From assembly GCA_030765645.1 (NCBI GenBank), contig JAVCCE010000076.1:1-64000 (forward strand): 64,000 nt of DNA. Reading direction: 5' to 3'. Origin of the DNA: Candidatus Hinthialibacter antarcticus (GTDB taxonomy: Bacteria > Hinthialibacterota > Hinthialibacteria > Hinthialibacterales > Hinthialibacteraceae). The first letter of the stretch is position 1; each line of letters begins with the position of its first letter. A program made the translations under genes and the position numbers. Of the stretch, positions 1 through 64,000 are shown piece after piece. The notes under the pieces were generated by a model. It searched no databases and had not been told where the DNA came from. It worked only from the letters and a program-made list of their open reading frames with translations.

Positions 1-2
1 GC

Positions 3-911
3 GCCGTCAAGTTGATGCGCGTCGCGCCCCATTTGAAACGCACACGCATGTTAGTGATTCGCGGGCCGCTGGGCACCGAAGCGGCATGTTCGGCTGAGAA
101 GGTCAAAGATACGCTTGGCGTTGAAATGGTGCCCATCAGCGTCGAAGAAACGCTAAAAGAGCACGAGGCGGTCTCTCTGAAAGACGCGGAAGCCGAAGCG
201 GAAAACTATTGGCTCAGCGAAGCGAAAAACATCGTTGAGCCGACCCGCCAGGAAATCATAAACGCATCGCGTTTCTATCTGGCGATTCAAAACATCATGC
301 AACGCGAGAACGCGCAGGCTGTCACCAGTTCGAACTGTATGGGAGCCCCAGCAAAAGGTTGTTTTGCGTTCAGCAAACTGAACGACCTCGGCATGGTCGG
401 AGCCTGCGAAGGCGATATTGATTCAACTCTTACTATGCTGATGTTTAACTACGGACTCGGAATACCGGGCTTTATCACTGATCCAGTGATTGATACCGCG
501 AAGAATGCGTTGGTCCATTTCCATTGTACGTCTGCAACGAAAATGAACGGCCCGTCGAGTAAGCGGCTTCCGTTCACCATTCGCAACCAGAGCGACAGCG
601 AACAAGGCGTCGCGCTGGATGTGGAAAACCGCCTAGGCCAGATGACCACCTGCGCCAAATTCATCAATTTAGACTCCATGCTGATTTCAACGGGACCAAT
701 CTTTGACGTGACCCATGACGAACTCGGCTGCCGCACCCAGTTTTGGGTGGAAGTGGATGACGCGCGCGGTATGTTTGAAAATTGGGGCGGGGGCGTTCTC
801 GAAGGCGGAACCATGGCATTGCTCCACCGCGTGGTCTTTTACGGAGATCACCGCCAGAATGTGCGCGACTTAAGCCATTTGATGGGCTTCAAGGTGGTGG
901 AAGAAGCATAG
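3..911 (+). CDS. L-fucose/arabinose isomerase-family protein, C-terminal part (5' end outside window)
   Basis: The reading frame is open from base 3, before the first TTG/ATG (12-17), so the gene begins upstream and only about the last 300 residues are visible. The visible part resembles the C-terminal half of the fucose isomerase-like sugar isomerases, which interconvert aldoses and ketoses in the cytoplasm. Marks of the family are the CEGD segment (about residues 132-135 of the visible frame), the HFHC stretch and the Gly-rich segment near the C-terminus. A divalent metal site usually uses such acidic and His residues. The ferritin-like gene follows 29 bases later on the same strand, so the two may be co-transcribed. 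The exact sugar substrate cannot be told. Confidence 0.75.
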   Translation, partial: AVKLMRVAPHLKRTRMLVIRGPLGTEAACSAEKVKDTLGVEMVPISVEETLKEHEAVSLKDAEAEAENYWLSEAKNIVEPTRQEIINASRFYLAIQNIMQRENAQAVTSSNCMGAPAKGCFAFSKLNDLGMVGACEGDIDSTLTMLMFNYGLGIPGFITDPVIDTAKNALVHFHCTSATKMNGPSSKRLPFTIRNQSDSEQGVALDVENRLGQMTTCAKFINLDSMLISTGPIFDVTHDELGCRTQFWVEVDDARGMFENWGGGVLEGGTMALLHRVVFYGDHRQNVRDLSHLMGFKVVEEA

Positions 912-940
912 CAACTTGTATATCAGAAAGGAAATAAACA

Positions 941-1225
941 ATGGCAATTGAATATCACGAGCCTGCGCAGGAACTCTCAAGCAAGACGCGCGACGTGCAC
1001 CGGGCGCTGACCAGCCTTTGCGAAGAATTGGAAGCCGTTGATTGGTATAACCAACGGGTTGACGTGTGCACCGACGAAGAACTAAAAGCGGTGTTGGCGC
1101 ATAACCGCGACGAAGAAATCGAACACGCGGCAATGACGCTTGAATGGCTGCGCCGCAACATGCCGCAATTTGATAAAGAATTAAAAGACTATTTGTTCAA
1201 AGACAAACCAATCGCAGATCACTAA
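941..1225 (+). CDS. Encapsulated-ferritin-type (EncFtn) ferroxidase, stand-alone
   Basis: This 94-residue, two-helix protein closely matches the EncFtn family, in which a subunit carries half a four-helix ferritin bundle and a ferroxidase site forms between subunits. It keeps the block EELEAVDWYNQRVD (residues 28-41) and HNRDEEIEHAAMTLEWLRRN (54-73). By alignment from memory with the Rhodospirillum rubrum protein, the iron ligands are Glu29, Glu59 and His62, with Trp35/Tyr36 next to the site. Family members normally carry a C-terminal peptide that docks them in an encapsulin shell; this protein stops at KPIADH soon after the helices. No shell gene is seen downstream; upstream of the sugar isomerase is not visible. 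The start has a good site (AAAGGAAAT before ATG 941). Confidence 0.88.
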   Translation: MAIEYHEPAQELSSKTRDVHRALTSLCEELEAVDWYNQRVDVCTDEELKAVLAHNRDEEIEHAAMTLEWLRRNMPQFDKELKDYLFKDKPIADH

Positions 1226-1254
1226 AATCACTAGCAACATGTTGATTAACGATT

Positions 1255-1288
1255 TAAACAAGGGGCGAGTATTTTCGCCCCTTGTTTA
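1255..1288 (+). terminator. Rho-independent terminator after the EncFtn gene
   Basis: A perfect 14-bp stem (1255-1268 with 1275-1288) encloses a 6-base loop, GC-rich in the middle and flanked by A/T runs on both sides, so it could also stop the minus-strand gene at 1313-1540. Confidence 0.85.
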
Positions 1289-1312
1289 TTCTGATGGGTT
1301 TAATTTCGATGC

Positions 1313-1540
1313 TCAACCGCCTCCATTGGGATTCCGATTGTCAGTATTTAATGTAGTCTGCGCTGTTTGTTTTGGCGGCAAAGGTTCAAAAAACGCGACA
1401 AGCAAAAACGTAGCAATCGGGCCAAGCAACAATGAAATCAAAAACCAGTTTAACCCGCTTCTGCCTTTAGATTGCGCCAGCCCCGCGTTGATTAAAGAAA
1501 GCGTTCCCCAGCCGACAAAGTATTGCGAAGGATTTCCCAT
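1313..1540 (-). CDS. Small membrane protein of unknown function
   Basis: A 75-residue protein with a Gly/Leu-rich hydrophobic segment (about residues 30-52, WFLISLLLGPIATFLLVAFF) preceded by a KGRSGLNW patch. The pattern of a KGRS-type turn, an aromatic residue and LLLGP is common in small inner-membrane proteins of unknown role. It begins 2 bases after the stop of the nucleoside hydrolase gene, which argues for translational coupling and for this strand rather than the overlapping plus-strand frame at 1239-1592. The C-terminus is polar and Asn/Gly-rich. I assign no function. Confidence 0.6.
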   Translation of the reverse strand: MGNPSQYFVGWGTLSLINAGLAQSKGRSGLNWFLISLLLGPIATFLLVAFFEPLPPKQTAQTTLNTDNRNPNGGG

Positions 1541-1542
1541 CG

Positions 1543-2538
1543 TTATTTCACCAGCGTGTAGTGTTTCATGGTTTCATAAAAATCCGCCATGATGCTTTTT
1601 TTGTCGAAATTCTCCCAAAGGATGATGGTGCGCTTGTTGTCGGGGCGGTCTTTCCATTTGCCGTCAACTAAGATCGGCGCCGGGATGGGTTTCGCGGTCG
1701 CCCAGGCGGGGTCCTTCACAATCGCGACCGCCGCCATGTCGAACAACGCGCGCGACGGCGGGTTGCCGTGCAGGTCAATATTGCTAAACAAGTCTACAGC
1801 ATAGTCTCCAAACGAAGTGAATGATTCGCCGTGGCGTCCAACAACGGGTTCCGCTGCTTTGGGGCCTTTGCCCGGCATGATGGTTTTGATTTCGTCGAGC
1901 GTCGCCCGAACGGCGTCTGTACCGGAGGGAGTGCCGTAGCGCACCAGCGCAATTTCAAAGGGAACGTCGAAGTCGAGAATGTAATTGAGCGACGGCTCGT
2001 CGTTGACCTGATTGTATTCGCCCGGCTCCGGGTAATTCGACCCCAGCCAGACAATGCGTACCTTGTCGGCGATCTCGGGGGCTTTCATCAATGCGAGCGC
2101 AATGTTGGTGAGCTTGCCGACGGGGAGCAGCACCAGTTCCTCTTCGCCGCTGGCTTTGGCTTGTTCGATAATGAAATTGACCGCATCGCTGCCGTCGAAA
2201 GAGTCCTTGCCTACATTCTGCTTGATCTGTTCAAACTCGCCGTCGGCGCCCGAGTAGACTTTAATTTTGGGATGCAAGCCGCAAAGTTTGACGACGCGCT
2301 CGGCCTCGGCGAAATGGTTGGCGACAGGCCCGCCGTTTCTGGTTCGATTTACTGTGATCCCTTTAACATCGAACACGTCGCCGTTAAACAGCATGTACGC
2401 AATCGCGTGTTGATCGTCGAGTTCATTATTGGCGTCGGTGTCGAGAACCACGCGAATTTTTCCGGCGGCGAACGAACTAATGGTAAACGCTGTGCAAATT
2501 AAAAGTGAAAGAAAGAAAACTTTAACTGTTTGAACCAT
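1543..2538 (-). CDS. Secreted nucleoside hydrolase (inosine-uridine preferring family)
   Basis: A 331-residue enzyme with an N-terminal signal peptide (hydrophobic residues 7-24, cut near Ala24-Ala25). The signature DTDANNELDD (33-42) corresponds to the calcium-binding DTDPGxDD loop of nucleoside hydrolases, which split ribonucleosides into base and ribose. The central VLLPVGKLTNIALAL segment and the later Asp-rich portions fit the same fold. Export suggests scavenging of nucleosides, or of a related N- or O-glycoside, in the periplasm. The insertion NNEL inside the DTD motif is typical of a divergent subgroup seen in polysaccharide degraders, so the substrate is uncertain. AGGAG precedes ATG 2538. 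The small membrane protein gene follows 2 bases downstream. Confidence 0.85.
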   Translation of the reverse strand: MVQTVKVFFLSLLICTAFTISSFAAGKIRVVLDTDANNELDDQHAIAYMLFNGDVFDVKGITVNRTRNGGPVANHFAEAERVVKLCGLHPKIKVYSGADGEFEQIKQNVGKDSFDGSDAVNFIIEQAKASGEEELVLLPVGKLTNIALALMKAPEIADKVRIVWLGSNYPEPGEYNQVNDEPSLNYILDFDVPFEIALVRYGTPSGTDAVRATLDEIKTIMPGKGPKAAEPVVGRHGESFTSFGDYAVDLFSNIDLHGNPPSRALFDMAAVAIVKDPAWATAKPIPAPILVDGKWKDRPDNKRTIILWENFDKKSIMADFYETMKHYTLVK

Positions 2539-2580
2539 GTTTAACTCCTATTTCTCTTTTTTTGGCTTATCTCAACAAAA

Positions 2581-2620
2581 GATGAGATTGCTTCGGTCGC
2601 GTTGCTTCCTAGCAATGACA
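2581..2620. repeat. Dispersed repeat family E (minus orientation)
   Basis: Reverse complement of the 'TCATTGCGAGGAAGCGA...GCAATCTCA' element found again at 53540-53577, with a weaker relative at 63111-63137. It lies between two minus-strand genes. Confidence 0.55.
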
Positions 2621-2642
2621 CACTTAAGTTTATTCATACGGA

Positions 2643-3788
2643 TTAAGCAATCACATCTAAGTCGGCCCAATTGACGGTCGAGAGACCGTATTCGTTTTTG
2701 TTTGCGTTATACATGGCGAGGCGCCCCATGATGCCCATGATGGTTGAGAGCCGCGCCTGTTCGATGCCGATGCGCGGTTTCTCGCCGTTGCGAATGTGCT
2801 GCCCAAAGGCTTCGAGTTCTTCGTAGGTGCCGTTTTCCCAATGGGAAACGCCTTCGGTGTATTGCTGCATCTCGCCCATTCCTGCGCGGGGATGCAATTT
2901 GCCCTCGGGGAGATTGATTCCGCCTTTTTGACCGAAGACCCACAATTGCTCGCCGGTGAAAGGCGCACAGCAATTCATCACATGAGTGTATGAAAAGATG
3001 GCGTTGTTGGCGAATTGAAACGTGATCGCTGCATGATTTTCGGAACGCGGGTCGGGATCATTGTCATGGCGAACAGTAACCGCGCCTGCGGCGCCGCATT
3101 GCACAGGCGGTTGGTAATCCATCGCCCACAACATCACGTCGGCGTGGTGGCAAGCTTGCGCCAGAAACCATCCGCCCGATTCGATTAGGTCGAGATAGCG
3201 TCCGCCCACATCGCCATCCCAATGCCATTTGCCTTGCATGAAAGTCACGTCGCCAATCGCGCCGGAGCGGATCAATTCCATGCCTTTGGTGAACGCGGGG
3301 ACGTAATGGCGTTGGAAGCCGAATTGCAAAATGCCTTTGGCTTTACGCGCAACCCGGGTGAGTTGGTTGACCTTCTCAACGGTGGTGTCAACCGGCTTTT
3401 CGCAGAAGCAGTGCAGCCCCATGGAGAGCGCAGGAATTGCGCACTTGCCGTGGTTGCCTTCTTCGCTGGCGACCAGCACGGCGTCGAGGTCTTTCTCGCG
3501 GTCGAGCATGGTGCGCAGATTGGTGTAGGTTTTTACGTTGGGCCATTGGTCTTCACAGATGGCGGCGCCTTCTTTGGCGCGGTCTTCGACGAGGTCGCAT
3601 GTCGCCGCGACCCGGTACCCTTTTATATTGGTGATTGCCTTCAGCAGCGTTTTGCCGCGCCCGCCCGTGCCGATCAAGCCAAGCACGATGTCTTCGTTTG
3701 CGCCAAGAACACGCGACGCTGATGCGGCGCTGATCGCTCCTACTGCTGAGGCTTTCAGAAAGTTTCGTCTGGTTTCAGAGGCCGTCAT
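2643..3788 (-). CDS. Gfo/Idh/MocA-family oxidoreductase with Tat signal
   Basis: A 381-residue NAD(P)-dependent sugar or cyclitol dehydrogenase-like protein. A Tat signal (TRRNFLK, residues 6-12, then an Ala/Ser-rich hydrophobic stretch) predicts export of the folded, cofactor-loaded enzyme. The Rossmann motif GLIGTGGRG is at 37-45, and the family's EKP motif (FCEKPVDTT) follows the second beta-alpha region and provides the active-site lysine. The C-terminal half is the typical beta-sheet dimerisation domain with an Ala/His/Asp-rich substrate pocket. GGGGAGAAAAAC before ATG 3788 is a good ribosome site. Its neighbours are other secreted carbohydrate-active genes, so a role in modifying sugar breakdown products is plausible. 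Confidence 0.88.
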   Translation of the reverse strand: MTASETRRNFLKASAVGAISAASASRVLGANEDIVLGLIGTGGRGKTLLKAITNIKGYRVAATCDLVEDRAKEGAAICEDQWPNVKTYTNLRTMLDREKDLDAVLVASEEGNHGKCAIPALSMGLHCFCEKPVDTTVEKVNQLTRVARKAKGILQFGFQRHYVPAFTKGMELIRSGAIGDVTFMQGKWHWDGDVGGRYLDLIESGGWFLAQACHHADVMLWAMDYQPPVQCGAAGAVTVRHDNDPDPRSENHAAITFQFANNAIFSYTHVMNCCAPFTGEQLWVFGQKGGINLPEGKLHPRAGMGEMQQYTEGVSHWENGTYEELEAFGQHIRNGEKPRIGIEQARLSTIMGIMGRLAMYNANKNEYGLSTVNWADLDVIA

Positions 3789-3816
3789 GTTTTTCTCCCC
3801 AATTCAATATGAATTG

Positions 3817-3878
3817 GTGGGCTGCTTCCAGCCCACCCTACCGCACTTGTATTTGTAGGGTGGGTTCTTAACCCACCG
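3817..3878. repeat. Dispersed repeat family F, paired hairpins
   Basis: Two short palindromes, GGTGGGCTGCTTCCAGCCCA (3817-3841) and GTAGGGTGGGTTCTTAACCC (3854-3878), stand in tandem. The same pair recurs in the opposite order near 53642-53703 and 53872-53948. Confidence 0.7.
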
Positions 3879-3899
3879 TTTTTAAACTTGCCAGTATTC

Positions 3900-6641
3900 C
3901 TAATTCTGTATTTTCCAATATCCGACCTTCTGCGTACAGGTGCGTTGAATGATGTGATACACAGAATCTTCGTTGAGTTGGATGGTCAACGGTTCGCCAT
4001 TGGTTCCGCCCTGATACTCAACGCTCTTGTTGGTTGGGTAGCCGTTTTCGTCCAGCGCAGTGACTTGTAACTGGCTGCAATTCGACAACGATAATGAAAC
4101 ACTGGTTTGGTTTTTCTTGACACCGAACGGGAAGCCGCCGATGTCGGTGATGGTTCCTTCTTCATCCCCGGAGACGCGGAAGCCATAAGGCCGTTCCGCC
4201 GTCATGCTTTGAATTAGAATTTTTTCTGACGATTCAAGCGGCTTGCCGTCGAGTGAGATGGCGATGATGGAACCATAGTCATTCTGCGAATCAATCTTGA
4301 TTTTGCTCAGTTGAACGCTTCCTGCGTTCGCTAAAAAACCGGTGCATCCTTGAGCAAGCGGCGAATCAATGGTGACTAGCCCGTCGCCGTAGTTCCACAT
4401 TAATTCACCCGTCTGGCTTTGGACAGTTTTGTTTTCACGATCAATATAGGAAGATAGATTTACTTCTCTTGAATCCTCAGGGTTATCGCCGAAGGTACGC
4501 ACGACCCGGCCAACGTAGAATGACAATGGATCAATGCCTTCGATCTGTCCTGACGTGGATTGCCCTGGTGGTACGTCGTTATTGCGGAACTCGTCGAGAC
4601 TTTGCGCTTCGGCGCCGCCGTTGCCTTTCATGGCATACAGGTCGTCAAGTGAAAGAATCTGGTGGATGACGGGTTCCGCCGCTTGAACATCGCCGCGCCG
4701 ATAGAGCAGGGCGTAAGCGGGGAAATTGCCGAGGATCACCGGAGAGGACAAAGCGAACTTGTTCATCGATGTGTCCCAAAACGCGCCGCCCAGCGCGAAG
4801 GTATAAATCGCGTCGACATCTTGCAATGCGCAGTAGGCAGAGGTTAAGAAAGCATAGTCGGCGCGATAGAGATTGGGATTAGTCCAACCGATTTCGCTGA
4901 TGAGATGAGGGTAATTTTCGATTTGAATAAATTGAATCGGAAGCGATTCGGGCGTGAGCAACGCCGAATGGTTTTGAAACGTGTGTCCTGGATTGACGGC
5001 GTACGAACTGGTCCCGTCCGAACTGCTATGACCAGCATCAAAGTAGCCGTGTTTGTCGATCGCGTCCCCGGCCATGTAGGAGTAGCGCTCAAGAGCGCCG
5101 GTCATTGAGGCGTCCGCCGTATGCCAGTTGGTTGCGTAAACCATGTTTTTTGCGCCAAGGTCATTTTTGAAATAGGCCGTGGTTTTTTCAAAGAACCCGC
5201 GTTGTAATTCCGTCAGAAACTGCGTCTGGTCGCCGACGCGCTTCTTCTTGCCTGCGCCTGCTTGACGGACGGCGTCGGTGGTCATGTGCCAGGCTTCGTA
5301 AATGCCCATTCGCCCGGCGTCGAGGTTGTCGTCGGCTTCGCGCTGGTTGCTCCATGCCTGATAGGCTTTGTTGAGTGAGCCGTGCTTTTTAACCAGCCAG
5401 TCGCCAAACAGCAATTCCAATTGCTGCCAGTGAACGGACGGCACATTGGATTTTGTGAACGTCCAGAAGAACAAGTTGTCTTCGTTGAGAATTTCGACCA
5501 GCGCTACAGCGGGTTCGTTACCGAGCGTCTTGCCGCTGTATGGACTTTTGGTTGTGAGTAACTCACGCGCCCAGTTGTTGTATATCTCTTGCATCCGCTC
5601 TTGGAAAAATAGCAGCGCGAAGGGGCGTTTGTTATTGGTCGAATCATAGCCTTCGATCCCATACGACGGCTTGATATCAAACCACAGTGGAAAGTAAAAA
5701 CTGATGGATGTATAAATGCCTTCGCGTTTGAGCGCTTCGATAAAATAAAACAAATCGTCAAGTTTTTTTTGATCTAGGTGATCGACGTTTTCGCTGTCAA
5801 ACAGCGGGCTGTGATAACGCACCATATTCACGCCGCGCTTGGCGAGCGACTTCGCGAGGTAATCAATCGACTTGCGGTTTAACGCGGCGGTTCCACTCGA
5901 GCCATTCACCGCCCAGAAACGCACTTGAGTTCCATCACCCAAAACAAACTGGTCGCCCTGGCGTTTGACGAAACCGTTCACGCCCGCCTGCGTTTCATTG
6001 AGCGAACGCAAATCAAGCAGCGCTTCATCTGTGTAGGCGTCGATAGCGGGTTCCCAAGGGAAGTAACCCTCATCCGCCATGTTCGAGCGTTCATCCGGCC
6101 TGAGAGCGCCGCGTGGAATAAAAGGCAGCGGCGTTAAAAGAAAGCAATCAAAACAAGCAGTCAGGCTTTCGCCCGGGCCAGCCAGCAGGCGTAGTTCAAA
6201 AGTGGTTGTTCCTTTGGCGAGCGTCGATTCGCCTGCATATACCCAATTGACGCCTAAGTTTTGTTGAATGGAGACGCTGTCAGCCAAGGCGATGTCGCGT
6301 CCGACGGTTTGCCATTCGTCATCGCCGAAGCGCCAGCGGAAAGGGCCGTGCTTCCAGAATTTTCGCGCCCAGAAGTCATAGACGCCGTCTTCCGGGACAG
6401 TGACTTCATACTTTGCGAATGCTTCATCGCCGGTGCGGTTGCCTTCGTTGCAGAGCCAGGCGCGGTTGGATAGCAGATGGCGTTTGCCCTCGACGGCGCC
6501 GTTGCCAAACCAAGTATTGCTCGGAAAGTTAGTTTCCCGTGCGTCCTCGCCTTCCCACCAGACGTATGCCGTTTGGCCTTGAGCGTGGATTGATACGGAT
6601 GTCGCGAGTAGCGCAATGATCAGAATGGGACGGAAAAACAT
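3900..6641 (-). CDS. Large secreted GH-A-clan glycoside hydrolase-like protein
   Basis: This 913-residue protein starts with a signal peptide (residues 1-20, ending SIHA). Residues about 25-170 form a beta-rich domain like carbohydrate-binding or galactose-binding modules (WWEGEDA... FWARKFWKHGPFRWRF). Residues about 225-640 look like a (beta/alpha)8 barrel of the cellulase-like GH-A clan: the acid/base is likely Glu387 in LVEILNEDN and the nucleophile Glu583 in LISEIGW. The C-terminal 250 residues are beta-rich, with a GEP..IQL tail that may sort sugar-binding repeats. GAGGG precedes ATG 6641. Substrate and exact GH family cannot be read from the motifs; a family-5-like retaining mechanism is my inference. 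Confidence 0.75.
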   Translation of the reverse strand: MFFRPILIIALLATSVSIHAQGQTAYVWWEGEDARETNFPSNTWFGNGAVEGKRHLLSNRAWLCNEGNRTGDEAFAKYEVTVPEDGVYDFWARKFWKHGPFRWRFGDDEWQTVGRDIALADSVSIQQNLGVNWVYAGESTLAKGTTTFELRLLAGPGESLTACFDCFLLTPLPFIPRGALRPDERSNMADEGYFPWEPAIDAYTDEALLDLRSLNETQAGVNGFVKRQGDQFVLGDGTQVRFWAVNGSSGTAALNRKSIDYLAKSLAKRGVNMVRYHSPLFDSENVDHLDQKKLDDLFYFIEALKREGIYTSISFYFPLWFDIKPSYGIEGYDSTNNKRPFALLFFQERMQEIYNNWARELLTTKSPYSGKTLGNEPAVALVEILNEDNLFFWTFTKSNVPSVHWQQLELLFGDWLVKKHGSLNKAYQAWSNQREADDNLDAGRMGIYEAWHMTTDAVRQAGAGKKKRVGDQTQFLTELQRGFFEKTTAYFKNDLGAKNMVYATNWHTADASMTGALERYSYMAGDAIDKHGYFDAGHSSSDGTSSYAVNPGHTFQNHSALLTPESLPIQFIQIENYPHLISEIGWTNPNLYRADYAFLTSAYCALQDVDAIYTFALGGAFWDTSMNKFALSSPVILGNFPAYALLYRRGDVQAAEPVIHQILSLDDLYAMKGNGGAEAQSLDEFRNNDVPPGQSTSGQIEGIDPLSFYVGRVVRTFGDNPEDSREVNLSSYIDRENKTVQSQTGELMWNYGDGLVTIDSPLAQGCTGFLANAGSVQLSKIKIDSQNDYGSIIAISLDGKPLESSEKILIQSMTAERPYGFRVSGDEEGTITDIGGFPFGVKKNQTSVSLSLSNCSQLQVTALDENGYPTNKSVEYQGGTNGEPLTIQLNEDSVYHIIQRTCTQKVGYWKIQN

Positions 6642-6745
6642 AAAACCCTCATTAATTTACGAAGTGATTTGCCGTGCCACCAATATATCATAGGCTGGCG
6701 TAAAGATCAGGCCATTGGATAAGGCCAGGCTGAACGAGATTCATT

Positions 6746-6776
6746 TTGAATGGAAAGGCTCTTTTTAGCGTATATT
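6746..6776 (+). promoter_or_regulatory. Possible sigma-70 promoter for 6881-7759
   Basis: TTGAAT (6746-6751) and TATATT (6771-6776) are separated by 19 bases, slightly longer than ideal. The position suits the plus-strand gene that starts at 6881. Confidence 0.3.
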
Positions 6777-6880
6777 AAAGTAAATACATGGCGCTCAAGT
6801 TGTTCTTGTAAGACAATATTCAATCGGTTAGAGTGGAACCATTGCGCTGTAAGAATCTCATTACATTCACGAGGCTTGGT

Positions 6881-7759
6881 ATGACTTTGCGGTATCTCTT
6901 TCTTTTTTCGTTTACATTAGCTTGTGTCGTTCAAGTAAATGCCCAATCAATTTCGGAAGGCGAAGTTCCTTTGTATAAAGGAGCCTCTCCTCGCGTGTTT
7001 ATGAAGCAATGGTTGATGACCGACCCGATTGAGACTGACCTGATCGGTAACGCGACCGAACAAGTGGGCAATGTACCACGCGACCGCAACCGCCGGGCGA
7101 TGAAAGCGTTCGACTTCGATTTCTTGATCGGTAACGCGACCGAACAAGTGGGCAATGTACCACGCGACCGCAACCGCCGGGCGATGAAAGCGTTCGACTT
7201 CGATTTCTTGCAGGAGAATGGCGGCGAGTCTCAAATTCGGCCCACAGCTGGAATGAGCGTTTCCGGCGCGGGCGCTTCGTCTGAATGGCGGTTGCAAGAA
7301 ACCAAATCTGACCGTATTAATTTTGATGATCTGTTCGGGCGGCAGGAATATGTAATCGTCTATGCGTTTGCGAAAGTCTTGGTCGATGAAGCAACGACAA
7401 CCTATCTTGGCGTCGGCAGCGATGACCAATGTAAGTTATGGGTCAATGGAGAAATGGTTTATTCCCATCGCGACGGACGGCAAAATAGCGTGGACGATGA
7501 TTATGTCAGCGTTGATTTAATCGAAGGCGAAAACACGCTGTTATTGAAGGTAATGAATCAAGAAATTGAGTGGGGAATGACTTGCCGTTTTCTTGATAAA
7601 AGCGATATCTCTGAATTTGATCTGATCGAAGCGCAACTCGAAAGCCTCCCGCAAGAATCATTTAACGAATTGGCGTTAATCGTTGGCGGAGTTGCATTGA
7701 CAACGGTTGTCTTGCTAGTGTTGTTGTTATTTCTCGCGAAGAGCAGCTCCCGGTTTTAG
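6881..7759 (+). CDS. Membrane-anchored extracytoplasmic protein with perfect internal duplication
   Basis: I place the start at ATG 6881 because GAGG (6871-6874) precedes it and the product then opens with a clean signal peptide (MTLRYLFLFSFTLACVVQVNA). The protein ends with one transmembrane helix (last 30 residues, LIVGGVALTTVVLLVLLLFL) and a short basic tail, so most of it lies outside the cytoplasm. The middle part resembles a sugar-binding beta-sandwich (YLGVGSDDQCKLWVNGEMV and EGENTLLLKVMNQ), as in PA14-like modules where the SDDxxxLWVNG turn is common. Residues encoded by 7041-7210 contain two identical 28-residue copies. It is followed by the phoD-like gene after 45 bases. No function is assigned. 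Confidence 0.7.
   Translation: MTLRYLFLFSFTLACVVQVNAQSISEGEVPLYKGASPRVFMKQWLMTDPIETDLIGNATEQVGNVPRDRNRRAMKAFDFDFLIGNATEQVGNVPRDRNRRAMKAFDFDFLQENGGESQIRPTAGMSVSGAGASSEWRLQETKSDRINFDDLFGRQEYVIVYAFAKVLVDEATTTYLGVGSDDQCKLWVNGEMVYSHRDGRQNSVDDDYVSVDLIEGENTLLLKVMNQEIEWGMTCRFLDKSDISEFDLIEAQLESLPQESFNELALIVGGVALTTVVLLVLLLFLAKSSSRF
7041..7210 (+). repeat. Perfect 84-bp tandem duplication inside the gene
   Basis: Bases 7041-7126 and 7125-7210 are identical with an offset of 84, keeping the frame and giving two copies of a 28-residue unit (IGNATEQVGN... to FDFDFL). No silent change separates the copies. Confidence 0.95.
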
Positions 7760-7804
7760 AGTGTTTCTGTATTGTAATTTAAGTCGATTCAAGGAGCCGG
7801 TTGA

Positions 7805-9409
7805 ATGAAGCGTCTATCTTATCCATTAGCGGTTTTTCTCGTTGCAGCATTCATGCTTTGTGCGGACGCCCAACAGGAGCGTTCGATTCAATACAAAAAA
7901 GAAACCCGCCTCATTTTTGACGCAATGGATGCGGGGAAACTCGACGCCGCCGTCGCAGAATTCAACCAATTTCTAAAAGAATATCCCAACGATTTAGAGT
8001 GTTATTTTGGATTGGCCGCTGCGTATTCATTGAAGGGCGATATACCCAAGGCGATGGAGAACGTCGATTTGGCGGTAGGGAACGGCTTGTCGTTCGGGCG
8101 CTTTCTTGCCGGGCCGCGCGAATGGTTTGCGAACTTGTATGAAAGCGAAGCCTATCAAAGCTACGCGCAAACGCATCACAACAAATATGACGACCTGCTG
8201 GTGCATGGCCCTCTGTTGGGTTGCGTCGATCATCAGTCGGCGAAATTCTGGGTGCGTACGATGGAACTCGCCGGTGCGACAGTAAACCTGAGCGAGACGC
8301 CCAACATGCAAACCGGGCTCAAAACCGCTTGGAGCGCGACCAAACCCGAAGATGATTTTACTGTTGTATTGAGCATTGACGGTTTGAAACCTAACACGCG
8401 TTATTATTACGAAATCTATATCAACGGCATTCAGAAGACGCCTGTGTATTCGTTCCGTACGTTTCTTGAACCAAACGCATCGGCGCAATTTTCGGTCGCG
8501 TTCGGCGGTGGAGCGGGCTTTACGCCTCCGTACGAATATATGTGGAACACCATCGCCGCGCATGATCCATTGGCGTTTTTATTCATGGGTGACAACGTCT
8601 ATATCGACAACCCCACCAGCCCCAATGTGCAAAAGTATTGCTACTACCGCCGCCAGTCGCGGCCTGAATTTCGTAACTTCGTCGCACAGCGATCTAACTT
8701 CGCCATCTGGGACGACCATGATTTTGTTGATAACGATAAGTGGGGCGGGCCGGATACCTTTTCGCCGGAGTGGAAACTCCCCGTCTGGAACGTGTTTAAA
8801 CAAAACTGGAATAATCCGTCCTACGGCGGCGGCGAGACTCAGCCCGGATGCTGGTTTTCCTATTCGATTGGCGATGTTGACTTCATCATGCTTGATGGAC
8901 GCTACTATCGCGACGATCCCAAGACGCCGACGCCGTCGATGCTCGGGCCTGTCCAAAAAAAATGGCTGTTCGATACGCTCAAGCAGTGCAAAGGGACGTT
9001 TAAAGTAATCGCTTCGCCCGTGCCGTGGTCATACGGCGCCAAGCCGGGCAGCCGCGACCCGTGGCAAGGCTATAAAGAAGAGCGCGAAGAAATCTTTTCG
9101 TTTTTGGAAGCCAATAAAATTGACGGCGTGTTGCTCATTTCCGCCGACCGCCATCGTTCCGACTTATGGAAGATTGAGCGCGAGAATGGTTACGATTTGT
9201 ATGAATTCGAGAGTTCAAAACTGACGAACATTCATACGCATGGTATTATGCCCGGGTCAATCTTCGGCTACAACGATACCTGTTCGTTTGCGCAGATGAA
9301 CTTTGATACGACCAAAGATGACCCCACCGTCGCGATGGAAATATACAGCATCGACGATGAACTCATCCACAAAATGACGCTCAAAAAAAGCCAGATCAGT
9401 TATAAGTAA
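7805..9409 (+). CDS. PhoD-like phosphatase with N-terminal TPR-like region
   Basis: A 534-residue exported protein (signal peptide about residues 1-22, ending CADA). Residues about 25-100 form a TPR-like helical pair (LDAAVAEFNQFLKEYPNDLECYFGLAAAYSLKGD). A PhoD-type N-terminal beta domain follows (WVRTMELAGATVNL ... LKPNTRYYYEIYING), then the metallophosphatase core: FMGDNVYIDN, FAIWDDHDFVDND and the late LISADRHRSDLW supply the Asp, Asn and His metal ligands. PhoD enzymes are Ca/Fe-dependent phosphodi- or monoesterases used for phosphate scavenging. The GD.vY and DDHD signatures are intact, so activity is likely. AGGAGCCGGTTGAATG is a strong start. The TPR fusion is less usual. Confidence 0.85.
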   Translation: MKRLSYPLAVFLVAAFMLCADAQQERSIQYKKETRLIFDAMDAGKLDAAVAEFNQFLKEYPNDLECYFGLAAAYSLKGDIPKAMENVDLAVGNGLSFGRFLAGPREWFANLYESEAYQSYAQTHHNKYDDLLVHGPLLGCVDHQSAKFWVRTMELAGATVNLSETPNMQTGLKTAWSATKPEDDFTVVLSIDGLKPNTRYYYEIYINGIQKTPVYSFRTFLEPNASAQFSVAFGGGAGFTPPYEYMWNTIAAHDPLAFLFMGDNVYIDNPTSPNVQKYCYYRRQSRPEFRNFVAQRSNFAIWDDHDFVDNDKWGGPDTFSPEWKLPVWNVFKQNWNNPSYGGGETQPGCWFSYSIGDVDFIMLDGRYYRDDPKTPTPSMLGPVQKKWLFDTLKQCKGTFKVIASPVPWSYGAKPGSRDPWQGYKEEREEIFSFLEANKIDGVLLISADRHRSDLWKIERENGYDLYEFESSKLTNIHTHGIMPGSIFGYNDTCSFAQMNFDTTKDDPTVAMEIYSIDDELIHKMTLKKSQISYK

Positions 9410-9432
9410 TATTGGAGGCATATAATCTGTCT

Positions 9433-9458
9433 GTAGGGGCGCAACGCGCTGCACCCTG
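9433..9458. repeat. Dispersed repeat family D (degenerate)
   Basis: GTAGGGGCGCAACGCGCTGC followed by a decayed right arm. Intact palindromic relatives occur at 23726-23753 and 52921-52943. Confidence 0.5.
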
Positions 9459-9469
9459 TATCATTTTGT

Positions 9470-9551
9470 GGGGAGGGCGAACCTCCTGGTGAGCCGCATA
9501 TAAGCGATTGCGTATTGATTCTAAACGGCTCGTCGGGAGACTCGCCCTCCC
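9470..9551. repeat. Dispersed repeat family A, copy 1
   Basis: Left arm GGGGAGGGCGAACCTCCTGG and a right arm ending ACTCGCCCTCCC bracket a variable spacer of about 28 bases. The ends pair well; the inner arm bases differ by transitions only. Confidence 0.85.
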
Positions 9552-9595
9552 TTCGAATGGAATTCCATCCAATTTCTTACCAATAAAACGCAGCC

Positions 9596-10192
9596 GTGTC
9601 TTGTTATCATAGTGAAGTGAAAAACGACGCCCATGACGCCCATCTGATTCAGCAGTACCTGAGCGGAGATTTCGCTTCATTCGAGGCGTTGTTCAGCCGC
9701 CACAACGATGTACTGTTCCGCTTTGTGGTTTCACTCGGCGGGCCGCTTGAACAGGCGGAAGACGTTGTTCAACGGAGTTGGATCCAAGCCGTCGAGCATT
9801 TGCATGAGTACGAAGACCGTGGACGCTTTCGCAGCTGGCTGTTTCGCATCGCGCATAGAATTTGGTTGAATGAAGTGTTCACTTGGTGGAGCCGAAATAC
9901 GGCTTCAATGGACGGCGCCGACGGTCGTGACGGGCCGCCGTTAGACCACGCCGTTTGCCGCGAGACGCCGCGCAATATCGCTGAGAAAAATGAAGCCAGT
10001 GAGGCCTTTTATCAGGCGTTGAATGAGTTGTCGGATGAATTGAGACGCACCGTCTTATTGCGCATTGATGCAGAACTCACATTTCAAGAGATTGCCGACG
10101 AAATGCAATGCCCCCTGGGTACGGCGTTGTGGCGAATGAAAGAAGCGGAGAAACGACTGAAAGCGAAGTTGAGACATTCGGAATATGCCTAA
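9596..10192 (+). CDS. ECF-type RNA polymerase sigma factor
   Basis: A 198-residue extracytoplasmic-function sigma factor. Region 2 (about residues 12-80) has the DAHLIQQYLSGD and FRFVVSLGGPLEQAEDVVQRSW pattern that binds core polymerase and the -10 element. Region 4 (about 135-190) has LRRTVLLRIDAELTFQEIADEM, the helix-turn-helix that reads the -35. A linker rich in charged residues joins them. The first codon is GTG 9596, with an alternative GTG at 9617; neither has a clear ribosome site. The next gene overlaps it by 8 bases and encodes a short membrane protein, the usual arrangement for a sigma and its anti-sigma partner. Confidence 0.88.
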   Translation: MSCYHSEVKNDAHDAHLIQQYLSGDFASFEALFSRHNDVLFRFVVSLGGPLEQAEDVVQRSWIQAVEHLHEYEDRGRFRSWLFRIAHRIWLNEVFTWWSRNTASMDGADGRDGPPLDHAVCRETPRNIAEKNEASEAFYQALNELSDELRRTVLLRIDAELTFQEIADEMQCPLGTALWRMKEAEKRLKAKLRHSEYA

Positions 10193-10559
10193 ACAACCGT
10201 TTGACGATTTGAAATTGTTGAGCGAACGTCGGCTCAGCCCTCCATTTTCGGAGGAGAGCAAAGGCGTGGTTTTCGACGCGGCCCGGCGCCGGGTTGCAAG
10301 GCCGGGTGCGTCCAAGCGCGGCTTGCTTTGGAAGGCGCTGGCAGCGGCGGCGTGTTTGGCGATTGCGCTTTTCTGGATGAATGAAGCAAAGACGCCTGGA
10401 ACAGAGCCTATTACTTTTCCAGCACAACCGCTGGGAGTTGCTAAGCGCGATGTGAATGTGGAAGCCGACCTTTGGAAGGTGACATCGATTGAGTTCCCTG
10501 AAGTCGATGGCGTGTCGTATGGAGTTCCCGTCATCACTTACGAAATAACCAATGGATGA
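10185..10559 (+). CDS. Putative anti-sigma factor / single-pass membrane protein
   Basis: A 124-residue protein whose start overlaps the sigma gene by 8 bases, indicating coupled translation. It has a basic cytoplasmic N-terminus (residues 1-46), one transmembrane helix (about 47-65, LLWKALAAAACLAIALFW), and a roughly 60-residue extracytoplasmic tail. Position and topology fit an anti-sigma factor that holds the ECF sigma at the membrane, but I see no canonical zinc anti-sigma HxxxCxxC motif, so this is inference from context. The short ending VPVITYEITNG has no recognised domain. Confidence 0.6.
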   Translation: MPKQPFDDLKLLSERRLSPPFSEESKGVVFDAARRRVARPGASKRGLLWKALAAAACLAIALFWMNEAKTPGTEPITFPAQPLGVAKRDVNVEADLWKVTSIEFPEVDGVSYGVPVITYEITNG

Positions 10560-10578
10560 ATCAAAACAGGAGATAGAG

Positions 10579-11628
10579 ATGAATATCTTGAAAATAAATC
10601 AGTGTTTAATCGCAATTTTCATTATTATAAGTCCGATTTTTTCCGCCCAGTCTCAAGAGAAAAATTGGTATGATGCCTATTTTATTCCTGGATTGGTCAA
10701 TGCTCGCTTGAATTATGAGACGGAGACAAAAAACTATAGCATCTGGCGTGAAGGCATAGAACTTAAGAATCCTGATGTTACTGAAGAACAGTTAAGCAAA
10801 TGGAAAGCCGCGCAGGAAGATGAAGGAATTACCCGTTCTATCCGAATAATTAACGCTGATGAATCATATTTCTCTGAAGACATAATTGTCACATCAAAAG
10901 AGCTCAAGCAAAGTCCCACTTCTCATCCCGTCCTTTATAGCCGCCTCATTATTGATAAAGACAAAAGTGAGAAAACATACCAAATAATCATTCCGGGATT
11001 AGTTGAGAACAGCAATCCTATAAATTCTGTTACAGGCCAAATTTATTTTAAAATGCGTAAGTCATTGGCTATAAGAACAGCCTGCCTGCAACGTATGGAT
11101 TTTTTTGTCCCAGTTAATGCTGTATTAAACAGCCGACAAAACGGCAATATCACTCAATTGTATGAAGGAAACTACAATTTAGTGTTTATCGAATATGAAA
11201 CAGATGTCGCAACGGGTTTGCTATCAAGAGTCGTATTTTATAAAGACCCGAATGAGACACGATCGGAAGTTGACCGAAGGGATGTTCCAATCAATGAAAT
11301 CGCTGCGTATATTGACTCAATGACGGTGTATGAATACCTCTACTCAGACTATATTCGGCATGAGCCGTCAGGGATTCCACTACCTAAACATATTGAAAAA
11401 AAGCGTTATTACCGTACGCGCATCGAAAACCGGTCTCCGGTTAAGTTAATCGATGATACGGTTGATACGCTCATATCATTTTATGCGAGAGACGCTGAGC
11501 CTGGAACGATGGGGAGACCTCCAGATGGAAAGCCTCCTCGACCATCTCCCGGAATGATGCCGGAACCGATAACAGAAACTCCTATGGATATACCAGCTGC
11601 TTTTGTTATTCCAACTCCGTCTAACTAA
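10579..11628 (+). CDS. Secreted protein of unknown function in the sigma operon
   Basis: The start is set at ATG 10579 rather than the upstream ATG 10552, because AGGAGATAGAG lies just before it and the product then begins with a signal peptide (MNILKINQCLIAIFIIISPIFSAQ). The mature protein of about 325 residues has no domain that I know; it alternates charged and aromatic residues and ends in a Pro-rich tail with PPDGKPPRPSPG and IPTPSN. Codon use looks more A/T-rich than in the neighbouring genes. It is the third gene of the sigma/anti-sigma operon and probably a target or signal component of that system. Confidence 0.6.
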   Translation: MNILKINQCLIAIFIIISPIFSAQSQEKNWYDAYFIPGLVNARLNYETETKNYSIWREGIELKNPDVTEEQLSKWKAAQEDEGITRSIRIINADESYFSEDIIVTSKELKQSPTSHPVLYSRLIIDKDKSEKTYQIIIPGLVENSNPINSVTGQIYFKMRKSLAIRTACLQRMDFFVPVNAVLNSRQNGNITQLYEGNYNLVFIEYETDVATGLLSRVVFYKDPNETRSEVDRRDVPINEIAAYIDSMTVYEYLYSDYIRHEPSGIPLPKHIEKKRYYRTRIENRSPVKLIDDTVDTLISFYARDAEPGTMGRPPDGKPPRPSPGMMPEPITETPMDIPAAFVIPTPSN

Positions 11629-11641
11629 CGCGACCTAACGG

Positions 11642-11703
11642 GATGCTATTTATAGCATCAAATTAAATTGTTATGGGCGGTGGTAACGCCGCTCATTTTT
11701 TTT
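11642..11703 (+). terminator. Terminator region of the sigma-factor operon
   Basis: A perfect 7-bp hairpin (11642-11648 with 11653-11659) is followed by a second 7-bp stem including two G-U pairs (11675-11681 with 11688-11694) and eight T residues (11696-11703). The second one has the rho-independent form on the plus strand. Confidence 0.65.
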
Positions 11704-11710
11704 ACTGCAA

Positions 11711-13042
11711 TCACTTCTTACGCGTTTCTTCCACAATAACATTCGACAGCAGCAGCAGCGCAATCAGGTTAGGCACGGCCATCAGCGCGTTCATGATGTC
11801 GGCGAAATCCCACACCAGTTGTAGTTTGGTGACCGCGCCGATCATGACCACGACGACCCACAAAATACGATAAGGCATAACAGCGCGAATGCCGCCGAGA
11901 TACTCAACGCATTTCTCGCCGTAGTAGCCCCAGCCGAGTATGGTCGAGTAGGCAAAAAAGATCAGGCTGATCGAAACCAGCATCCCGCCCCATGTGCCGG
12001 GTAACCCTTGCGAAAACGCTTCGACGGTTAGCGACGCCGCTTCCATATCGCTGCTGCCTTCTTTGAACCACACGCCGCTGATGATAATCACCAGCCCGGT
12101 CATGGTGCAGACGATGATGGTGTCGAGAAAGGTTCCCGTCATCGAAACCAGCGCTTGTTGTTTGGGGTTGCGCGTCTTGGCGGCTGCGGCGGCGATGGGG
12201 GCGCTGCCCAGGCCGGATTCATTCGAGAACAGGCCTTTGCTAACGCCGGAGCGCAGGGTCTCGATCATAATTGCGCCGAGAAAACCGCCCGCTGCTGCGG
12301 TCGGATTAAAGGCGTGGTAGAACACAAGGCTCAACGCTTGTGGAATCTTATCAGCATTCAAAATCAATATGACAGTCGCGCCCGCCATATAGATGATCGC
12401 CATAAAGGGAACCAGCCAACCTGTGACGGTTCCGATGCGTTTGATGCCGCCGAGGATGACCAGTGCGGTGAAGATGCTGAGCAAGACGCCCGTTACCCAA
12501 ACAGGGACGCTGAAAGTTGTGTTCAACGCATCCGCAACCGTATTCGCTTGCACCATGTTGCCAATACCAAACGCCGCGATTGAGCCAAACAAGGCGAAGA
12601 TAATCCCCAGCCATTTGGCGCCGAGGCCGCGTTCGAGGGCGTACATCGGCCCGCCCACCATCTCGCCTTTTTCATCCACCACGCGGTATTTCACGGCGAG
12701 AATGGCTTCGCCATATTTGGTGGCCATGCCGAATAGCGCGGTGATCCAAATCCAAAATAATGAACCGGGGCCTCCGACTGCGATGGCGGCGGCGATTCCA
12801 GCAATGTTTCCTGTACCGATGGTCGCGGCGAGCGCGGTCATCAATGCTTTAAAGTGGGAGATGTCGCCTTCGGCGTCTTCGTCTGATTTTGAGAACGCGA
12901 GTTTGAGCGCGCCGGGCAACGCCCAAAACTGGATGCCGCCCAGCCGGATCGTCAAAAAGACGCCGGTGCCGATTAACAATATGATTAAGGGAAGTCCCCA
13001 AACATAGCCTTGAATGGTTTTGAGTATGACGCCGATATCCAT
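11711..13042 (-). CDS. Sodium:alanine/glycine symporter (AgcS family)
   Basis: A polytopic inner-membrane transporter of about 443 residues. It carries the AgcS hallmarks: [24 protein letters not shown] near residues 77-100, the [12 protein letters not shown] loop, and [16 protein letters not shown] in the middle. The family imports alanine or glycine together with Na+. I use ATG 13042, since AGGAG lies 8 bases upstream of it while the GTG at 13048 sits too close. It faces the sigma operon tail-to-tail, and the T-rich region at 11696-11703 separates the two. No neighbour suggests a specific amino-acid pathway. Confidence 0.92.
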
Positions 13043-13194
13043 GCACACTGCTCCTAAAATTTGATGGTATACCTAACCATTAATTGAGAAATCAAACAAG
13101 CGAAAAAGAATATTACTAGAATCCATCTCATAAATATCCGTGTCATCGCGAGGAGCCTGCCTGCCGCAGGCCGACGCGGATATCTAATATAACC

Positions 13195-13277
13195 GGGGAG
13201 GGCGAACCTCCTGGTGAGCCGCGATTGAATGAAAGTGTTTCAATACTACGCGGCTCGTCGGGAGACTCGCCCTCCCC
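13195..13277. repeat. Dispersed repeat family A, copy 2
   Basis: Same orientation as copy 1: left arm with GAACCTCCTGGTGAGCCGC and right arm with GCGGCTCGTCGGGAGACTCG, spacer unrelated in sequence. It is the main content of the 354-base gap before the sulfatase gene. Confidence 0.9.
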
Positions 13278-13396
13278 TTGCTTCGGTCGTTCCACTCTCT
13301 CGCAATTGACATTTAAAGGATTATGAGATGGCTTCTATTCTCATTTTAATTGATCTATGAAATGATGGATGCAAGTATTTCATGTGAGGAAGAACG

Positions 13397-14866
13397 ATGA
13401 ACAAACAGAAAGTCACACGACGTACATTTGTTCAATCCAGCGCAGCGGCGGCGCTGAGCGCGTTGCCCGCGCCGTCCGTTATCGGCGCCGCTGAGCGTCC
13501 GCCCAATATCATTTTTGTTATTTGCGACCAGATGCGCGGTGACGCCATGCGCTGCGTCGGCAATCGAAATGCGCGTACGCCCAATCTCGACCGCATGGCG
13601 AAAGACGGCGTGTTGTTTTCGCGTGCGTTTTGCAACAACCCCGTTTGCGTCCCCTCGCGCATGGCGACTTTCGCCGGGCGATATCCTCACCAGACCGGGC
13701 GGCTCAGCAACCGCCCGTGGAAAGGCAAAGAGTTGGATATGCCGAATACGCTTGGTGGATACTTCTTAGATCGCGGTTACCGCTGCGGCTGGGTCGGTAA
13801 GAACCACACGTATGAGAAAAATGAACTCGAAAAGTTTGATACCTTCAGTCACCGCGCCCGCGAGCCGTTTCGCAAATACTCGCGATTCACGCCGCCCCAT
13901 TGGCACAGCCACACGCTTTGGCCGGAAGACCAATGCCATCCGCGCAAGAACACCGACGAAGCAGTCGAGTTCATTAAGACGTCGTCAAAGAGCGAGCCGT
14001 TCTTTTTGCATGTCAGTTATTTTGATCCGCACCCGCCCTACATGGCGCCGGATGAATTCGTTAGCCGTTACGATTCGTCAAAATTAAACTTGCCCGAAAC
14101 TGTTGCGCCGGGGCGTCTCAGCAAGCGTCTCGAAGACTTTGCTAACGGTTTCAATATGCACGAACTAAATGACGCTGATCTAATCGAGACGTTGAAATTC
14201 TATCACGCCGCCGTTGAATGGGGCGTTGACTATCAAGTCGGGCGGCTTCTTCAAACCATCAAGCAACAGGGAATCGAACAAGACACCGTAGTGGTATTTA
14301 CCTCCGACCACGGCGACTTCATGTGCGACTACCGTTTGGTGCGCAAAGGCATCTTCTTATACGACGCTTTACTTCATGTCCCGCTGATTTGGTATGCACC
14401 GGGGCGCGTCTCGAAAGGAAAAAAAGCCAACGCTCTAGCGAATGGTATTGATATTTTCCCAACATTAGTTGATTTCTCCGGTGGAAAGCCAGCCGAATAT
14501 TTGGAAGGGCGCTCTCTTCGCCCATTCATCAATGGCGAAAAGCCAAGCGATGACGACGCCATTTTCACCACTGGTGGTTATGGGCAAGTGCAGCCCGTGA
14601 ACAATCCATCGAGCGACTTGAAAGACGAAGATGAAACCCCTGTTCATACCCGCGTGATGGAGCAGAGCATGGAGCCAACCTATGAAACCCGCATGGTTCG
14701 CACGCGAGATTTTAAGCTGATTCTCAACGAAGACGATCCGGCGGAACTCTATGATCTCAACGGCGGTGTGGGCGAGCGTGAAAACCTCATAGGCAAGTCG
14801 CAATTCGCACCCGAACGCCGTGCGCTCGAGAAGCGCACGGACCAATGGCGTACCCGAACGGGATAG
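13397..14866 (+). CDS. Tat-exported sulfatase
   Basis: A 489-residue type I sulfatase. The Tat signal is VTRRTFVQSS (residues 6-15). The formylglycine motif is C84-V-P-S-R88, where Cys84 must be converted by a sulfatase-modifying enzyme not seen in this window. Metal-binding residues appear in FVICDQMRGD (residues 40-49) and FTSDHGDFM later. The C-terminal part has the conserved TRDFKLILNEDDPAELYDL block. It would remove sulfate esters from polysaccharides or glycosaminoglycan-like sugars outside the cytoplasm, fitting the other glycan enzymes nearby. AGGAAGAACG precedes ATG 13397. Confidence 0.93.
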   Translation: MNKQKVTRRTFVQSSAAAALSALPAPSVIGAAERPPNIIFVICDQMRGDAMRCVGNRNARTPNLDRMAKDGVLFSRAFCNNPVCVPSRMATFAGRYPHQTGRLSNRPWKGKELDMPNTLGGYFLDRGYRCGWVGKNHTYEKNELEKFDTFSHRAREPFRKYSRFTPPHWHSHTLWPEDQCHPRKNTDEAVEFIKTSSKSEPFFLHVSYFDPHPPYMAPDEFVSRYDSSKLNLPETVAPGRLSKRLEDFANGFNMHELNDADLIETLKFYHAAVEWGVDYQVGRLLQTIKQQGIEQDTVVVFTSDHGDFMCDYRLVRKGIFLYDALLHVPLIWYAPGRVSKGKKANALANGIDIFPTLVDFSGGKPAEYLEGRSLRPFINGEKPSDDDAIFTTGGYGQVQPVNNPSSDLKDEDETPVHTRVMEQSMEPTYETRMVRTRDFKLILNEDDPAELYDLNGGVGERENLIGKSQFAPERRALEKRTDQWRTRTG

Positions 14867-15070
14867 CCGTTTATGCGAAGACGGTTAGCTAGTCACAAGG
14901 CGGCGCCAGTCGGTGAAAATTTCCAGCCCAGCGGCAAGTTTTTCCACCTTGATCCATCATGTCGCCAACATTTTTAAATGGATAAATAGAAGAGGCTTTC
15001 TTCTGTAATGCGCTGTAAATTCATAAGATATGAAGATTGCCCCCGATATCAGTTATCGCATGTGATGGGT

Positions 15071-15085
15071 TGGCACGCATGTTGT
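15071..15085 (+). promoter_or_regulatory. Candidate sigma-54 (-24/-12) promoter
   Basis: TGGCACGCATGTTGT matches the consensus TGGCACG-N4-TTGC at every position except the last, where T replaces C. Spacing between the GG and the GT is exactly that of sigma-54 promoters. Transcription would start near 15097. Confidence 0.6.
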
Positions 15086-15097
15086 ATATAGAGAGAG

Positions 15098-15272
15098 TGG
15101 GTGCTGTAAACGATTTGAAGGAGTGAGGAGTTTCGACAGGTAGTATGATCGAGTGAACTGTCGAGGCTACCGAGCAGCCTTCAGCCATAGAGGGTCGGTG
15201 TTGGCGGAGCCGATCTACGACCTTCTGAATGGGGAAGACCGGTGCAAGCGGAGCTTGACCGGTCTTTTTTTG
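15098..15272 (+). ncRNA. Candidate small RNA with GGA loops
   Basis: A non-coding stretch of about 175 bases lies between the sigma-54-like promoter and a strong terminator. It can form a hairpin CGACAG...CTGTCG (near 15134-15163), a larger stem GGTCG...CGACC (near 15193-15222) whose inner tip is GGC-GGA-GCC, and the terminator stem whose loop is again GGA. An unpaired GAAGGAGTGAGGAG lies near the 5' end. Repeated GGA, partly in loops, is the recognition feature of CsrA/RsmA-sequestering RNAs. I match it to no named RNA family, so identity is inference. Confidence 0.5.
15235..15271 (+). terminator. Rho-independent terminator of the candidate small RNA
   Basis: A 9-bp stem AAGACCGGT/ACCGGTCTT, one bulged G, then CAAGC/GCTTG closing a GGA loop, followed by seven T residues (15265-15271). 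Confidence 0.9.
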
Positions 15273-15287
15273 TCTAGATTTATAACG

Positions 15288-15368
15288 GGGGAGGGCGAGG
15301 CTCCCGCCGAGCCGCGAATAAGCGTAATTAATTCGGGATTATTGGCTCACCAGGAGATTCGCTTTACC
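15288..15368. repeat. Dispersed repeat family A, copy 3 (right arm decayed)
   Basis: Left arm is the GAGGCTCCCGCCGAGCCGCG variant; the right arm GGCTCACCAGGAGATTCGCT has lost part of its outer end. It abuts the 3' end of the pilT-like gene. Confidence 0.75.
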
Positions 15369-15380
15369 ATTAATTAGTAT

Positions 15381-16451
15381 TTACCCGGATTTTTTTTCTT
15401 TCAGCGCGGCGTCCATGAAGGCGTTTGGATTGCGCATGTGCATCTGGCATTCTTCCGAGGTTATCATGCCGCGTTGATAGAGTTTGATAAGCGAACTATC
15501 CAGCGTGGTCATGCCGTCTTTGGTACCGGTTTCTATGACGGAATACAACTGGTGCGACTTGCCTTCGCGAATCAGGTTTGCGCAGGAATGGGTATTGCGC
15601 AGCACTTCCGCCGCGAGCACCCGTCCGTCGCCGCTGGCTTTGGGCAACAAGCGCTGCGAGACCACCGCCAGTAAACTCAACGAAAGTTGTACGCGCACCT
15701 GTTGTTGTTGATGTTCAGGGAACACGTCGATGATACGGTCGATGGTTTGCACCGCGTCATTGGTATGCAGCGTTGCGAGAACCAGGTGGCCGGTTTCCGC
15801 TGCCGTTAGCGCGGCGGAAATGGTATCCCAATCGCGCAATTCGCCGATCTGAATAATGTCGGGGTCTTGGCGCAAGACATACTTCAATGCGTTGCGGAAC
15901 GACTGCGTATCGCCGCCGACCTCGCGTTGATCGACGATGCTGTTCTTGTGATTGTGGATATATTCAATCGGGTCGTCGACGGTGATGATATGCGCGCGCT
16001 TATTAAGATTGATGAGGTCGATCATTGACGCCAGCGTGGTTGACTTGCCGTGCCCGGTCGGCCCCGTGACCAGAAACAGTCCATGCGAAGACATCGCCAA
16101 ATCATACACGATCGGCGGAAGCCCCAGCGTTTTCAAACGGGGGATTTCGGTCGGAATCGGTCGGAACGCCGCCGCCGCGCAGCCTTTTTGCCAATAGCAA
16201 TTGACGCGAAAGCGGTGCGTGCCGCCTAAGCCAAGCGACAAGTCGAGTTCTTTCTTTTCTTCATATTCCAAGCGTTGTTTTTCGTTCAATAATGAATAGA
16301 TCAGCCGCTTGACCATGTCGGGCGTCAAGGTCGGATATTCTGTCGGGATCAGCTCGCCGTGCAGGCGGATCAACGGCGGCGTTCCCGCAGTCAACAGCAG
16401 GTCGGATGCGCCGCGTTCGTATGTGAGTTTAAACAGCTCCGCAATTTCCAT
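15381..16451 (-). CDS. pilT: PilT-type pilus retraction ATPase
   Basis: A 356-residue hexameric secretion ATPase that would power retraction of a type IV pilus from the cytoplasmic face. I start at MEIAELFK (16451), which aligns with known PilT starts; the longer frame upstream overlaps the neighbouring gene. Walker A is GPTGHGKST (residues 130-138), with His where Ser is usual. The Asp box, VDDPIEYIHNH, and the His box LATLHTNDAVQTIDR are intact. The C-terminal ANLIREGK corresponds to the PilT AIRNLIRE signature. It starts 4 bases after the preceding gene's stop, so the cluster 18791-15381 is probably one operon. No pilus structural gene is visible. Confidence 0.93.
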   Translation of the reverse strand: MEIAELFKLTYERGASDLLLTAGTPPLIRLHGELIPTEYPTLTPDMVKRLIYSLLNEKQRLEYEEKKELDLSLGLGGTHRFRVNCYWQKGCAAAAFRPIPTEIPRLKTLGLPPIVYDLAMSSHGLFLVTGPTGHGKSTTLASMIDLINLNKRAHIITVDDPIEYIHNHKNSIVDQREVGGDTQSFRNALKYVLRQDPDIIQIGELRDWDTISAALTAAETGHLVLATLHTNDAVQTIDRIIDVFPEHQQQQVRVQLSLSLLAVVSQRLLPKASGDGRVLAAEVLRNTHSCANLIREGKSHQLYSVIETGTKDGMTTLDSSLIKLYQRGMITSEECQMHMRNPNAFMDAALKEKKSG

Positions 16452-16455
16452 GTAT

Positions 16456-17661
16456 TTAATCCTCAGGTTTCGGCGTTGGCGTTGGCCTCGGCGCAGGCGT
16501 TGGGTCGTCTTGTCGTGGAAGAAAATCCATTGTGGTTTCAATCACGTCCGACCACAAACCAGCGCGGTTACGCGCCCGAACTTTCATATAGTAAGAAGTG
16601 TAGAACGCGGGCGGCTGAAAAGCGAATGTAATCTTTGGCTCTTTCGTCAGCACTTCTTCAGGAGGTTGATGGAGGCCGTGCGTTGTCCAGATATACGAAT
16701 AGCCTTCAATGTCTGATTGTTCATCGACTGCCGAGTCCCATGACCACGACATTTTGTTGGATTGATGTTCACCGACCAAGTTCGATGGATCGCTGGGCGG
16801 GGTCGAATCGATCCTTGTTTCAGAAATATTTCGGTTACGCCAGAGGTGAACGCCGTCGAGCAACAGTTTGTATTTTGTATTCAGTTTGAGTGAATTGCTG
16901 GGGGTGGTGATGGCAAAGCGTTCAATGGAGCGGCGCTTCTCGGGTGATGTGAAAGCCTCATCCAAATCAATGACGCAATAGTGCCATTGGCTACGCTCGT
17001 CTCCTGTTCGCGACAGCGTATCGAGTTCGGCTTGAAATTCATCTGATGCAGCGGCGATGCGGACCGAGAAGCCCTTAGGCGCGTCGCTCCAGTAATAAAA
17101 ATCCAAGTAGCGATAGTTTGACCAATCGAGCGTCGTCATTTCTTTGGTGAAACCAACGCCGATCAAATCGATGTCTCGCTGCTTCATGGATTCTTCACGC
17201 CATTCAAATTCAAACGTCCCGCAGGCGCGGCCTTCAATTGGGGCGTCAACGCCAAACGATTGGCTCAATAAAATGCCGGGAGCGGAACTCATCAGCAGCG
17301 CTTTCGTCATGTCGCTGAACTTGTCGAATGAGCAGAGCGCAACGTGGTCGCTCTCATGGTCGCAGGTGACGGCGGAGCGAAATTGAAAGCGCTGACCGTC
17401 TTTGCCCGAAAAGGGAACCGCGCGCGTATTCGCGGCAGAGGCGAGCGAGATGGTTTGCCATGCGCTAGCCGTTTCGTTGTTTTGTTCGCGATAAAAAATG
17501 GTGAAGATTGCATTTTCACACGTCGGGGTTTCGGAGCATTTCAGTTCAAAGTTCGGCGCGACCCATTCAGGAACAATAACGCTGGATGTTATCGGTTCCG
17601 TTCGCGCTGTCATTGGCAGAAGCACAATGCAGGTAATGAATAACACAATCATTCGTAACAC
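16456..17661 (-). CDS. Secreted protein with Fn3-like C-terminal domain
   Basis: A 401-residue exported protein (signal peptide about 1-21). The middle (about residues 140-270) is a jelly-roll-like beta domain with W-rich strands (LDWSNYRYLDFYYW, LLLDGVHLWRN) as in carbohydrate-binding modules. A fibronectin type III-like domain follows (about 290-385: TPPSDPSNLVG, VDEQSDIEGYSYIW, YYMKVRARNRAGLWS). The tail is Pro/Thr-rich and acidic. Six or more Cys in the first 120 residues may form disulfides. It sits between two pilT genes with gaps of 4 and 20 bases, so a surface or pilus-associated role is plausible but unproven. Start GTG 17661 follows AGAGG; ATG 17652 is an alternative. Confidence 0.65.
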   Translation of the reverse strand: MLRMIVLFITCIVLLPMTARTEPITSSVIVPEWVAPNFELKCSETPTCENAIFTIFYREQNNETASAWQTISLASAANTRAVPFSGKDGQRFQFRSAVTCDHESDHVALCSFDKFSDMTKALLMSSAPGILLSQSFGVDAPIEGRACGTFEFEWREESMKQRDIDLIGVGFTKEMTTLDWSNYRYLDFYYWSDAPKGFSVRIAAASDEFQAELDTLSRTGDERSQWHYCVIDLDEAFTSPEKRRSIERFAITTPSNSLKLNTKYKLLLDGVHLWRNRNISETRIDSTPPSDPSNLVGEHQSNKMSWSWDSAVDEQSDIEGYSYIWTTHGLHQPPEEVLTKEPKITFAFQPPAFYTSYYMKVRARNRAGLWSDVIETTMDFLPRQDDPTPAPRPTPTPKPED

Positions 17662-17681
17662 AGATACGCTACCTCTTTCAA

Positions 17682-18791
<1,110 letters not shown>

Positions 18792-18879
18792 AGTTCCCCC
18801 TCGAAACGGAATGGTCTATATAAGAGTAACGAAAAAGCAAAAAAATGTCGGCAGGAACTGCATCAATCCTCAAAAAACA

Positions 18880-19554
18880 TTATGGTTGCGTCGGCGCATC
18901 GCTTTGCGCGTCATCATTCAATATTTCAATTTTGCTTTTGGGATCTTTGACGATATAGTCTTCGCCGGAGACTGCATAGGGCGGTTTCAAGATCACTTTT
19001 GATTCGCCGCGCGCTTTGATGGCGATGCCGCCGTCGCCGCGCATCACGCCGCTAAAGGTCACGACCGAACCGTCGTCGGCTTCAATGCAGATGCCGTCTT
19101 CTTTTGCTACCACATGGCAATTTTCGAGCAACAATTCGCTATTGGAGCATTGAATGGCGCCTTCGATTTTCATGTTAGACACAGAACACTGTTTTGCGTC
19201 TTTGATCTTGATCGCGGGTTGGTTTCCCTTGGCGGAAATTTTGGTTTCGTTGGCGCCTTTGCCAAACAGCTTAATGGGCGCCTCGACCGAGAGCGACTCA
19301 TCCATCACATAAGAGCCGTTCGCAAGCACGATGTTGATTGGGTCTCCAGACTGGTCTTGCTTGGCTTGGTCTAACAAGTCTTGCAGGGCGGGGGCTTCTT
19401 TGGGATTAATGATGGCGTAGCGGTCTTGCTGGAGTTTTTCCCGCTTGCGCCGAAGGTTAAGCCATCCAATTACAACCAATAAGCCAAGAATAAACTCAAC
19501 CACCAAGACGATGGTGATTGATAACAATACATTGGGTTCAGATAACCAATCCAT
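18880..19554 (-). CDS. Membrane-anchored beta-helix-like protein
   Basis: A protein of 224 residues using ATG 19554, chosen because GGAGG lies 6 bases upstream; an ATG at 19569 gives 5 more residues. The N-terminus holds one transmembrane helix (about 10-35, LLSITIVLVVEFILGLLVVIGW) followed by a basic stop sequence and a short charged helix. Residues about 75-200 show the short hydrophobic strands and N/G turns of a right-handed parallel beta-helix (AIKIKDAKQCSVSNMKIEGA, LLLENCHVVAKEDGICIEA). The ending is Asp/Gln/Pro-rich. It lies upstream of the pilT pair in the same direction. No enzymatic residue is recognised. Confidence 0.6.
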   Translation of the reverse strand: MDWLSEPNVLLSITIVLVVEFILGLLVVIGWLNLRRKREKLQQDRYAIINPKEAPALQDLLDQAKQDQSGDPINIVLANGSYVMDESLSVEAPIKLFGKGANETKISAKGNQPAIKIKDAKQCSVSNMKIEGAIQCSNSELLLENCHVVAKEDGICIEADDGSVVTFSGVMRGDGGIAIKARGESKVILKPPYAVSGEDYIVKDPKSKIEILNDDAQSDAPTQP

Positions 19555-19604
19555 ATACGCCTCCAACATCTACGCCCCTGCATTTAAGATAAAGCATACA
19601 TCAA

Positions 19605-20792
19605 TCACGGCTTCATTTCACGAAAACGCGAAATTAATTCGCGAACTACGCCAATCACGCGGACTGAAGTTTCATTTTTTCCCACTTGCACAGGACGCGA
19701 CAACGGGCCGCCTTGCAACAAGATTTGCTCGCCTAAATCAAAATACTTGCGAATACAACGCCGGTCGCCCATTTGTACAACGACTAGGTCTTCGTTTTGC
19801 ACGGGCGCATAGAGTTGATAGACGGCTTTGCAGCCTGGCCATACGCCGAGCGGGACATACGAATCCGACTGCACCAGACAGGCTTCATAGTCGCTCTCGC
19901 GGTCAAACCATTCCGACGGAAGCCCGATGCTTCCCAAATCTTCCTGGTCTTTGAAATCGTCTGATCCCACCTCAACAATTGACATCACCGGGACGCGGCG
20001 GATGCCGTCTTCGCTGCGTCCTTTCGGTGCGACGGTTTCATGCTCTTCGCCTTCGGGCGCTGAGAGCGCTTCGTCGATGTTGCGCCATGCTTCATGTGGA
20101 GCGATGACGTCCGGCAGAACCTGGTCTTCGGATTGTTCTTTGGCGCGGTCGATAATTTCTTTGAGTTTCTGAAAAAACTGCCCGGCTTCATTGGCGCGTT
20201 TTGAAAGTTCATTTCGGTTGCCGGAAGGATGTCGGCATAACAAACGCTCGTCCGGGGTGAGGATCAAGACGTCATATAAACCGCCCAAAAAGGTCAGCCA
20301 CTCGTTGGGGCGGTCGCCAAGTTGTGACAACGCCCACGAACGAAGATCGTCATGCGATTGCAGCGTAACCGGGCCGTCGCCGCTGCGAAAACCGCGTGAG
20401 CGGTCTTGTAGAATCTCCAACGAGAATGTCAAATTGCGCGGAATGGCGTCAACCAATTCGTCGATCTCTTGCTGGACGCGATACGACACAGCTTTTTGCG
20501 GAACGCAGACTTTGTTGCCCGCCAATAGATAGCCGATTTTTCGGGTGGCTTTCACCAAACTTTGCAGTTCGCGTTCTTTCTCGGCGGCTGAAATAAATTG
20601 GCGGCGCTCATCGTGTTGAATTTGGAGAATTTCCGATAATTTTTCGACTAGAAGTGGTGGAGGAGGCGGTTTGAAGCCGCTTTCCATTTGAGCAATATAG
20701 GGAGAGGAGAGACCCAGGCGGTCGGCCATATCTTGTTGCGTCATCTTACGACGAAGTCGAAACACGCGAAGTTGTTCGCCGAAGGTTTTCAA
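19605..20792 (-). CDS. XRE-family regulator with S24/LexA-like C-terminal domain
   Basis: A 395-residue transcription regulator. The N-terminal helix-turn-helix is at about residues 7-60 (LRVFRLRRKMTQQDMADRLGLSSPYIAQMESG). The centre is helical and charged. The C-terminal 120 residues resemble the S24 peptidase/LexA fold (LVQSDSYVPLGVWPGCKAVY ... VVVQMGDRRCIRKYF ... VRVIGVVRELI), with Ser in SDSY in the position of the self-cleavage serine; the lysine partner is not certain. Such proteins repress stress or mobile-element genes and may respond to a ligand or cleavage. Start is TTG 20792 after AGGAG. It faces away from GH29 and a long AT-rich regulatory gap. Inference: it may control the divergent direction as well as itself. 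Confidence 0.78.
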   Translation of the reverse strand: MKTFGEQLRVFRLRRKMTQQDMADRLGLSSPYIAQMESGFKPPPPPLLVEKLSEILQIQHDERRQFISAAEKERELQSLVKATRKIGYLLAGNKVCVPQKAVSYRVQQEIDELVDAIPRNLTFSLEILQDRSRGFRSGDGPVTLQSHDDLRSWALSQLGDRPNEWLTFLGGLYDVLILTPDERLLCRHPSGNRNELSKRANEAGQFFQKLKEIIDRAKEQSEDQVLPDVIAPHEAWRNIDEALSAPEGEEHETVAPKGRSEDGIRRVPVMSIVEVGSDDFKDQEDLGSIGLPSEWFDRESDYEACLVQSDSYVPLGVWPGCKAVYQLYAPVQNEDLVVVQMGDRRCIRKYFDLGEQILLQGGPLSRPVQVGKNETSVRVIGVVRELISRFREMKP

Positions 20793-20930
20793 AGCTGCCC
20801 GCTCCTTACTGTTCCCGGCTACAGTTAATATCTGTAGTTAGAAGAATCTCTTATCTCATTAAGTATAGTTACCTTTAATAAAATTTCTACTTAAAAAGAT
20901 CATAGATGCCGAAAAAAGAGAAAAACTTCC

Positions 20931-21035
20931 TTGACAGATTTTACTTATTGATATTTACTTGTTTTAGTAACGGAATAACGTTTCGTTGCTAATAAATAAA
21001 ATGTTACTACTTGGATGAGAAGTTTGGTAACGTTT
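20931..21035 (+). promoter_or_regulatory. Promoter and operator-like region between XRE-S24 gene and GH29
   Basis: TTGACA (20931-20936), 17 bases, then TTTACT (20954-20959) form a plausible sigma-70 promoter on the plus strand. Just downstream AGTAACG (20966-20972) and CGTTGCT (20984-20990) make an inverted pair of AGYAACG half-sites, and a related GGTAACGTTTTG follows at 21026. They could be operator sites of the divergently encoded regulator. Confidence 0.4.
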
Positions 21036-21063
21036 TGTTTCTAAACCATTGAAACACAATTGA

Positions 21064-21190
21064 TAGTAAGCACTATGGCTTACTATTCGCTCTCAACGCG
21101 TTCGAGGGAAAGGTGCGTCTTACAATACGTCACCCCTAAGGCGTTGACGGAAACTGCCCGTGCCCGTCATCAAGCCGCACCTTTTCCCTC
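21064..21190 (+). ncRNA. Highly structured intergenic segment, possible RNA
   Basis: A perfect 8-bp hairpin (21064-21071 with 21078-21085) precedes a long-range stem of 14-15 pairs, GAGGGAAAGGTGCG (21104-21117) with CGCACCTTTTCCCTC (21176-21190), one base bulged. Inside the loop, GACGG and CCGTC can pair. A T-rich tract follows. No tRNA, SRP, 6S or riboswitch core was recognised. Confidence 0.35.
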
Positions 21191-21228
21191 TCTTTTTCCC
21201 TAAGAATTTTACCACAAAACTTCCTCGA

Positions 21229-21279
21229 CTTTGATTTCGAAAACGTATCCCGGCGTATCAATTATTGTCAAACCGATTC
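21229..21279. repeat. Dispersed repeat family C, copy 1
   Basis: Related to 28137-28195 and 34451-34506: TTTCGAAAACGTATCCCGGC followed by TATTGTCAAACCGATTCAGG. It directly precedes a family B element, as at 28.2 kb. Confidence 0.65.
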
Positions 21280-21280
21280 A

Positions 21281-21360
21281 GGCATGGGTGCAACTCTGGG
21301 AGCGCCTGTGCATAAGGGCCTGAAAGCCCGCACTGAAGCGAGCAGCGTTGTACCCATGCC
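21281..21360. repeat. Dispersed repeat family B, copy 1
   Basis: An 80-base palindromic element: outer arms GGCATGGGTG and TACCCATGCC, inner GGGAGCGCCTGTGCATAAGG and GCCCGCACTGAAGCGAGCAG. A near-identical copy is at 28284-28367 and an inverted partial one at 47389-47452. Confidence 0.9.
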
Positions 21361-21503
21361 ACATGCAATGAAATCTCCAATGTATAAAAAAGGTATCCAA
21401 TGAACGGAAGAACCCCAAAACTTCAAAACAAGCCGAGCCTGCTGCGCATTCACCTTTGTTCTGCTGGTGGAATTTGCTACAACTATTTTCCAGATCAAAA
21501 TGA

Positions 21504-22985
21504 ATGAAAGCGAGAAAAATAGTGAAACGATTTTCAATGTGTATGTTGCTTGGTATTGCGGCGGCTTTGCTGCTGTCGGGCCATGTTCAAGCGCAGACGT
21601 TTGAAGCGAACTGGGATTCATTAGACTCACGCGAAATTCCCGGGTGGTATCCTGACGCAAAATTCGGCATCTTCATCCATTGGGGCGTCACGGCTGTTCC
21701 CGCCTGGGCGCCGCAGGGCGAGTATGCGGAATGGTATTGGAACCGCATGATGAAGCACGAAGGCGAGACATGGGATTTCCATGTGAAAAATTATGGACCG
21801 GGCTTCGCCTATCAGGATTTCGCGCCTGACTTCAAAGCGGAACTTTTTGAGCCTGACCACTGGGCGGAAATGTTCAAAAACGCAGGTGCGCAATATGTCG
21901 TGATGACCTCAAAACACCATGACGGGTTCTGCCTGTTCAAAAGCGAAGAAGCCAACCGCAGCTGGGGCCGCCCCTGGAACAGCGTTGATATCGGCCCCCG
22001 ACGCGATTTGCTCGGCGACTTGGGTAAGAGCGTACGGTCCAAAGGGCTGAAAATGGGGTTCTATTATTCGCTCTATGAATGGTTCAATCCATTGTGGCAG
22101 ACAGACAAAAGCGTGTTTATTGAAAAACACATGATTCCCCAATTCAAAGACGTGGTGACGCGCTACAAACCGTCGATCATTTTTTCAGACGGCGAGTGGG
22201 ACTTGCCCAGCGAAGACTGGAAAAGCGAAGAACTGCTGGCGTGGTTGTTTAACGAATCGCCTGTGAAAGACGAAGTCGTCGTCAATGACCGCTGGGGCAA
22301 AGAAACCCGCCATCATCACGGCGACTATTACACCACCGAGTACGCCGCAGGTATGGCGGACGCCTCTCACCCCTGGGAAGAAAATCGCGGCATGGGGCAT
22401 TCGTATGGTTACAACCGCAACGAAGACCTCGGGCAATACCGCACTGGACGCGAGTTTGTGTTGATGATAATCGACCTCGTCAGCCGCGGCGGTAACCTAT
22501 TGCTGAACGTCGGCCCGACGGCGGACGGGCGCATCCCGGTCATCATGCAACAACGCCTGGCGGAAATCGGCGCCTGGATGGATGTCAACGGCGAAGCGAT
22601 TTATGGAACGCGCCCCCGCGACGAACAACGCCAGTGGAGCGCAGGCGAAGTTCCAAAAGTTGAATACGGCGGCGAGTACATGGTGAAGTACGACATTAAC
22701 GAAGTGACGGGCGACCGCAACGGCGATAGCGCTGTGATTGATGCGTTCTTCACAACAAAAGAAGACACGCTTTATGTGATTTCTCCGCGCTGGCCTGCGG
22801 AAATTTTTCGGGTAAAAAACGTCAAAACCTCAAAAGATACCAAGGTCACAATGCTGGGCGTCAAAGACGAATTGAAATGGGATTACGTCGCCGACGATAT
22901 CGTGATCTATACGCCTGATTTCAAACCCGGCCAGGAGCCATGCGACTTTGCATACACGTTTAAGATCACGAATGTGGAGTATTAA
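21504..22985 (+). CDS. Alpha-L-fucosidase, GH29
   Basis: A 493-residue secreted retaining fucosidase. The signal peptide spans residues 1-32 and ends GHVQAQT. Family hallmarks are WYPDAKFGIFIHWGVTAVPA (about 49-68), KHHDGFCLF, and IIFSDGEWD, in which the Asp is the expected catalytic nucleophile; GNLLLNVGPTADGRIP is the conserved C-terminal barrel motif. The last 90 residues form the beta-sandwich domain usual in GH29. It releases fucose from glycans, matching the fucose-isomerase-like gene at the window start, though the two lie 20 kb apart. Its 3' end overlaps the convergent membrane protein gene by 4 bases. Confidence 0.95.
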   Translation: MKARKIVKRFSMCMLLGIAAALLLSGHVQAQTFEANWDSLDSREIPGWYPDAKFGIFIHWGVTAVPAWAPQGEYAEWYWNRMMKHEGETWDFHVKNYGPGFAYQDFAPDFKAELFEPDHWAEMFKNAGAQYVVMTSKHHDGFCLFKSEEANRSWGRPWNSVDIGPRRDLLGDLGKSVRSKGLKMGFYYSLYEWFNPLWQTDKSVFIEKHMIPQFKDVVTRYKPSIIFSDGEWDLPSEDWKSEELLAWLFNESPVKDEVVVNDRWGKETRHHHGDYYTTEYAAGMADASHPWEENRGMGHSYGYNRNEDLGQYRTGREFVLMIIDLVSRGGNLLLNVGPTADGRIPVIMQQRLAEIGAWMDVNGEAIYGTRPRDEQRQWSAGEVPKVEYGGEYMVKYDINEVTGDRNGDSAVIDAFFTTKEDTLYVISPRWPAEIFRVKNVKTSKDTKVTMLGVKDELKWDYVADDIVIYTPDFKPGQEPCDFAYTFKITNVEY

Positions 22986-23536
22986 AGATCAGAGTGGGGC
23001 ATTTTCGACTCACCTTTTGAACTATCACATTGCTCGCGGTGGGTCGATAAGGCGCGACCCACCGAACCACTATTCATGGCTTTAATATTTGCAAGTCTTG
23101 AAGTATGTTCAGCGATTTTGTGCAAATAATTTAATGCATGACCAAGCGCAGCAAAAATCACAGCTTCAATTATTCCTGATGTAATCCAGATTATTGATGG
23201 AGTATAGGCAGTAATTTTCCATTCCATTCCAAAACCAGGATCTCCTGGCCAAAACGTCATCGCTAATATAAATCCTCCGATTAATGAAGCTGCAGATAGA
23301 ACAAATAAAATGATTGAAATAACTGGGTAGGATGGAAGTTCTGAAGTATTATTTAGTTCGTAATTTTTATTTTGAGTGTTATCATATGAATGCTTTTCGA
23401 CAGAATCCGTCTCGTTGTCCTTTGTCTTTTCAGAAGTGATTCTGGGTGTATTGTCAGATTCTGATGAGTAAATTGATGCAACAACAATCACGAGAACAAC
23501 TACTAGAACTACAATCATGCCAAGAAATTCACTCAT
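22982..23536 (-). CDS. Small membrane protein of unknown function
   Basis: A 184-residue protein with one helix at the N-terminus (residues 5-22, LGMIVVLVVVLVIVVASIY), a polar Asn/Ser/Lys-rich loop to about residue 65, and two more helices (about 70-92 and 108-130). The final 40 residues are hydrophilic. The coding end contains a hairpin GGTGGGTCGATAAGGCGCGACCCACC-type (about 23039-23065) that resembles the dispersed palindromes and may have extended the reading frame. A/T-rich codon use differs from GH29. No family is recognised. Confidence 0.55.
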   Translation of the reverse strand: MSEFLGMIVVLVVVLVIVVASIYSSESDNTPRITSEKTKDNETDSVEKHSYDNTQNKNYELNNTSELPSYPVISIILFVLSAASLIGGFILAMTFWPGDPGFGMEWKITAYTPSIIWITSGIIEAVIFAALGHALNYLHKIAEHTSRLANIKAMNSGSVGRALSTHREQCDSSKGESKMPHSDL

Positions 23537-23610
23537 TTTTTAATCTCCTTCCATTTACTTTTTATCCTTTATTGCCTAGAAAAACTATAATGAATTACAG
23601 TTAAAATATC

Positions 23611-23671
23611 TACTTCTGCGCAGCGATTAACACCACGCCTTCTTGAATCTCGCGGCCTTCGGTTTGGCCGG
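23611..23671 (-). pseudogene. 3'-end remnant of a GrpE-like paralogue (remnant 1)
   Basis: On the minus strand this encodes EGREIQEGVVLIAAQK followed by a stop, matching the C-terminus of the 24670-25362 product (EGREIQEGVVLIASKR). Upstream sequence is lost. The ending is preserved, which indicates decay of a gene copy and not a random repeat. Confidence 0.7.
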
Positions 23672-23725
23672 GTGGCAAGGGCAAGGCCGAATGAAATGAG
23701 GGCAGCCCTTGATTTTACACAGTTC

Positions 23726-23753
23726 TATAGGGCGCAGCACGCTGCGCCCCTAC
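23726..23753. repeat. Dispersed repeat family D
   Basis: Palindrome GGCGCAGCACGCTGCGCCCC between the two gene remnants; relatives at 9433 and 52921. Confidence 0.7.
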
Positions 23754-23762
23754 CATTTCTCA

Positions 23763-23831
23763 CTGCTTCGATGCGATCAATACCACGCCTTCTTGAATCT
23801 CGCGGCCTTCGGTTTGATAGATCGGTTTGAG
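23763..23831 (-). pseudogene. 3'-end remnant of a GrpE-like paralogue (remnant 2)
   Basis: Minus-strand translation LKPIYQTEGREIQEGVVLIA then SKQ and stop, nearly identical to the end of the intact gene at 24670-25362. It breaks off abruptly at 23831, some 20 bases before the antitoxin gene's 3' end. Confidence 0.75.
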
Positions 23832-23853
23832 AAATGTAAAGAAAAACTCTCGA

Positions 23854-24186
23854 TTAAACGATTTGAACTTTTTGTGATGCTTGAACAGGAGCAGGAACAA
23901 ACTGAATTTCTAATTTTTTATGAAGTGCGGCTGCAATCCGGTTTAGCATGGGTAGAGAGTGTCCTTCGTAATCTGCATCTTCTAACCGGGATATGACGGA
24001 CTGTGTGGTTCCAACCAGTTTGGCAAGTTCCGTTTGAGTCAACCCCGCCTCTTGCCGCGCGTCATAGATCATTTTTCCGACCAATAAGTCTGTCCTGGCT
24101 TTTGCTACTCCCTCCTCAAATTCAGGATCGTTTCCATATTTATTGCGAATATAATCAAGAGCGTCTGTTCCTTTTGTTTGAGACAT
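23854..24186 (-). CDS. higA: HigA-type XRE antitoxin
   Basis: A 110-residue antitoxin-like repressor. The helix-turn-helix is at about residues 37-90: ARQEAGLTQTELAKLVGTTQ followed by SVISRLEDADYEGHSLPMLN. The N-terminal 35 residues are helical and would contact the toxin; the C-terminus ends in a flexible PAPVQASQKVQIV tail. The toxin gene precedes it by 4 bases, toxin first, as in higBA modules. GAAGGAGAG before ATG 24186 is a strong site overlapping the toxin's stop. It probably represses the shared promoter through the palindrome at 24597-24612. Confidence 0.85.
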   Translation of the reverse strand: MSQTKGTDALDYIRNKYGNDPEFEEGVAKARTDLLVGKMIYDARQEAGLTQTELAKLVGTTQSVISRLEDADYEGHSLPMLNRIAAALHKKLEIQFVPAPVQASQKVQIV

Positions 24187-24190
24187 TTTT

Positions 24191-24568
24191 TTACTCTCCT
24201 TCTTCCCAGGAATGGGTTTCAGGTTTCATTTCATATCGTATTTTTCGTTCAATCGCTCTGTTTATTTCAGTGTCCGGCACTTTTCCCTCTTTCGTTATGC
24301 CATGGGATAAAACAACAATATTCTGTCCAAAGAAAAAATACAAAATCCTGTATTGAACACGCCTGAATGAAATGCGTAGTTCATAAATTCCGTCCCGCAA
24401 GAAATCTGCGTGAGGGCGACGCAGTTCGTGCCCAAATGCCTTCAATAGTTCGATCTGAGCGAAACACTTTTCTAAGGCTTTCTTATCTTGCCGATACACT
24501 TCTTCAAGCCAGTTAACCATTGGGGCGCATTTATTTTCTTTGTAGAAAATCACCTTGGTCTCAGGCAT
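24191..24568 (-). CDS. higB: HigB/Gp49-like RNase toxin
   Basis: A RelE-superfamily toxin of about 125 residues (start ATG 24568). It shows the Gp49/HigB pattern: APMVNWLEEVYRQ near the N-terminus, then LLKAFGHELRRPHADFLRDG, IYELRISFRRVQYRILYFFF, and ending in the ...IVVLSHGITKEGKVPDTEI segment typical of the family. These toxins cut mRNA on the ribosome. I prefer ATG 24568 over ATG 24589 because a TATAAT box lies just before 24589 and would place the transcript start on that codon, while GGTGAG precedes 24568. It pairs with the antitoxin gene downstream. Confidence 0.85.
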   Translation of the reverse strand: MPETKVIFYKENKCAPMVNWLEEVYRQDKKALEKCFAQIELLKAFGHELRRPHADFLRDGIYELRISFRRVQYRILYFFFGQNIVVLSHGITKEGKVPDTEINRAIERKIRYEMKPETHSWEEGE

Positions 24569-24591
24569 GATATAACTTTTTCTCACCATTT

Positions 24592-24612
24592 ATTATATCG
24601 CAAAAATGCGAT
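24592..24612 (-). promoter_or_regulatory. higBA promoter box and palindromic operator
   Basis: On the minus strand TATAAT (plus 24592-24597) overlaps the edge of a perfect palindrome ATCGCA-AAAA-TGCGAT (24597-24612), a layout suited to autorepression by the antitoxin. Further ATCGCA and TGCGAT half-sites lie at about 24653 and 24682. Confidence 0.55.
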
Positions 24613-24669
24613 AAGAGGTGAAGAATATTTTTCTATTTGTTTAGAATATTTATCGCACTTCAAACTTTC

Positions 24670-25362
24670 TTACCTCTTCGATGCGATCAATACCACGCCT
24701 TCTTGAATCTCGCGGCCTTCGGTCTGGTAGCCGGGTTTGAGGATGCGGCAGATGGTTCCCGGTTCGACTTCATCGTTGGCTTCGTCGCCAGAGATGTGGA
24801 CATACGTCGGATCAGGCCTTTGCCCAAAGACGGTGGTGCGCACGATGTTGGTTTTTTCCAAGGCCGGGTCAAGCAATTGCGCTGCTTGGTTTAACGGCTT
24901 GTGAATAAATAGAAAACTATTTTTCAGCGGTCCCAGGTTTCCTTCTTCTACTTTTTTTTCCATAAAACGCATGGTCTCATGAAAGAGGTCATACTGCGTA
25001 AGGATCGCCGCAAAGCGGTCTTCCCGAATGGAGACCGAATCGAGGCCGTTGTATTGAAATACCTGAAACTGAAGTTCTGCGCCGCCATAGGGAAAGCGGT
25101 TCAAGCGGCCCAAGCGGCCTGGTTGCGGGCCTGCTTCGCCTTCGATAATTTCCTGCGCCTTGGTTAAAAAGCGTTCGAGGTGGTCTTTGCAAAGTTTGAT
25201 GGCTTCGCCGATGTCTCCGCCGATGGTGGCGCTGTAGCGGTCAAAGGCTTCTTTGGCGCGGATGAATGCGGGGTCCATTCCCCGCGAAGTTGGCGCGATG
25301 ACATCGACTAAAATTCCCCAGCTGGCTGCGGGCGCATAGAGGTCTCTCGGAGTTGAGCCCAT
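24670..25362 (-). CDS. Protein with GrpE-like C-terminal domain
   Basis: A 230-residue cytoplasmic protein. The last 30 residues (GTICRILKPGYQTEGREIQE then GVVLIAS) follow the beta-domain pattern of GrpE nucleotide-exchange factors, in which GY..xGR.L..A.V.V is conserved. The N-terminal 100 residues are helical (MDPAFIRAKEAFDRYSATIGGD...) and could be a long coil, again like GrpE, but the centre (FPYGGAELQFQVFQYNGLDSVS and on) has no clear GrpE match. I therefore name only the domain. Remnants of two paralogues lie downstream at 23611 and 23763, with the higBA pair between. It starts 12 bases after the GT39 gene and is likely in its operon. Confidence 0.5.
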   Translation of the reverse strand: MGSTPRDLYAPAASWGILVDVIAPTSRGMDPAFIRAKEAFDRYSATIGGDIGEAIKLCKDHLERFLTKAQEIIEGEAGPQPGRLGRLNRFPYGGAELQFQVFQYNGLDSVSIREDRFAAILTQYDLFHETMRFMEKKVEEGNLGPLKNSFLFIHKPLNQAAQLLDPALEKTNIVRTTVFGQRPDPTYVHISGDEANDEVEPGTICRILKPGYQTEGREIQEGVVLIASKR

Positions 25363-25374
25363 GATTGGTTTCCT

Positions 25375-26739
25375 TCACGAATAAGGGACTGATTTTGCTC
25401 GGCTGGAAGGCCGACGAAACAACCACTTACCATACCCCCAAACCGCCCCGTCAACAAGCGAAGCCGCCCCCAGCATTGCGTAGTACAGCAGTATCGGATC
25501 AAGCGGCATCCGGTAGCGTGTGCGGGCAAAATAAAGGATGCAGGCCAGCGAATATAACGCCAGCATGGAAAGCGGCAAGCCTTGTCGGAGGCCGATCATC
25601 CAGGCGTAGACGATGCCGGTCGCGGCAAGCAGGAGCAGCACCGGGTTCCAACGGAAAATTGGCAAAGAACTGGAACCGGGAAACACCAACCCGGGAACGA
25701 CCGCGCCTCTGTGTTGAGTGGGGTATTCCGCCCACGGCCAAGGCGGCTCTTGAAGCACATAAAGGTAGTACATTTTTTGGACTGCTCTCGAGAAGAAACT
25801 CAACGGGTGTTCACTCAGCGACTGGAGGCCTGTTTTTAAAAAGAGACGGTCTTCAGTCACTTCATTGCTGTTGCCATGATCGGCGAGATATTTGCGGATG
25901 GTTTCTTTGTCGCCAGTGTGGTAATAGCTGTAGTTGATGTGCTGACCGATGTAAAAATTCACACCGGAGTTCGTCGTGATTAAAACCAGTGACCCCAGCA
26001 AAACAAAGTTACGAATTGTCCAGGGTAGAATCGGCGCTATCCAGGCGAACATCGGCGCCCACAGCCGGTGTCTCCATTTTTCTTGTGGAACTCCTGCCAG
26101 AGAACTAAATGCGACAATTGGAATGAAAAATAGCGAGATCGGGCGGACCAGCGCCAACCCGCCGAGCAACGCAGAAAATAAAATATAGAGCCAGTAGTTG
26201 TGATTGCGCTGCGCTAGCGTTCCAATCAAAATCCACATCAGCAATCCAAAGACATAAAGCGTTTCTGTCATGACCAGGCCGGTAAAAAAGATGTGTTCGC
26301 TCATAAACGCGAACATAAGCCCGATTAAAGCGGGGGCTGCGTGTGGGCGTTTTAAAATAGAGGGTAGGGGAAACTCGCGCATGGGTGTGAGCCATAACCG
26401 CGCAATGCTATACAACAACACGGGCGAAAGCGCCCCGAGCACAGCTTGTATGATGCGAAGCGGTTGCAGCGTACTCGCGAATAATAAACTGACCGCCGCA
26501 ATAAACGTCGGGTAAAGCGGCGCCCGGTAGGCGATGCGGTCGGCGGATTGCCCCATCACCTCGCCTCTCAGAACTTTGAGGCCGCAGACGTAATAGTCTT
26601 CCATGTCAGAGAAGGGGGGCGGATGCACCACGCCCACCCAAAGCAGCCGCAAACAGAGCGCGATAATAAATAAGCCGAAACAGATTGCAATATCTGTCCG
26701 GTGTGTTTTTAGGCCGGAAAAAAATGCGGTTGGTTTCAT
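25375..26739 (-). CDS. GT39/ArnT-like membrane glycosyltransferase
   Basis: A 454-residue polytopic protein with about ten hydrophobic segments, the first at residues 17-35. The first outer loop contains the acidic pair in FSDMEDYYVCGLKVLRGE, which corresponds to the DD/DE metal or substrate site of dolichyl-phosphate-mannose-type and ArnT-type glycosyltransferases. RAPLYPTFIAAVSLLF is the adjacent conserved segment. Such enzymes move a sugar from a polyprenyl-phosphate carrier to an acceptor on the outer side of the inner membrane. No ribosome site is clear before ATG 26739. The GrpE-like gene follows 12 bases downstream. Acceptor and sugar are unknown. Confidence 0.75.
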   Translation of the reverse strand: MKPTAFFSGLKTHRTDIAICFGLFIIALCLRLLWVGVVHPPPFSDMEDYYVCGLKVLRGEVMGQSADRIAYRAPLYPTFIAAVSLLFASTLQPLRIIQAVLGALSPVLLYSIARLWLTPMREFPLPSILKRPHAAPALIGLMFAFMSEHIFFTGLVMTETLYVFGLLMWILIGTLAQRNHNYWLYILFSALLGGLALVRPISLFFIPIVAFSSLAGVPQEKWRHRLWAPMFAWIAPILPWTIRNFVLLGSLVLITTNSGVNFYIGQHINYSYYHTGDKETIRKYLADHGNSNEVTEDRLFLKTGLQSLSEHPLSFFSRAVQKMYYLYVLQEPPWPWAEYPTQHRGAVVPGLVFPGSSSLPIFRWNPVLLLLAATGIVYAWMIGLRQGLPLSMLALYSLACILYFARTRYRMPLDPILLYYAMLGAASLVDGAVWGYGKWLFRRPSSRAKSVPYS

Positions 26740-26848
26740 TACGCCCAGCAGGTTCAGAGTTGAGCTATTCTACAGGATGAAACGGAATCCGTCGTACCCT
26801 ATAAGCATAGATGGTTTAATTTTTAATTGAAAGAATAGGGCTGGGCGC

Positions 26849-27310
26849 TTACGACGAAGCGGTTGTGGGTTCGGGTTCAGCGGCTTTTTCAGGTTCTGCG
26901 GCTTCAAACGTAGGAGCCTCTGGCGTTAACGATTGGTTGTACGTTTTTTGGCGGATGTTATAAATCATATTTACGAATTTCGTCTTGTTTTCTTTTGACA
27001 GGGGGGAACCCAAGACGCGTGAGATTTCTTTCACGGCTAATTCGTCAAACAACCGTTGAGAATAGAGGATATCAACAGGCTCATTGAGCGCATAACGACG
27101 CACCAGACTAAGCAGCGTGTCGCTTTCTGACTGTTCCATCTCTAAAGTCGATATTTCGTCTAAAAACTCTCGCTCTTTGACATATCGCATGTAGCGCTTG
27201 TGAAGAAAAATAACAAGCACAATCAAGAGGATGCAGCCGATTCCCAATGAAAGAAACGCTTCCATCGAAACATCAGAATTCTTATATAAACTACCAAACT
27301 CATCAGGCAT
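26849..27310 (-). CDS. Small membrane-anchored protein with acidic tail
   Basis: A 153-residue protein with an N-terminal transmembrane helix (residues 15-33, EAFLSLGIGCILLIVLVIFL) and a basic flank KRYMRYVKER that fixes the rest in the cytoplasm. A helical domain with charge pairs covers residues 45-125 (DEISTLEMEQSESDTLLSLV, LFDELAVKEISRVLG). The last 20 residues are Ala/Glu/Pro-rich, a likely flexible tail. GGAGAG precedes ATG 27310. It does not match a family that I recognise; the position upstream of GT39 may be fortuitous. Confidence 0.55.
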   Translation of the reverse strand: MPDEFGSLYKNSDVSMEAFLSLGIGCILLIVLVIFLHKRYMRYVKEREFLDEISTLEMEQSESDTLLSLVRRYALNEPVDILYSQRLFDELAVKEISRVLGSPLSKENKTKFVNMIYNIRQKTYNQSLTPEAPTFEAAEPEKAAEPEPTTASS

Positions 27311-27418
27311 AATACTCTCCGCATTTCCTCATTGCATAGTATATCGTTGTATATTCAAAATACCAACAGATTTTTTGCCTGCAAGTAGTGATGTAAACAT
27401 CTGTTATTCCTAAGGATA

Positions 27419-28108
27419 TTAGGACTTGCTTATGATCTGGTATTCAGATGAATGAATGGGCCGCGCTTCTTTTCTCCACTTAATTTCGTAATGAGAGGCT
27501 TCTTCACCTGCCTCATTGATGTTTCGAACAGTCTCGTATGAGACATCTTCATTGACGCGTTGAAATAGGCTTGATGTAATGATTCGTTCATTCGCGTCAT
27601 TATAATAATCGGCATGATCTGACTTAAGTTTAAGTATTCCTTGGGGTAATAGCGTTTCAGCCATCTTTTGTAATAGACGGGGGTTAAATAATCTACGTTT
27701 GCGATGCCGACCTTTGGGCCAGGGGTCGGGGAAGTACACATGATAGGCTTGGATGCTGTTTGGCTTGACCAACAATTTCACCACCATGTCGGCGTCCAGG
27801 TTAAGAAAAGCTAGGTTGGTCCGCCTTAGTTTGGTTGCGCGGGATGCGCCGATACGGATGATCTTTTTTGAACGCTCAATCGCGATGAAATTGACCGAAG
27901 GCCGGGCTTTCGATTCCGCCAGAATAAACCGGCCTTTGCCGCAGCCAATCTCAATCTCAACCGGATTGTCATTGCCAAAGATTTTTGGGAAATCCAAGGT
28001 TTCATCTATGGAACCCGGTTGAACGAAAATTTCATCCATCAAGGGATCGTATTCGTGAACAGTTTTGGCCATGGTGTAATTCTTGCAACTTTCATATTTT
28101 GGGTTCAT
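27419..28108 (-). CDS. trmB: tRNA (guanine-N7)-methyltransferase
   Basis: A class I SAM-dependent methyltransferase of about 229 residues that modifies G46 in the tRNA variable loop. The SAM motif EIGCGKGRFILAESKARP lies about residues 50-70, and the family-specific FPDPWPKGRHRKRRLF block is at about 135-150. The ending DYYNDANERIITSSLF and the TNYE-like region near the C-terminus (VSYETVRNINEAGEEASHYE) also fit. The first ATG (28108) abuts a hairpin belonging to repeat family C; an ATG at 28072 gives 12 fewer residues and could be the true start. Neither has an obvious ribosome site. Confidence 0.93.
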   Translation of the reverse strand: MNPKYESCKNYTMAKTVHEYDPLMDEIFVQPGSIDETLDFPKIFGNDNPVEIEIGCGKGRFILAESKARPSVNFIAIERSKKIIRIGASRATKLRRTNLAFLNLDADMVVKLLVKPNSIQAYHVYFPDPWPKGRHRKRRLFNPRLLQKMAETLLPQGILKLKSDHADYYNDANERIITSSLFQRVNEDVSYETVRNINEAGEEASHYEIKWRKEARPIHSSEYQIISKS

Positions 28109-28195
28109 CCGGTATGTGAGTGCTTACATACCGGATGACCATGATTTTGGTTCCGAAAACGTATTCCGTCATATCAAAAATTGACAAACCATTTC
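28109..28195. repeat. Dispersed repeat family C, copy 2, with hairpin
   Basis: A perfect 9-bp hairpin CCGGTATGT...ACATACCGG (28109-28134) leads into ATGATTTTGGTTCCGAAAAC and TCATATCAAAAATTGACAAA. The same order with decayed hairpin occurs at 34414-34506. Confidence 0.75.
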
Positions 28196-28283
28196 TATAG
28201 TGATTGCCAGAATACTATGCGGATTGAGTTCTCATATCTGTATCTATCAGATGGCGCTTAAAGCACAGTATTTTTCAAATGCT

Positions 28284-28367
28284 CAGGCATGGGTGCAACT
28301 CTGGGAGCGCCTGTGCATAAGGGCCTGAAAGCCCGCACTGAAGCGAGCAGAGTTGCACCCATGCCTG
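28284..28367. repeat. Dispersed repeat family B, copy 2
   Basis: Outer arms CAGGCATGGGTGCAACTCTG and CAGAGTTGCACCCATGCCTG pair perfectly; inner part nearly identical to 21281-21360. Family C lies 88 bases upstream, as for copy 1. Confidence 0.92.
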
Positions 28368-28560
28368 ATACAGTGAAATCTCAATGGAATTTGTAAAAAA
28401 GTGTCCAATTTACGGTAGAACCTTATTTTCTTTAGTTTAAATCGTAGTCGGCTCGACTCAATGCTTGTTGAGGCGTTTCCTTGTTGGTTTGGTTGCGCGG
28501 TGTCACAATCAAGCGGCTGTTTCCAAATTTTATCATGCAAATAGAGAGTGAGCCATTTTG

Positions 28561-30402
28561 ATGAATGAAGCGCTGGCTGACGCCAACCGCCAGTTCCTTC
28601 AACAGCATTTTCCTCTGCTCGTCCGCCAGATTGACGCAGGCGCCTGGCCTTCGGCGCGTCTTGAGGCGGAGGTCGAACCTGCCCGCAACGGCGGCTGGAC
28701 CATGCGCACCACCGTACAGGGCGCGAATGTTAATCTGCATAGTCAGTATGATCCCTCCAACGAAGCCAAGCGCTGGGCGGCGGCGAACCCTCCCGCCAAC
28801 AACGGTGTGTGCGTCTTGTTAGGGTGGGGGCTTGGTTTGCATGTGTTGGAGTGGATAAAACTCTACGGCAAACGAGTTCGCGCGGTAATTATCTTTGAAC
28901 CGGAAGCGGACTGGTTTATCCAGTCGATGGCCTATACCGAAATGCAGGGGCTGGCTGGTGCGGAGCGGACCGAATTCGTCTTAGGAGACGATGCGCAAGC
29001 GTTGTATCAGGCGTTGCTTCGACAGATGGAGGCGATTTTAAGCTGTGATATTCATTTGCTCCCGTTGCCGTTTGCGCCTGCGTATCCCTCCAGCGTGATT
29101 CATACCTTGCGCGAAGAAGTGAGGCGTATCCTCACCTCGAAAGAGCAAATTCTAAAACACATGGCGACGCATGGCGCTTTTTGCCAGCAGCATTTAATCC
29201 AGAACCTTCCATACGCTATGCGGGCCTGGCTGCCGCGTGAGGCGGCGGGGCTTGCGCAAGGGCGCCCCGGCATTGTGGTCGCGGCGGGGCCTTCACTCGA
29301 TAAAAATATTGATCAACTGGTCGCGGCGAAAGAGCACGCCTGGATATTCGCGTGCGACACCAGTTTAAAGCCGTTGCTGCAGCGCGGCGTTATGCCGTCG
29401 ATGGTGGTCAGCAAAGACCCGAGCGATCTCAACCGCGCCCACTTTGAGGGCGTGGACAGTTTAGCTGCGATTCACGCCGCGCTCGATCCACAGGTTGATC
29501 CCTCTGTTCCGACGATGTTGAGCGGCGCGGGCGTGTACATGCCCAACCGTAATCACGCCGTACACGCATACATTAAAGGGCTTGAACTCTCTGACGCAGA
29601 CAAACTGCCATTCAGCACCAACGTCGCCGTGGCGGCGTTTAATATGGCGGTGTTGATGGGGTGCGACCCAATCGTCTTTGTCGGGTTGGATTTATGCTTC
29701 CCGGTTGACTCAGGCCGGTCTCATGCGTCGAATACGGCGCTGCAATCCAACGTGAAATTTGATCCGCAAACCCATAAACTGGAATATACGCGCGGCGATG
29801 CGCGTGACTTGGTTGATACCATCACCGTAGAAGGCGTTGATGGAAATGAACATCCGACCCTCTCGACGTTTTATGAAGCGTTGCGTCTTCTTGAACAATT
29901 AATTGCGCAGTCTGGCCGTATGTGCATCGACGCCAGCGAAGGCGGCGCCCGCATCGGCGGGACGGAAGTGATGCGCTTGGAAGACGCCTTGGCGATCTAC
30001 TGCCAGCAGCCGGTTGATGACGGAATTTTCAAAGAGAAATCACCGCCGCAGCGTGACCATGCGGCGTTTCAAAGCAGCATTCGAGAGATTGTTCGTCATA
30101 TCGAACAATGTGAAGCGACTGCAACGGATGCGCTCCAGGCGATTGAAAAGAATGAGGCGACGCTCGAAGAATTAGAGGCCGCGCGTCGGCAAATAGAAGA
30201 TGGCTACCGCTTGTATCACGAATTACAATCTGCGTTGGAGCGCGTGATGGTTGAAATTCGCAGAGACGGGTTCTTTGATGCGTCTATTGCAAGCAAAGAG
30301 GAGATCATCAAACAATACCTATGGTATTTCGCTGAAATTCGCGACGCCTGTAAGCGTTTCGGGCCAGAGTATCAATTGCTGTTGCAGTCAACGGAAAATT
30401 AA
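28561..30402 (+). CDS. MptE-like/Maf-like DUF115 protein
   Basis: A cytoplasmic protein of 613 residues from ATG 28561 (a TTG directly before it is not needed). The central DUF115 domain (about residues 215-440) carries GIVVAAGPSLDKNIDQLVAA, IFACDTSLKPLLQRGVMPSM and CDPIVFVGLDLCFP, the pattern of 6-hydroxymethylpterin pyrophosphokinase MptE-like proteins and of motility-associated Maf glycosyltransferase-like factors. The N-terminal third resembles the extra domain of Maf proteins (ENPNNEAKRWAAANPP-like region and GWGLGLHVLEWIK). The C-terminal 130 residues are helical coil. Maf proteins transfer nonulosonic acids to flagellin; no flagellar or sialic-acid gene is nearby. Confidence 0.8.
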   Translation: MNEALADANRQFLQQHFPLLVRQIDAGAWPSARLEAEVEPARNGGWTMRTTVQGANVNLHSQYDPSNEAKRWAAANPPANNGVCVLLGWGLGLHVLEWIKLYGKRVRAVIIFEPEADWFIQSMAYTEMQGLAGAERTEFVLGDDAQALYQALLRQMEAILSCDIHLLPLPFAPAYPSSVIHTLREEVRRILTSKEQILKHMATHGAFCQQHLIQNLPYAMRAWLPREAAGLAQGRPGIVVAAGPSLDKNIDQLVAAKEHAWIFACDTSLKPLLQRGVMPSMVVSKDPSDLNRAHFEGVDSLAAIHAALDPQVDPSVPTMLSGAGVYMPNRNHAVHAYIKGLELSDADKLPFSTNVAVAAFNMAVLMGCDPIVFVGLDLCFPVDSGRSHASNTALQSNVKFDPQTHKLEYTRGDARDLVDTITVEGVDGNEHPTLSTFYEALRLLEQLIAQSGRMCIDASEGGARIGGTEVMRLEDALAIYCQQPVDDGIFKEKSPPQRDHAAFQSSIREIVRHIEQCEATATDALQAIEKNEATLEELEAARRQIEDGYRLYHELQSALERVMVEIRRDGFFDASIASKEEIIKQYLWYFAEIRDACKRFGPEYQLLLQSTEN

Positions 30403-30491
30403 CTATCTTAATACAAAGATGTTTTTTGATTCGCTATGTTTTGAGTATAGAACTTTCGTATCACTGAGAATTGAAAATATGTCTAGATTGA

Positions 30492-30573
30492 GGGGAGGGC
30501 GAGTCTCCCGACGAGCCGCAAATTTAAGAAACGCTTTCAGTTCAAGCGGCTCACCAGGAGGTTCGCCCTCCCC
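30492..30573. repeat. Dispersed repeat family A, copy 4 (inverted orientation)
   Basis: Here the left arm is GAGTCTCCCGACGAGCCGC and the right arm GCGGCTCACCAGGAGGTTCG, exactly the arm types of copies 1 and 2 exchanged, so the element is inserted in the opposite direction. Confidence 0.9.
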
Positions 30574-30596
30574 AAAATACCACGATGGAGAATGAC

Positions 30597-31622
30597 ATGA
30601 ATTTTATGCGTATTGTTTTTATGGTTGGATTAATAACAGTCCTCGCGACTCCCGCGTTTTGTGACTGGGTGGAAATCAAAGACGGCAGCCGCATTCAAGG
30701 AAATGTTGTTCACATGAAAGAAGGCGCGGTGATTCTCTCAACCGCTTTCGCGGGCGAGTTAGAGATTCCCTGGGCGCAGATCGTTGGAATCGAAACCGAT
30801 GAAGCCAAGCCGATCCATCTCGACGACGGCAGCGTGATTCAAGGCTCCATAGAAGTGGGCGAAGATGGACAGTTAGAGGTTGTACGAGGCGTTGGTAAGA
30901 CGCGCTTTCCGATCACGGTTGAAGAAGTCGCGGCGATCGCGCCGCCTGCGCCTCCCACGCCGACGCCGCCACGCTGGAAGGGCAAAGTGGTCGGTAGCCT
31001 GTCGGTCAACCAGGGCAATACCGAACTCACCAATGGCGCACTCACAGTTGATATGGCGCGGCGTAATGAAAAAGACCGCTATACCGTACGCGGCGGTTAT
31101 TTCTTTGCGGAAAACGATGGTAACGATACCCGCGACGAGCAGTTCGTCTCGGCGAAGTATGATTATTTCTTTGACAAACAACTCTATAGTTATTTCACCA
31201 CCCGCTTTGACCGCGACGTCATCCGTGAACTCGATTTGCGCACCTCCGCCGGCGCCGGGGCTGGATACCAATTATGGGAAACAGAGAAACACAAACTGTT
31301 CGGAGAACTCGGCCTCTCTTATGTGAACGAAGATTATCAACTGGCGACGGACGACCAGGATTATATCGCAGCGCGCCTCGCTTCAAGTTTTGATTGGTGG
31401 ATCATCAAAGATAAACTACAATACAATCAGAACGTCGAATTTTTGCCCGGGCTTCAGGATTTCCAGGACTGGTATGCATTATTCGATACCATGCTCACTT
31501 GGCAATGGAACAAGAGCTGGTCAATGAACGGCGGGGTACGGATTGGATACGACAACACCCCGGCGAAAGGGCAGGAAAAAGAAGACATCGAATACCTGCT
31601 CGGCTTGGGGTATTCGTTCTAG
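30597..31622 (+). CDS. DUF481 (YdiY-like) outer-membrane protein
   Basis: The start at ATG 30597 is preferred because GGAG lies just upstream; ATG 30585 would add 4 residues. The signal peptide (MNFMRIVFMVGLITVLATPA) is followed by an SH3-like/LSm-like repeat pair (WVEIKDGSRIQGNVVHMKEG and PIHLDDGSVIQGSIEVGEDG), then a Pro/Thr linker (PPAPPTPTPP) and a DUF481 beta-barrel-like domain of about 210 residues (VVGSLSVNQGNTELTNGALT). The product ends GLGYSF with a C-terminal Phe, as required for outer-membrane insertion. The DUF481 family was first noted as salt-induced; function is otherwise unknown. Repeat A4 lies directly upstream. Confidence 0.85.
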   Translation: MNFMRIVFMVGLITVLATPAFCDWVEIKDGSRIQGNVVHMKEGAVILSTAFAGELEIPWAQIVGIETDEAKPIHLDDGSVIQGSIEVGEDGQLEVVRGVGKTRFPITVEEVAAIAPPAPPTPTPPRWKGKVVGSLSVNQGNTELTNGALTVDMARRNEKDRYTVRGGYFFAENDGNDTRDEQFVSAKYDYFFDKQLYSYFTTRFDRDVIRELDLRTSAGAGAGYQLWETEKHKLFGELGLSYVNEDYQLATDDQDYIAARLASSFDWWIIKDKLQYNQNVEFLPGLQDFQDWYALFDTMLTWQWNKSWSMNGGVRIGYDNTPAKGQEKEDIEYLLGLGYSF

Positions 31623-31643
31623 CGACGCAGCCGGAGGCGCCCA

Positions 31644-32033
31644 ATGAACCGGGAAATCGAAACAGGCCGTCAACTAGAATATTCGGTTATTCTTAAGCGT
31701 TATGGTTGGGTGTATATCGTTATTGCAAGTCTCTCAACGCTGAGCGTAATCACTCAAGCGTTGAAGTTGCAGATGAATAGTTCCGTTTATTCTCAACTTA
31801 TATCCATCTTGCTGTTCGCCTCAATCGGTTATGGAATGATAAAGGGTAAACGCGTTGCGTTTACCCTTTTGTATTTTGTTTCTTGGATTGTGATTGGATC
31901 TTTCATCATGATGGTTTTTACGAGCCGCCATGTGTATGGGTTTGTTTTTGTAATCCTACTCATCAATGCCGCTTTGTTCTTGCCCCCATTATTTCTGGTG
32001 CGCCCCTATTGGAAAACAATGCGTGATTTTTAA
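31644..32033 (+). CDS. Small four-helix membrane protein
   Basis: A 129-residue protein with about four hydrophobic helices (near residues 19-40, 52-64, 70-90 and 95-117). GGAGG (31632-31636) precedes ATG 31644, 21 bases after the DUF481 stop, so it is probably co-transcribed with it. The N-terminal 17 residues are charged; the end is basic ([11 protein letters not shown]). It overlaps the convergent msrB gene by 4 bases. The coding region contains a terminator-like hairpin at 31841-31869. No family is recognised. Confidence 0.6.
31841..31869 (+). terminator. Intragenic terminator-like hairpin
   Basis: A perfect 13-bp stem AAAGGGTAAACGC / GCGTTTACCCTTT with a 3-base loop, followed by TTTTGTATTTTG, lies inside the small membrane protein gene. 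Confidence 0.55.
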
Positions 32034-32626
32034 TCTTCGTCACTTGGTTGAAAACCCAGCGAGGCCGAGTTGATGCAATAGCGCAGCCCCGTGGGTTGCG
32101 GGCCGTCGTTGAACACATGGCCAAGGTGCCCGTTGCAACGGCTGCAATGCACTTCGGTGCGGGTGGAGAACAGCGATTTATCGACGCTGGTTCCAACGGC
32201 GGTTTTATTGATCGGTTGGTAATAGCTGGGCCAGCCGGTGCCTGACTTGTACTTCGTTTCCGAAGCGAACAATTCAAGACCGCATCCTGCGCATAAATAA
32301 ACGCCCTCTTTTTTGTTGTCCCAATAGGCGCCGGTGAAGGCGCGTTCGGTGCCATGTTCGCGTAGTATGTGAAATTGCTGTTCGGTCAGGCGCTCTTTCC
32401 AGTCAGCGTCGGTCATTGCGGCGACTTGAGTCGCCTCGACTACTGATGTCGGCGATGACGCAGCCGCCGTTTCATTCGACGGGTTCTTCTCCATGGTTGT
32501 CTCCATTTGATTCTCGGATTCCAAATCGCTTTGAGGTTGCTGGTCGCAGGCGATCAACGCAACCGTAAATAGGACGGGCAAAAATATGGGTAATTTCATA
32601 AATATATGATATGACAATCTGTTCAT
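32030..32626 (-). CDS. msrB: Methionine-R-sulfoxide reductase, lipoprotein form
   Basis: A 198-residue reductase using ATG 32626, where AAGGAGAATGCC gives a clear start; the longer upstream frame is not needed. The first residues ([20 protein letters not shown]) and the LIAC lipobox mark a lipoprotein anchored in the cell envelope. A Ser/Thr/Asn-rich linker of about 45 residues leads to the MsrB domain with two Zn-binding CxxC pairs (CAGCG and CSRCN), the substrate motif [11 protein letters not shown], and the catalytic cysteine in RYCINSASL. It repairs oxidised methionine in exported proteins. A lipoprotein MsrB without a fused MsrA is somewhat uncommon. Confidence 0.93.
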
Positions 32627-32733
32627 GGCATTCTCCTTCGATAAGAAACGAATATCAATTTGTCTTGATAATGCAAAATAAATTACAGATTTAATTGAAT
32701 TATTTTGAGAAAAGATTCGCAAACTCCGAGAAA

Positions 32734-34281
32734 TTAAATGACGCGCTTGTAGTCATCCAAATCATAGTTCCATACTTTTTCGCCGCAGAAGCGGTCGCCT
32801 TCGGGGCAAATGGGACGGGTTTTTGAGAGAACGCGCAAGGTGCAGGGAGGCAGCAGATAGGCGCCGATGTTGGGATTCACTTCGCGAATTTGCTGGGCTT
32901 CGTCGACCGAGGCGCGCCAGATTTCTTCTTGCGCATTGTAACACAAACGCATCGCAAGTTTGTGATGCAGGTTGAGTAGGTCGCTCGATTCGGAGAAGCG
33001 AATAGAAACCGCGTTCGGCAATAAATACTGAACGTATTCTTCTTTGACGCCGAGTTTGCGCAGTTGGTTCATTGCGTCCCAGGTGCGCGCCATGATCTCG
33101 CCATACTCGCGTTCGACGCTTTCGTCTTGCCTGATTAATTCCGGCGTGATGTAGTCGGGCTGCTCGATCTGATGCCCGGCGAGGATGGGGCGCGACGCCG
33201 GGGTCATGCGATGGCGTTGGTCTTGAGAATCCGCCGCGTGGCTGATTTTTTTCTTGAACGTATAGGACGGGTGGAACAGACAGCGTGATAATTTTGAAAG
33301 CGTGGTGAGATTGAGCGATTCGCCCAGCAAGCGGTTCCGGCCCGGGTCCAGCGCCAGCCGGATTGCGTCCTGGTCGCTGATTTGTGCGCGGGGTACGCCT
33401 AATGTCTCGCGCACGGAGTCAGCCAGTATGCGCTCGTTGTCGGTTTTATAGCCGGTGAGTTTTGAGACGCGGCCTTCGAGTTCCGCGTCAAATTCATCAA
33501 TGAATGGTTTCGCATGAAGCGCATCTGGGTTATGTTGCTCGAAAAATTTCCATTCGGGCGAGCCGTCTTCTTCAAGCGGCGCTTCAATTAGGTCTGCAAA
33601 TTTGGGTTCGACTTCAAGCAGTTGCTGCACCATTTTTTGCACGACCACCGTTTGCTCATGGGGCGTGTCGTATAATTTGCAAAGGCGGTTGTAGCGCAGC
33701 AGGGTGACGCCGCTGATGGTGTGATACATATAGGCAAAGGTCGCGACCGGAAGCGCATAACGGGCGATTTCTTGCGCTTTGCGTTTGATGTCGAGGCGGT
33801 ATTTTTTTTCGTCGATTTTTCGTTTGGGGAACCGCTTGGCGTATTCGCTGCGCGCTAAGGGTTTCAGGCGTTCGGTCAGGGCTTGATAAGAATCCATCTG
33901 GTATTTGATCGTCGAACGATAGACCTGCAACGCTTCGCCCTGTAACGGGGGGACGGCGACGTTGTCGGGCTTAACAGTGACATAGCGTTGGCTGACTTGC
34001 TCGGAATTATAAAATGGATGGCTATGTAAAAACGACCAGATGAAATGGCGCGAAACATTGTCGAGCGCAAACTGGAAATGCGAGTGTTGCAGGGTGGTGT
34101 GGTGTCCGGCTTTGTAGAGGCTATGGGCGAGAAAATCCCACTTGTCGTCAATGGCTTCCTCTTGGATCAGGCCTTTTGACGAATAGCAGGTGCGCGCCGT
34201 TGCGAGAAAATTGCGATAGGCGTCTGCGAAGCGTTTTACAAGTTTGACTTGCGGTTCCGGCGAGAGGAACGGCTGCGTCAT
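32734..34281 (-). CDS. Double-length ThyX-like flavin-dependent thymidylate synthase
   Basis: A 515-residue protein about twice the size of an ordinary ThyX subunit. The first half has [40 protein letters not shown] and QRYV, a stretched version of the RHRxxS...S.RY motif. The second half repeats the theme: [12 protein letters not shown], then the [14 protein letters not shown] segment and [20 protein letters not shown] at the end. ThyX methylates dUMP to dTMP using folate and FAD. A tandem ThyX fold is my reading; whether both sites are active or one is structural is unclear. The next gene, msrB, lies 107 bases downstream on the same strand. Start is ATG 34281. Confidence 0.78.
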
Positions 34282-34413
34282 GGTATGCCCTCAAATAAAT
34301 GAATTCAACAAAAGCAGCGGCGACGTACGGTGAAAATCATCATACTCAAAAAGACGGTTCCACGCCATCCTTCGCTTGTCGTTAATCATGGCTTCACGCC
34401 TTTTCTTTGTTCA

Positions 34414-34506
34414 TGCGGTAAGTGAGCGCTTGCATTGATGGATGGTCATGATTTTGATTACGAAAACGTATTCCGGCATATCGAAAATTGACAAACCAAT
34501 TCAGGC
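34414..34506. repeat. Dispersed repeat family C, copy 3
   Basis: CATGCGGTAAGTGAGCGCTT matches the hairpin part of 28109-28134 in a decayed form, followed by GATTTTGATTACGAAAACGT and CATATCGAAAATTGACAAAC. The family B element that follows other copies is reduced here to CAGGCGTCAATGTCATTG. It fills most of the gap before 34631. Confidence 0.75.
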
Positions 34507-34630
34507 GTCAATGTCATTGATTTAAGACTTTTAGCCCCCTTTTTTTGTTTTGCTTTATCCCGCTGGGAAAAGTAGGCTAAATGTGTTTACAATGGTGTGT
34601 ACATGATCTCGATTTGATAAGTGTTAAACC

Positions 34631-35755
34631 ATGGCGTCAAGCGCAACAAAGAAAAGCAACAATATCGCGTCAATCCTTTTGATTATCCTGCTTTTGGTTG
34701 GGATCATCACGGGGCGCTATTTAACCGTCTTATGTGTACTTGTTGTATTTGGAGTGCGTTTTTTGCATTCCATTTTTTACACGCGCATCCCGCCGCTGTA
34801 TTGGGCTTTTATGCTTTCTGGCATAGGGCTGGGCGCGGCCACGCTTTACTATGAACAGGGCGAAGCGGTGATTGTGTTTGTCGGCCTGGCGCTGCTGGAA
34901 GCGCTGCGCGTGTTTCTGATTGCGCTGTTCAATTATCCCTCGACGATCAAAAACCTCGAAACTCTAACCAGTGAATTAGAACTTCGCGTTGAACAACGCA
35001 CCGTCGAATTGCGTGACGCCAACAGTCAATTGAAAGAAGCCAACGATAAATTGCTTGAGTTGGATAAAATGAAATCGTCGTTTGTTTCGCAGGCTTCCCA
35101 TGATTTGCGTACGCCGTTGACCGCAATCAAAGGCAGCCTCGACAATTTGTCTTTAGGGATCGCGGGGGAACTCAATGAAAAGCAAGTCCGCATTCTCGAA
35201 CGGGCGCAACGCTCCGTAAACCGTTTGACGGGATTGATCAACGACATCCTTGATTTGAATCGCATTGAGTCGGGGCGAGAGAAAATCAATAAGATGAAAA
35301 CTGGCGTCAACATCATTTTACAAAACGCCGTGCAAGAACATAAACCTGCGGCGGAACAAAAAAAGATAAAATTACAAAGCGAGATTCCCAAAGAGACGCT
35401 GTATATTTTCGCCGACCCGCAAAAGATTGAGCGCATTGTCGGCGAGATGATAAGCAACGCCATTAAGTATACGCCTGAAAACGGAAACGCGCTCGTGACT
35501 TTAAAAGGCGCCAATGAAATGGTCGAGGTTTCAGTCAAAGACACGGGCGTGGGCATGGAACCGGATGAGTGCAATAAAATATGGGAGCGCTTTTACCGGA
35601 CGGCGAATTCACAGCACATGGCCAAAGGGTCAGGCCTGGGGTTGTCGATCGCCAAAGAATTGGTCGAAATGCACGGCGGGAGCATTCGCGCAACCAGCCA
35701 ACCCGGGCAAGGCTCGACGTTTATACTGACCCTGCCTATGTACAATAAAAATTAG
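34631..35755 (+). CDS. Membrane sensor histidine kinase
   Basis: A 374-residue kinase. The N-terminus has about four hydrophobic helices (residues 12-100) with no large periplasmic domain, so it likely senses a membrane or intramembrane signal. A coiled linker (ELELRVEQRTVELRDANSQL) leads to the HisKA domain with phospho-acceptor His157 in SQASHDLRTPLTAIKG. The ATPase domain has the N box EMISNAIKYTPENG, G1 DTGVGM, and G2 KGSGLGLSIAKELVEMHGG. No response regulator is adjacent; the partner may be elsewhere. No clear ribosome site precedes ATG 34631. Confidence 0.9.
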   Translation: MASSATKKSNNIASILLIILLLVGIITGRYLTVLCVLVVFGVRFLHSIFYTRIPPLYWAFMLSGIGLGAATLYYEQGEAVIVFVGLALLEALRVFLIALFNYPSTIKNLETLTSELELRVEQRTVELRDANSQLKEANDKLLELDKMKSSFVSQASHDLRTPLTAIKGSLDNLSLGIAGELNEKQVRILERAQRSVNRLTGLINDILDLNRIESGREKINKMKTGVNIILQNAVQEHKPAAEQKKIKLQSEIPKETLYIFADPQKIERIVGEMISNAIKYTPENGNALVTLKGANEMVEVSVKDTGVGMEPDECNKIWERFYRTANSQHMAKGSGLGLSIAKELVEMHGGSIRATSQPGQGSTFILTLPMYNKN

Positions 35756-35917
35756 TTGTTTGCTTTCGCTTCAATTGAGATGCGTTGTAATCGAAAAGAG
35801 CATAGATATGTGATGGTGATGTGAGAGACGTTCGCTTGATTCTAAATAGAAAAAGGTACACTATACTTGTCGTCTCTTGTGGGATGAAATGACTGATTTC
35901 GGTTCGGAGCTGTCTGA

Positions 35918-36046
35918 ATGAGCTGCATAAAAGAAAAGCCGCACAAAACCCCAAAAACCGGGTGGTATATATGTAAAAAATGCGGCGCTGCTTCTAAAAA
36001 GAAAAAAGAAATTTGCAAACCCCAAAAAGTGAAAGAGAAAGAGTAA
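35918..36046 (+). CDS. 42-residue Cys-rich zinc-ribbon-like protein
   Basis: ATG 35918 follows GGAG (35905-35908) and encodes 42 residues ending TAA at 36046. The product has Cys3, Cys19, Cys22 and Cys33, with the knuckle C19-K-K-C22-G and a very basic composition (about 14 Lys). TPKTGWYICKKCGAASKKKK is the core. Spacing is compatible with one zinc bound by four Cys, and the positive charge suggests nucleic-acid or ribosome contact. I recall similar tiny proteins in other bacteria but not a function. It stands alone between the histidine kinase and the GGDEF gene. Confidence 0.7.
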   Translation: MSCIKEKPHKTPKTGWYICKKCGAASKKKKEICKPQKVKEKE

Positions 36047-36133
36047 GGAAATTTACAATCGCGCTTTACTCTTTATATATGAACAGACTTCTGTTAGTTT
36101 GTGTTGACTCCAATTAGATTAATTACCTGTTGA

Positions 36134-37035
36134 ATGTTTGAGGAATTGGGTGTGAATCAGCAACAATTTGACTCAACACTTTTACGCCAATTATTTGAAA
36201 CAATGCCCGAAGGCGTGTGCCTGCTTGATCCGAAGGGCGTTGTTGCGTTCGACAACAAAACCGCGCGCGCGTTGAACGACGGCAAGTCGCTTCTGAATAT
36301 TCAGGCGGAAGACCTGATTCAGTGCGTTGATCTTGATAGCGGTGACTCTCCCATTGATGATACAATCCGCGATGGTCAACTTCGAACGACCAGTGGTTTA
36401 TTGACCCCGCCGAATGGCGCGCCCAAGACCGTCGCTTTTCAAATATTTCGTTTGACTGTTTCCAACCAAGAAAACTGGATTGCGATTTTTATACGCGATA
36501 ATTCAGAAGATTTACAAAACCAAGAACGCATGCGGATACTAGAAACGCAATGTTTGGTGGATTCCTTAACGGAACTGCCTAACCGCACCATGCTCTCTTC
36601 AAACCTCGCGACGCGGTTTCATGAATTTCAGCGCTTTGGATGGGCGTTCGGCGTGATGATGATCGACATCGACCATTTCAAAGTATTCAACGATCAATAT
36701 GGACATGACATTGGCGACGTCGTTTTGCAATCGACGGGAAGAATGCTCTCAAAAAACTTGCGTCCGTTCGATATTGTGGGGCGTTGGGGTGGAGAAGAGT
36801 TCGTTGCGGTCATTGCAAATGTCGACAAGTTCGGGATGCTCAGTGCAGCCGAGCGAACACGCTTTCAAGTGAGAAAAACCGCATCGTAGTCAGCGGACAA
36901 AGTTTGAAAGTAACGGTTTCAATTGGCGCCGCGATGTGTCGTCAAGACGATGACGTTGAATCAATCATCAAACGCGCTGACCAAGCCATGTATGACAGCA
37001 AGGCGGGTGGACGTAACAAAACAACCGTCGTTTAG
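36134..37035 (+). pseudogene. PAS-GGDEF diguanylate cyclase, frameshifted
   Basis: Frame 1 (36134-36889) encodes a PAS-like domain (about residues 15-130) and most of a GGDEF domain: DSLTELPNRTML, MMIDIDHFKVFNDQYGHDIG and the active site RWGGEEF. It stops at TAG 36887-36889. The missing end continues in another frame to 37035: RIVVSGQSLKVTVSIGAAM, then ADQAMYDSKAGGRNK. Adding one A to the A5 run (36874-36878) joins them into AERTRFQVRKNRIVVSG, which has the right length for the family. So a single-base loss explains the break: sequencing error, true mutation or slippage. An intact product would make cyclic di-GMP. Confidence 0.85.
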
Positions 37036-37066
37036 GATATTTTGTACTAAATTTCAGCGAGCGCGT

Positions 37067-38356
37067 TTATGCTTCGCGCTTGTCAATCACGCGTTCTTTT
37101 CCTTCCAGGCTTTTCGGTTCCACCAATTTAATAATCGGTTTAAAACGCAGGCGAATTAATATCGCCTCTTCAATTCGTTCACGCAGCGCTTCTAATGGCC
37201 CGACCTGGTCATTAAAGATTTCCGGCGTGATCTCTACTTCGATTTCAACCCGGTCCCAGGTTTCTTCCCGAAGAATGATGAGGCGATAGTTGGCGGTTGC
37301 ATGTTCGATGCGGGACAGTACGGCGCCAACTTCCGCAGGCGAAAACTCGATCCCTTCCACAATGAGCATGTCGTCGGCGCGTTCGGTAACAGGCGCCATG
37401 CGGGCGGACGTGCGTCCGCATGGGCAGGCAGCCGCATCAATGGAGGTGATTGCTCCGGTCGAAAAACGGATTAGGGGAAACGCCTCTTTGGTCAGCGTTG
37501 TGATGGTCAGTTCGCCTCGTTCTCCGTGTGTGAGAATCTCGCCGCTTTGGGGATCGACGATCTCGGCGAGAAAGTGGTCTTCGTTCAGGTGAAGCCCATT
37601 ATGTTCTGCGCATTCAAACGCAACGCCCGGCATACAAATTTCGCTGACGCCGAAGTTTTCAAAAACGTCAACATAAAGCCCTTCTTCGATCAACGAACGG
37701 CTGAGCGGCGAGCTGCTTTCTCCGACCAAGACAACGGAGCGCAGAAAAAGCGTTTTGGCGTCAATCGTTTTCTCTTGCATGTAGCGGACAATATGCACAG
37801 CGCGCGAAGGCGTACAAATCAACACGGTGGTGCGGTAGTTGCGCATGATCTCGATCTGATCGGCGATGGGGGTGTTAAACAAGGGCGTCACGCACGCGCC
37901 GAGTTGCTCAACGCCGTAATGCGCCGCGACCGCGCCGGGGAAGAGCGCGTAATCCAGGTACACCAACACCATATCGTTTTGAGTGATGTCCGCCGCCGCG
38001 AACCCGCGCGCTTTCATCTCCGTCCAAACGCGGATGTCGTTTTGGGTGTGCCCGATGACAATCGGTTCGCATCGGCCTGACGCGCTGGGGTGAAGCCGGA
38101 CGACCTCGCGCAAGGGCACAGCGAACATGCCGTACGGTTGGTTGGCGAGCAATGTGTCGCGATTGATGCGCGGCAGTTTGTTCAAGTCGTTGAGCGTGGT
38201 GATTTCTCTCGGCAGCCAATCGGCCTCTTTAAACGATTGCTGGTAATGAGTGACGTTTCGGACGGCGCGGTTCAACGCCGCTTGCAAGCGCTCCAGTTGT
38301 AATTGCTGGATGCTGTCGCGGGTTTCGCATTCTTGTTTTTCGTTGAGGATCGGCAT
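37067..38356 (-). CDS. Phenylacetate-CoA ligase-family adenylating enzyme
   Basis: An AMP-forming acyl-CoA ligase of 429 residues, from ATG 38356 (AGGGGGCAAAACGCC upstream); a longer frame would overlap livF. It has the PaaK-type N-terminus (QQLQLERLQAALNRAVRNVT), HPSASGRCEPIVIGHTQND resembling the AMP-binding loop TSGTTG, FENFGVSEI for the adenine motif, GELTITTLTKEAFPLIRFST, and the mobile C-terminal lid (RADDMLIVEGIEFSPAEVG ... RVEIEVEI). Note that the phosphate-binding loop is SASGRC instead of SSGTTG. It would activate phenylacetate or a related aromatic acid to its CoA ester. It is the last gene of the liv cluster, 14 bases after livF. Confidence 0.85.
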   Translation of the reverse strand: MPILNEKQECETRDSIQQLQLERLQAALNRAVRNVTHYQQSFKEADWLPREITTLNDLNKLPRINRDTLLANQPYGMFAVPLREVVRLHPSASGRCEPIVIGHTQNDIRVWTEMKARGFAAADITQNDMVLVYLDYALFPGAVAAHYGVEQLGACVTPLFNTPIADQIEIMRNYRTTVLICTPSRAVHIVRYMQEKTIDAKTLFLRSVVLVGESSSPLSRSLIEEGLYVDVFENFGVSEICMPGVAFECAEHNGLHLNEDHFLAEIVDPQSGEILTHGERGELTITTLTKEAFPLIRFSTGAITSIDAAACPCGRTSARMAPVTERADDMLIVEGIEFSPAEVGAVLSRIEHATANYRLIILREETWDRVEIEVEITPEIFNDQVGPLEALRERIEEAILIRLRFKPIIKLVEPKSLEGKERVIDKREA

Positions 38357-38370
38357 GGCGTTTTGCCCCC

Positions 38371-39105
38371 TTACTCCCAAATCTCTCCACGGCCTTTGCC
38401 CATATAGGCGCGTTCAATTTCCTGGTTGCGTTTTAAATCTTCACAGTCGCCTTCCATGACAATTTGGCCGGTTTCCATCACATAGCCGCGGTCGGCGGTA
38501 TCCAACGCCAGCCGCGCATTTTGTTCAACCAATAAAATTGTCATGCCGCGTTTTTGCAGTTCGGTGATTGTTGAGAAAATTTCTTGAATGATGCGCGGCG
38601 CCAGCCCAATCGACGGTTCATCTAATAAAAGCAGTTTGGGCCCTGACATTAATGCGCGACCAATCGCTAGCATCTGTTGTTCGCCGCCGCTGAGCGTCCC
38701 GGCGAGTTGTTTTTTGCGTTCCTGTAAAATCGGGAACAGCGAGAGGATCATATCTAACTGCTCGTTGATTTCGTCTTTGCTCTTGCGACCGTATTGGGTG
38801 TAGGCGCCAAGCACCAGATTGTCGATGACGCTCAATGGAGAAAACAACTGGCGCCCTTCAGGAACCAGCGCAACGCCTAGCCGCACCATCTTGGTCGGCG
38901 TCATACGCATTAAGTCGCGTTCCTCTAATTGGAGCCGACCGCTTTGCGGCGACAGCAGCCCGGCTATGACATTCAACAGTGTACTTTTTCCCGCGCCGTT
39001 GGCGCCGATGAACGTGACGATTTCCCCTTTGTTGACGTGAAAGGAAACGCCTTTGAGAATCTCGACTCGTCCGATGGCCGCGGTCAGGTTAGTTGCGGTC
39101 AGCAT
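38371..39105 (-). CDS. livF: LivF-type ABC transporter ATP-binding protein
   Basis: A 244-residue ATPase of the branched-chain/hydrophobic amino-acid transporter family. ATG 39105 follows a perfect AAGGAGGCGAGTG, so the longer frame from 39123 is not used. Walker A is GANGAGKST, the signature is LSGGEQQMLAIGRALM, Walker B LLLLDEPSIGLAP. It overlaps the end of livG by 17 bases. Together with LivG it drives import through LivH/LivM of a substrate delivered by the binding protein at 41822-42988. Confidence 0.95.
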   Translation of the reverse strand: MLTATNLTAAIGRVEILKGVSFHVNKGEIVTFIGANGAGKSTLLNVIAGLLSPQSGRLQLEERDLMRMTPTKMVRLGVALVPEGRQLFSPLSVIDNLVLGAYTQYGRKSKDEINEQLDMILSLFPILQERKKQLAGTLSGGEQQMLAIGRALMSGPKLLLLDEPSIGLAPRIIQEIFSTITELQKRGMTILLVEQNARLALDTADRGYVMETGQIVMEGDCEDLKRNQEIERAYMGKGRGEIWE

Positions 39106-39871
39106 CACTCGCCTCCTTGCCAAGGTAGGCGGCGATTACCGCTGCGTTCTTTTGGATTTCTTTCGGCGCGCCTTGCGCAATTTTGCTGCCGTGGTTCAGG
39201 ACGCAGATGGAGTCCGAAATATCCATAACCAGCGACATGTCGTGTTCGATGATGAGGACGGTGACGCCCGCGTCGCGAATTTTACAAACCAGTTCGCCCA
39301 TTTCCGCCGTCTCGCGAATGTTCAATCCTGCGGCGGGTTCATCAAGCAAAATCAGTTTGGGTTCCGTAGCGAGAGCGCGGGCGATTTCCGTCTTGCGGTG
39401 GACCACAAACGGCAGGTTGCTTGGCAGGGAACCATAGTTGTCGTCGACGCCGACGAATGAGAGCCACTCTTTCGCCGATTCTTGAATCGCCCGTTCTTCG
39501 CGCCGTTCCCACGGCATACGTAACGCCGAACTGAACATGCCGCAGCGGGATCGGAGATGGCGCCCCACCATGACGTTTTCTAAAATGCTCAAATTGTGAA
39601 ATAACTCGGCGGTTTGAAAAGTTCGCGAGATGCCCAGCCGAGCGACTTGGTGCGTAGCGCGGCCATTGGTTTCGGTTCCATCAAAATGAATTTTACCTTC
39701 ACTGGTTGGAAACACGCCGCAGATTAAATTAAACAAGGTCGTCTTGCCTGCGCCGTTGGGGCCGATCACGGCGAAGATCAATTTGGGCGAAATTTCAAGA
39801 TCAACTTGGCTGACCGCTGTTAGCCCGCCGAAGCGTCGCGTCACGCCCTGAAGACGAAGCAGAGAGTTCAT
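39089..39871 (-). CDS. livG: LivG-type ABC transporter ATP-binding protein
   Basis: A 260-residue ATPase. Walker A is GPNGAGKTT and Walker B LILLDEPAAGLN. The ABC signature region, usually NLPYGQQRRLEIARAL in LivG proteins, reads NLPFVVHRKTEIARAL; the GQQ is replaced by VVH, a departure worth noting. The EHDMSLVMDISDSICVLNHG H-loop is intact. Start ATG 39871 overlaps the livM stop as ATGA, so translation is coupled. Confidence 0.93.
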   Translation of the reverse strand: MNSLLRLQGVTRRFGGLTAVSQVDLEISPKLIFAVIGPNGAGKTTLFNLICGVFPTSEGKIHFDGTETNGRATHQVARLGISRTFQTAELFHNLSILENVMVGRHLRSRCGMFSSALRMPWERREERAIQESAKEWLSFVGVDDNYGSLPSNLPFVVHRKTEIARALATEPKLILLDEPAAGLNIRETAEMGELVCKIRDAGVTVLIIEHDMSLVMDISDSICVLNHGSKIAQGAPKEIQKNAAVIAAYLGKEASDADRN

Positions 39872-40833
39872 GTCGCTTCCCTCCGTTGCAGGCGTTTGAG
39901 AAACCCGGCGGCTTGGCGGACGCCGCCGTAGAGTCCGTCTGGAGAGAAAAGAAGAATAATTATCAGAATGGCGCCGTAAACGAGGATGTCGAAATCTTCA
40001 AACACGCCCAAAAATTCCGGCAGAATGGTCAGCAGTATGGTTCCAATCAATGCGCCCCAGATGCTGTGCATCCCGCCGACGGCGACCATGACAACCAACA
40101 TGATGGAGAGTTTGAGTTCGCAAGCGGTGGGGCTGACGAATGTCATGTAGTGGGCGTAGAGGCTGCCGGCGAATGCGGCTAATGCCGCGCTGAGAATAAA
40201 GATTTGCAACTTGTATTTTGCCGCGTCGACTCCCATTGCATTGGCGGCGTTTTCGCTGCCGTGAATTGATTGCAGGGCGCGCCCTACGCGGGAGTGAATG
40301 ATATGAATCGAAAACAGGATGACAATGCTAACCAACGCCCAAACAAAATAGTAGAAAATTAAATCGTTTTTCAGGGAAAGGCCAAACAATGACAAACGGG
40401 GAATCCCGCCGAAGCCCGACGGCCCGCCGGTCAGATCGACTTCCGCCGTGAAAACGATGACGACGATTTCGCCGAACGCCAACGTCGCCATTGCCAGGTA
40501 GTGCCCGCGCAGCCGTAAGGTTGGATAGCCAATCAGGGCGGCAATAACGCAGGTAATAAAGAGAGAGGCGGCGACCGCCAGCCAGGGGTTCCAGTTGGCC
40601 AGCGTGGTTAGCAGGCCGGACGCATACGCGCCGATGCCGAAAAATGCGCCGTGTCCAAGCGAGATTTGTCCGGCGTATCCCATCAACAGGCTGAGGCCGA
40701 TTGTGACGATAGAGTAAATTCCAACGAAGATAAATACCGTAATCCAATAACTGTTAACGCCGACCATAAACGGAAACAGCGCCGCCAATAGGACGACGAT
40801 CAGAAGAGGTATGTATTTAGTCAATGACTTCAT
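39868..40833 (-). CDS. livM: LivM-type permease
   Basis: A 321-residue inner-membrane permease with nine or ten predicted helices. The conserved LLMGYAGQISLGHGAFFGIGAY stretch near residues 49-70 and the TGGPSGFGGIPRL loop are typical for LivM, as is GRALQSIHGSENAANAMGVD, the coupling helix that contacts the ATPase. It pairs with LivH. Ribosome site before ATG 40833 is weak; a 43-base gap separates it from livH. Confidence 0.94.
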   Translation of the reverse strand: MKSLTKYIPLLIVVLLAALFPFMVGVNSYWITVFIFVGIYSIVTIGLSLLMGYAGQISLGHGAFFGIGAYASGLLTTLANWNPWLAVAASLFITCVIAALIGYPTLRLRGHYLAMATLAFGEIVVIVFTAEVDLTGGPSGFGGIPRLSLFGLSLKNDLIFYYFVWALVSIVILFSIHIIHSRVGRALQSIHGSENAANAMGVDAAKYKLQIFILSAALAAFAGSLYAHYMTFVSPTACELKLSIMLVVMVAVGGMHSIWGALIGTILLTILPEFLGVFEDFDILVYGAILIIILLFSPDGLYGGVRQAAGFLKRLQRREAT

Positions 40834-40876
40834 TCCAGAAATCCAATGGATTAAAAATGGATGATTGAATTCAACG

Positions 40877-41776
40877 CTAAAATTTCTTTAAGCGGTCGGC
40901 TTCGCGATTGCCGAACAATCCGCTGGGACGCACGAACAGGATGATCAACAACACAACCAACGAGATCGCGTCTTTATACGCGGAAGAAATCAGCCCGGCG
41001 CCGAGTGATTCTAAAATGCCCAGAATGAATCCCGCTGCGACGGCGCCGCCGCTGTTGCCCAGCCCGCCAAGCACCGCCGCGCTGAAGCCTTTGAGCGCCA
41101 ACATGAAGCCCCGGTTGTAATCGACGAGTGATATCGGCGTGATGATGATGCCCGCAATGGCCCCGACCGCTGCGCTGAGCACAAACGATAAGCAAATCAT
41201 GCGTGAGGCTTCGATGCCGGATAGAAGCGCTGCGGTGCGGTTCGCCGCGCAGGCGCGCATGGCTTTGCCGACCAGGGTGTAGCGAAAGAACAGCGTGAGC
41301 GCGCAGACGGTGACGAACATGATGCCGAGAATCCAAAGCGTTTGCGGCAGGATGAACGCGCCGAAAAGGACGAGGGCGTCTTCGCCTGAAAAGTGGGGAA
41401 GGATGTAACTCTCTTTTCCCCAAAACAACATCGCAGCGCCCCGAATGACGATCGAACCGCCGATGGTGACGATAATCATGGTCAAAACGCCCGCGTTGCG
41501 AAGCGGGTAGATCGCCGCCCGTTCAAAGAGGCCGCCGATCAACGCCACGATGGCGACCGTTAAAATAAACGCCGCAGCGACGGGAAGCCCCATCGCTGCG
41601 GTGAGTGATACCATAATCATGCCGCCCAGCATGACAAACTCGCCTTGTGCGAAGTTGATAATGCCAGTGGCGTTATAAATTATGTTGAAGCCAATGGCGA
41701 CCATTCCATAGATGCCGCCAATGCTGAGGCCCGTTACCAGGTATTGAAGTATTTGACTCGCAAAACTCATTTCCAT
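40877..41776 (-). CDS. livH: LivH-type permease
   Basis: A 299-residue permease. Family hallmarks are GGIYGMVAIGFNIIYNATGI then INFAQGEFVMLGGM near the N-terminus, VGKAMRACAANRTAALLSGI (coupling helix) and GFSAAVLGGLGNSGGAVAAG. ATG 41776 or ATG 41770 may be used; the difference is two residues. It lies 45 bases downstream of the binding-protein gene. Confidence 0.94.
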   Translation of the reverse strand: MEMSFASQILQYLVTGLSIGGIYGMVAIGFNIIYNATGIINFAQGEFVMLGGMIMVSLTAAMGLPVAAAFILTVAIVALIGGLFERAAIYPLRNAGVLTMIIVTIGGSIVIRGAAMLFWGKESYILPHFSGEDALVLFGAFILPQTLWILGIMFVTVCALTLFFRYTLVGKAMRACAANRTAALLSGIEASRMICLSFVLSAAVGAIAGIIITPISLVDYNRGFMLALKGFSAAVLGGLGNSGGAVAAGFILGILESLGAGLISSAYKDAISLVVLLIILFVRPSGLFGNREADRLKKF

Positions 41777-41821
41777 CCGACAAACACAATATCCTTACAC
41801 TGGTTTAGGCTGCTGTATCTC

Positions 41822-42988
41822 TTATGGCTGATACAGCACAAATTTTCCATCTTTAACCTGGATCATTTCAAACGCGTCTTTGTTTAATCCATTATGGTCT
41901 GTAGGAGACATATTGAATGTTCCTGCGGTTCCATGAAAGCCCTGTAGCTGCTCAATGTGGCCGCGAATCATTTCCGGGTCGTCGCCGACGGCTTTTAGCG
42001 CATCGACTACCATGTACATCGCGTCATAAGCATGACCGCCGAATGTGCTGGCTACGCCGCCGAAATTGGTTTGGTAATCTGTTTGGTAATCGACTAGCAT
42101 CTGCTTGCGTGGATGCGAATCCGGCAGCGTTTCCGCCGCGAGCAATGCGCCTGCGGGGAAGAGAATGCCGTTCGCCGCGTCGCCCGCCGCTTCGACGAAT
42201 TTGATATTACCAAAGCCGTGGCTTTGATAGAGCGGAACCGTCATATTAAGTTGCTTCATGTTTTTGGGAACGATGCTTTGCGCGGCAACGATTGACCAAT
42301 TGACAATTGCTTGCGCGTCCGTCCCGCGAATGTGCGTCAATTGCGCGGTCATGTCGGTATCGGTCGGCGCGTAGGTTTCATCCGAGACGATTTCCATTCC
42401 CATGTCAGGGGCGATTTTTTTCAATTGATCGCGGCCTGCTTTTCCAAAACCGGTGGTGCCGGTAATGATCGCAATTTTGTTGATATTTTTGGATTTCATG
42501 TCTTCGAAAATGCGAATGACGCAATCGCTATCTTTTTGCGGCGTCTTGAAAACCCACTGTTTAACGGGATTCACAATCGCTTCCGCCGCCGCGCATGAAA
42601 TCAGGGGAATTTCATTTTCTTCCATAATTTCGATGACGGCCATGGTGGTACCGCTGCGCGAGGGGCCGATGATTGCGCAGACGTTTTCGCGTTTGATTAA
42701 TTTATTCGCGGCAATCACCGCCTTGGTGTCGTCGCCTTCGCTGTCTTCAACGATGAGTTCGATCATGCGGCCATTGATTCCGCCGGCTTCGTTCACTTTG
42801 TCGACAATCATCATGGCCGTATTTTTTTCCGGTTCTCCTAAAAATGACGCAGGGCCGGTTACGGCGAAGATGGCGCCAACTTTAATTGGTTCGGCGTCGC
42901 CGGAGGTTGTTGCTTGATCGCCTTGTCCGCAGGAGAAAGCGAATAAGGTAATGATTCCAATCAGGAGCGCATTTCTTAAAGTCGTCAT
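41822..42988 (-). CDS. Periplasmic-type solute-binding lipoprotein of the liv transporter
   Basis: A 388-residue branched-chain amino-acid/amide/aromatic-type binding protein (family I fold). The lipobox LFAFSC (residues 15-20) anchors it to a membrane. IKVGAIFAVTGPASFLGEPE is the standard mature start. AIIGPSRSGTTMAVIEIMEE is the ligand-binding first lobe, and GGHAYDAMYMVVDALKAVGD the C-terminal lobe. GGAGGATAACC precedes ATG 42988. In this gene setting, with a PaaK-like ligase and an outer-membrane porin, an aromatic or carboxylic acid ligand is more likely than leucine, but that is inference. Confidence 0.9.
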   Translation of the reverse strand: MTTLRNALLIGIITLFAFSCGQGDQATTSGDAEPIKVGAIFAVTGPASFLGEPEKNTAMMIVDKVNEAGGINGRMIELIVEDSEGDDTKAVIAANKLIKRENVCAIIGPSRSGTTMAVIEIMEENEIPLISCAAAEAIVNPVKQWVFKTPQKDSDCVIRIFEDMKSKNINKIAIITGTTGFGKAGRDQLKKIAPDMGMEIVSDETYAPTDTDMTAQLTHIRGTDAQAIVNWSIVAAQSIVPKNMKQLNMTVPLYQSHGFGNIKFVEAAGDAANGILFPAGALLAAETLPDSHPRKQMLVDYQTDYQTNFGGVASTFGGHAYDAMYMVVDALKAVGDDPEMIRGHIEQLQGFHGTAGTFNMSPTDHNGLNKDAFEMIQVKDGKFVLYQP

Positions 42989-43108
42989 GGTTATCCTCCC
43001 ATGCTCGTCAAGACGAGGCTTGACGATTATCTCTGCTTCCGTTTTTTGTTTAGATTAGCGCCAGGTCCAACTCACAAATGCTGCCCGGGCCTGGCGCTAA
43101 AAACAAAA

Positions 43109-44620
43109 CTAGAATTTGTACATTAACTGGAAGCGCGTGAATATCGCATCATCAGCGCCGTCAGCGTAATAGTCGCCCGGGTCAAACCATTCGAACAAAA
43201 TGTGACCGCTGATGTTCTGCGTGAAGACATAGTTGGTCAACAATTGTATGTTTTGACCGCGCTCGTCGCCGCTGCCAGGGCCGGTGTCTTCGTCGGCCAT
43301 GAAGTAGAGATAACGCAGAGATTGCGTCCATTGTTTGGTCGGTTTGACGGTAATCATCGCTTCGGGGATCAACATGTTGCCCCAAACGCCGATGTCTGCG
43401 TCGTTGCCGCCGTTGCGTCCTTTAAAGCCGTCATACAGGCTATAGACGTACAATTCGCTGTATTTGGGCCATTGCGCATAAAAGTCGTCCCAACCTTCAT
43501 AGTCTTCTGTATTGGGGTCGTCACCTGTGGTGTAGGTGAAGCCCAATTTGAGGCTCGGCGTCCATGCGATGTCTTTGAAGGTCAGGGTGCCGTTGGCTTG
43601 TCCGCCCCATGCGTCGCGGTCAACTTCACCGGAACCTGCGAGACGGCTGAATTGCAGGGAACCGGGCAGCCCGTCCATGGTGTCAAAGTCGACCTTGCCC
43701 CATTCCTTACCAATTTCGCCCGCCAGGGCCAAATCGACGCTGTCAGACAGCGCGAAGGTATGGCTTGAGCGTAAGCCGAGCAGCAAGGTTTCTTCGGCTG
43801 GCGATGGGTCGAATGTATCTGGAGGGTTGAAGCCGTCAATCGAAACCTGGTTTTTATTGCGGTATAACAAATAAGGCTCAACGCCGGTCTGGCCGAATTT
43901 GAAGCGGTTGTAAATCCCGTAGAGGTCTTCATCGTCCGCTGCTTGGAAATCATTTTCCGATAATTTTGCGAACAACAAGTCGCTTGCGCCCCAATCATGG
44001 TTGACGGTCACTTTGACGGCGTCAAACGAGATGGTTTGCGAGCCGTCGTAGGGCGTGCCGTCGAGTAAGACAAAGCCATCGCCGTAGATGAGGTCTTGGC
44101 GACCAATTTTGGCGTCGATGCCCGTCCCAAAGATGTCTTTTGACAACACCCAGGCGTTATCGATCATGGCGTCTTTGCCTTCGACGTCATAACCGGGCAT
44201 CTCTTCGTCTTGTCCATAGAACCATTCTTTGGTGAAGCGGACATAGGCTTCTAAGTCGTCAGTCGGGTTCCAGTCAAAGTAGATACGGGGACGAAAGCGG
44301 AAAACTTCGCGGCTATCGCCAGCATTGTTGTCGTCAAAATCCCATACGTTGTCAAAGTACATGCCGCGAAAGCGCAGGTCGCCGCCGATACCCAAGGTTC
44401 CGCCAGGACCAATCAACTTCGTTACAGCTGAATCTTCTACTGCAGGTTCCGCCGCTGGGGCGACTTTCTGCGCTTGCAACATCTCTTTCATCTCGCCCAA
44501 TTGACTTTCCATCAACTGGATTTTCTTCTCTAACTGCTCGATTCGGTCTTGCCCCATTCCCATCAACGGCATCATGCATATCATTGCCGCCGCCAATCCC
44601 AAGACGTTCATCCGTTTCAT
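43109..44620 (-). CDS. Porin-like outer-membrane beta-barrel protein
   Basis: A 503-residue protein starting at ATG 44620 (GGGAGGATGTACAC upstream), with a signal peptide of about 22 residues ending GMG. A coiled-coil of about 30 residues (DRIEQLEKKIQLMESQLGEM) follows, as in trimeric or SLH-less diderm porins. The rest alternates in beta-strand style (LRFRGMYFDNVWDF, AYVRFTKEWFY, KIGRQDLIYGDGFVLLDGTP) and the last residues FQLMYKF end in Phe, the outer-membrane signal. GRQDLIYGDG is like the alginate-export porin family. It would let the liv substrate cross the outer membrane. Gap to the binding protein gene is 120 bases. Confidence 0.8.
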   Translation of the reverse strand: MKRMNVLGLAAAMICMMPLMGMGQDRIEQLEKKIQLMESQLGEMKEMLQAQKVAPAAEPAVEDSAVTKLIGPGGTLGIGGDLRFRGMYFDNVWDFDDNNAGDSREVFRFRPRIYFDWNPTDDLEAYVRFTKEWFYGQDEEMPGYDVEGKDAMIDNAWVLSKDIFGTGIDAKIGRQDLIYGDGFVLLDGTPYDGSQTISFDAVKVTVNHDWGASDLLFAKLSENDFQAADDEDLYGIYNRFKFGQTGVEPYLLYRNKNQVSIDGFNPPDTFDPSPAEETLLLGLRSSHTFALSDSVDLALAGEIGKEWGKVDFDTMDGLPGSLQFSRLAGSGEVDRDAWGGQANGTLTFKDIAWTPSLKLGFTYTTGDDPNTEDYEGWDDFYAQWPKYSELYVYSLYDGFKGRNGGNDADIGVWGNMLIPEAMITVKPTKQWTQSLRYLYFMADEDTGPGSGDERGQNIQLLTNYVFTQNISGHILFEWFDPGDYYADGADDAIFTRFQLMYKF

Positions 44621-44671
44621 GTGTACATCCTCCCGTTTGAAGTGCTCGATGCAAAATATAAAAACTAACAA

Positions 44672-45112
44672 TTATAAAGAAGGTTTGGTTTCAAACTCTT
44701 CCTCATTGACGATTCGATAGCCGTTGTCTTGAATGATTTGCGCGGCGAGTTCCATATTCTCAAAGCGGAACACCAGCAGCGCCTTGTCGCCGGAGCGGTC
44801 GACAAAACCATAGAGGTAGCCTAAGTTGAAGCCTTCTTCGCTGACCAAGCCGAGCAGTTTGCTGAGTTCGCCGGGTTGGTCATCAATTTCAACGGCAAGA
44901 ACGGGGCTGCAATGGACGGTGAATTGGTTGGCGCGTAAGATGTCGAGCGCTTGCTCCACATTGCTTACAATGAGGCGTACGATGCCGAAATCGTGCGTGT
45001 CCGCCAACGAAATTGCATATATATTGATGGAGTGAACGCCGAGAAGGCGCGTAACTTCGGTTACGCGTCCACTTCTGTTTTCTACAAAGACGGAGAGTTG
45101 CTTTAATTGCAT
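44672..45112 (-). CDS. Tandem ACT-domain protein
   Basis: From ATG 45112 the product has 146 residues and two ACT domains: KQLSVFVENRSGRVTEVTRL (residues 4-23) and LAVEIDDQPGELSKLLGLVS (about 73-92). ACT domains bind amino acids or other small effectors. Such two-ACT proteins are frequent next to PaaK-type ligases and are thought to sense amino or keto acids, but no biochemical role is established that I know. An upstream ATG (45184) adds 24 poorly conserved residues. It is the first gene of the cluster and could report ligand level. Confidence 0.85.
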   Translation of the reverse strand: MQLKQLSVFVENRSGRVTEVTRLLGVHSINIYAISLADTHDFGIVRLIVSNVEQALDILRANQFTVHCSPVLAVEIDDQPGELSKLLGLVSEEGFNLGYLYGFVDRSGDKALLVFRFENMELAAQIIQDNGYRIVNEEEFETKPSL

Positions 45113-45521
45113 TGCTCGGACGCCTGACTCCGTTGGCTGCTTTGATTCAAGTTGCGCCGGGTAATGAAATGTATTGCCAAACAAAGTAGGGCAATCACTT
45201 AGATATTTTTATTCTGATTCCCAAACATAAAATCAATGTAAGTATATAAATACAACAATTGTGTCCAATTTATTCTATTGATAGAGTTGTAACATAAATT
45301 AAATGGTAAAGTCAAACGTAACTATTCATATTTGTTCATTTTTTTAATAATATATTAATTTGTAATGTTTATACAAAAGGTAATAATTGGCGCTAGATTT
45401 GGTGAGCCTCACTACCTGATCTTTATACGGTTATTTGGCTTTTTAATGTCTATATTGAGGCTATCATTGCGTGAAATACAGTAATGAAATAAAAATGAAA
45501 ACATGGAAATGTGTTATATAA
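45113..45521. other. AT-rich intergenic region between divergent genes
   Basis: About 410 bases without a gene. It should hold the promoter of the ACT/porin/liv cluster (see 45241-45268) and that of the GT39 gene. No repeat family or RNA hairpin is visible. Confidence 0.5.
45241..45268 (-). promoter_or_regulatory. Possible promoter of the ACT-porin-liv-paaK cluster
   Basis: On the minus strand TTGGAC (plus 45263-45268), 16 bases, then TATACT (plus 45241-45246). The -10 box is good, the -35 weak. Confidence 0.35.
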
Positions 45522-47345
45522 ATGTTTATTAAAAATGTAAAATTAACTCCAGGTGTTTGTCTCTTTCTGATAACGTTTGCATGGGTTTTCTTGCTGGTGG
45601 TTCGCCTGACTGCGCCCAATGACTTGATGAATAATGACCAGCAACGACCAGCGGCGTATACATTGGATATTTTAATAAACAACAATTGGCTATGCCAACG
45701 CGATATCAGCGGAGACATTACATCCAAACCGCCCATGTTCGCCTGGGCAGCGGCGCTGTCGTCAATGGTGACTGGAGGTGTGGAGCGCTTCACGCTGCTG
45801 TGGCCCAATGCGATGTCGATGCTATTGCTTTCATGGGGCCTGCTCGCGCTTGGCAGCCGTTATTTTGGCCGCATGGCGGGTTTTACGGCTGCGCTTGTTT
45901 TTTTGCTGTCTCCAACGGGCTTCAAGATGATCTCGTTAATCCGCACCGATACTCTTTTTTGTTTTACGACTTTTTTCACGGCAATATTCTTATACCAGTC
46001 GGTATATCGCCAATGGAACTGGCTGCCATTTTGGTTGATGGCTGCCGCAAGCACGCTCACTAAAGGCCCCTTGGGCGTCTTCATTGCTGCTGGCGGCTTG
46101 ATTGCGCTCTTTGCATGCAAACCGCCTCAGGGTTGGAACCGAAGAGGATTAATCGCGGGCGCCTGCGCCTATTTCTTCATTTGCGGCGGCTGGTTTTGGG
46201 CGGCCTGGCTGGTAGAAGGCGATGCGTTAATCGCCAAAATGATAACAAAAGAACTTGTGAACCATGCGGTCACCAGTAACAGTGGAGACGTGATCGGCGG
46301 GGGATGGTATAAGCCGATTTTGTATTTCACTTCGCGCTTTTTCCCTTGGAGCCTATGTGCTTGGGCCGCATTTTGGCGCGTGTGGAAGCATCCAGCAAAG
46401 GATAATACCGTTCGACAATTTGAATGGTTTTTGCTTGCGTATTTTTTCTTTGGTTTGCTTGTGTTTTCTCTCGCGCCTCATCAACGCGCTGACCACTTGC
46501 TCCCGCTTTTGCCTGCCGCCGCATTATTGGCTGGAGCGCAAATCGCTCGCTGGAAAGCGCATTGGTCGTCTCGCCAGTGGGCGCAATATTCAATCGGGTT
46601 GATTGTTTCGTTCACGGGTTTATTCGGTTTATTTTATCATACACTCGATTATCACAAAGAATTTAAATGGCTTGAAACTATACATGAGACGGCGGAGGAA
46701 ATTGACTCGACGTTAGGGCGCGCCTTTCCACTAACGTATGACAATGGCCCAACCGCGTTGCATGTCTATCGTAACACAATGAGTTTGGATGTTTCGCCTG
46801 ACTATATTGATGATTTATTGCGCAGTGAGTATCCAGCCTATTGGGTCGCTTATCAAAAAAGTGACGAGGAAATTCAAACGATTACCAATGGCGCCAATTT
46901 TTTTGAATTGAAGCGCTTACAGGCAACGAAAAATGGAAAGCATCTTCTGCGCGTTATCAGCAATCAACCGCTTATGCAGCCTTCCGAAAAGGCCGCGACG
47001 ATCATTGGAGACGCTTTAATCGAAATGGAGGGTTTCGTGATTCAATCAGTCAAACACAATCTCATACGTCTGAAACATACAGATGAAATGGCTTCATTTC
47101 GCGTGACGAACCTAAGTAATTCAAAACAGAAATTTAAGATACTCTATTTTCCATTTAGAAGCATACACGAGTTAGAATTAGAGCCCGGCAAAACATATTC
47201 GCGGTCAAAATTTTATCTTGGGCCGCAATATGATTTCAGCAAATATCTTTTCCACTTGATTGGCATTTCTATGTGGTGGATATATTTGGCAGTGCTTATA
47301 TTCGCCTATCAAAAAACATATCACACTCTTGAAACAGCCGAATAA
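45522..47345 (+). CDS. GT39/ArnT-like membrane glycosyltransferase
   Basis: A 607-residue integral membrane enzyme with about eleven helices. The first loop carries NDLMNNDQQRPAAYTLDILI and, after it, the family's RDISGDITSKPPMFAWAAAL, in which ITSKPP resembles the conserved K-P-P segment of ArnT and related lipid A glycosyltransferases. IRTDTLFCFTTFFTAIFLYQ and LTKGPLGVFIAAGGLIALFA further match. The C-terminal 200 residues (KEFKWLETIHETAEEIDSTL onwards) form a periplasmic domain with another helix at the very end. It would transfer a sugar from a polyprenyl phosphate carrier to a lipid or protein acceptor. It is a second such enzyme beside 25375-26739. Upstream region is AT-rich with no clear ribosome site. 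Confidence 0.8.
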   Translation: MFIKNVKLTPGVCLFLITFAWVFLLVVRLTAPNDLMNNDQQRPAAYTLDILINNNWLCQRDISGDITSKPPMFAWAAALSSMVTGGVERFTLLWPNAMSMLLLSWGLLALGSRYFGRMAGFTAALVFLLSPTGFKMISLIRTDTLFCFTTFFTAIFLYQSVYRQWNWLPFWLMAAASTLTKGPLGVFIAAGGLIALFACKPPQGWNRRGLIAGACAYFFICGGWFWAAWLVEGDALIAKMITKELVNHAVTSNSGDVIGGGWYKPILYFTSRFFPWSLCAWAAFWRVWKHPAKDNTVRQFEWFLLAYFFFGLLVFSLAPHQRADHLLPLLPAAALLAGAQIARWKAHWSSRQWAQYSIGLIVSFTGLFGLFYHTLDYHKEFKWLETIHETAEEIDSTLGRAFPLTYDNGPTALHVYRNTMSLDVSPDYIDDLLRSEYPAYWVAYQKSDEEIQTITNGANFFELKRLQATKNGKHLLRVISNQPLMQPSEKAATIIGDALIEMEGFVIQSVKHNLIRLKHTDEMASFRVTNLSNSKQKFKILYFPFRSIHELELEPGKTYSRSKFYLGPQYDFSKYLFHLIGISMWWIYLAVLIFAYQKTYHTLETAE

Positions 47346-47388
47346 AAGTCAGCAACCATTTCAAGTTAACCACTGTCATTTATTGTAC

Positions 47389-47452
47389 GGCATGGGTACA
47401 ACTCTGCTCGCTTCGGTGCGGGCTTGTCGCCCTTATGCACAGGCGCTCACAG
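47389..47452. repeat. Dispersed repeat family B, copy 3 (inverted, shortened)
   Basis: Reads as the reverse complement of copies 1 and 2: GGCATGGGTACAACTCTGCT, CGCTTCGGTGCGGGCTTG, CCTTATGCACAGGCGCTC; the far outer arm is missing. Confidence 0.8.
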
Positions 47453-47532
47453 TGATATACCCACTCAAGCCAGCAGTATACGGTGATCTCTAATTGATAA
47501 TTGTTTTACCTCAAACGAATTGGTTTAAATAA

Positions 47533-47565
47533 AAAAAGCCCGAAGGAATTTCCTTCGGGCTTTTT
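47533..47565. terminator. Bidirectional rho-independent terminator
   Basis: A 15-bp stem (47533-47547 with 47551-47565) AAAAAGCCCGAAGGA closing a 3-base loop, with A- and T-runs on the outer ends. It separates the convergent genes 45522-47345 and 47586-49262. Confidence 0.95.
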
Positions 47566-47585
47566 GATTCCTTTTATTACTTAGA

Positions 47586-49262
47586 TCAATTGGGGCGAGG
47601 CGGCGAGATCGTTGTGAATGCCGCTGTTACCGTACGGAAACCAGGCGCAACGCTGAAGTCAAATCCATCAAACCCGACCTTCAGTTTCGTTGAAACAGAA
47701 CTCGGAGCGCTGATTGGAATAAACTGTCCGGCTGGCGCCAAGGTTGTTGGGGCCGCTGCAGTCCAAACCGGAGCGGTTTCGACTGCGACGAATGTTCCCA
47801 ACGGGTTGAAGATTGGCTTTCCATTGTTACCAGTGCGTTTGATGTTGTAATTGCTGGCAACGCCTGCTGTATGCGCATTACCGAACGCGTCCAAGACGAT
47901 GTAGCCTGCGGCAAAGCGATTGGCTTCGATGCCCAAGTCGTTTGCAGCGTTAGGAACAATCACCAAGTCGCGGGCGATTTGTATATTGAAGTATGGCGTC
48001 CGTGAATTTGACGGCGAGCCATCATCATTTGCCGGGAAGTTAAAGCGCGCATCGCCGATTGCGAACACGCCGCCGAAGACGTCTAATAAGTAGAAGCCTT
48101 TTCCAGACGGGGTCAATTCGAGATCAACCGCTGCATCAATACCGAAGTAAGGCAGGTTGGCGCGATCATTGAACCACGGCTCAGCGAGAATCGCATTGTT
48201 GATTGGTTCGCCGAATTCGGGTTTCAAATCATCTTCGGTTAACGTTTCGATGGGTTTGGAAGGATCCTTGACCATGTCGCCGTAATAGATACCGTCGGGT
48301 TTGCCGTCGGGGCTGGTGACGTCGAAGTCAAGCGCTAAGCGGCTGGAATGAACGCCGCCGAGACCGTCTAGCACGTAGTAGCCGTTGGTCATGGCGATGG
48401 TTCGCGTATCGAGGCCGTTTTGAGTCGGCACCGTCATCTGGACGAATTCAGCGGATACTTCGAGGTCGCGGGCGATGTCCGTGCCCAAACCAAAGTAGAG
48501 ATAGACTGGAGTCGCTGTATTAACAACGGAGCCTGCCTCTAAATCGTTGTATTCATAAAATTCACCAGGATGCGAAGTGAAGTAATATGCGCGGTTGACG
48601 GGGAAGTTCACCACATCGCCATTTAAAAATCCAGCAGCGGTGTAGCCCGAACCGGTAATATCAATCGTGCTTGGGAAAGGCGCAGTCACAATCTCTGTTT
48701 GTTCGAGCGCAGAGACGATGCTGCCGTCCAAGTCCGTCGCCGGGTAAGGGTATTTTGGTAGGTTATTCAAACCGACGGAGTGAATCGCGCCATCGGAATC
48801 AAGAATAAAGTAACCGGAATATCCATTTTTCTTCAATCGCCAATCAGGAGCAACTTCGAGGTCTTCGACGACATCGAATCCCCAATAGGGAATGCCTTGC
48901 GTCGAGGAGTCTTTTTCGCTCAGTTCAAACGGCGTTGGCAAATTGCTACTTGCTCCCGCGAGGTTCAGGGCGTATTGACCGCCTAGAGCGTCCACTGCGT
49001 AAGCGCCCATCGGCGCTCCCGCTTCGTCTGCGACGAATTCGATGTCTTTCATTATCGGGAGACCGAAATCAAATTCATTGGAAAGTGCTTCCAATTCATT
49101 GAAAACATAGACGCCCACCGCTCCGTTGTTTGACGCGCTGAATACCTTACCAACCGCGTCCAGGAGCAAAATGCCATCTTGGTTGGCGGTTTGAGCCATG
49201 GCGCCGTTGACGCATATCACCAGGAACGCGCCGATGCCAACTAGCCAATGCTTGAGGGCCAT
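47586..49262 (-). CDS. Secreted LDGFGG-repeat protein, smaller of the pair
   Basis: A protein of 558 residues from ATG 49262 (GAAGGAGGTCGAA directly upstream; the longer frame is spurious). The signal peptide MALKHWLVGIGAFLVICVNG ends in AMAQT. The rest consists of about eight to ten units that begin with a strand-turn motif: GILLLDAVGKVFSA, GAYAVDALGGQYAL, GYFILDSDGAIHSVG, GYYVLDGLGGVHSS, GFYLLDVFGGVFAIG, GYIVLDAFGNAHTAG. Each is followed by a variable loop with PYF/PYWG-type and (A/V)RDLE(V)-type residues. This is the same repeat as at the end of the divergent 917-residue protein. A beta-propeller-like fold is likely, by inference. No catalytic residue is seen. Confidence 0.72.
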   Translation of the reverse strand: MALKHWLVGIGAFLVICVNGAMAQTANQDGILLLDAVGKVFSASNNGAVGVYVFNELEALSNEFDFGLPIMKDIEFVADEAGAPMGAYAVDALGGQYALNLAGASSNLPTPFELSEKDSSTQGIPYWGFDVVEDLEVAPDWRLKKNGYSGYFILDSDGAIHSVGLNNLPKYPYPATDLDGSIVSALEQTEIVTAPFPSTIDITGSGYTAAGFLNGDVVNFPVNRAYYFTSHPGEFYEYNDLEAGSVVNTATPVYLYFGLGTDIARDLEVSAEFVQMTVPTQNGLDTRTIAMTNGYYVLDGLGGVHSSRLALDFDVTSPDGKPDGIYYGDMVKDPSKPIETLTEDDLKPEFGEPINNAILAEPWFNDRANLPYFGIDAAVDLELTPSGKGFYLLDVFGGVFAIGDARFNFPANDDGSPSNSRTPYFNIQIARDLVIVPNAANDLGIEANRFAAGYIVLDAFGNAHTAGVASNYNIKRTGNNGKPIFNPLGTFVAVETAPVWTAAAPTTLAPAGQFIPISAPSSVSTKLKVGFDGFDFSVAPGFRTVTAAFTTISPPRPN

Positions 49263-49916
49263 TTCGACCTCCTTCGAGCAAAAAAGAATTTTCTGTTTGT
49301 ACCAATTATCCCAACTGACTGTAATCATAGCAGTTCGCCGCATGAGACCTCATAAGAAATTTTAACCAGCGTACACCTAACTCCGTTAGATGACAACGCC
49401 GCTGCATTTCTTACTCGAATCTCTTCGTTTTACCAATCAAATTTTAGTTTTTATGCTGCCTCTAACGACGCAATATGAGCGCGTAGAGTTTATCGGAGTA
49501 TAGGAAAAACCCATCTCCATGTCAAGAGAAATTTCACACAAGTTCAAGAAAAATCAGTATCTTCGTACCATTCATTCCTGTGAGAAGCCGCTCCGTTCTT
49601 TTGATGCTTGGTTTCAATAGAATTGCATTAAATGTAATTTAATTCAAGAGCCAATTCTCATGGCCTCATGTTCATTGCCCTTTTTTCATTTTCGGCTGCT
49701 GCAACTGAAACATGAGATTCTAGTTGAAAAATACCTTATCTCTAACTCATTAAGGTAAATAACCGCACCAATAGAAAATACGACTTATTGGTTTTTTGTC
49801 AACACAATCTTCAATTCTACGATGAAATTTTTACGTGACAAATCGCTTTGATTTGACTATCGTAGAAAAAATAGCCTGTTTTGTTTTTATTTAGACCTTT
49901 TAATTGAGGATACAAC
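49263..49916. other. Divergent intergenic region of the repeat-protein pair
   Basis: About 650 bases without a gene or any of the dispersed repeats. It is A/T-rich towards the plus-strand gene and must carry both divergent promoters; I could not pick a convincing pair of boxes. Confidence 0.45.
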
Positions 49917-52670
49917 ATGACCACTCATTGGACTCAAACAGCGCCCCGCCTATATACTATGTTATTGCTGTTGGTGATTGTTCCCCTAAACGCTTTTTCA
50001 CTCGATGTTCCGCGCCCCAAAGCCGAATCGCCGCTGAAAACCCCGACCCCCGAATCGCCGTTATACACGCCAGCGCCCACGCCTGTCATGGAACGCATGG
50101 GGGAATATATTGTCAGCGAGTTGCCTCAAGGAGATCAGCCTCCGTTAATTGGTCTTCATCCCGTGAGGGGCGATCATGTTTATAAATGGAGAAATTCAAA
50201 AATTTATAAATTTGCAATAGATTGGTCTGTTACTGCGATATATCTAGTGCGTGAACATGATTTTAGTGATAAATGGGAGCATTCCCCATCATATATATAT
50301 GATCTGGATACGTCGAAAACGATTCTCGATTGGACTGTTGCCCCTGGGGATTATTTTTATATGGCGACAAAGTATTTTGGAGTCTTGTTAGCCACTCCGG
50401 GCCATAGGGAACCCCGGCGCTTATTTAGCGTCTATTCTCCATCTATATGGGCGGTTTCATTTGGATCTCAGATTCCAGGCGCCGCTTTTGGTGATTTATT
50501 GGTTGCTCATAATCAAATTCGTACCAATAAAGAAGTTGATACGATTTCTGTTTTGACTCCTAGCAGTGAATCCCCGATGTTAACCCCAATTGTGCATGCC
50601 GAAAGTTTTGGCGGAGCAACGTTCAGTGATATGACAGCAGGTCACGATGGAAAACTATATATTCTCACTACGAACCCACCTTCCTTGTTGCGCTTGAATA
50701 TTGATGGAAGCGTTGAAACGGAGTTTCTGCTTCCAATGATGCCGGATGCGGACAGCATCGTTTATGATAAAATTGCGAATGTTTTTTATGTTACGACGAA
50801 AACAAAGGCTCCATTACAGTTGTTCCGAATTGATCCCGTCGCGAGAGACGTCGAATTGCTTGCTGAAATGGTTGATACGGATTCGTCGCTTTCGATTGCT
50901 CCAATTGGAATGTTCGTTGTTGGAAACAAGTTTCGTTTTTATGAAAAGAGCAATATACCGACTCCAACGCCGGTTCCACCGACTGCGACGCCAACGGCAA
51001 CGGCTACGCCAACACCCTTACCGTATCAAAATGTGAATAATGAATATGAGGCGGAACTATGGGAAGCGCCTGTGGTGACGACGGAAAGCGGAGACGCATT
51101 AGAATTTTTGGGCAAGGTTCCAGGGAGAGATTTGCACTTATATGCTGCTTTACTTCATCCTCCAGGAACGAATACGCCTTTGTATAATTTCTATTTGCTC
51201 AATGGAGATGACCTCGCTCAGCAGCTTGTTGGTGATCCTGCATATTCGTTTCAACTAGAATTTTATGACTATTTGAATTCAGATATCTGGATGCTTGACT
51301 CTAACAATCGGTTATATCTGTCTTCACGAGAAACGATTCGAACGTATGTGATAGAGCCGCTTCCATCAGAGAATACGTATACGATTGACTCCAGGAATAT
51401 GCTGTTTCTTCCGGTTGCTGATTCATCACGAATCATTGGATGCGAACCGGGCGACGCCGTAGCGCTTCGTGATACGCTAACCATGAAAAATGCCTTTTAC
51501 CGCATTTCTATTTCGCCGGATTCTGAAACGCCGATCGAATCTCCTTTAGTCGAACCTGCAATAATACCAACTCCGCATCCGTATTCTCAAAACAGGCTCG
51601 GTATAAGCACGTTTCCCAATCTTGAAATTATGGATGCGCTTGAAGGACCTGACGGCAAACTGCATGTACTCACAAACTATCCAGTAAAAATTCTCCGGCT
51701 CGAAGAAGATGGGCGGATCATAGAAGTAACGCACCATCTATTAGATACTTTTGCGTCGAAGTTTGTTTATGCGCCTGATGAAAAGTGTTTTTATGTTCTT
51801 GCTGGAAGAAGACCGAGACGGCTTTTGCGGGTGGATGATCGTGGACGCAATGAGATATTTATTTCAGAATTGGTTAGTAATTTTTATCACCCTTCGCTTG
51901 AATATCTTAATGACAAAACAATCTTGATTGATAAACACATCGCAATCCGCAAAAAACAGCAATTAAATGCGACGCCCACTCCCACGCCTCCTGTCCCCAC
52001 GCCGCGGCCTGTGGCGGATTGGTTCGTCCTTGACGGCTTCGGCGGAATTCACACAACCAATCCAGAGATGCCGCGCCCGATGCTGCCTTACATTCCAACA
52101 TTTAACATCATGCGCGACATCGAGCCTGACCCATTGGGGCGGGGATGGTACATGCTGGATGGATGGGGCGGCATCCACGCTTCGTCGCCGGATATGCCCA
52201 TCCCGCGCGACCTGCCCTATTTCTGGGGATACGACATCGCCCGAAACCTGGAAGTCAAAAATACGCCGGACGGGTTAATGTTTTACTTGCTCGACGGCTT
52301 CGGCGTAGTCCATACCAATGATCCTGATTTTCAACATGGCTACTTGCCGTGGTTTGGCGAAGACCGCTTTGTCGACTTGGAGCCGGAACCCAACGGCGAC
52401 GGTTGGATCGTCTTGGACAATACGGGGATGCTTTACTATAGTAACCGCATCGAGCCGGACAAACCGCTGTTTGTGAATAACATGATCCGGGTGCATTCGA
52501 TCTCATCGTTTGTGCGTTTTTCCGATGAAACCACCGTTCTCATCGACCTGTGGGGCGGACGGCACACCAATTCCTACCACCCGGCGGCGAATGTGCTAGA
52601 CGGCTTGTCTACTGATTTCTATTTCCCCGGTTGGGACATCGCCTGGGACATCGAACCGATCTACGAATGA
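49917..52670 (+). CDS. Secreted multidomain LDGFGG-repeat protein, larger of the pair
   Basis: A 917-residue protein with a signal peptide (about residues 12-31, LYTMLLLLVIVPLNAFS). Two similar halves of about 300 residues (propeller-like: GGATFSDMTAGHDGKLYILT and LEIMDALEGPDGKLHVLTNY are counterparts) are joined by Pro/Thr linkers (PTPTPVPPTATPTATATPTP near residue 350; TPTPTPPVPTPRPV near 690). The last 220 residues contain five repeats: DWFVLDGFGGIHTTNPEMPR, GWYMLDGWGGIHASSPDMPI, MFYLLDGFGVVHTNDPDF, GWIVLDNTGMLYYSN and TVLIDLWGGRHTNSY, with PYF/PYI and AR(N)LE/RDIE spacing. These match the neighbour at 47586-49262. It looks like a surface protein with a repeat module; function unknown. Confidence 0.72.
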   Translation: MTTHWTQTAPRLYTMLLLLVIVPLNAFSLDVPRPKAESPLKTPTPESPLYTPAPTPVMERMGEYIVSELPQGDQPPLIGLHPVRGDHVYKWRNSKIYKFAIDWSVTAIYLVREHDFSDKWEHSPSYIYDLDTSKTILDWTVAPGDYFYMATKYFGVLLATPGHREPRRLFSVYSPSIWAVSFGSQIPGAAFGDLLVAHNQIRTNKEVDTISVLTPSSESPMLTPIVHAESFGGATFSDMTAGHDGKLYILTTNPPSLLRLNIDGSVETEFLLPMMPDADSIVYDKIANVFYVTTKTKAPLQLFRIDPVARDVELLAEMVDTDSSLSIAPIGMFVVGNKFRFYEKSNIPTPTPVPPTATPTATATPTPLPYQNVNNEYEAELWEAPVVTTESGDALEFLGKVPGRDLHLYAALLHPPGTNTPLYNFYLLNGDDLAQQLVGDPAYSFQLEFYDYLNSDIWMLDSNNRLYLSSRETIRTYVIEPLPSENTYTIDSRNMLFLPVADSSRIIGCEPGDAVALRDTLTMKNAFYRISISPDSETPIESPLVEPAIIPTPHPYSQNRLGISTFPNLEIMDALEGPDGKLHVLTNYPVKILRLEEDGRIIEVTHHLLDTFASKFVYAPDEKCFYVLAGRRPRRLLRVDDRGRNEIFISELVSNFYHPSLEYLNDKTILIDKHIAIRKKQQLNATPTPTPPVPTPRPVADWFVLDGFGGIHTTNPEMPRPMLPYIPTFNIMRDIEPDPLGRGWYMLDGWGGIHASSPDMPIPRDLPYFWGYDIARNLEVKNTPDGLMFYLLDGFGVVHTNDPDFQHGYLPWFGEDRFVDLEPEPNGDGWIVLDNTGMLYYSNRIEPDKPLFVNNMIRVHSISSFVRFSDETTVLIDLWGGRHTNSYHPAANVLDGLSTDFYFPGWDIAWDIEPIYE

Positions 52671-52690
52671 AAATGTGATATAAAGAAGTT

Positions 52691-52713
52691 CCTCCCCCAA
52701 AGTTTGGGGGAGG
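52691..52713. repeat. Short palindrome after the repeat-protein gene
   Basis: CCTCCCCCAAAGTTTGGGGG plus AGG forms a near-perfect hairpin 20 bases after the stop; similar C/G-rich hairpins occur near 53612-53637 and 62797-62811. No T-run follows, so termination is not certain. Confidence 0.5.
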
Positions 52714-52815
52714 ATTAAGGTGGGGGTTGGTTTTTTTTGAAATGCGGAAAACGCTGTCGGCTTCGCCGCCTTGGCCTGCCACCCGCCAGGTGTTCGCGCT
52801 GCTTATCATTTGTGC

Positions 52816-52898
52816 GGGGAGGGCGAGGCTCCCGCCGAGCCGCGAAAATGAGAAAGGCTTTCGGTTTTATCCGGCTCACCAGGAGGTTCGCCCTCCCC
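52816..52898. repeat. Dispersed repeat family A, copy 5
   Basis: Left arm GAGGCTCCCGCCGAGCCGCG and right arm CCGGCTCACCAGGAGGTTCG, the same arm pair as copy 3 but intact. Confidence 0.9.
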
Positions 52899-52920
52899 AT
52901 GACCAATGAAGGGGGATTAT

Positions 52921-52943
52921 GGCGCAACGCGTTGCGCCCCTAC
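52921..52943. repeat. Dispersed repeat family D
   Basis: Perfect palindrome core GGCGCAACGCGTTGCGCC followed by CCTAC; the nearest relatives are at 9433 and 23726. Confidence 0.75.
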
Positions 52944-53131
52944 TTAGCTGATATATTTTTGTTTCTCACCTGCCAGCCTGATCTACTTTGCACACCTAAT
53001 CTACTTGAGATTTTCATTTTAGAAGAAAGCCGTTACAACGACTGAAATATTTGTTCAAGGGGATTGAATGAATTGGGGTTCTGATTACAATATGGCGTCA
53101 AGATTAATTGCTTTACGGTTGAGGTGCAGAC

Positions 53132-53515
53132 ATGGACAAGATCGAAGAAAAGAAGAAAATGGCCTTGTTGATGGATGTTTACGGCGGTTTATTAACCGAC
53201 CGCCAGCGCGAGTTTTTAGACTTGCACTACAACGAAGACCTGTCGTACGGCGAGATTGCCGATGCACAGTCGATCTCGCGCCAAGCGGTGCATGACTCGA
53301 TTCAGCACGGCAAAAAGGGCCTGTTTCGTTTTGAAGACGAACTCGGCCTGGCGGCGCAGTCGGTCGGAGAAGCGCCTTCGGCAAACGGCTCAGTTGACAT
53401 CGACGCAATTCGCGAACAGGTAAGCAAAGTGTCTAAATTGGTTAACGATGACCTAATGTATGACATTGAGCCGATGAAACGCGCGGTTAGGCAACTGCAG
53501 AAATTGGTTGGGTAG
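53132..53515 (+). CDS. ylxM: YlxM-type SRP-associated HTH protein
   Basis: A 127-residue sigma-4-like helix-turn-helix protein. The N-terminal 70 residues (MALLMDVYGGLLTDRQREFL, YNEDLSYGEIADAQSISRQA and VHDSIQHGKKGL) match YlxM/UPF0122, which is encoded next to ffh in many bacteria and helps regulate or assemble signal recognition particle function. The C-terminal 45 residues are a helical extension. A repeat-filled gap of 566 bases now separates it from ffh. An 18-base direct repeat (53508-53525 and 53527-53544) spans its stop codon. Confidence 0.9.
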   Translation: MDKIEEKKKMALLMDVYGGLLTDRQREFLDLHYNEDLSYGEIADAQSISRQAVHDSIQHGKKGLFRFEDELGLAAQSVGEAPSANGSVDIDAIREQVSKVSKLVNDDLMYDIEPMKRAVRQLQKLVG

Positions 53516-53544
53516 TTTGTGTCATGTTGGGTAGTTTGTGTCAT
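53508..53544. repeat. 18-base direct repeat across the ylxM stop
   Basis: TTGGGTAGTTTGTGTCAT occurs twice with an offset of 19; the first copy contains the stop codon TAG of ylxM. The second runs into the family E element. Confidence 0.85.
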
Positions 53545-53577
53545 TGCGAGGAAGCGAGAGCGACCGACGCAATCTCA
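53540..53577. repeat. Dispersed repeat family E (plus orientation)
   Basis: GTCATTGCGAGGAAGCGAGA followed by GCGACCGACGCAATCTCA; inverted relative at 2581-2620. Confidence 0.65.
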
Positions 53578-53642
53578 CTGAACGATTTGGCAATCACCCC
53601 CCCCTCTTAGACCTCCTCCCACATTGGGGGGAGGGGAAATTT

Positions 53643-53784
53643 GTAGGGTGGGTTCTTATCTTGAAACACTGTATCGGTGGGCTGCTTCGCGAGCCCACCC
53701 TACCTTGGATTCATGTGAAGGCTCAGGATATCTGAACGGTTGATAGATACAGAAGCAACATCAGCGTAGCGAAGCCAAGCGATA
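53643..53784. repeat. Composite repeat unit, copy 1 (family F plus 124-base tract)
   Basis: Begins with GTAGGGTGGGTTCTTA, then the tract 53661-53784 (TTGAAACACTGTATCGG... to ...AAGCCAAGCGATA). The same tract occurs at 53907-54030 with one mismatch. Copy 1 has lost the ACCCACC arm that copy 2 keeps. Confidence 0.9.
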
Positions 53785-53806
53785 CGAAGTCTTGAGTTGA
53801 GATTGA

Positions 53807-53850
53807 TCCCCCTTGGCGCTTTCAGCGCCATCCCCCCTTTTTAAGGGGGG
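53807..53850. repeat. Dispersed repeat family G
   Basis: TCCCCCTTGGCGCTTTCAGC followed by GCCATCCCCCC and AAGGGGGG; palindrome GGCGCTTTCAGCGCC inside. A second copy is at 62918-62960. Confidence 0.8.
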
Positions 53851-53871
53851 CATTTTGACTTCAGAGGGGCC

Positions 53872-54030
53872 GTAGGGTGGGTTCTTAACCCACCATTTGC
53901 AATATATTGAAACACTGTATCGGTGGGCTGCTTCGCGAGCCCACCCTACCTTGGTTTCATGTGAAGGCTCAGGATATCTGAACGGTTGATAGATACAGAA
54001 GCAACATCAGCGTAGCGAAGCCAAGCGATA
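53872..54030. repeat. Composite repeat unit, copy 2 (family F plus 124-base tract)
   Basis: Begins GTAGGGTGGGTTCTTAACCC, then the tract 53907-54030, running up to 51 bases before the ffh start. It may be the original ffh leader from which copy 1 was duplicated. Confidence 0.9.
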
Positions 54031-54081
54031 AGTTCCGAAGTGGGAACAAATTTAGAAAAGTTAATAAACACAAGAGCAAAT

Positions 54082-55473
54082 ATGTTTGATAGTTTACAGA
54101 CGAGGTTTCAAGATATTTTCCGCAAGATCGCGGGCAAGCCTAAACTTGATGAGAAAACCATCAAAGAGGCGTTGCGCGAGGTTCGCCGCGCGTTTTTAGA
54201 GGCGGACGTTAACGTCCAGGCGACCAAAGAGTTTTGCGGGAAAATCGAAGAACGCGCTCTCGGCGTTGAAGTAACCAAAAGCCTGACCCCCGCGCAGCAG
54301 GTCATTAGTATTGTTAAAGAAGAAATGACCGCATTGCTGGGCGGTCAAGCAGAGACGCTTGACTTGCCGTCCGGCGAAGCGCGCATTATGTTGGTTGGTT
54401 TGCAAGGTTCCGGTAAGACCACCACTGCGGCCAAACTCGCGAAGCTGTTGGCGAGAAAAGGCCGCAAGCCGCTGCTTTGCGCGGGCGATATTTATCGTCC
54501 CGCTGCGATTCAGCAGTTGGAAGTGGTTGGCGGGCAGGTTGGCGTTCCCGTGTTTCAGATGGGAACCGACGTTGACCCCGCCAAGATTGCCGCTGAAGGT
54601 TCCCGCAAAGCGCGTAAAGAAGGCCTCGATACAGTCATCCTCGATACGGCGGGCCGATTGCACATCGACGAAGACATGATGGCCGAAGTGCAAAAGGTCA
54701 AACGCGAGTGGAAACCCACTCATATTATTCTGGTTGTAGACTCGATGGTGGGTCAGGACGCCGTCAACCAGGCGCAGCATTTTAATGCAGGTCTTGGTAT
54801 CAGCGGCGCGATTCTGACCAAACTTGATAGCGATACGCGCGGCGGCGCTGCAATTTCGATCCGCCACGTGACCGGGCGTCCTATTTTGTTCGCGGGTATG
54901 GGCGAAAAATTGGACGACCTGGATTTGTTCCATCCAGACCGCATGGCTTCCCGTATTTTGGGCATGGGCGATATGCTCACCCTGATCGAGAAGGCGCAGG
55001 CGCAAGTCACCGAAGAAGACGCGCTCGCCATGCAGGAGAAGTTAGTCAACCAGACATTTACCTTCGATGACTTCTTAAGCCAGATACGGCAAGTTAATAA
55101 TATGGGGGGCATTGGAAGCATGTTGTCTATGCTCCCCGGCATGGGCGCAATGGAGCAGCTCAAGCAAGTGAAATTCGGCGAAAACGACATGAAACACATC
55201 GAAGCCATGATTTTGTCGATGACGCAGACTGAGCGTTCGATGCCCAATGTCATTAATAGCAGCCGCAAGCGTCGAATTGCCCGAGGCAGCGGACGCACCA
55301 TGCAAGAGGTCAACCGGCTTCTTAAGCAGTTTACCCAAGCCAAAGAAATGATGAGCATGATGGCGGGCGGTGGCGCGGCTGGCAAAAAGATGAAAAAGGG
55401 CAAAAAGCCCAAAATGAACAAAAAGATGATGAAGAAAATGATGAAAATGCGCGATATGTTTCCCGGCATGTAG
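54082..55473 (+). CDS. ffh: Signal recognition particle protein Ffh
   Basis: A 463-residue SRP GTPase starting at the conserved MFDSLQTRFQDIF (ATG 54082); the GTG at 54040 extends into the upstream repeat and is not supported. N domain at about 1-85, G domain with GLQGSGKTT, DTAGR and TKLDSDTRGG, and an M domain with the Met-rich signal-binding groove (MGGIGSMLSMLPGMGAM ... MSMMAGGGAAGKKMKKGKK). It delivers nascent membrane and exported proteins to the translocon. The family F composite repeat ends 51 bases upstream. Confidence 0.98.
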   Translation: MFDSLQTRFQDIFRKIAGKPKLDEKTIKEALREVRRAFLEADVNVQATKEFCGKIEERALGVEVTKSLTPAQQVISIVKEEMTALLGGQAETLDLPSGEARIMLVGLQGSGKTTTAAKLAKLLARKGRKPLLCAGDIYRPAAIQQLEVVGGQVGVPVFQMGTDVDPAKIAAEGSRKARKEGLDTVILDTAGRLHIDEDMMAEVQKVKREWKPTHIILVVDSMVGQDAVNQAQHFNAGLGISGAILTKLDSDTRGGAAISIRHVTGRPILFAGMGEKLDDLDLFHPDRMASRILGMGDMLTLIEKAQAQVTEEDALAMQEKLVNQTFTFDDFLSQIRQVNNMGGIGSMLSMLPGMGAMEQLKQVKFGENDMKHIEAMILSMTQTERSMPNVINSSRKRRIARGSGRTMQEVNRLLKQFTQAKEMMSMMAGGGAAGKKMKKGKKPKMNKKMMKKMMKMRDMFPGM

Positions 55474-55529
55474 CGCGAATATATCTTAGAATAAGCCATG
55501 TAAGGCAATAGAAAACAGGAGATTAAGAA

Positions 55530-56039
55530 ATGGCCTTAAAGATGCGTCTTAAACGGATGGGCAAAAAGAACCTTCCATTCTACCGCTTGGTCGTTGTCGA
55601 CCAACGCTGGCGCCGTGACGGCAAGACTGTCGCTGAAGTGGGTTGGTATGATCCCGTTAAGCAACCCGTCGAAATGGCGTTCAAAGAAAAGGATATCTAT
55701 CGCTGGTTAGAAAACGGCGTGAAGCCTTCAGAAACCGTCTTGTCGTTGCTGAAACAGCAGGGAATCTGGTCGAAATTCAAATCAGGCGAATACAAAAACC
55801 TGACTGAAGACCAAATGGTAACCAATACCACGAAAATTGTTTCAAATGAAGAAGTTAAGAATCCGGGTTATAATGCGCCTAAGCCTAAGGTTGAGGCTCC
55901 AGTTGAAGCGGCGCCCGCAGCGAAAGAGGCTCCTGCAGAAGAAGCCCCTGCGGCTGAAGCGGCCCCGGCTGATGCTCCCGCAGCGGAAGAAACCGCCGCC
56001 GAACCCGAAGACGCACCGAAAGAAGAATCGCCTGCGTAA
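55530..56039 (+). CDS. rpsP: 30S ribosomal protein S16 with acidic Ala/Pro-rich extension
   Basis: The first about 110 residues are S16 (MALKMRLKRMGKKNLPFYRL, VAEVGWYDPVKQPVEMAFKE, GVKPSETVLSLLKQQGIW), a small-subunit protein needed for assembly. The remaining 55-60 residues are a low-complexity tail of Ala, Pro and Glu (KVEAPVEAAPAAKEAPAEEA...). Such tails occur in several bacterial S16 proteins, but this one is long. GGAGATTAAGAA before ATG 55530. It lies in the standard ffh-rpsP-rimM-trmD order. Confidence 0.97.
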   Translation: MALKMRLKRMGKKNLPFYRLVVVDQRWRRDGKTVAEVGWYDPVKQPVEMAFKEKDIYRWLENGVKPSETVLSLLKQQGIWSKFKSGEYKNLTEDQMVTNTTKIVSNEEVKNPGYNAPKPKVEAPVEAAPAAKEAPAEEAPAAEAAPADAPAAEETAAEPEDAPKEESPA

Positions 56040-56054
56040 TTGCAGAAAGTGTAA

Positions 56055-56294
56055 ATGATGAAGGAAATACTGACATACTTAGCAAAATCGCTGGTGAAAC
56101 ATCCCGATGACGTACAAGTCGTCGAGAAAAAAGTCAGCGAAGGCGTTGTCGAATTGGCGCTCAGTGTGAACCAGGAAGACATGGGGCGCGTGATTGGGCG
56201 TAATGGAAAAACCGCCCGCGCGTTGCGCCAACTGGTTTCCGCCCGCGGCGCCGTCGATAACATCAAGACGCAAGTTGAGATTGTAGACAATTAA
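56055..56294 (+). CDS. khpA: KH-domain RNA-binding protein KhpA
   Basis: A 79-residue protein with a single KH domain; the GxxG loop is RNGK in DMGRVIGRNGKTARALRQLV (about residues 46-65). KhpA binds structured RNA and is often a partner of KhpB. It lies between rpsP and rimM, as in many bacteria. Ribosome site before ATG 56055 is modest. Confidence 0.93.
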   Translation: MMKEILTYLAKSLVKHPDDVQVVEKKVSEGVVELALSVNQEDMGRVIGRNGKTARALRQLVSARGAVDNIKTQVEIVDN

Positions 56295-56340
56295 TAGAAC
56301 TGCGGCGTCTAGTATTTTGTCTTGACGCCAGAGGCATGCA

Positions 56341-56871
56341 ATGACGTTGCGAAGAAAAAAGCCCAAGGTAGATTTACAAAAAATCTACCTTGGAAGAATT
56401 TTACGGCCTCACGCTCTGAAAGGTGAGGTCAAGTTGTCTCTATTTGGCTGCGATCCGATTATGCTGGAAGAACTTGAGTGCGTTTATGTGGACCAGTCAG
56501 ACCGCGTTCTCAAGATCGAGTATATTCGGGGGACCGACAAAGCCCCCATTGTGAAATTCGAGGGCGTCAATAGTCGAGAAGGCTCTGACGCGCTTTATGG
56601 GCTCGTTCTCTGGGCGGAACCGGGGCAGTTGCCCGATTTGGAAGACGATTTCTTTTATGAAGCGGATTTTCTCTACGCGCAGGCGCAATTGCCCAGCGGT
56701 GAAGTCTTGGGCCGTATCGACCAAGTGATCGAAACCGGCGCGATAGATGTATTGTTGATCCGCACCAGCAATGGTGAAGAGGTTTTGATTCCAGCGACGC
56801 GGGAGTTTGTCCATGAAATTCGCCGCGAAGACAGCATCATCGTGGTCGACCCGCCTGAGCTAGACTGGTAA
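56341..56871 (+). CDS. rimM: 16S rRNA processing protein RimM
   Basis: A 176-residue ribosome maturation factor that binds S19 and helps 30S head assembly. The N-terminal barrel has IYLGRILRPHALKGEVKLSL (about 16-35), and the C-terminal PRC-barrel starts FFYEADFLYAQAQLPSGEVL and ends GEEVLIPATREFVHEI and VVDPPELDW. Gap to trmD is 5 bases. Confidence 0.95.
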   Translation: MTLRRKKPKVDLQKIYLGRILRPHALKGEVKLSLFGCDPIMLEELECVYVDQSDRVLKIEYIRGTDKAPIVKFEGVNSREGSDALYGLVLWAEPGQLPDLEDDFFYEADFLYAQAQLPSGEVLGRIDQVIETGAIDVLLIRTSNGEEVLIPATREFVHEIRREDSIIVVDPPELDW

Positions 56872-56876
56872 GCCCC

Positions 56877-57605
56877 ATGCGAGTTGATATTTTAACCACG
56901 TTCGTGGAGATGTTTGTCGGCCCCTTTGATGAGAGCATTATCAAACGGGCGCGTGAGGCGGGGCAGGTTGATATCCGCATTCATAATCTTCGCGACTGGA
57001 CCCACGACAAGCATCACAAAACTGATGACGAGCAATACGGCGGCGGCGACGGCATGTTGATGCTCGCCCAGCCTTTATTGGACGCAGTAAATGACCTCAA
57101 AACGGAGACGCAAGAGCATTCTCATGTCATCCTAACCACCCCGCAAGGCCGCATCTTTGAGCAATCCACGGCGGAAGCGCTTGTCAACGAATCTCATCTC
57201 ATTTTCATCTGCGGGCATTACAAAGGCGTCGATCAACGGGTGATTGACGTGTTGCAGCCGGACGAACTCTCCATCGGCGACTTTATTCTCACTGGCGGCG
57301 AGTTGCCCGCGATGGTCATGGTTGACGCTGTGGTGCGATTGATCCCCGGCGTGGTGGGCAAGATGCAATCTGTCGAAGAGGATTCATTCACCAGCGGATT
57401 GCTCGACTGCCCTCGTTACACGCGTCCCCGTGAAATGGCCGGTCTCAAGGCGCCTGACGTACTCTTGAGCGGCAACCATGCGGAAATCGAAAAATGGCGC
57501 TTGCAGCAATCCGTCAACCGCACTGCCGAGCGCCGTCCTGACTTGTATCAGCAATGGCTGGAGCAAGCCGACCCGGCGGACAAAAAACGAATCGAGTTGC
57601 CATGA
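56877..57605 (+). CDS. trmD: tRNA (guanine37-N1)-methyltransferase
   Basis: A 242-residue SPOUT methyltransferase. Hallmarks: MRVDILTTFVEMF at the start, DEQYGGGDGMLMLAQPLLDA (about 53-72), ICGHYKGVDQRV, and the SAM-knot SIGDFILTGGELPAMVMVDA. It methylates G37 next to the anticodon and prevents frameshifting. The stop overlaps the next gene as ATGA. Confidence 0.97.
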   Translation: MRVDILTTFVEMFVGPFDESIIKRAREAGQVDIRIHNLRDWTHDKHHKTDDEQYGGGDGMLMLAQPLLDAVNDLKTETQEHSHVILTTPQGRIFEQSTAEALVNESHLIFICGHYKGVDQRVIDVLQPDELSIGDFILTGGELPAMVMVDAVVRLIPGVVGKMQSVEEDSFTSGLLDCPRYTRPREMAGLKAPDVLLSGNHAEIEKWRLQQSVNRTAERRPDLYQQWLEQADPADKKRIELP

Positions 57606-58165
57606 CCGCTCCGATCTACACCGCCTTGCTTCATTATCCTGTTTATAAAAAGACTGGCGAAGTGATTACCACATCCATCACGCCGCTCGATTTGCACGAC
57701 ATCGCCCGCAGCTGCCACACCTTCGGCGTCAAAGGGTACTATGTCGTCAATCCAATGCACACCATGCAGCATCTCGCTAAAAAAGTGGTTGGATTTTGGC
57801 GCAGCGACTACGGCGCTCAATACAATCAGACCCGCACCGATGCGCTTTCCATCTGCCATATTGTCGATCACCTCGAAGACGGGATCGCAATGATTGAAAA
57901 AGAATGCGGTTGTAAGCCCATTCTGGTGGTAACCACTGCGAGAAAGCGTGATGATTCGGTCTCGTATTCGTCGCTGCGGGAGAGGATGAAAAACGACGAC
58001 CGCCCTTACTTGGTTATGTTTGGTACGGGGTGGGGATTGATCGACTCGTTCCTGGAAAAATGCGACGTCATCCTAGAGCCGATCAACGGGCCGGGCGACT
58101 ACAACCATTTGTCTGTTCGCAGCGCCGCAGCCATTATTTTAGACCGTCTTTTGAGCGAGCGCTAA
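57602..58165 (+). CDS. TrmD-linked SAM-dependent RNA methyltransferase (DUF/RNA_Me_trans type)
   Basis: A 187-residue protein starting at ATG 57602, inside the trmD stop (ATGA), so translation is coupled. It matches the short SPOUT-like family seen directly after trmD in several phyla: TALLHYPVYKKTGEVITTSI and LDLHDIARSCHTFGVKGYYV at the front, then RPYLVMFGTGWGLIDSFLEK and PINGPGDYNHLSVRSAAAI carrying a knot-like GTGWG loop. Its RNA target is not known to me. The next gene is convergent and overlaps by 4 bases. Confidence 0.85.
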   Translation: MTAPIYTALLHYPVYKKTGEVITTSITPLDLHDIARSCHTFGVKGYYVVNPMHTMQHLAKKVVGFWRSDYGAQYNQTRTDALSICHIVDHLEDGIAMIEKECGCKPILVVTTARKRDDSVSYSSLRERMKNDDRPYLVMFGTGWGLIDSFLEKCDVILEPINGPGDYNHLSVRSAAAIILDRLLSER

Positions 58166-58929
58166 TCTTCTCTCATCTTACGAAAAACATGCAGATAGGT
58201 GTTTTTTTCTTTGCTAATAGCGTTTTGGACATATTCAAAGTTTTGATTGATAAAGTCTTCACAGAGTTCATTTTCTTTTTTTATATTGATATGACTGGGG
58301 TGAGGGTAGTTTCCCTGCTGAACGAGTGCGATGCCGTAGGGACGTAAAACCCGGTATATTTCTTTGATGGTTTTTAAGTAGACTTCATTCGGCAAATGTT
58401 CAGTAACATCAAAACAGGACACAACATGATATCGGTTTGACAAGTCAACATTTGGATACTGTATGTCGCTACAGCTGCTAGGCCATATTTGGGCCCGGTC
58501 GGGATAAGGGAACTGCTTTTGACACCAATCGATAGAGGCAACGCTAAAGTCGATCATGTGGACTGACTGGATGTTGGGGTATTTCTCTAATACCGTGCAA
58601 GCCGTCATTCCTAAATGGCAGCCAACTTCTAACCAATAGATGGGCGTATTGGGGATTTTGATTTCGGAAAGATATTTTAAGAGGCGCTTTTTGTAACCCG
58701 CCTTAATGGAATCTTCCCGAACTTCTTGAAAATTTCGGCTATCTACTTTGCAATGTTGCTGGTGATAGGCGTAGTCATACCATTCATGTGAATAAACGAA
58801 AGGATTTCCGCAGTAGGCGAGCACTTCTTGTGGAGTTACCTGATACTGAATTGCGAGCGCTTTGATCGACTCGCCCTTGAAGATCCGTTGTTTAATCTCT
58901 TCGGGGTCAACATCGTTTAACTGGTTCAT
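58162..58929 (-). CDS. Class I SAM-dependent methyltransferase with short N-terminal helical region
   Basis: A 255-residue protein. Residues 1-45 (VDPEEIKQRIFKGESIKALA then IQYQVTPQEVLAYCG) look like a small helix-turn-helix. The methyltransferase core has motif I YWLEVGCHLGMTACTVL, an acidic turn VHMIDFSVASIDWC, and the DVTEHLPNE motif, as in methyltransferase domain 11/23 enzymes. Lower-GC codon use than its neighbours and convergence with the trmD operon suggest a later insertion. Substrate unknown. Confidence 0.75.
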   Translation of the reverse strand: MNQLNDVDPEEIKQRIFKGESIKALAIQYQVTPQEVLAYCGNPFVYSHEWYDYAYHQQHCKVDSRNFQEVREDSIKAGYKKRLLKYLSEIKIPNTPIYWLEVGCHLGMTACTVLEKYPNIQSVHMIDFSVASIDWCQKQFPYPDRAQIWPSSCSDIQYPNVDLSNRYHVVSCFDVTEHLPNEVYLKTIKEIYRVLRPYGIALVQQGNYPHPSHINIKKENELCEDFINQNFEYVQNAISKEKNTYLHVFRKMRED

Positions 58930-59030
58930 TTGTTTATATAAAGGTCAATGTTTTTCGTAATTATAGCCAGTATAATTTGCAATTCAATTTAATTTTTGAA
59001 TTGCTTCGATTAAAAGTTGTTCAGTAGGCT

Positions 59031-59058
59031 TTGAACCAGTGCCTTTTTGAGATATAAT
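59031..59058 (+). promoter_or_regulatory. Sigma-70 promoter of rplS
   Basis: TTGAAC (59031-59036), 16 bases, then a perfect TATAAT (59053-59058), 62 bases before the rplS start. It explains why rplS can be expressed apart from the trmD operon. Confidence 0.7.
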
Positions 59059-59120
59059 CACCGTCTTGTGCGCTCAAATCATAATTCTATTTGAGCCAAC
59101 CGTTGGAGGACGAAACGATC

Positions 59121-59570
59121 ATGGAACACCCAGGCCTTAAAGCATTTGAGGAAAGCCAACTCAAACAAAATCTGCCCCACTTTCAATCTGGCGATACCGT
59201 TCGCGTCAATACCCGAGTCATTGAAGGCGAAAAAGAACGAATCCAGGCGTTTGAAGGCGTCGTGATAGCCCGCGCAGGCGGCGGTTTAAGCGAAACCTTC
59301 ACCGTACGCAAAATTTCATTCGGCGTTGGGGTCGAGCGTAACTTCCCAATTAACTCTCCCAAAATCGAATCGATTAGCGTCGTGCGCCGCGGTCATGTTC
59401 GCCGCGCGAAATTGTACTATCTGCGTGAGCGCGTCGGTAAAGCGACCCGCATCAAAGCGCGTCAAAAGAACTTGCGCGAAGATTTGGCGAAAATGGGCGT
59501 CGTGGCCAAAGTCGCCAAAGTGAAGAAGGCCAAAAAAGCCAAAAAGGCCGCAAAAGCCGCAGCAAAATAG
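59121..59570 (+). CDS. rplS: 50S ribosomal protein L19
   Basis: A 149-residue protein with [20 protein letters not shown] at the start; GGAGG (59105-59109) supports ATG 59121 over the TTG at 59091. [40 protein letters not shown] and [20 protein letters not shown] are standard L19. The last 35 residues form a Lys/Ala tail ([17 protein letters not shown]). A terminator follows 30 bases later. Confidence 0.97.
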
Positions 59571-59599
59571 TCGTACATTCTTATCTGATTTGACTTTTC

Positions 59600-59628
59600 A
59601 GGCCCTCCATTTTGTGAGGGCCTTTTTT
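59600..59628. terminator. Rho-independent terminator after rplS
   Basis: Stem AGGCCCTC (59600-59607) with GAGGGCCT (59616-59623), 8-base loop, T-run to 59628. It lies between the convergent rplS and response-regulator genes. Confidence 0.92.
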
Positions 59629-60004
59629 ATGCTTGGGGATTGGAGACCGATTCAAGGACGGCTTCCAATTGGCTGAGTGAGAAGGGTTTGCTGAGAATGG
59701 CTTTAACGATTAACGCGTCGCATTCTTCTTCCGACAGGTTATTTCCATAGCCGCTAGAGAGTATTGCCGGGGTTTTTGAAATCTTGCGTATCTCGGTTAG
59801 GCATTCGATCGCCGTCATATCGGGCAGGTTAAAATCAACAATCATAAAATCAAATTTATTGCTATTCGCCTGCATGGCTGCGATAGCTTCGCTTCCTGTT
59901 TTTGAAACTTCAACTTCACAGCCAAGCCGGATTAACATCATGCTGGCGACGTCAATGACCATTTCCTCGTCTTCGATTAGAAGGACTACATGGTTAGACA
60001 CCAT
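59627..60004 (-). CDS. Single-domain response regulator (CheY-like)
   Basis: A 125-residue receiver domain. Phosphorylation site is Asp56 or 57 in FDFMIVDFNLPD; the acidic pair is LLIEDEE (10-15); Ser/Thr in ILSSGYGNN and Lys in ILSKPFS complete the pocket. No output domain, so it acts by protein contact or as a phosphate sink. GGAGAAA precedes ATG 60004. Only one histidine kinase (34631-35755) is in the window; linkage is not shown. Confidence 0.92.
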   Translation of the reverse strand: MVSNHVVLLIEDEEMVIDVASMMLIRLGCEVEVSKTGSEAIAAMQANSNKFDFMIVDFNLPDMTAIECLTEIRKISKTPAILSSGYGNNLSEEECDALIVKAILSKPFSLSQLEAVLESVSNPQA

Positions 60005-60212
60005 TTTCTCCTTAGAAGCAGACTCAAAGTTGTGTATAAAACGATTTTTTTTTATACAAGTATAAAAGGCTAATTATTTAGCAAGACCGATAGATTCTAT
60101 CATTATTTGAGTCTAAGTTTAATTGCTTATTTATTACATTGTTGCTGATTTGCATTTATTTTTTATTTCTGGCGTATTATTATGATACATCCTCACAATT
60201 TAGGAGAGTCAA

Positions 60213-61268
60213 TTGAACCAACCCGCCGTTGTTCAGTATGCCCTACGTGAACGTGCAGTTGAACTGCGCGAAGTCAAAACGCCTGAGATTCAACGCGGCC
60301 AAGTCTTGCTTCGCGTGGCGGCGGTTGGAATTTGCGGCACCGACGTCCATCAGTATTTGAATGAGCATAGCTGGCCCGTACAGATTCCAGTTGTGATGTG
60401 CCATGAGTTTAGCGGCGTGATTGAAGACGTGGGGCCGGGCGTGACCGAGTTCGCTCCCGGCGACCGGGTAGTGTCAGAGACGGCGGCGTTTATCTGCGGC
60501 GAATGTCATTTTTGCCGAACCGGGCAATATCACTTGTGCCCGCACCGCATCGGATTTGGGCAAGGAAAGAACGGTGGTTTGGCGCAGCTGGTCGAGGTGC
60601 CCGCCCGTTGCTTGCATCGAATCCCCAAATCGATTCCATTGAGCCAGGCGGCGTTGTGTGAACCGGCCTGCGTTGCCTACCATGCGGTTTCTCACCACGC
60701 CAAAATTCGCGCGGGGATGACCGTCGCGATTCTGGGCAGCGGCACGGTGGGCTTGCTTTGCGTACAGATCGCAAAACGTAGCGGAGCCAACCCCATTCTT
60801 TTGACGGGGCTTTCGCGGGATGAATCACGACTCAAATTGGGACAAAAACTTGGCGCGACGCACCCCGTGATGATCGACAAAGGGACGCTGCGCGAACAGG
60901 TGCGTGAAATCGGCGACGGCATGGGGCTTGAAGTCGTCATTGACGCCTCCGGCAGCAACACCTCGCTCAAAGACGCGATTGATATCGTTCGGCCCGGCGG
61001 TGATATTGTCCGCGTGGGCTGGGGGCCTGGTGCGTATAATTTCTCGCTGGATCCGCTTGTTCATAAAGAAGTGCGCTTGCAGGGCGCCTTCAGCCATAAT
61101 TGGGAAATTTGGGAGCGCGTCATCAAAATGATGGCTTCTGGAAACATCGACGTCACCCCTTTGATTAGCGCTACGTTTCCCATTGAGCGCTGGCAGGACG
61201 GGTTTGAGCAGATGCACGATTCGACGGTCGTCAAAGCGATCATTGAACCGAATGGGCATATCGAATAA
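60213..61268 (+). CDS. Zinc-dependent medium-chain dehydrogenase (threonine/sorbitol dehydrogenase type)
   Basis: A 351-residue MDR enzyme with TTG start 60213 after AGGAGAG. Catalytic zinc ligands: Cys in GICGTDVHQY, and MCHEFSGVIEDVGPGV; the structural zinc lobe is FICGECHFCRTGQYHLC with four Cys. The Rossmann fold is VAILGSGTVGLLCVQIAKRS. Such enzymes oxidise polyols, threonine or other secondary alcohols with NAD. The substrate cannot be decided. Confidence 0.9.
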   Translation: MNQPAVVQYALRERAVELREVKTPEIQRGQVLLRVAAVGICGTDVHQYLNEHSWPVQIPVVMCHEFSGVIEDVGPGVTEFAPGDRVVSETAAFICGECHFCRTGQYHLCPHRIGFGQGKNGGLAQLVEVPARCLHRIPKSIPLSQAALCEPACVAYHAVSHHAKIRAGMTVAILGSGTVGLLCVQIAKRSGANPILLTGLSRDESRLKLGQKLGATHPVMIDKGTLREQVREIGDGMGLEVVIDASGSNTSLKDAIDIVRPGGDIVRVGWGPGAYNFSLDPLVHKEVRLQGAFSHNWEIWERVIKMMASGNIDVTPLISATFPIERWQDGFEQMHDSTVVKAIIEPNGHIE

Positions 61269-61502
61269 GGCGGAAATTTTTTCCTCTTTATAATCAATTT
61301 TCTTTATGCTTCTCTCCTGATCTCAATCGGGCGGCCTCTGTATTTTTATTCATAACTCTTTATTTATAAGATTATTACTCAACCTTCGCATTGGTTTTTT
61401 CTCTCCTCTCATCCAAATTGGAATGGCGCTTGCACATCCATTCATCGCATCAACTTATTTTGCATTGTGTGTAGTTGAACAAGAGGGCAGAGGAGACATA
61501 TC

Positions 61503-62744
61503 ATGGCGGATTTTTATTTGAATCCATTGGACACGGCGCCTGTTACCAGTTCGTCGCCGCCAATACGGAACCGGGTGGTTCCACCGCAGCCAGCGTCATT
61601 TTCCGAATTACTTGACCAAGCGTCTACCCAAGCGCCGTCGCCGATGTTGAAGCCGAATGCGTTGTTGACTCCCGCGACCGGCTCCGAACCGCTTATTCAA
61701 CAAGCGCCTGTTGTCCGAAGCGAATCGATGGGCGAAGCGGCGCAAGAACGCTTCCAATCCGATGAAGAGTTAAAAAAGCAACTGGCGGATATATTGCCGC
61801 CCATGAGTAAGCCGGTTTCATCTGTGACCAGCACCGTGATTGAGACGGCGGCGAACCCCGCGCCGGGTCTTGAGATGGCGCCTGCGCAGAATGAACATCT
61901 GTGGGACGCGATCTACGAACCCAAGCAAGTGAATGACGTGTCGGTGCGTCCGGCAAGACCGGTTGAATACGTGTTCCAGGCGCCTGCCCAGAACCAGGCG
62001 GCAGCGAAAAACACGCCTGTTCTCAAGAGTGAACCTGTCGCGAATGAGGCCGTTGCGCCTGTCGTTGAAACGGCGCCTGTGGAAGAAAACTGGCAGCCAG
62101 TTGATTCAAACTATCGCGTACAGCGCGGCGATACCCTTTCGCAGATTGTTGTCGATACGCTGCGCGGTCAGCAGATTGATTTTTCTACCCGAGACATTTA
62201 TCGCTTAGTGGGAGTGATGTCAAACGCCAATGAACTTTCAAACCCGAACCGGATTCTCGCGGGACAAAATCTCGACCTCAGCCCCATTCAAGAATTTGTG
62301 ATTGCCCGTCGCGACTCCGATAAATCGGTCGCAATGAATACCGATGCGCAGATGCCAGCGAGCGGGCCGATTACTTCCGCCTTTGGAATGCGGCATCATC
62401 CAATTGACGGCGAATGGCGCCAGCACAACGGCATCGACATCGGCGTGCAAAATGGTACGCCGATTCAACCGATCCAAGATGGGACGGTTGTGTATTCGGG
62501 TGAACAAAGCGGTTACGGCAACGTCGTCGACGTTTCACACGGAGACGGTTTGGTCTCGCGCTATGCGCATCTTTCAGAGCGTTTTGTTGAAGCGGGCGAT
62601 CAAATTCGCGCCGGGGAAACGGTCGGTCTCTCCGGTCAAACTGGAAATGCAACCGGGCCGCATCTTCATCTCGAAGTCATGCGAGGCGGCCAACCGGTAG
62701 ACCCGATGGGCTTTTTACCGATGCAATCCATCGCACAACGATGA
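61503..62744 (+). CDS. LysM-M23 peptidoglycan endopeptidase-like protein lacking a signal peptide
   Basis: A 413-residue protein. The first about 195 residues are disordered, Pro/Ala/Gln-rich. A LysM-like domain starts YRVQRGDTLSQIVVDTLRGQ (about 200-258, ending GQNLDLSPIQ). The M23 domain covers about 282-405: FGMRHHPIDGEWRQHNGIDI supplies His and Asp ligands, and ATGPHLHLEVMRGG holds the HxH motif. GAGGAGACATATC precedes ATG 61503. The N-terminus (MADFYLNPLDTAPVTS) has no hydrophobic signal, so export would need another route such as a flagellar-type system, or the real start lies elsewhere. Confidence 0.85.
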   Translation: MADFYLNPLDTAPVTSSSPPIRNRVVPPQPASFSELLDQASTQAPSPMLKPNALLTPATGSEPLIQQAPVVRSESMGEAAQERFQSDEELKKQLADILPPMSKPVSSVTSTVIETAANPAPGLEMAPAQNEHLWDAIYEPKQVNDVSVRPARPVEYVFQAPAQNQAAAKNTPVLKSEPVANEAVAPVVETAPVEENWQPVDSNYRVQRGDTLSQIVVDTLRGQQIDFSTRDIYRLVGVMSNANELSNPNRILAGQNLDLSPIQEFVIARRDSDKSVAMNTDAQMPASGPITSAFGMRHHPIDGEWRQHNGIDIGVQNGTPIQPIQDGTVVYSGEQSGYGNVVDVSHGDGLVSRYAHLSERFVEAGDQIRAGETVGLSGQTGNATGPHLHLEVMRGGQPVDPMGFLPMQSIAQR

Positions 62745-62917
62745 ATATTTTGGTACAAGTACGAAAAACGAAAAATCGTTTCACCGCTTTTTTCCCCAAT
62801 ATGGGGGAGATCACAAAGGCAATGTCATTGATTTAAAAAGGGGCGAGCCCAAGGCGTCGCGAAGCGACGGCAGCCCTATTGTTTGAATGTATTCGCTTTG
62901 TTTATACTATTTTGAAA

Positions 62918-62960
62918 TCCCCCCGGCGCTTTCAGCGCCACCCCCCTTAAAAAGTGGGGC
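62918..62960. repeat. Dispersed repeat family G, copy 2
   Basis: TCCCCCCGGCGCTTTCAGCG then CCACCCCCCTTAAAAAGTGG; counterpart of 53807-53850. Just upstream CAATGTCATTGATTTAA (62820-62836) matches 34508-34524. Confidence 0.75.
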
Positions 62961-63040
62961 GAAAAGCCCTGACTCCGTACATTAAACCGATGGCATTGGA
63001 TTTATCCTTCCAGACTATTTTTTATCCACAAAAAACTTGG

Positions 63041-63110
63041 CAGGCGTGGGGGCATCTCTGTGAGCGCCTGTGCAATCGGGCCTGATAGCCTGCACTTGTA
63101 CCCACGCCTG
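63041..63110. repeat. Dispersed repeat family B, copy 4 (diverged)
   Basis: Outer arms CAGGCGTGGG / CCCACGCCTG, inner GAGCGCCTGTGCAATCGGGC; diverged from copies 1 and 2 but arms still pair, so changes are compensated. Confidence 0.7.
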
Positions 63111-63242
63111 GGCAGATTGCTTCGCTGTACCCGCAATGACGCGGCGCTTCACCCTTGCCTTCATCTTTACCAGCGCACATGAACTGAGTATGGTTTTGGT
63201 TCGATCCTGTTAATACTTTGCATAGAAAGAACCAAAACTTCA

Positions 63243-63713
63243 ATGTCGCATTTTTTCCCGCAAAAAGACTTCGCGCCCACTCGCGTACCCTTATCCAATG
63301 ATGCAATCCTATGGCAAGGGGCGCCGTCGGGCCGGACGGTTCTGCCTTCCATTCTTGTATGCTTGCTTTTCGGTTGGTTGATTGTTCCTATTTGGTTTAC
63401 CTACCGAATCTGGTTGAAGCATTCGAGTACAGAATATCTGGTCACGCAGCGCTATGTACAAATCCGCAATGATTCTTTCGACAAAGTAAACCGGATTTTA
63501 GAAATTTATCGCGTCCGTTCGGTCGAAGCGCAATCCTCTAGTTCCCCCGGCAAACAAGACGTGATTTTCTATCCCACGGATGATTACACCCCGCCTGTGC
63601 GTTACGTTGGCGTCGAAATCAGCGATGAAGAATTGCGGCGCATCAAAGACGCGATTGACGCGACCCGCGAAAAGAAGCGCGTCGCCGCAATCAGTTTGCC
63701 TGTTTTAGGGTAG
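63243..63713 (+). CDS. Membrane protein with bacterial PH-like domain
   Basis: A 156-residue protein with one or two hydrophobic helices (about 34-56, ILVCLLFGWLIVPIWFTYRI) and then a bacterial PH (bPH2, YdbT-like) domain: STEYLVTQRYVQIRNDSFDK, VNRILEIYRVRSVEAQSSSS, with YRVRSVE as the core strand. The tail is a helix (ISDEELRRIKDAIDATREKK). Domain function is unknown; it may help proteins dock to membranes. No ribosome site is evident before ATG 63243. Confidence 0.75.
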   Translation: MSHFFPQKDFAPTRVPLSNDAILWQGAPSGRTVLPSILVCLLFGWLIVPIWFTYRIWLKHSSTEYLVTQRYVQIRNDSFDKVNRILEIYRVRSVEAQSSSSPGKQDVIFYPTDDYTPPVRYVGVEISDEELRRIKDAIDATREKKRVAAISLPVLG

Positions 63714-63791
63714 TTGCGCGGGCCCTCTCTTCCTATCATTTGTTCTATGGATTGTGATATTCTAAATCATCTTTTCGTGGGAGAAATGACA

Positions 63792-64000
63792 ATGTCAACA
63801 AACCGGTTTTTTACTCAATTCGCCTCTATCTTTTGTTTATTGCTTGCTAGCGTTTTTGTCGTGCAAGCCGATGCGCCAAGTCACGAACAGCGCGAAAAAG
63901 AAGCCATCAAACCCTGGAGCGAAAACGCCTGGTATTGGTCATACAAAGGCGAGCCGGCGCTGCTTCTTGGCGGGTCGGATGAAGACAATCTATTCAACAA
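63792..64000 (+). CDS. N-terminal part of a secreted protein (runs off the window)
   Basis: From ATG 63792 (GGGAGAAATGACA upstream) the frame encodes a signal peptide (about residues 8-29, [20 protein letters not shown]) followed by [20 protein letters not shown]. That [12 protein letters not shown] pattern is seen at the start of secreted glycoside-hydrolase-like proteins of the DUF4038/apiosidase kind, but 70 residues are too few to be sure. The gene continues beyond 64000. Confidence 0.55.

Follow-up and report, generated by a model that had tools for sequence, protein, structure and literature searches.

A conserved stand-alone small RNA gene with a sigma-54-type promoter in an uncultured bacterial lineage, and flagellin leaders as its predicted target

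The window, i.e. the whole 64-kb stretch of DNA analysed here, contains a single-copy non-coding RNA gene at positions 15071–15272. Each of the six genomes available for the family has this gene, as do two of the three genomes of the sister family. A GC-rich, repeat-like segment (GGGGGAGGGCGAGGCTCCCGCCGAGCCGC, 15285–15315) lies between the terminator of the small RNA (sRNA) and pilT, and two PilT-like ATPases of the T2SSE family are encoded on the minus strand (15381–16508 and 17682–18791), flanking an uncharacterised exported protein. This PilT-like cluster is kept in several relatives. An operon for a GrpE-like protein, a PMT-like glycosyltransferase, a small unknown protein, and a TrmB-like methyltransferase is located at 24670–28108. 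A two-component operon, which had been guessed from gene lengths to lie beside the RNA, proved to be wrong, the genes being those for the GrpE-like protein and the PMT-like glycosyltransferase.

The location beside a pilT cluster, to which the original prediction had drawn attention, is not a conserved feature of the sRNA gene. In five genomes of the family, the sRNA gene is located downstream of the GrpE-like gene, and in four of these five it lies just upstream of a gene for a PHO4-family phosphate permease (PiT) on the same strand, an arrangement that would fit a cis-acting leader or attenuator of the permease gene. In the window, however, the GrpE operon is 9.5 kb away from the sRNA gene and no co-directional gene follows downstream; a downstream co-directional gene is also absent from genome G004, and every neighbour of the sRNA gene differs in the sister family. 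Cis-regulation of PiT is largely refuted by these changed neighbours and is regarded as extremely improbable. Because the RNA is conserved across the order while its neighbours change, it is a free-standing gene and presumably acts in trans.

When 61 genomes were searched with the DNA of the segment, the only matches came from the remaining five members of the family, one per genome. A covariance model built from five members detected the six family copies with E-values of 1e-52 to 1e-39 and the copies of two sister-family genomes at about 1e-21, whereas three additional families of the class gave no convincing match; weak matches in other classes and in genome G005 (L034 and L035) lacked the invariant motifs and were dropped. 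One further genome, G007, contains a flagellin leader with a complement of the RNA 5' end, and no sRNA gene was detected in it; this assembly consists of 1270 contigs, and the missing gene is probably an assembly gap. No reading frame inside the RNA is common to the copies of the eight genomes compared, and a coding RNA was rejected on this ground. No match to the RNA was obtained in Rfam at the gathering thresholds, and at relaxed settings (E up to 10) nothing was found over the RNA on its strand; the segment likewise had no match in the phage collection, and our literature searches found no paper describing the RNA. Judged from these genome comparisons, the sRNA is a conserved stand-alone gene with its own sigma-54 promoter in an uncultured bacterial lineage.

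The candidate sigma-54 promoter is a −24/−12 element (TGGCAC-N5-TTGT, TGGCACGCATGTTGT) at 15071–15085 on the plus strand and is the sole TGGCAYN5TTGY sequence of the window. Because 0.8 such sequences are expected per 64-kb window by chance, the motif alone proves nothing, and as the number of GGA motifs in the RNA also matches base composition (see below), the case rests on comparison. TGGCA, TTG(T/C), and the 5-nt spacing between them are kept in all eight genomes, while the flanking bases diverge, and TTGY is separated by 12–14 nt from the invariant motif at the RNA 5' end (GGGTGCTGT) in every one of them. The near-consensus promoter proposed at the outset was thus borne out. The −12 box reads TTGT in the family and the canonical TTGC in the sister family; GT instead of GC at this box, which had been a source of concern, is therefore a family-specific variant. 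The rpoN gene, encoding the AID, core-binding (CBD), and DNA-binding (DBD) domains, was identified in 13 of 14 genomes, and the genome of the window carries both rpoN and csrA, the two genes for which a search had been proposed. When the last base of TTGT is taken as −12 and the 5' start is placed 12 nt past this base, the RNA would begin at approximately 15097, which puts GGGUGCUGU at its 5' terminus. Further upstream, a candidate activator (enhancer) element, CGGCAAnnnnTTCC (14932–14945, plus strand), recurs, sometimes with one change, 134–157 nt upstream of TGGCA in seven of the eight genomes, including the sister family despite its different neighbours. This element may be the site of a sigma-54 activator; it overlaps the terminator of the upstream gene in some genomes and constitutes weak evidence.

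The predicted RNA (15097–15271, plus strand; approximately 175 nt) contains three hairpins that are conserved with compensatory changes. The segment folds with −77.3 kcal/mol (z = −5.6 against shuffles). In an alignment of the eight members, which was fitted to the covariance model and so leans towards it, 91.5% of the pair cells are standard, compared with 23–49% when the alignment is slid, and nine base pairs change on both sides. Changes can also be followed by eye in the stem of hairpin 1 (CAG/CUG to CG/CG, and C-G to U-A) and in that of hairpin 2 (GUUGGC/GCUGAC to GUUAGC/GCUAAC, the latter in the sister family). The conservation and covariation in relatives that had been suggested as a check are therefore found in eight genomes.

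All parts of the RNA are on the plus strand. The 5' segment GGGUGCUGU (15099–15107) is single-stranded in the predicted fold and invariant in the eight genomes, and represents a candidate linear seed for the flagellin leader. Hairpin 1 (15115–15184) consists of an outer GAAGG/CCUUC stem and an inner stem of the CUUCGACAG/CUGUCGAGG type, in which four pairs have changed on both sides; its loop, UCGAGUGA (15149–15156), includes CGAGUGA, invariant in the eight genomes, and is a candidate kissing-loop seed. Hairpin 2 (15187–15230) has a compensated stem and a GGA triloop (15206–15208) within an invariant GCGGAGC, and the intrinsic terminator hairpin (15235–15271) carries a second GGA triloop (15250–15252) and a U-run. 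The strong terminator and the approximately 175 non-coding bases of the original prediction both held up: the RNA ends in a strong hairpin and U-run, and the terminator sequence AAGCGGAGCUU is invariant in the eight genomes. With a single copy in the whole genome of the window, AAGCGGAGCUU does not belong to a general class of terminators; on the same ground, neither GCGGAGC nor AAGCGGAGCTT can be regarded as a common terminator or repeat motif. In several genomes, the 3' arm of hairpin 1 could instead pair with the 5' arm of hairpin 2, and for G001 this alternative is the fold of lowest energy; the arms of G004 and the window, read by eye, nevertheless fit the hairpin 1/hairpin 2 fold better.

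The RNA had been likened to protein-sequestering RNAs of the CsrB/RsmZ type. The csrA gene is present in 13 of 14 genomes and adjoins fliW in most of them, and hfq is present in 12 of 14; the genome of the window has both csrA and hfq. Acting as such a sponge, the RNA would bind a CsrA dimer through the GGA loops on hairpins 2 and 3 and relieve repression, e.g. of flagellin. Besides the wide distribution of csrA, this reading draws on the two GGA triloops, which had been correctly recognised, are invariant in the eight RNAs, and sit on covarying stems, and on an ACAGGA or ACGGA at the hairpin-1 loop in most family members. The RNA of the window, however, lacks the GGA in hairpin 1, and the two GGAs that had been assigned to an unpaired 5' segment (15120–15122 and 15127–15129) fall, according to the predicted fold, inside hairpin 1 or next to it and lack conservation. 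GGA motifs are no more numerous than in dinucleotide-shuffled sequences, with five in the RNA of the window (shuffle mean, 5.8) and five to seven in each of the copies (shuffle P, 0.2–0.9). The small number of sites, already conceded in the original prediction, is thus the number that composition gives, and GGA enrichment was rejected as evidence for a CsrA sponge. Moreover, both conserved loops read GCGGAGC, forming C-GGA-G triloops without the ACA/A(N)GGA context of CsrA sites, whereas ACA and GGA occurred in all CsrA ligands obtained by SELEX, CsrB carries 22 GGAs, and FliW is the CsrA antagonist in other lineages (PMC7652899). The CsrB/CsrC/Rsm models of Rfam gave no match to the RNA, either at gathering or at E up to 10. 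The RNA therefore resembles CsrB, CsrC, and RsmZ in being a structured intergenic RNA with GGAs in hairpin loops and departs from them in its few GGAs, their context, the lack of an Rfam match, and its conserved antisense segments. A CsrA-like hairpin, GGC-ACGGAU-GCC, is found in flagellin leaders of these genomes and has no copy in the sRNA, and a sponge leaves the invariant 5' end and hairpin-1 loop unexplained. The lineage also has the FliW–CsrA pair, whose known antagonist is a protein rather than an sRNA. The CsrB/RsmZ reading is accordingly weak, and we consider it quite unlikely; a sponge role is unnecessary for explaining the main conserved features.

For the target search, complements of the two most conserved unpaired stretches, i.e. 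the 5' end and the hairpin-1 loop, were collected, and the flagellin genes were then surveyed. One complement of the 5' end was found 100 nt before a flagellin start, with a loop complement, GTTCACTCGA, beside it. A single flagellin gene thus has a leader to which the UCGAGUGA loop and the GGGUGCUGU 5' end are both antisense. Leaders of this kind in five genera contain a dedicated hairpin, 130–173 nt before the start codon, whose loop, UCACUCGA, is invariant. The leader 12-mer TCACTCGACGCC occurs 11 times in the six family genomes, compared with no occurrence of a reversed-pattern control. Flagellin leaders account for five of these 11 sites, each in a different genome, and no other site lies in a stable hairpin outside coding frames; in an alignment of the five leaders, TCACTCGACGCC is invariant and the flanks diverge. 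A covariance model of the leader hairpin recovered the five leaders with E-values of 1e-7 to 3e-5, one strong site per genome, and a weaker, sixth match in G001 (E = 0.09); none of the matches beyond these six has the loop. The G001 match, L208 (G001:C55:1051–1092, minus strand), lies next to a flagellin gene and combines a stem altered by compensatory changes (AAGGCG/CGUCUU) with an intact UCACUCGA loop; a flagellin-like ribosome site follows, but the flagellin coding region behind it seems to have been lost. In the genome of the window (G000:C19, minus strand), the sRNA loop can pair over eight bases at about −130. The energies of the loop duplexes alone are modest (shuffle P, 0.003–0.06 in five genomes), and G002 has the loop site only.

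The second site is matched by the RNA 5' end. In the genome of the window, positions 15097–15108 together with the preceding A form 13 contiguous pairs, including one G-U, with UGCAGCACCCACU of the leader (−25.3 kcal/mol, at about −98), and none of 1000 shuffles gave as good a duplex; in G008, 17–18 bp can form, interrupted by a bulge of one nt (−27.1 kcal/mol). Four of the five leaders have a complement of the 5' end, either exact or with one mismatch, 30–40 nt downstream of the hairpin, and in G001 the 5'-end site is present only at another flagellin gene, not at the leader with the loop site. In family leaders, the two sites follow each other in an order antiparallel to that of their sRNA partners, which is what docking at two points requires. 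The complement ACAGCACCC has 98 sites in the six genomes (the six RNA genes themselves included), and exact copies are found in flagellin leaders of three family genomes, where about 0.014 would be expected on the assumption of 36 genes with 300 nt each (P about 4e-7). When the whole RNA was scanned against its own leader in five genomes, the two peaks coincided with the two invariant segments, and 0 of 1000 shuffles reached them; since the leaders are homologous, these genomes are not independent tests. Elsewhere in the window, the RNA has its best antisense match at about 40.0 kb on the minus strand, inside a transporter coding sequence.

The three sister-family genomes have 16 non-self TACAGCACCC sites, of which four belong to flagellin leaders; three of these four are orthologous, so that they represent about two independent events. 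None of the other sites is followed shortly downstream by a gene start with a plausible ribosome site. This family lacks the leader hairpin, and the sRNA loop has changed from UCGAGUGA to ACGAGUGA, the complement of which, UCACUCGU, is found at codons 3–5 of some flagellin genes. The order of these sites would not allow one continuous antiparallel duplex, and the match between UCACUCGU and ACGAGUGA is suggestive but lies in coding sequence. At codons 2–5 of the flagellin genes L169, L170, and L151, the UCACUCGU that matches the changed loop may reflect a coding constraint. The gene with its promoter, terminator, and fold, as well as the complementarity conserved along with it, can be read from the compared sequences themselves.

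Because the two most conserved single-stranded parts of the RNA match the start of flagellin mRNA, the amount of flagellin is probably controlled by the sRNA. We infer from these data that the RNA is transcribed, that it actually pairs, and that pairing has an effect, and we consider it probable that it is a sigma-54-dependent, base-pairing regulator of flagellin that docks onto the leader at two points. In the proposed mechanism, sigma-54 RNA polymerase would transcribe the stand-alone gene into a trans-acting sRNA of about 175 nt, the exposed hairpin-1 loop UCGAGUGA would kiss the UCACUCGA loop of the hairpin in the 5' leader of flagellin mRNA, and the unpaired 5' end GGGUGCUGU would zip onto its complement 30–40 nt further down the leader, approximately 100 nt before the start codon in the genome of the window. 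Hfq, whose gene is present, may assist this pairing, and two-point docking would tune flagellin output. The sites lie about 100–140 nt upstream of the start, and in one genome as far as about 175 nt, which argues against a direct block of ribosome binding; docking might instead act through leader refolding, cleavage, or changed access of CsrA. Refolding or cleavage that lowers flagellin synthesis is slightly favoured, and activation or stabilisation of flagellin mRNA is the less probable outcome, though a plausible one. If the pairing is true, protection of UCACUCGA and GCAGCACCC in the leader is predicted. Control by sigma-54 would link the sRNA to mid-stage flagellar assembly or to a different sigma-54 signal.

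The distance of the docking sites from the start codon and the other places in the genomes that match the 5' seed could also be accommodated if the flagellin leader were the sponge, with flagellin mRNA titrating an sRNA that has its main targets elsewhere. Among the sites examined, however, no other gene recurs across genomes with a site in its 5' leader, and the 12-mer hairpin is unique to flagellin, which makes titration by the leader unlikely.

Flagellin leaders across the order (L188, L187, L183, L182, and L180; also L176, L170, and L174) contain the CsrA-like GGC-ACGGAU-GCC hairpin, located upstream of a CACGGAGGA or ACGGAGGA ribosome site. This leader hairpin and ribosome site resemble the CsrA sites of the Bacillus subtilis hag leader, which suggests hag-like CsrA–FliW control of flagellin in the lineage. 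The sRNA might do both: it would pair with the flagellin leader and use its GGA loops to bind CsrA, and docking would thereby bring CsrA to, or remove it from, the flagellin ribosome site. Such a dual role shares all of the pairing evidence, takes in the CsrA-like leader sites and the otherwise unexplained invariance of the two GGA loops, and has precedents in Escherichia coli McaS and GadY, which are both base-pairing and CsrA-binding sRNAs (PMC7652899). The loop context is poor for CsrA, however, and the GGA loops are possibly kept for stability, Hfq, or termination; we therefore regard the dual role as a tentative possibility beside base pairing with the leader, which is the preferred reading.

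Stand-alone sigma-54-dependent sRNAs that are intergenic and end in a terminator include Qrr, CrcZ, and GlmY/GlmZ. The present RNA is similar to these in having its own sigma-54 promoter, its intergenic location, and its terminator, and differs from them in structure, targets, and phylum; to our knowledge, none of them targets flagellin by a kissing loop combined with a 5' seed. In OxyS–fhlA and RNAIII, an exposed sRNA hairpin loop is complementary to an exposed mRNA loop and a second contact is made, as is predicted here, although the sequences are unrelated and the targets differ. In Campylobacter jejuni, the RpoN-dependent FlmE (CJnc230) is processed from flgE mRNA and represses flgM and Cj1387c, flaA having served as the negative control in that study (PMC11187230). 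FlmE is likewise an RpoN-linked small RNA in the flagellar hierarchy of a CsrA–FliW bacterium (PMC11187230); in a comparison made by description rather than by sequence, the present RNA differs in having its own −24/−12 promoter and terminator and a flagellin leader as its predicted target. The sigma-28-dependent MotR, FliX, FlgO, and UhpU of E. coli are base-pairing sRNAs that change flagellin levels (PMC10578931), but these are UTR-derived and MotR and FliX pair inside coding sequences, whereas two points in a 5' leader are predicted here. Taken together, FlmE and the sigma-28 sRNAs show that sRNAs tune flagella, and none of them, on this comparison, has the anatomy of the present RNA.

Across genera, two invariant sRNA segments and an invariant loop of the flagellin leader match each other. 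If the proposed interaction is true, the uncultured lineage would harbour an RNA family that Rfam release 15 lacks and whose target is readable from sequence alone. In FliW–CsrA bacteria, the work of flagellin control is thought to be done by protein antagonism; flagellin leaders in such bacteria would then also be directly controlled by a sigma-54-driven sRNA, and, should the dual role hold, a sigma-54 signal would add an RNA layer to the FliW–CsrA–flagellin homeostasis switch.
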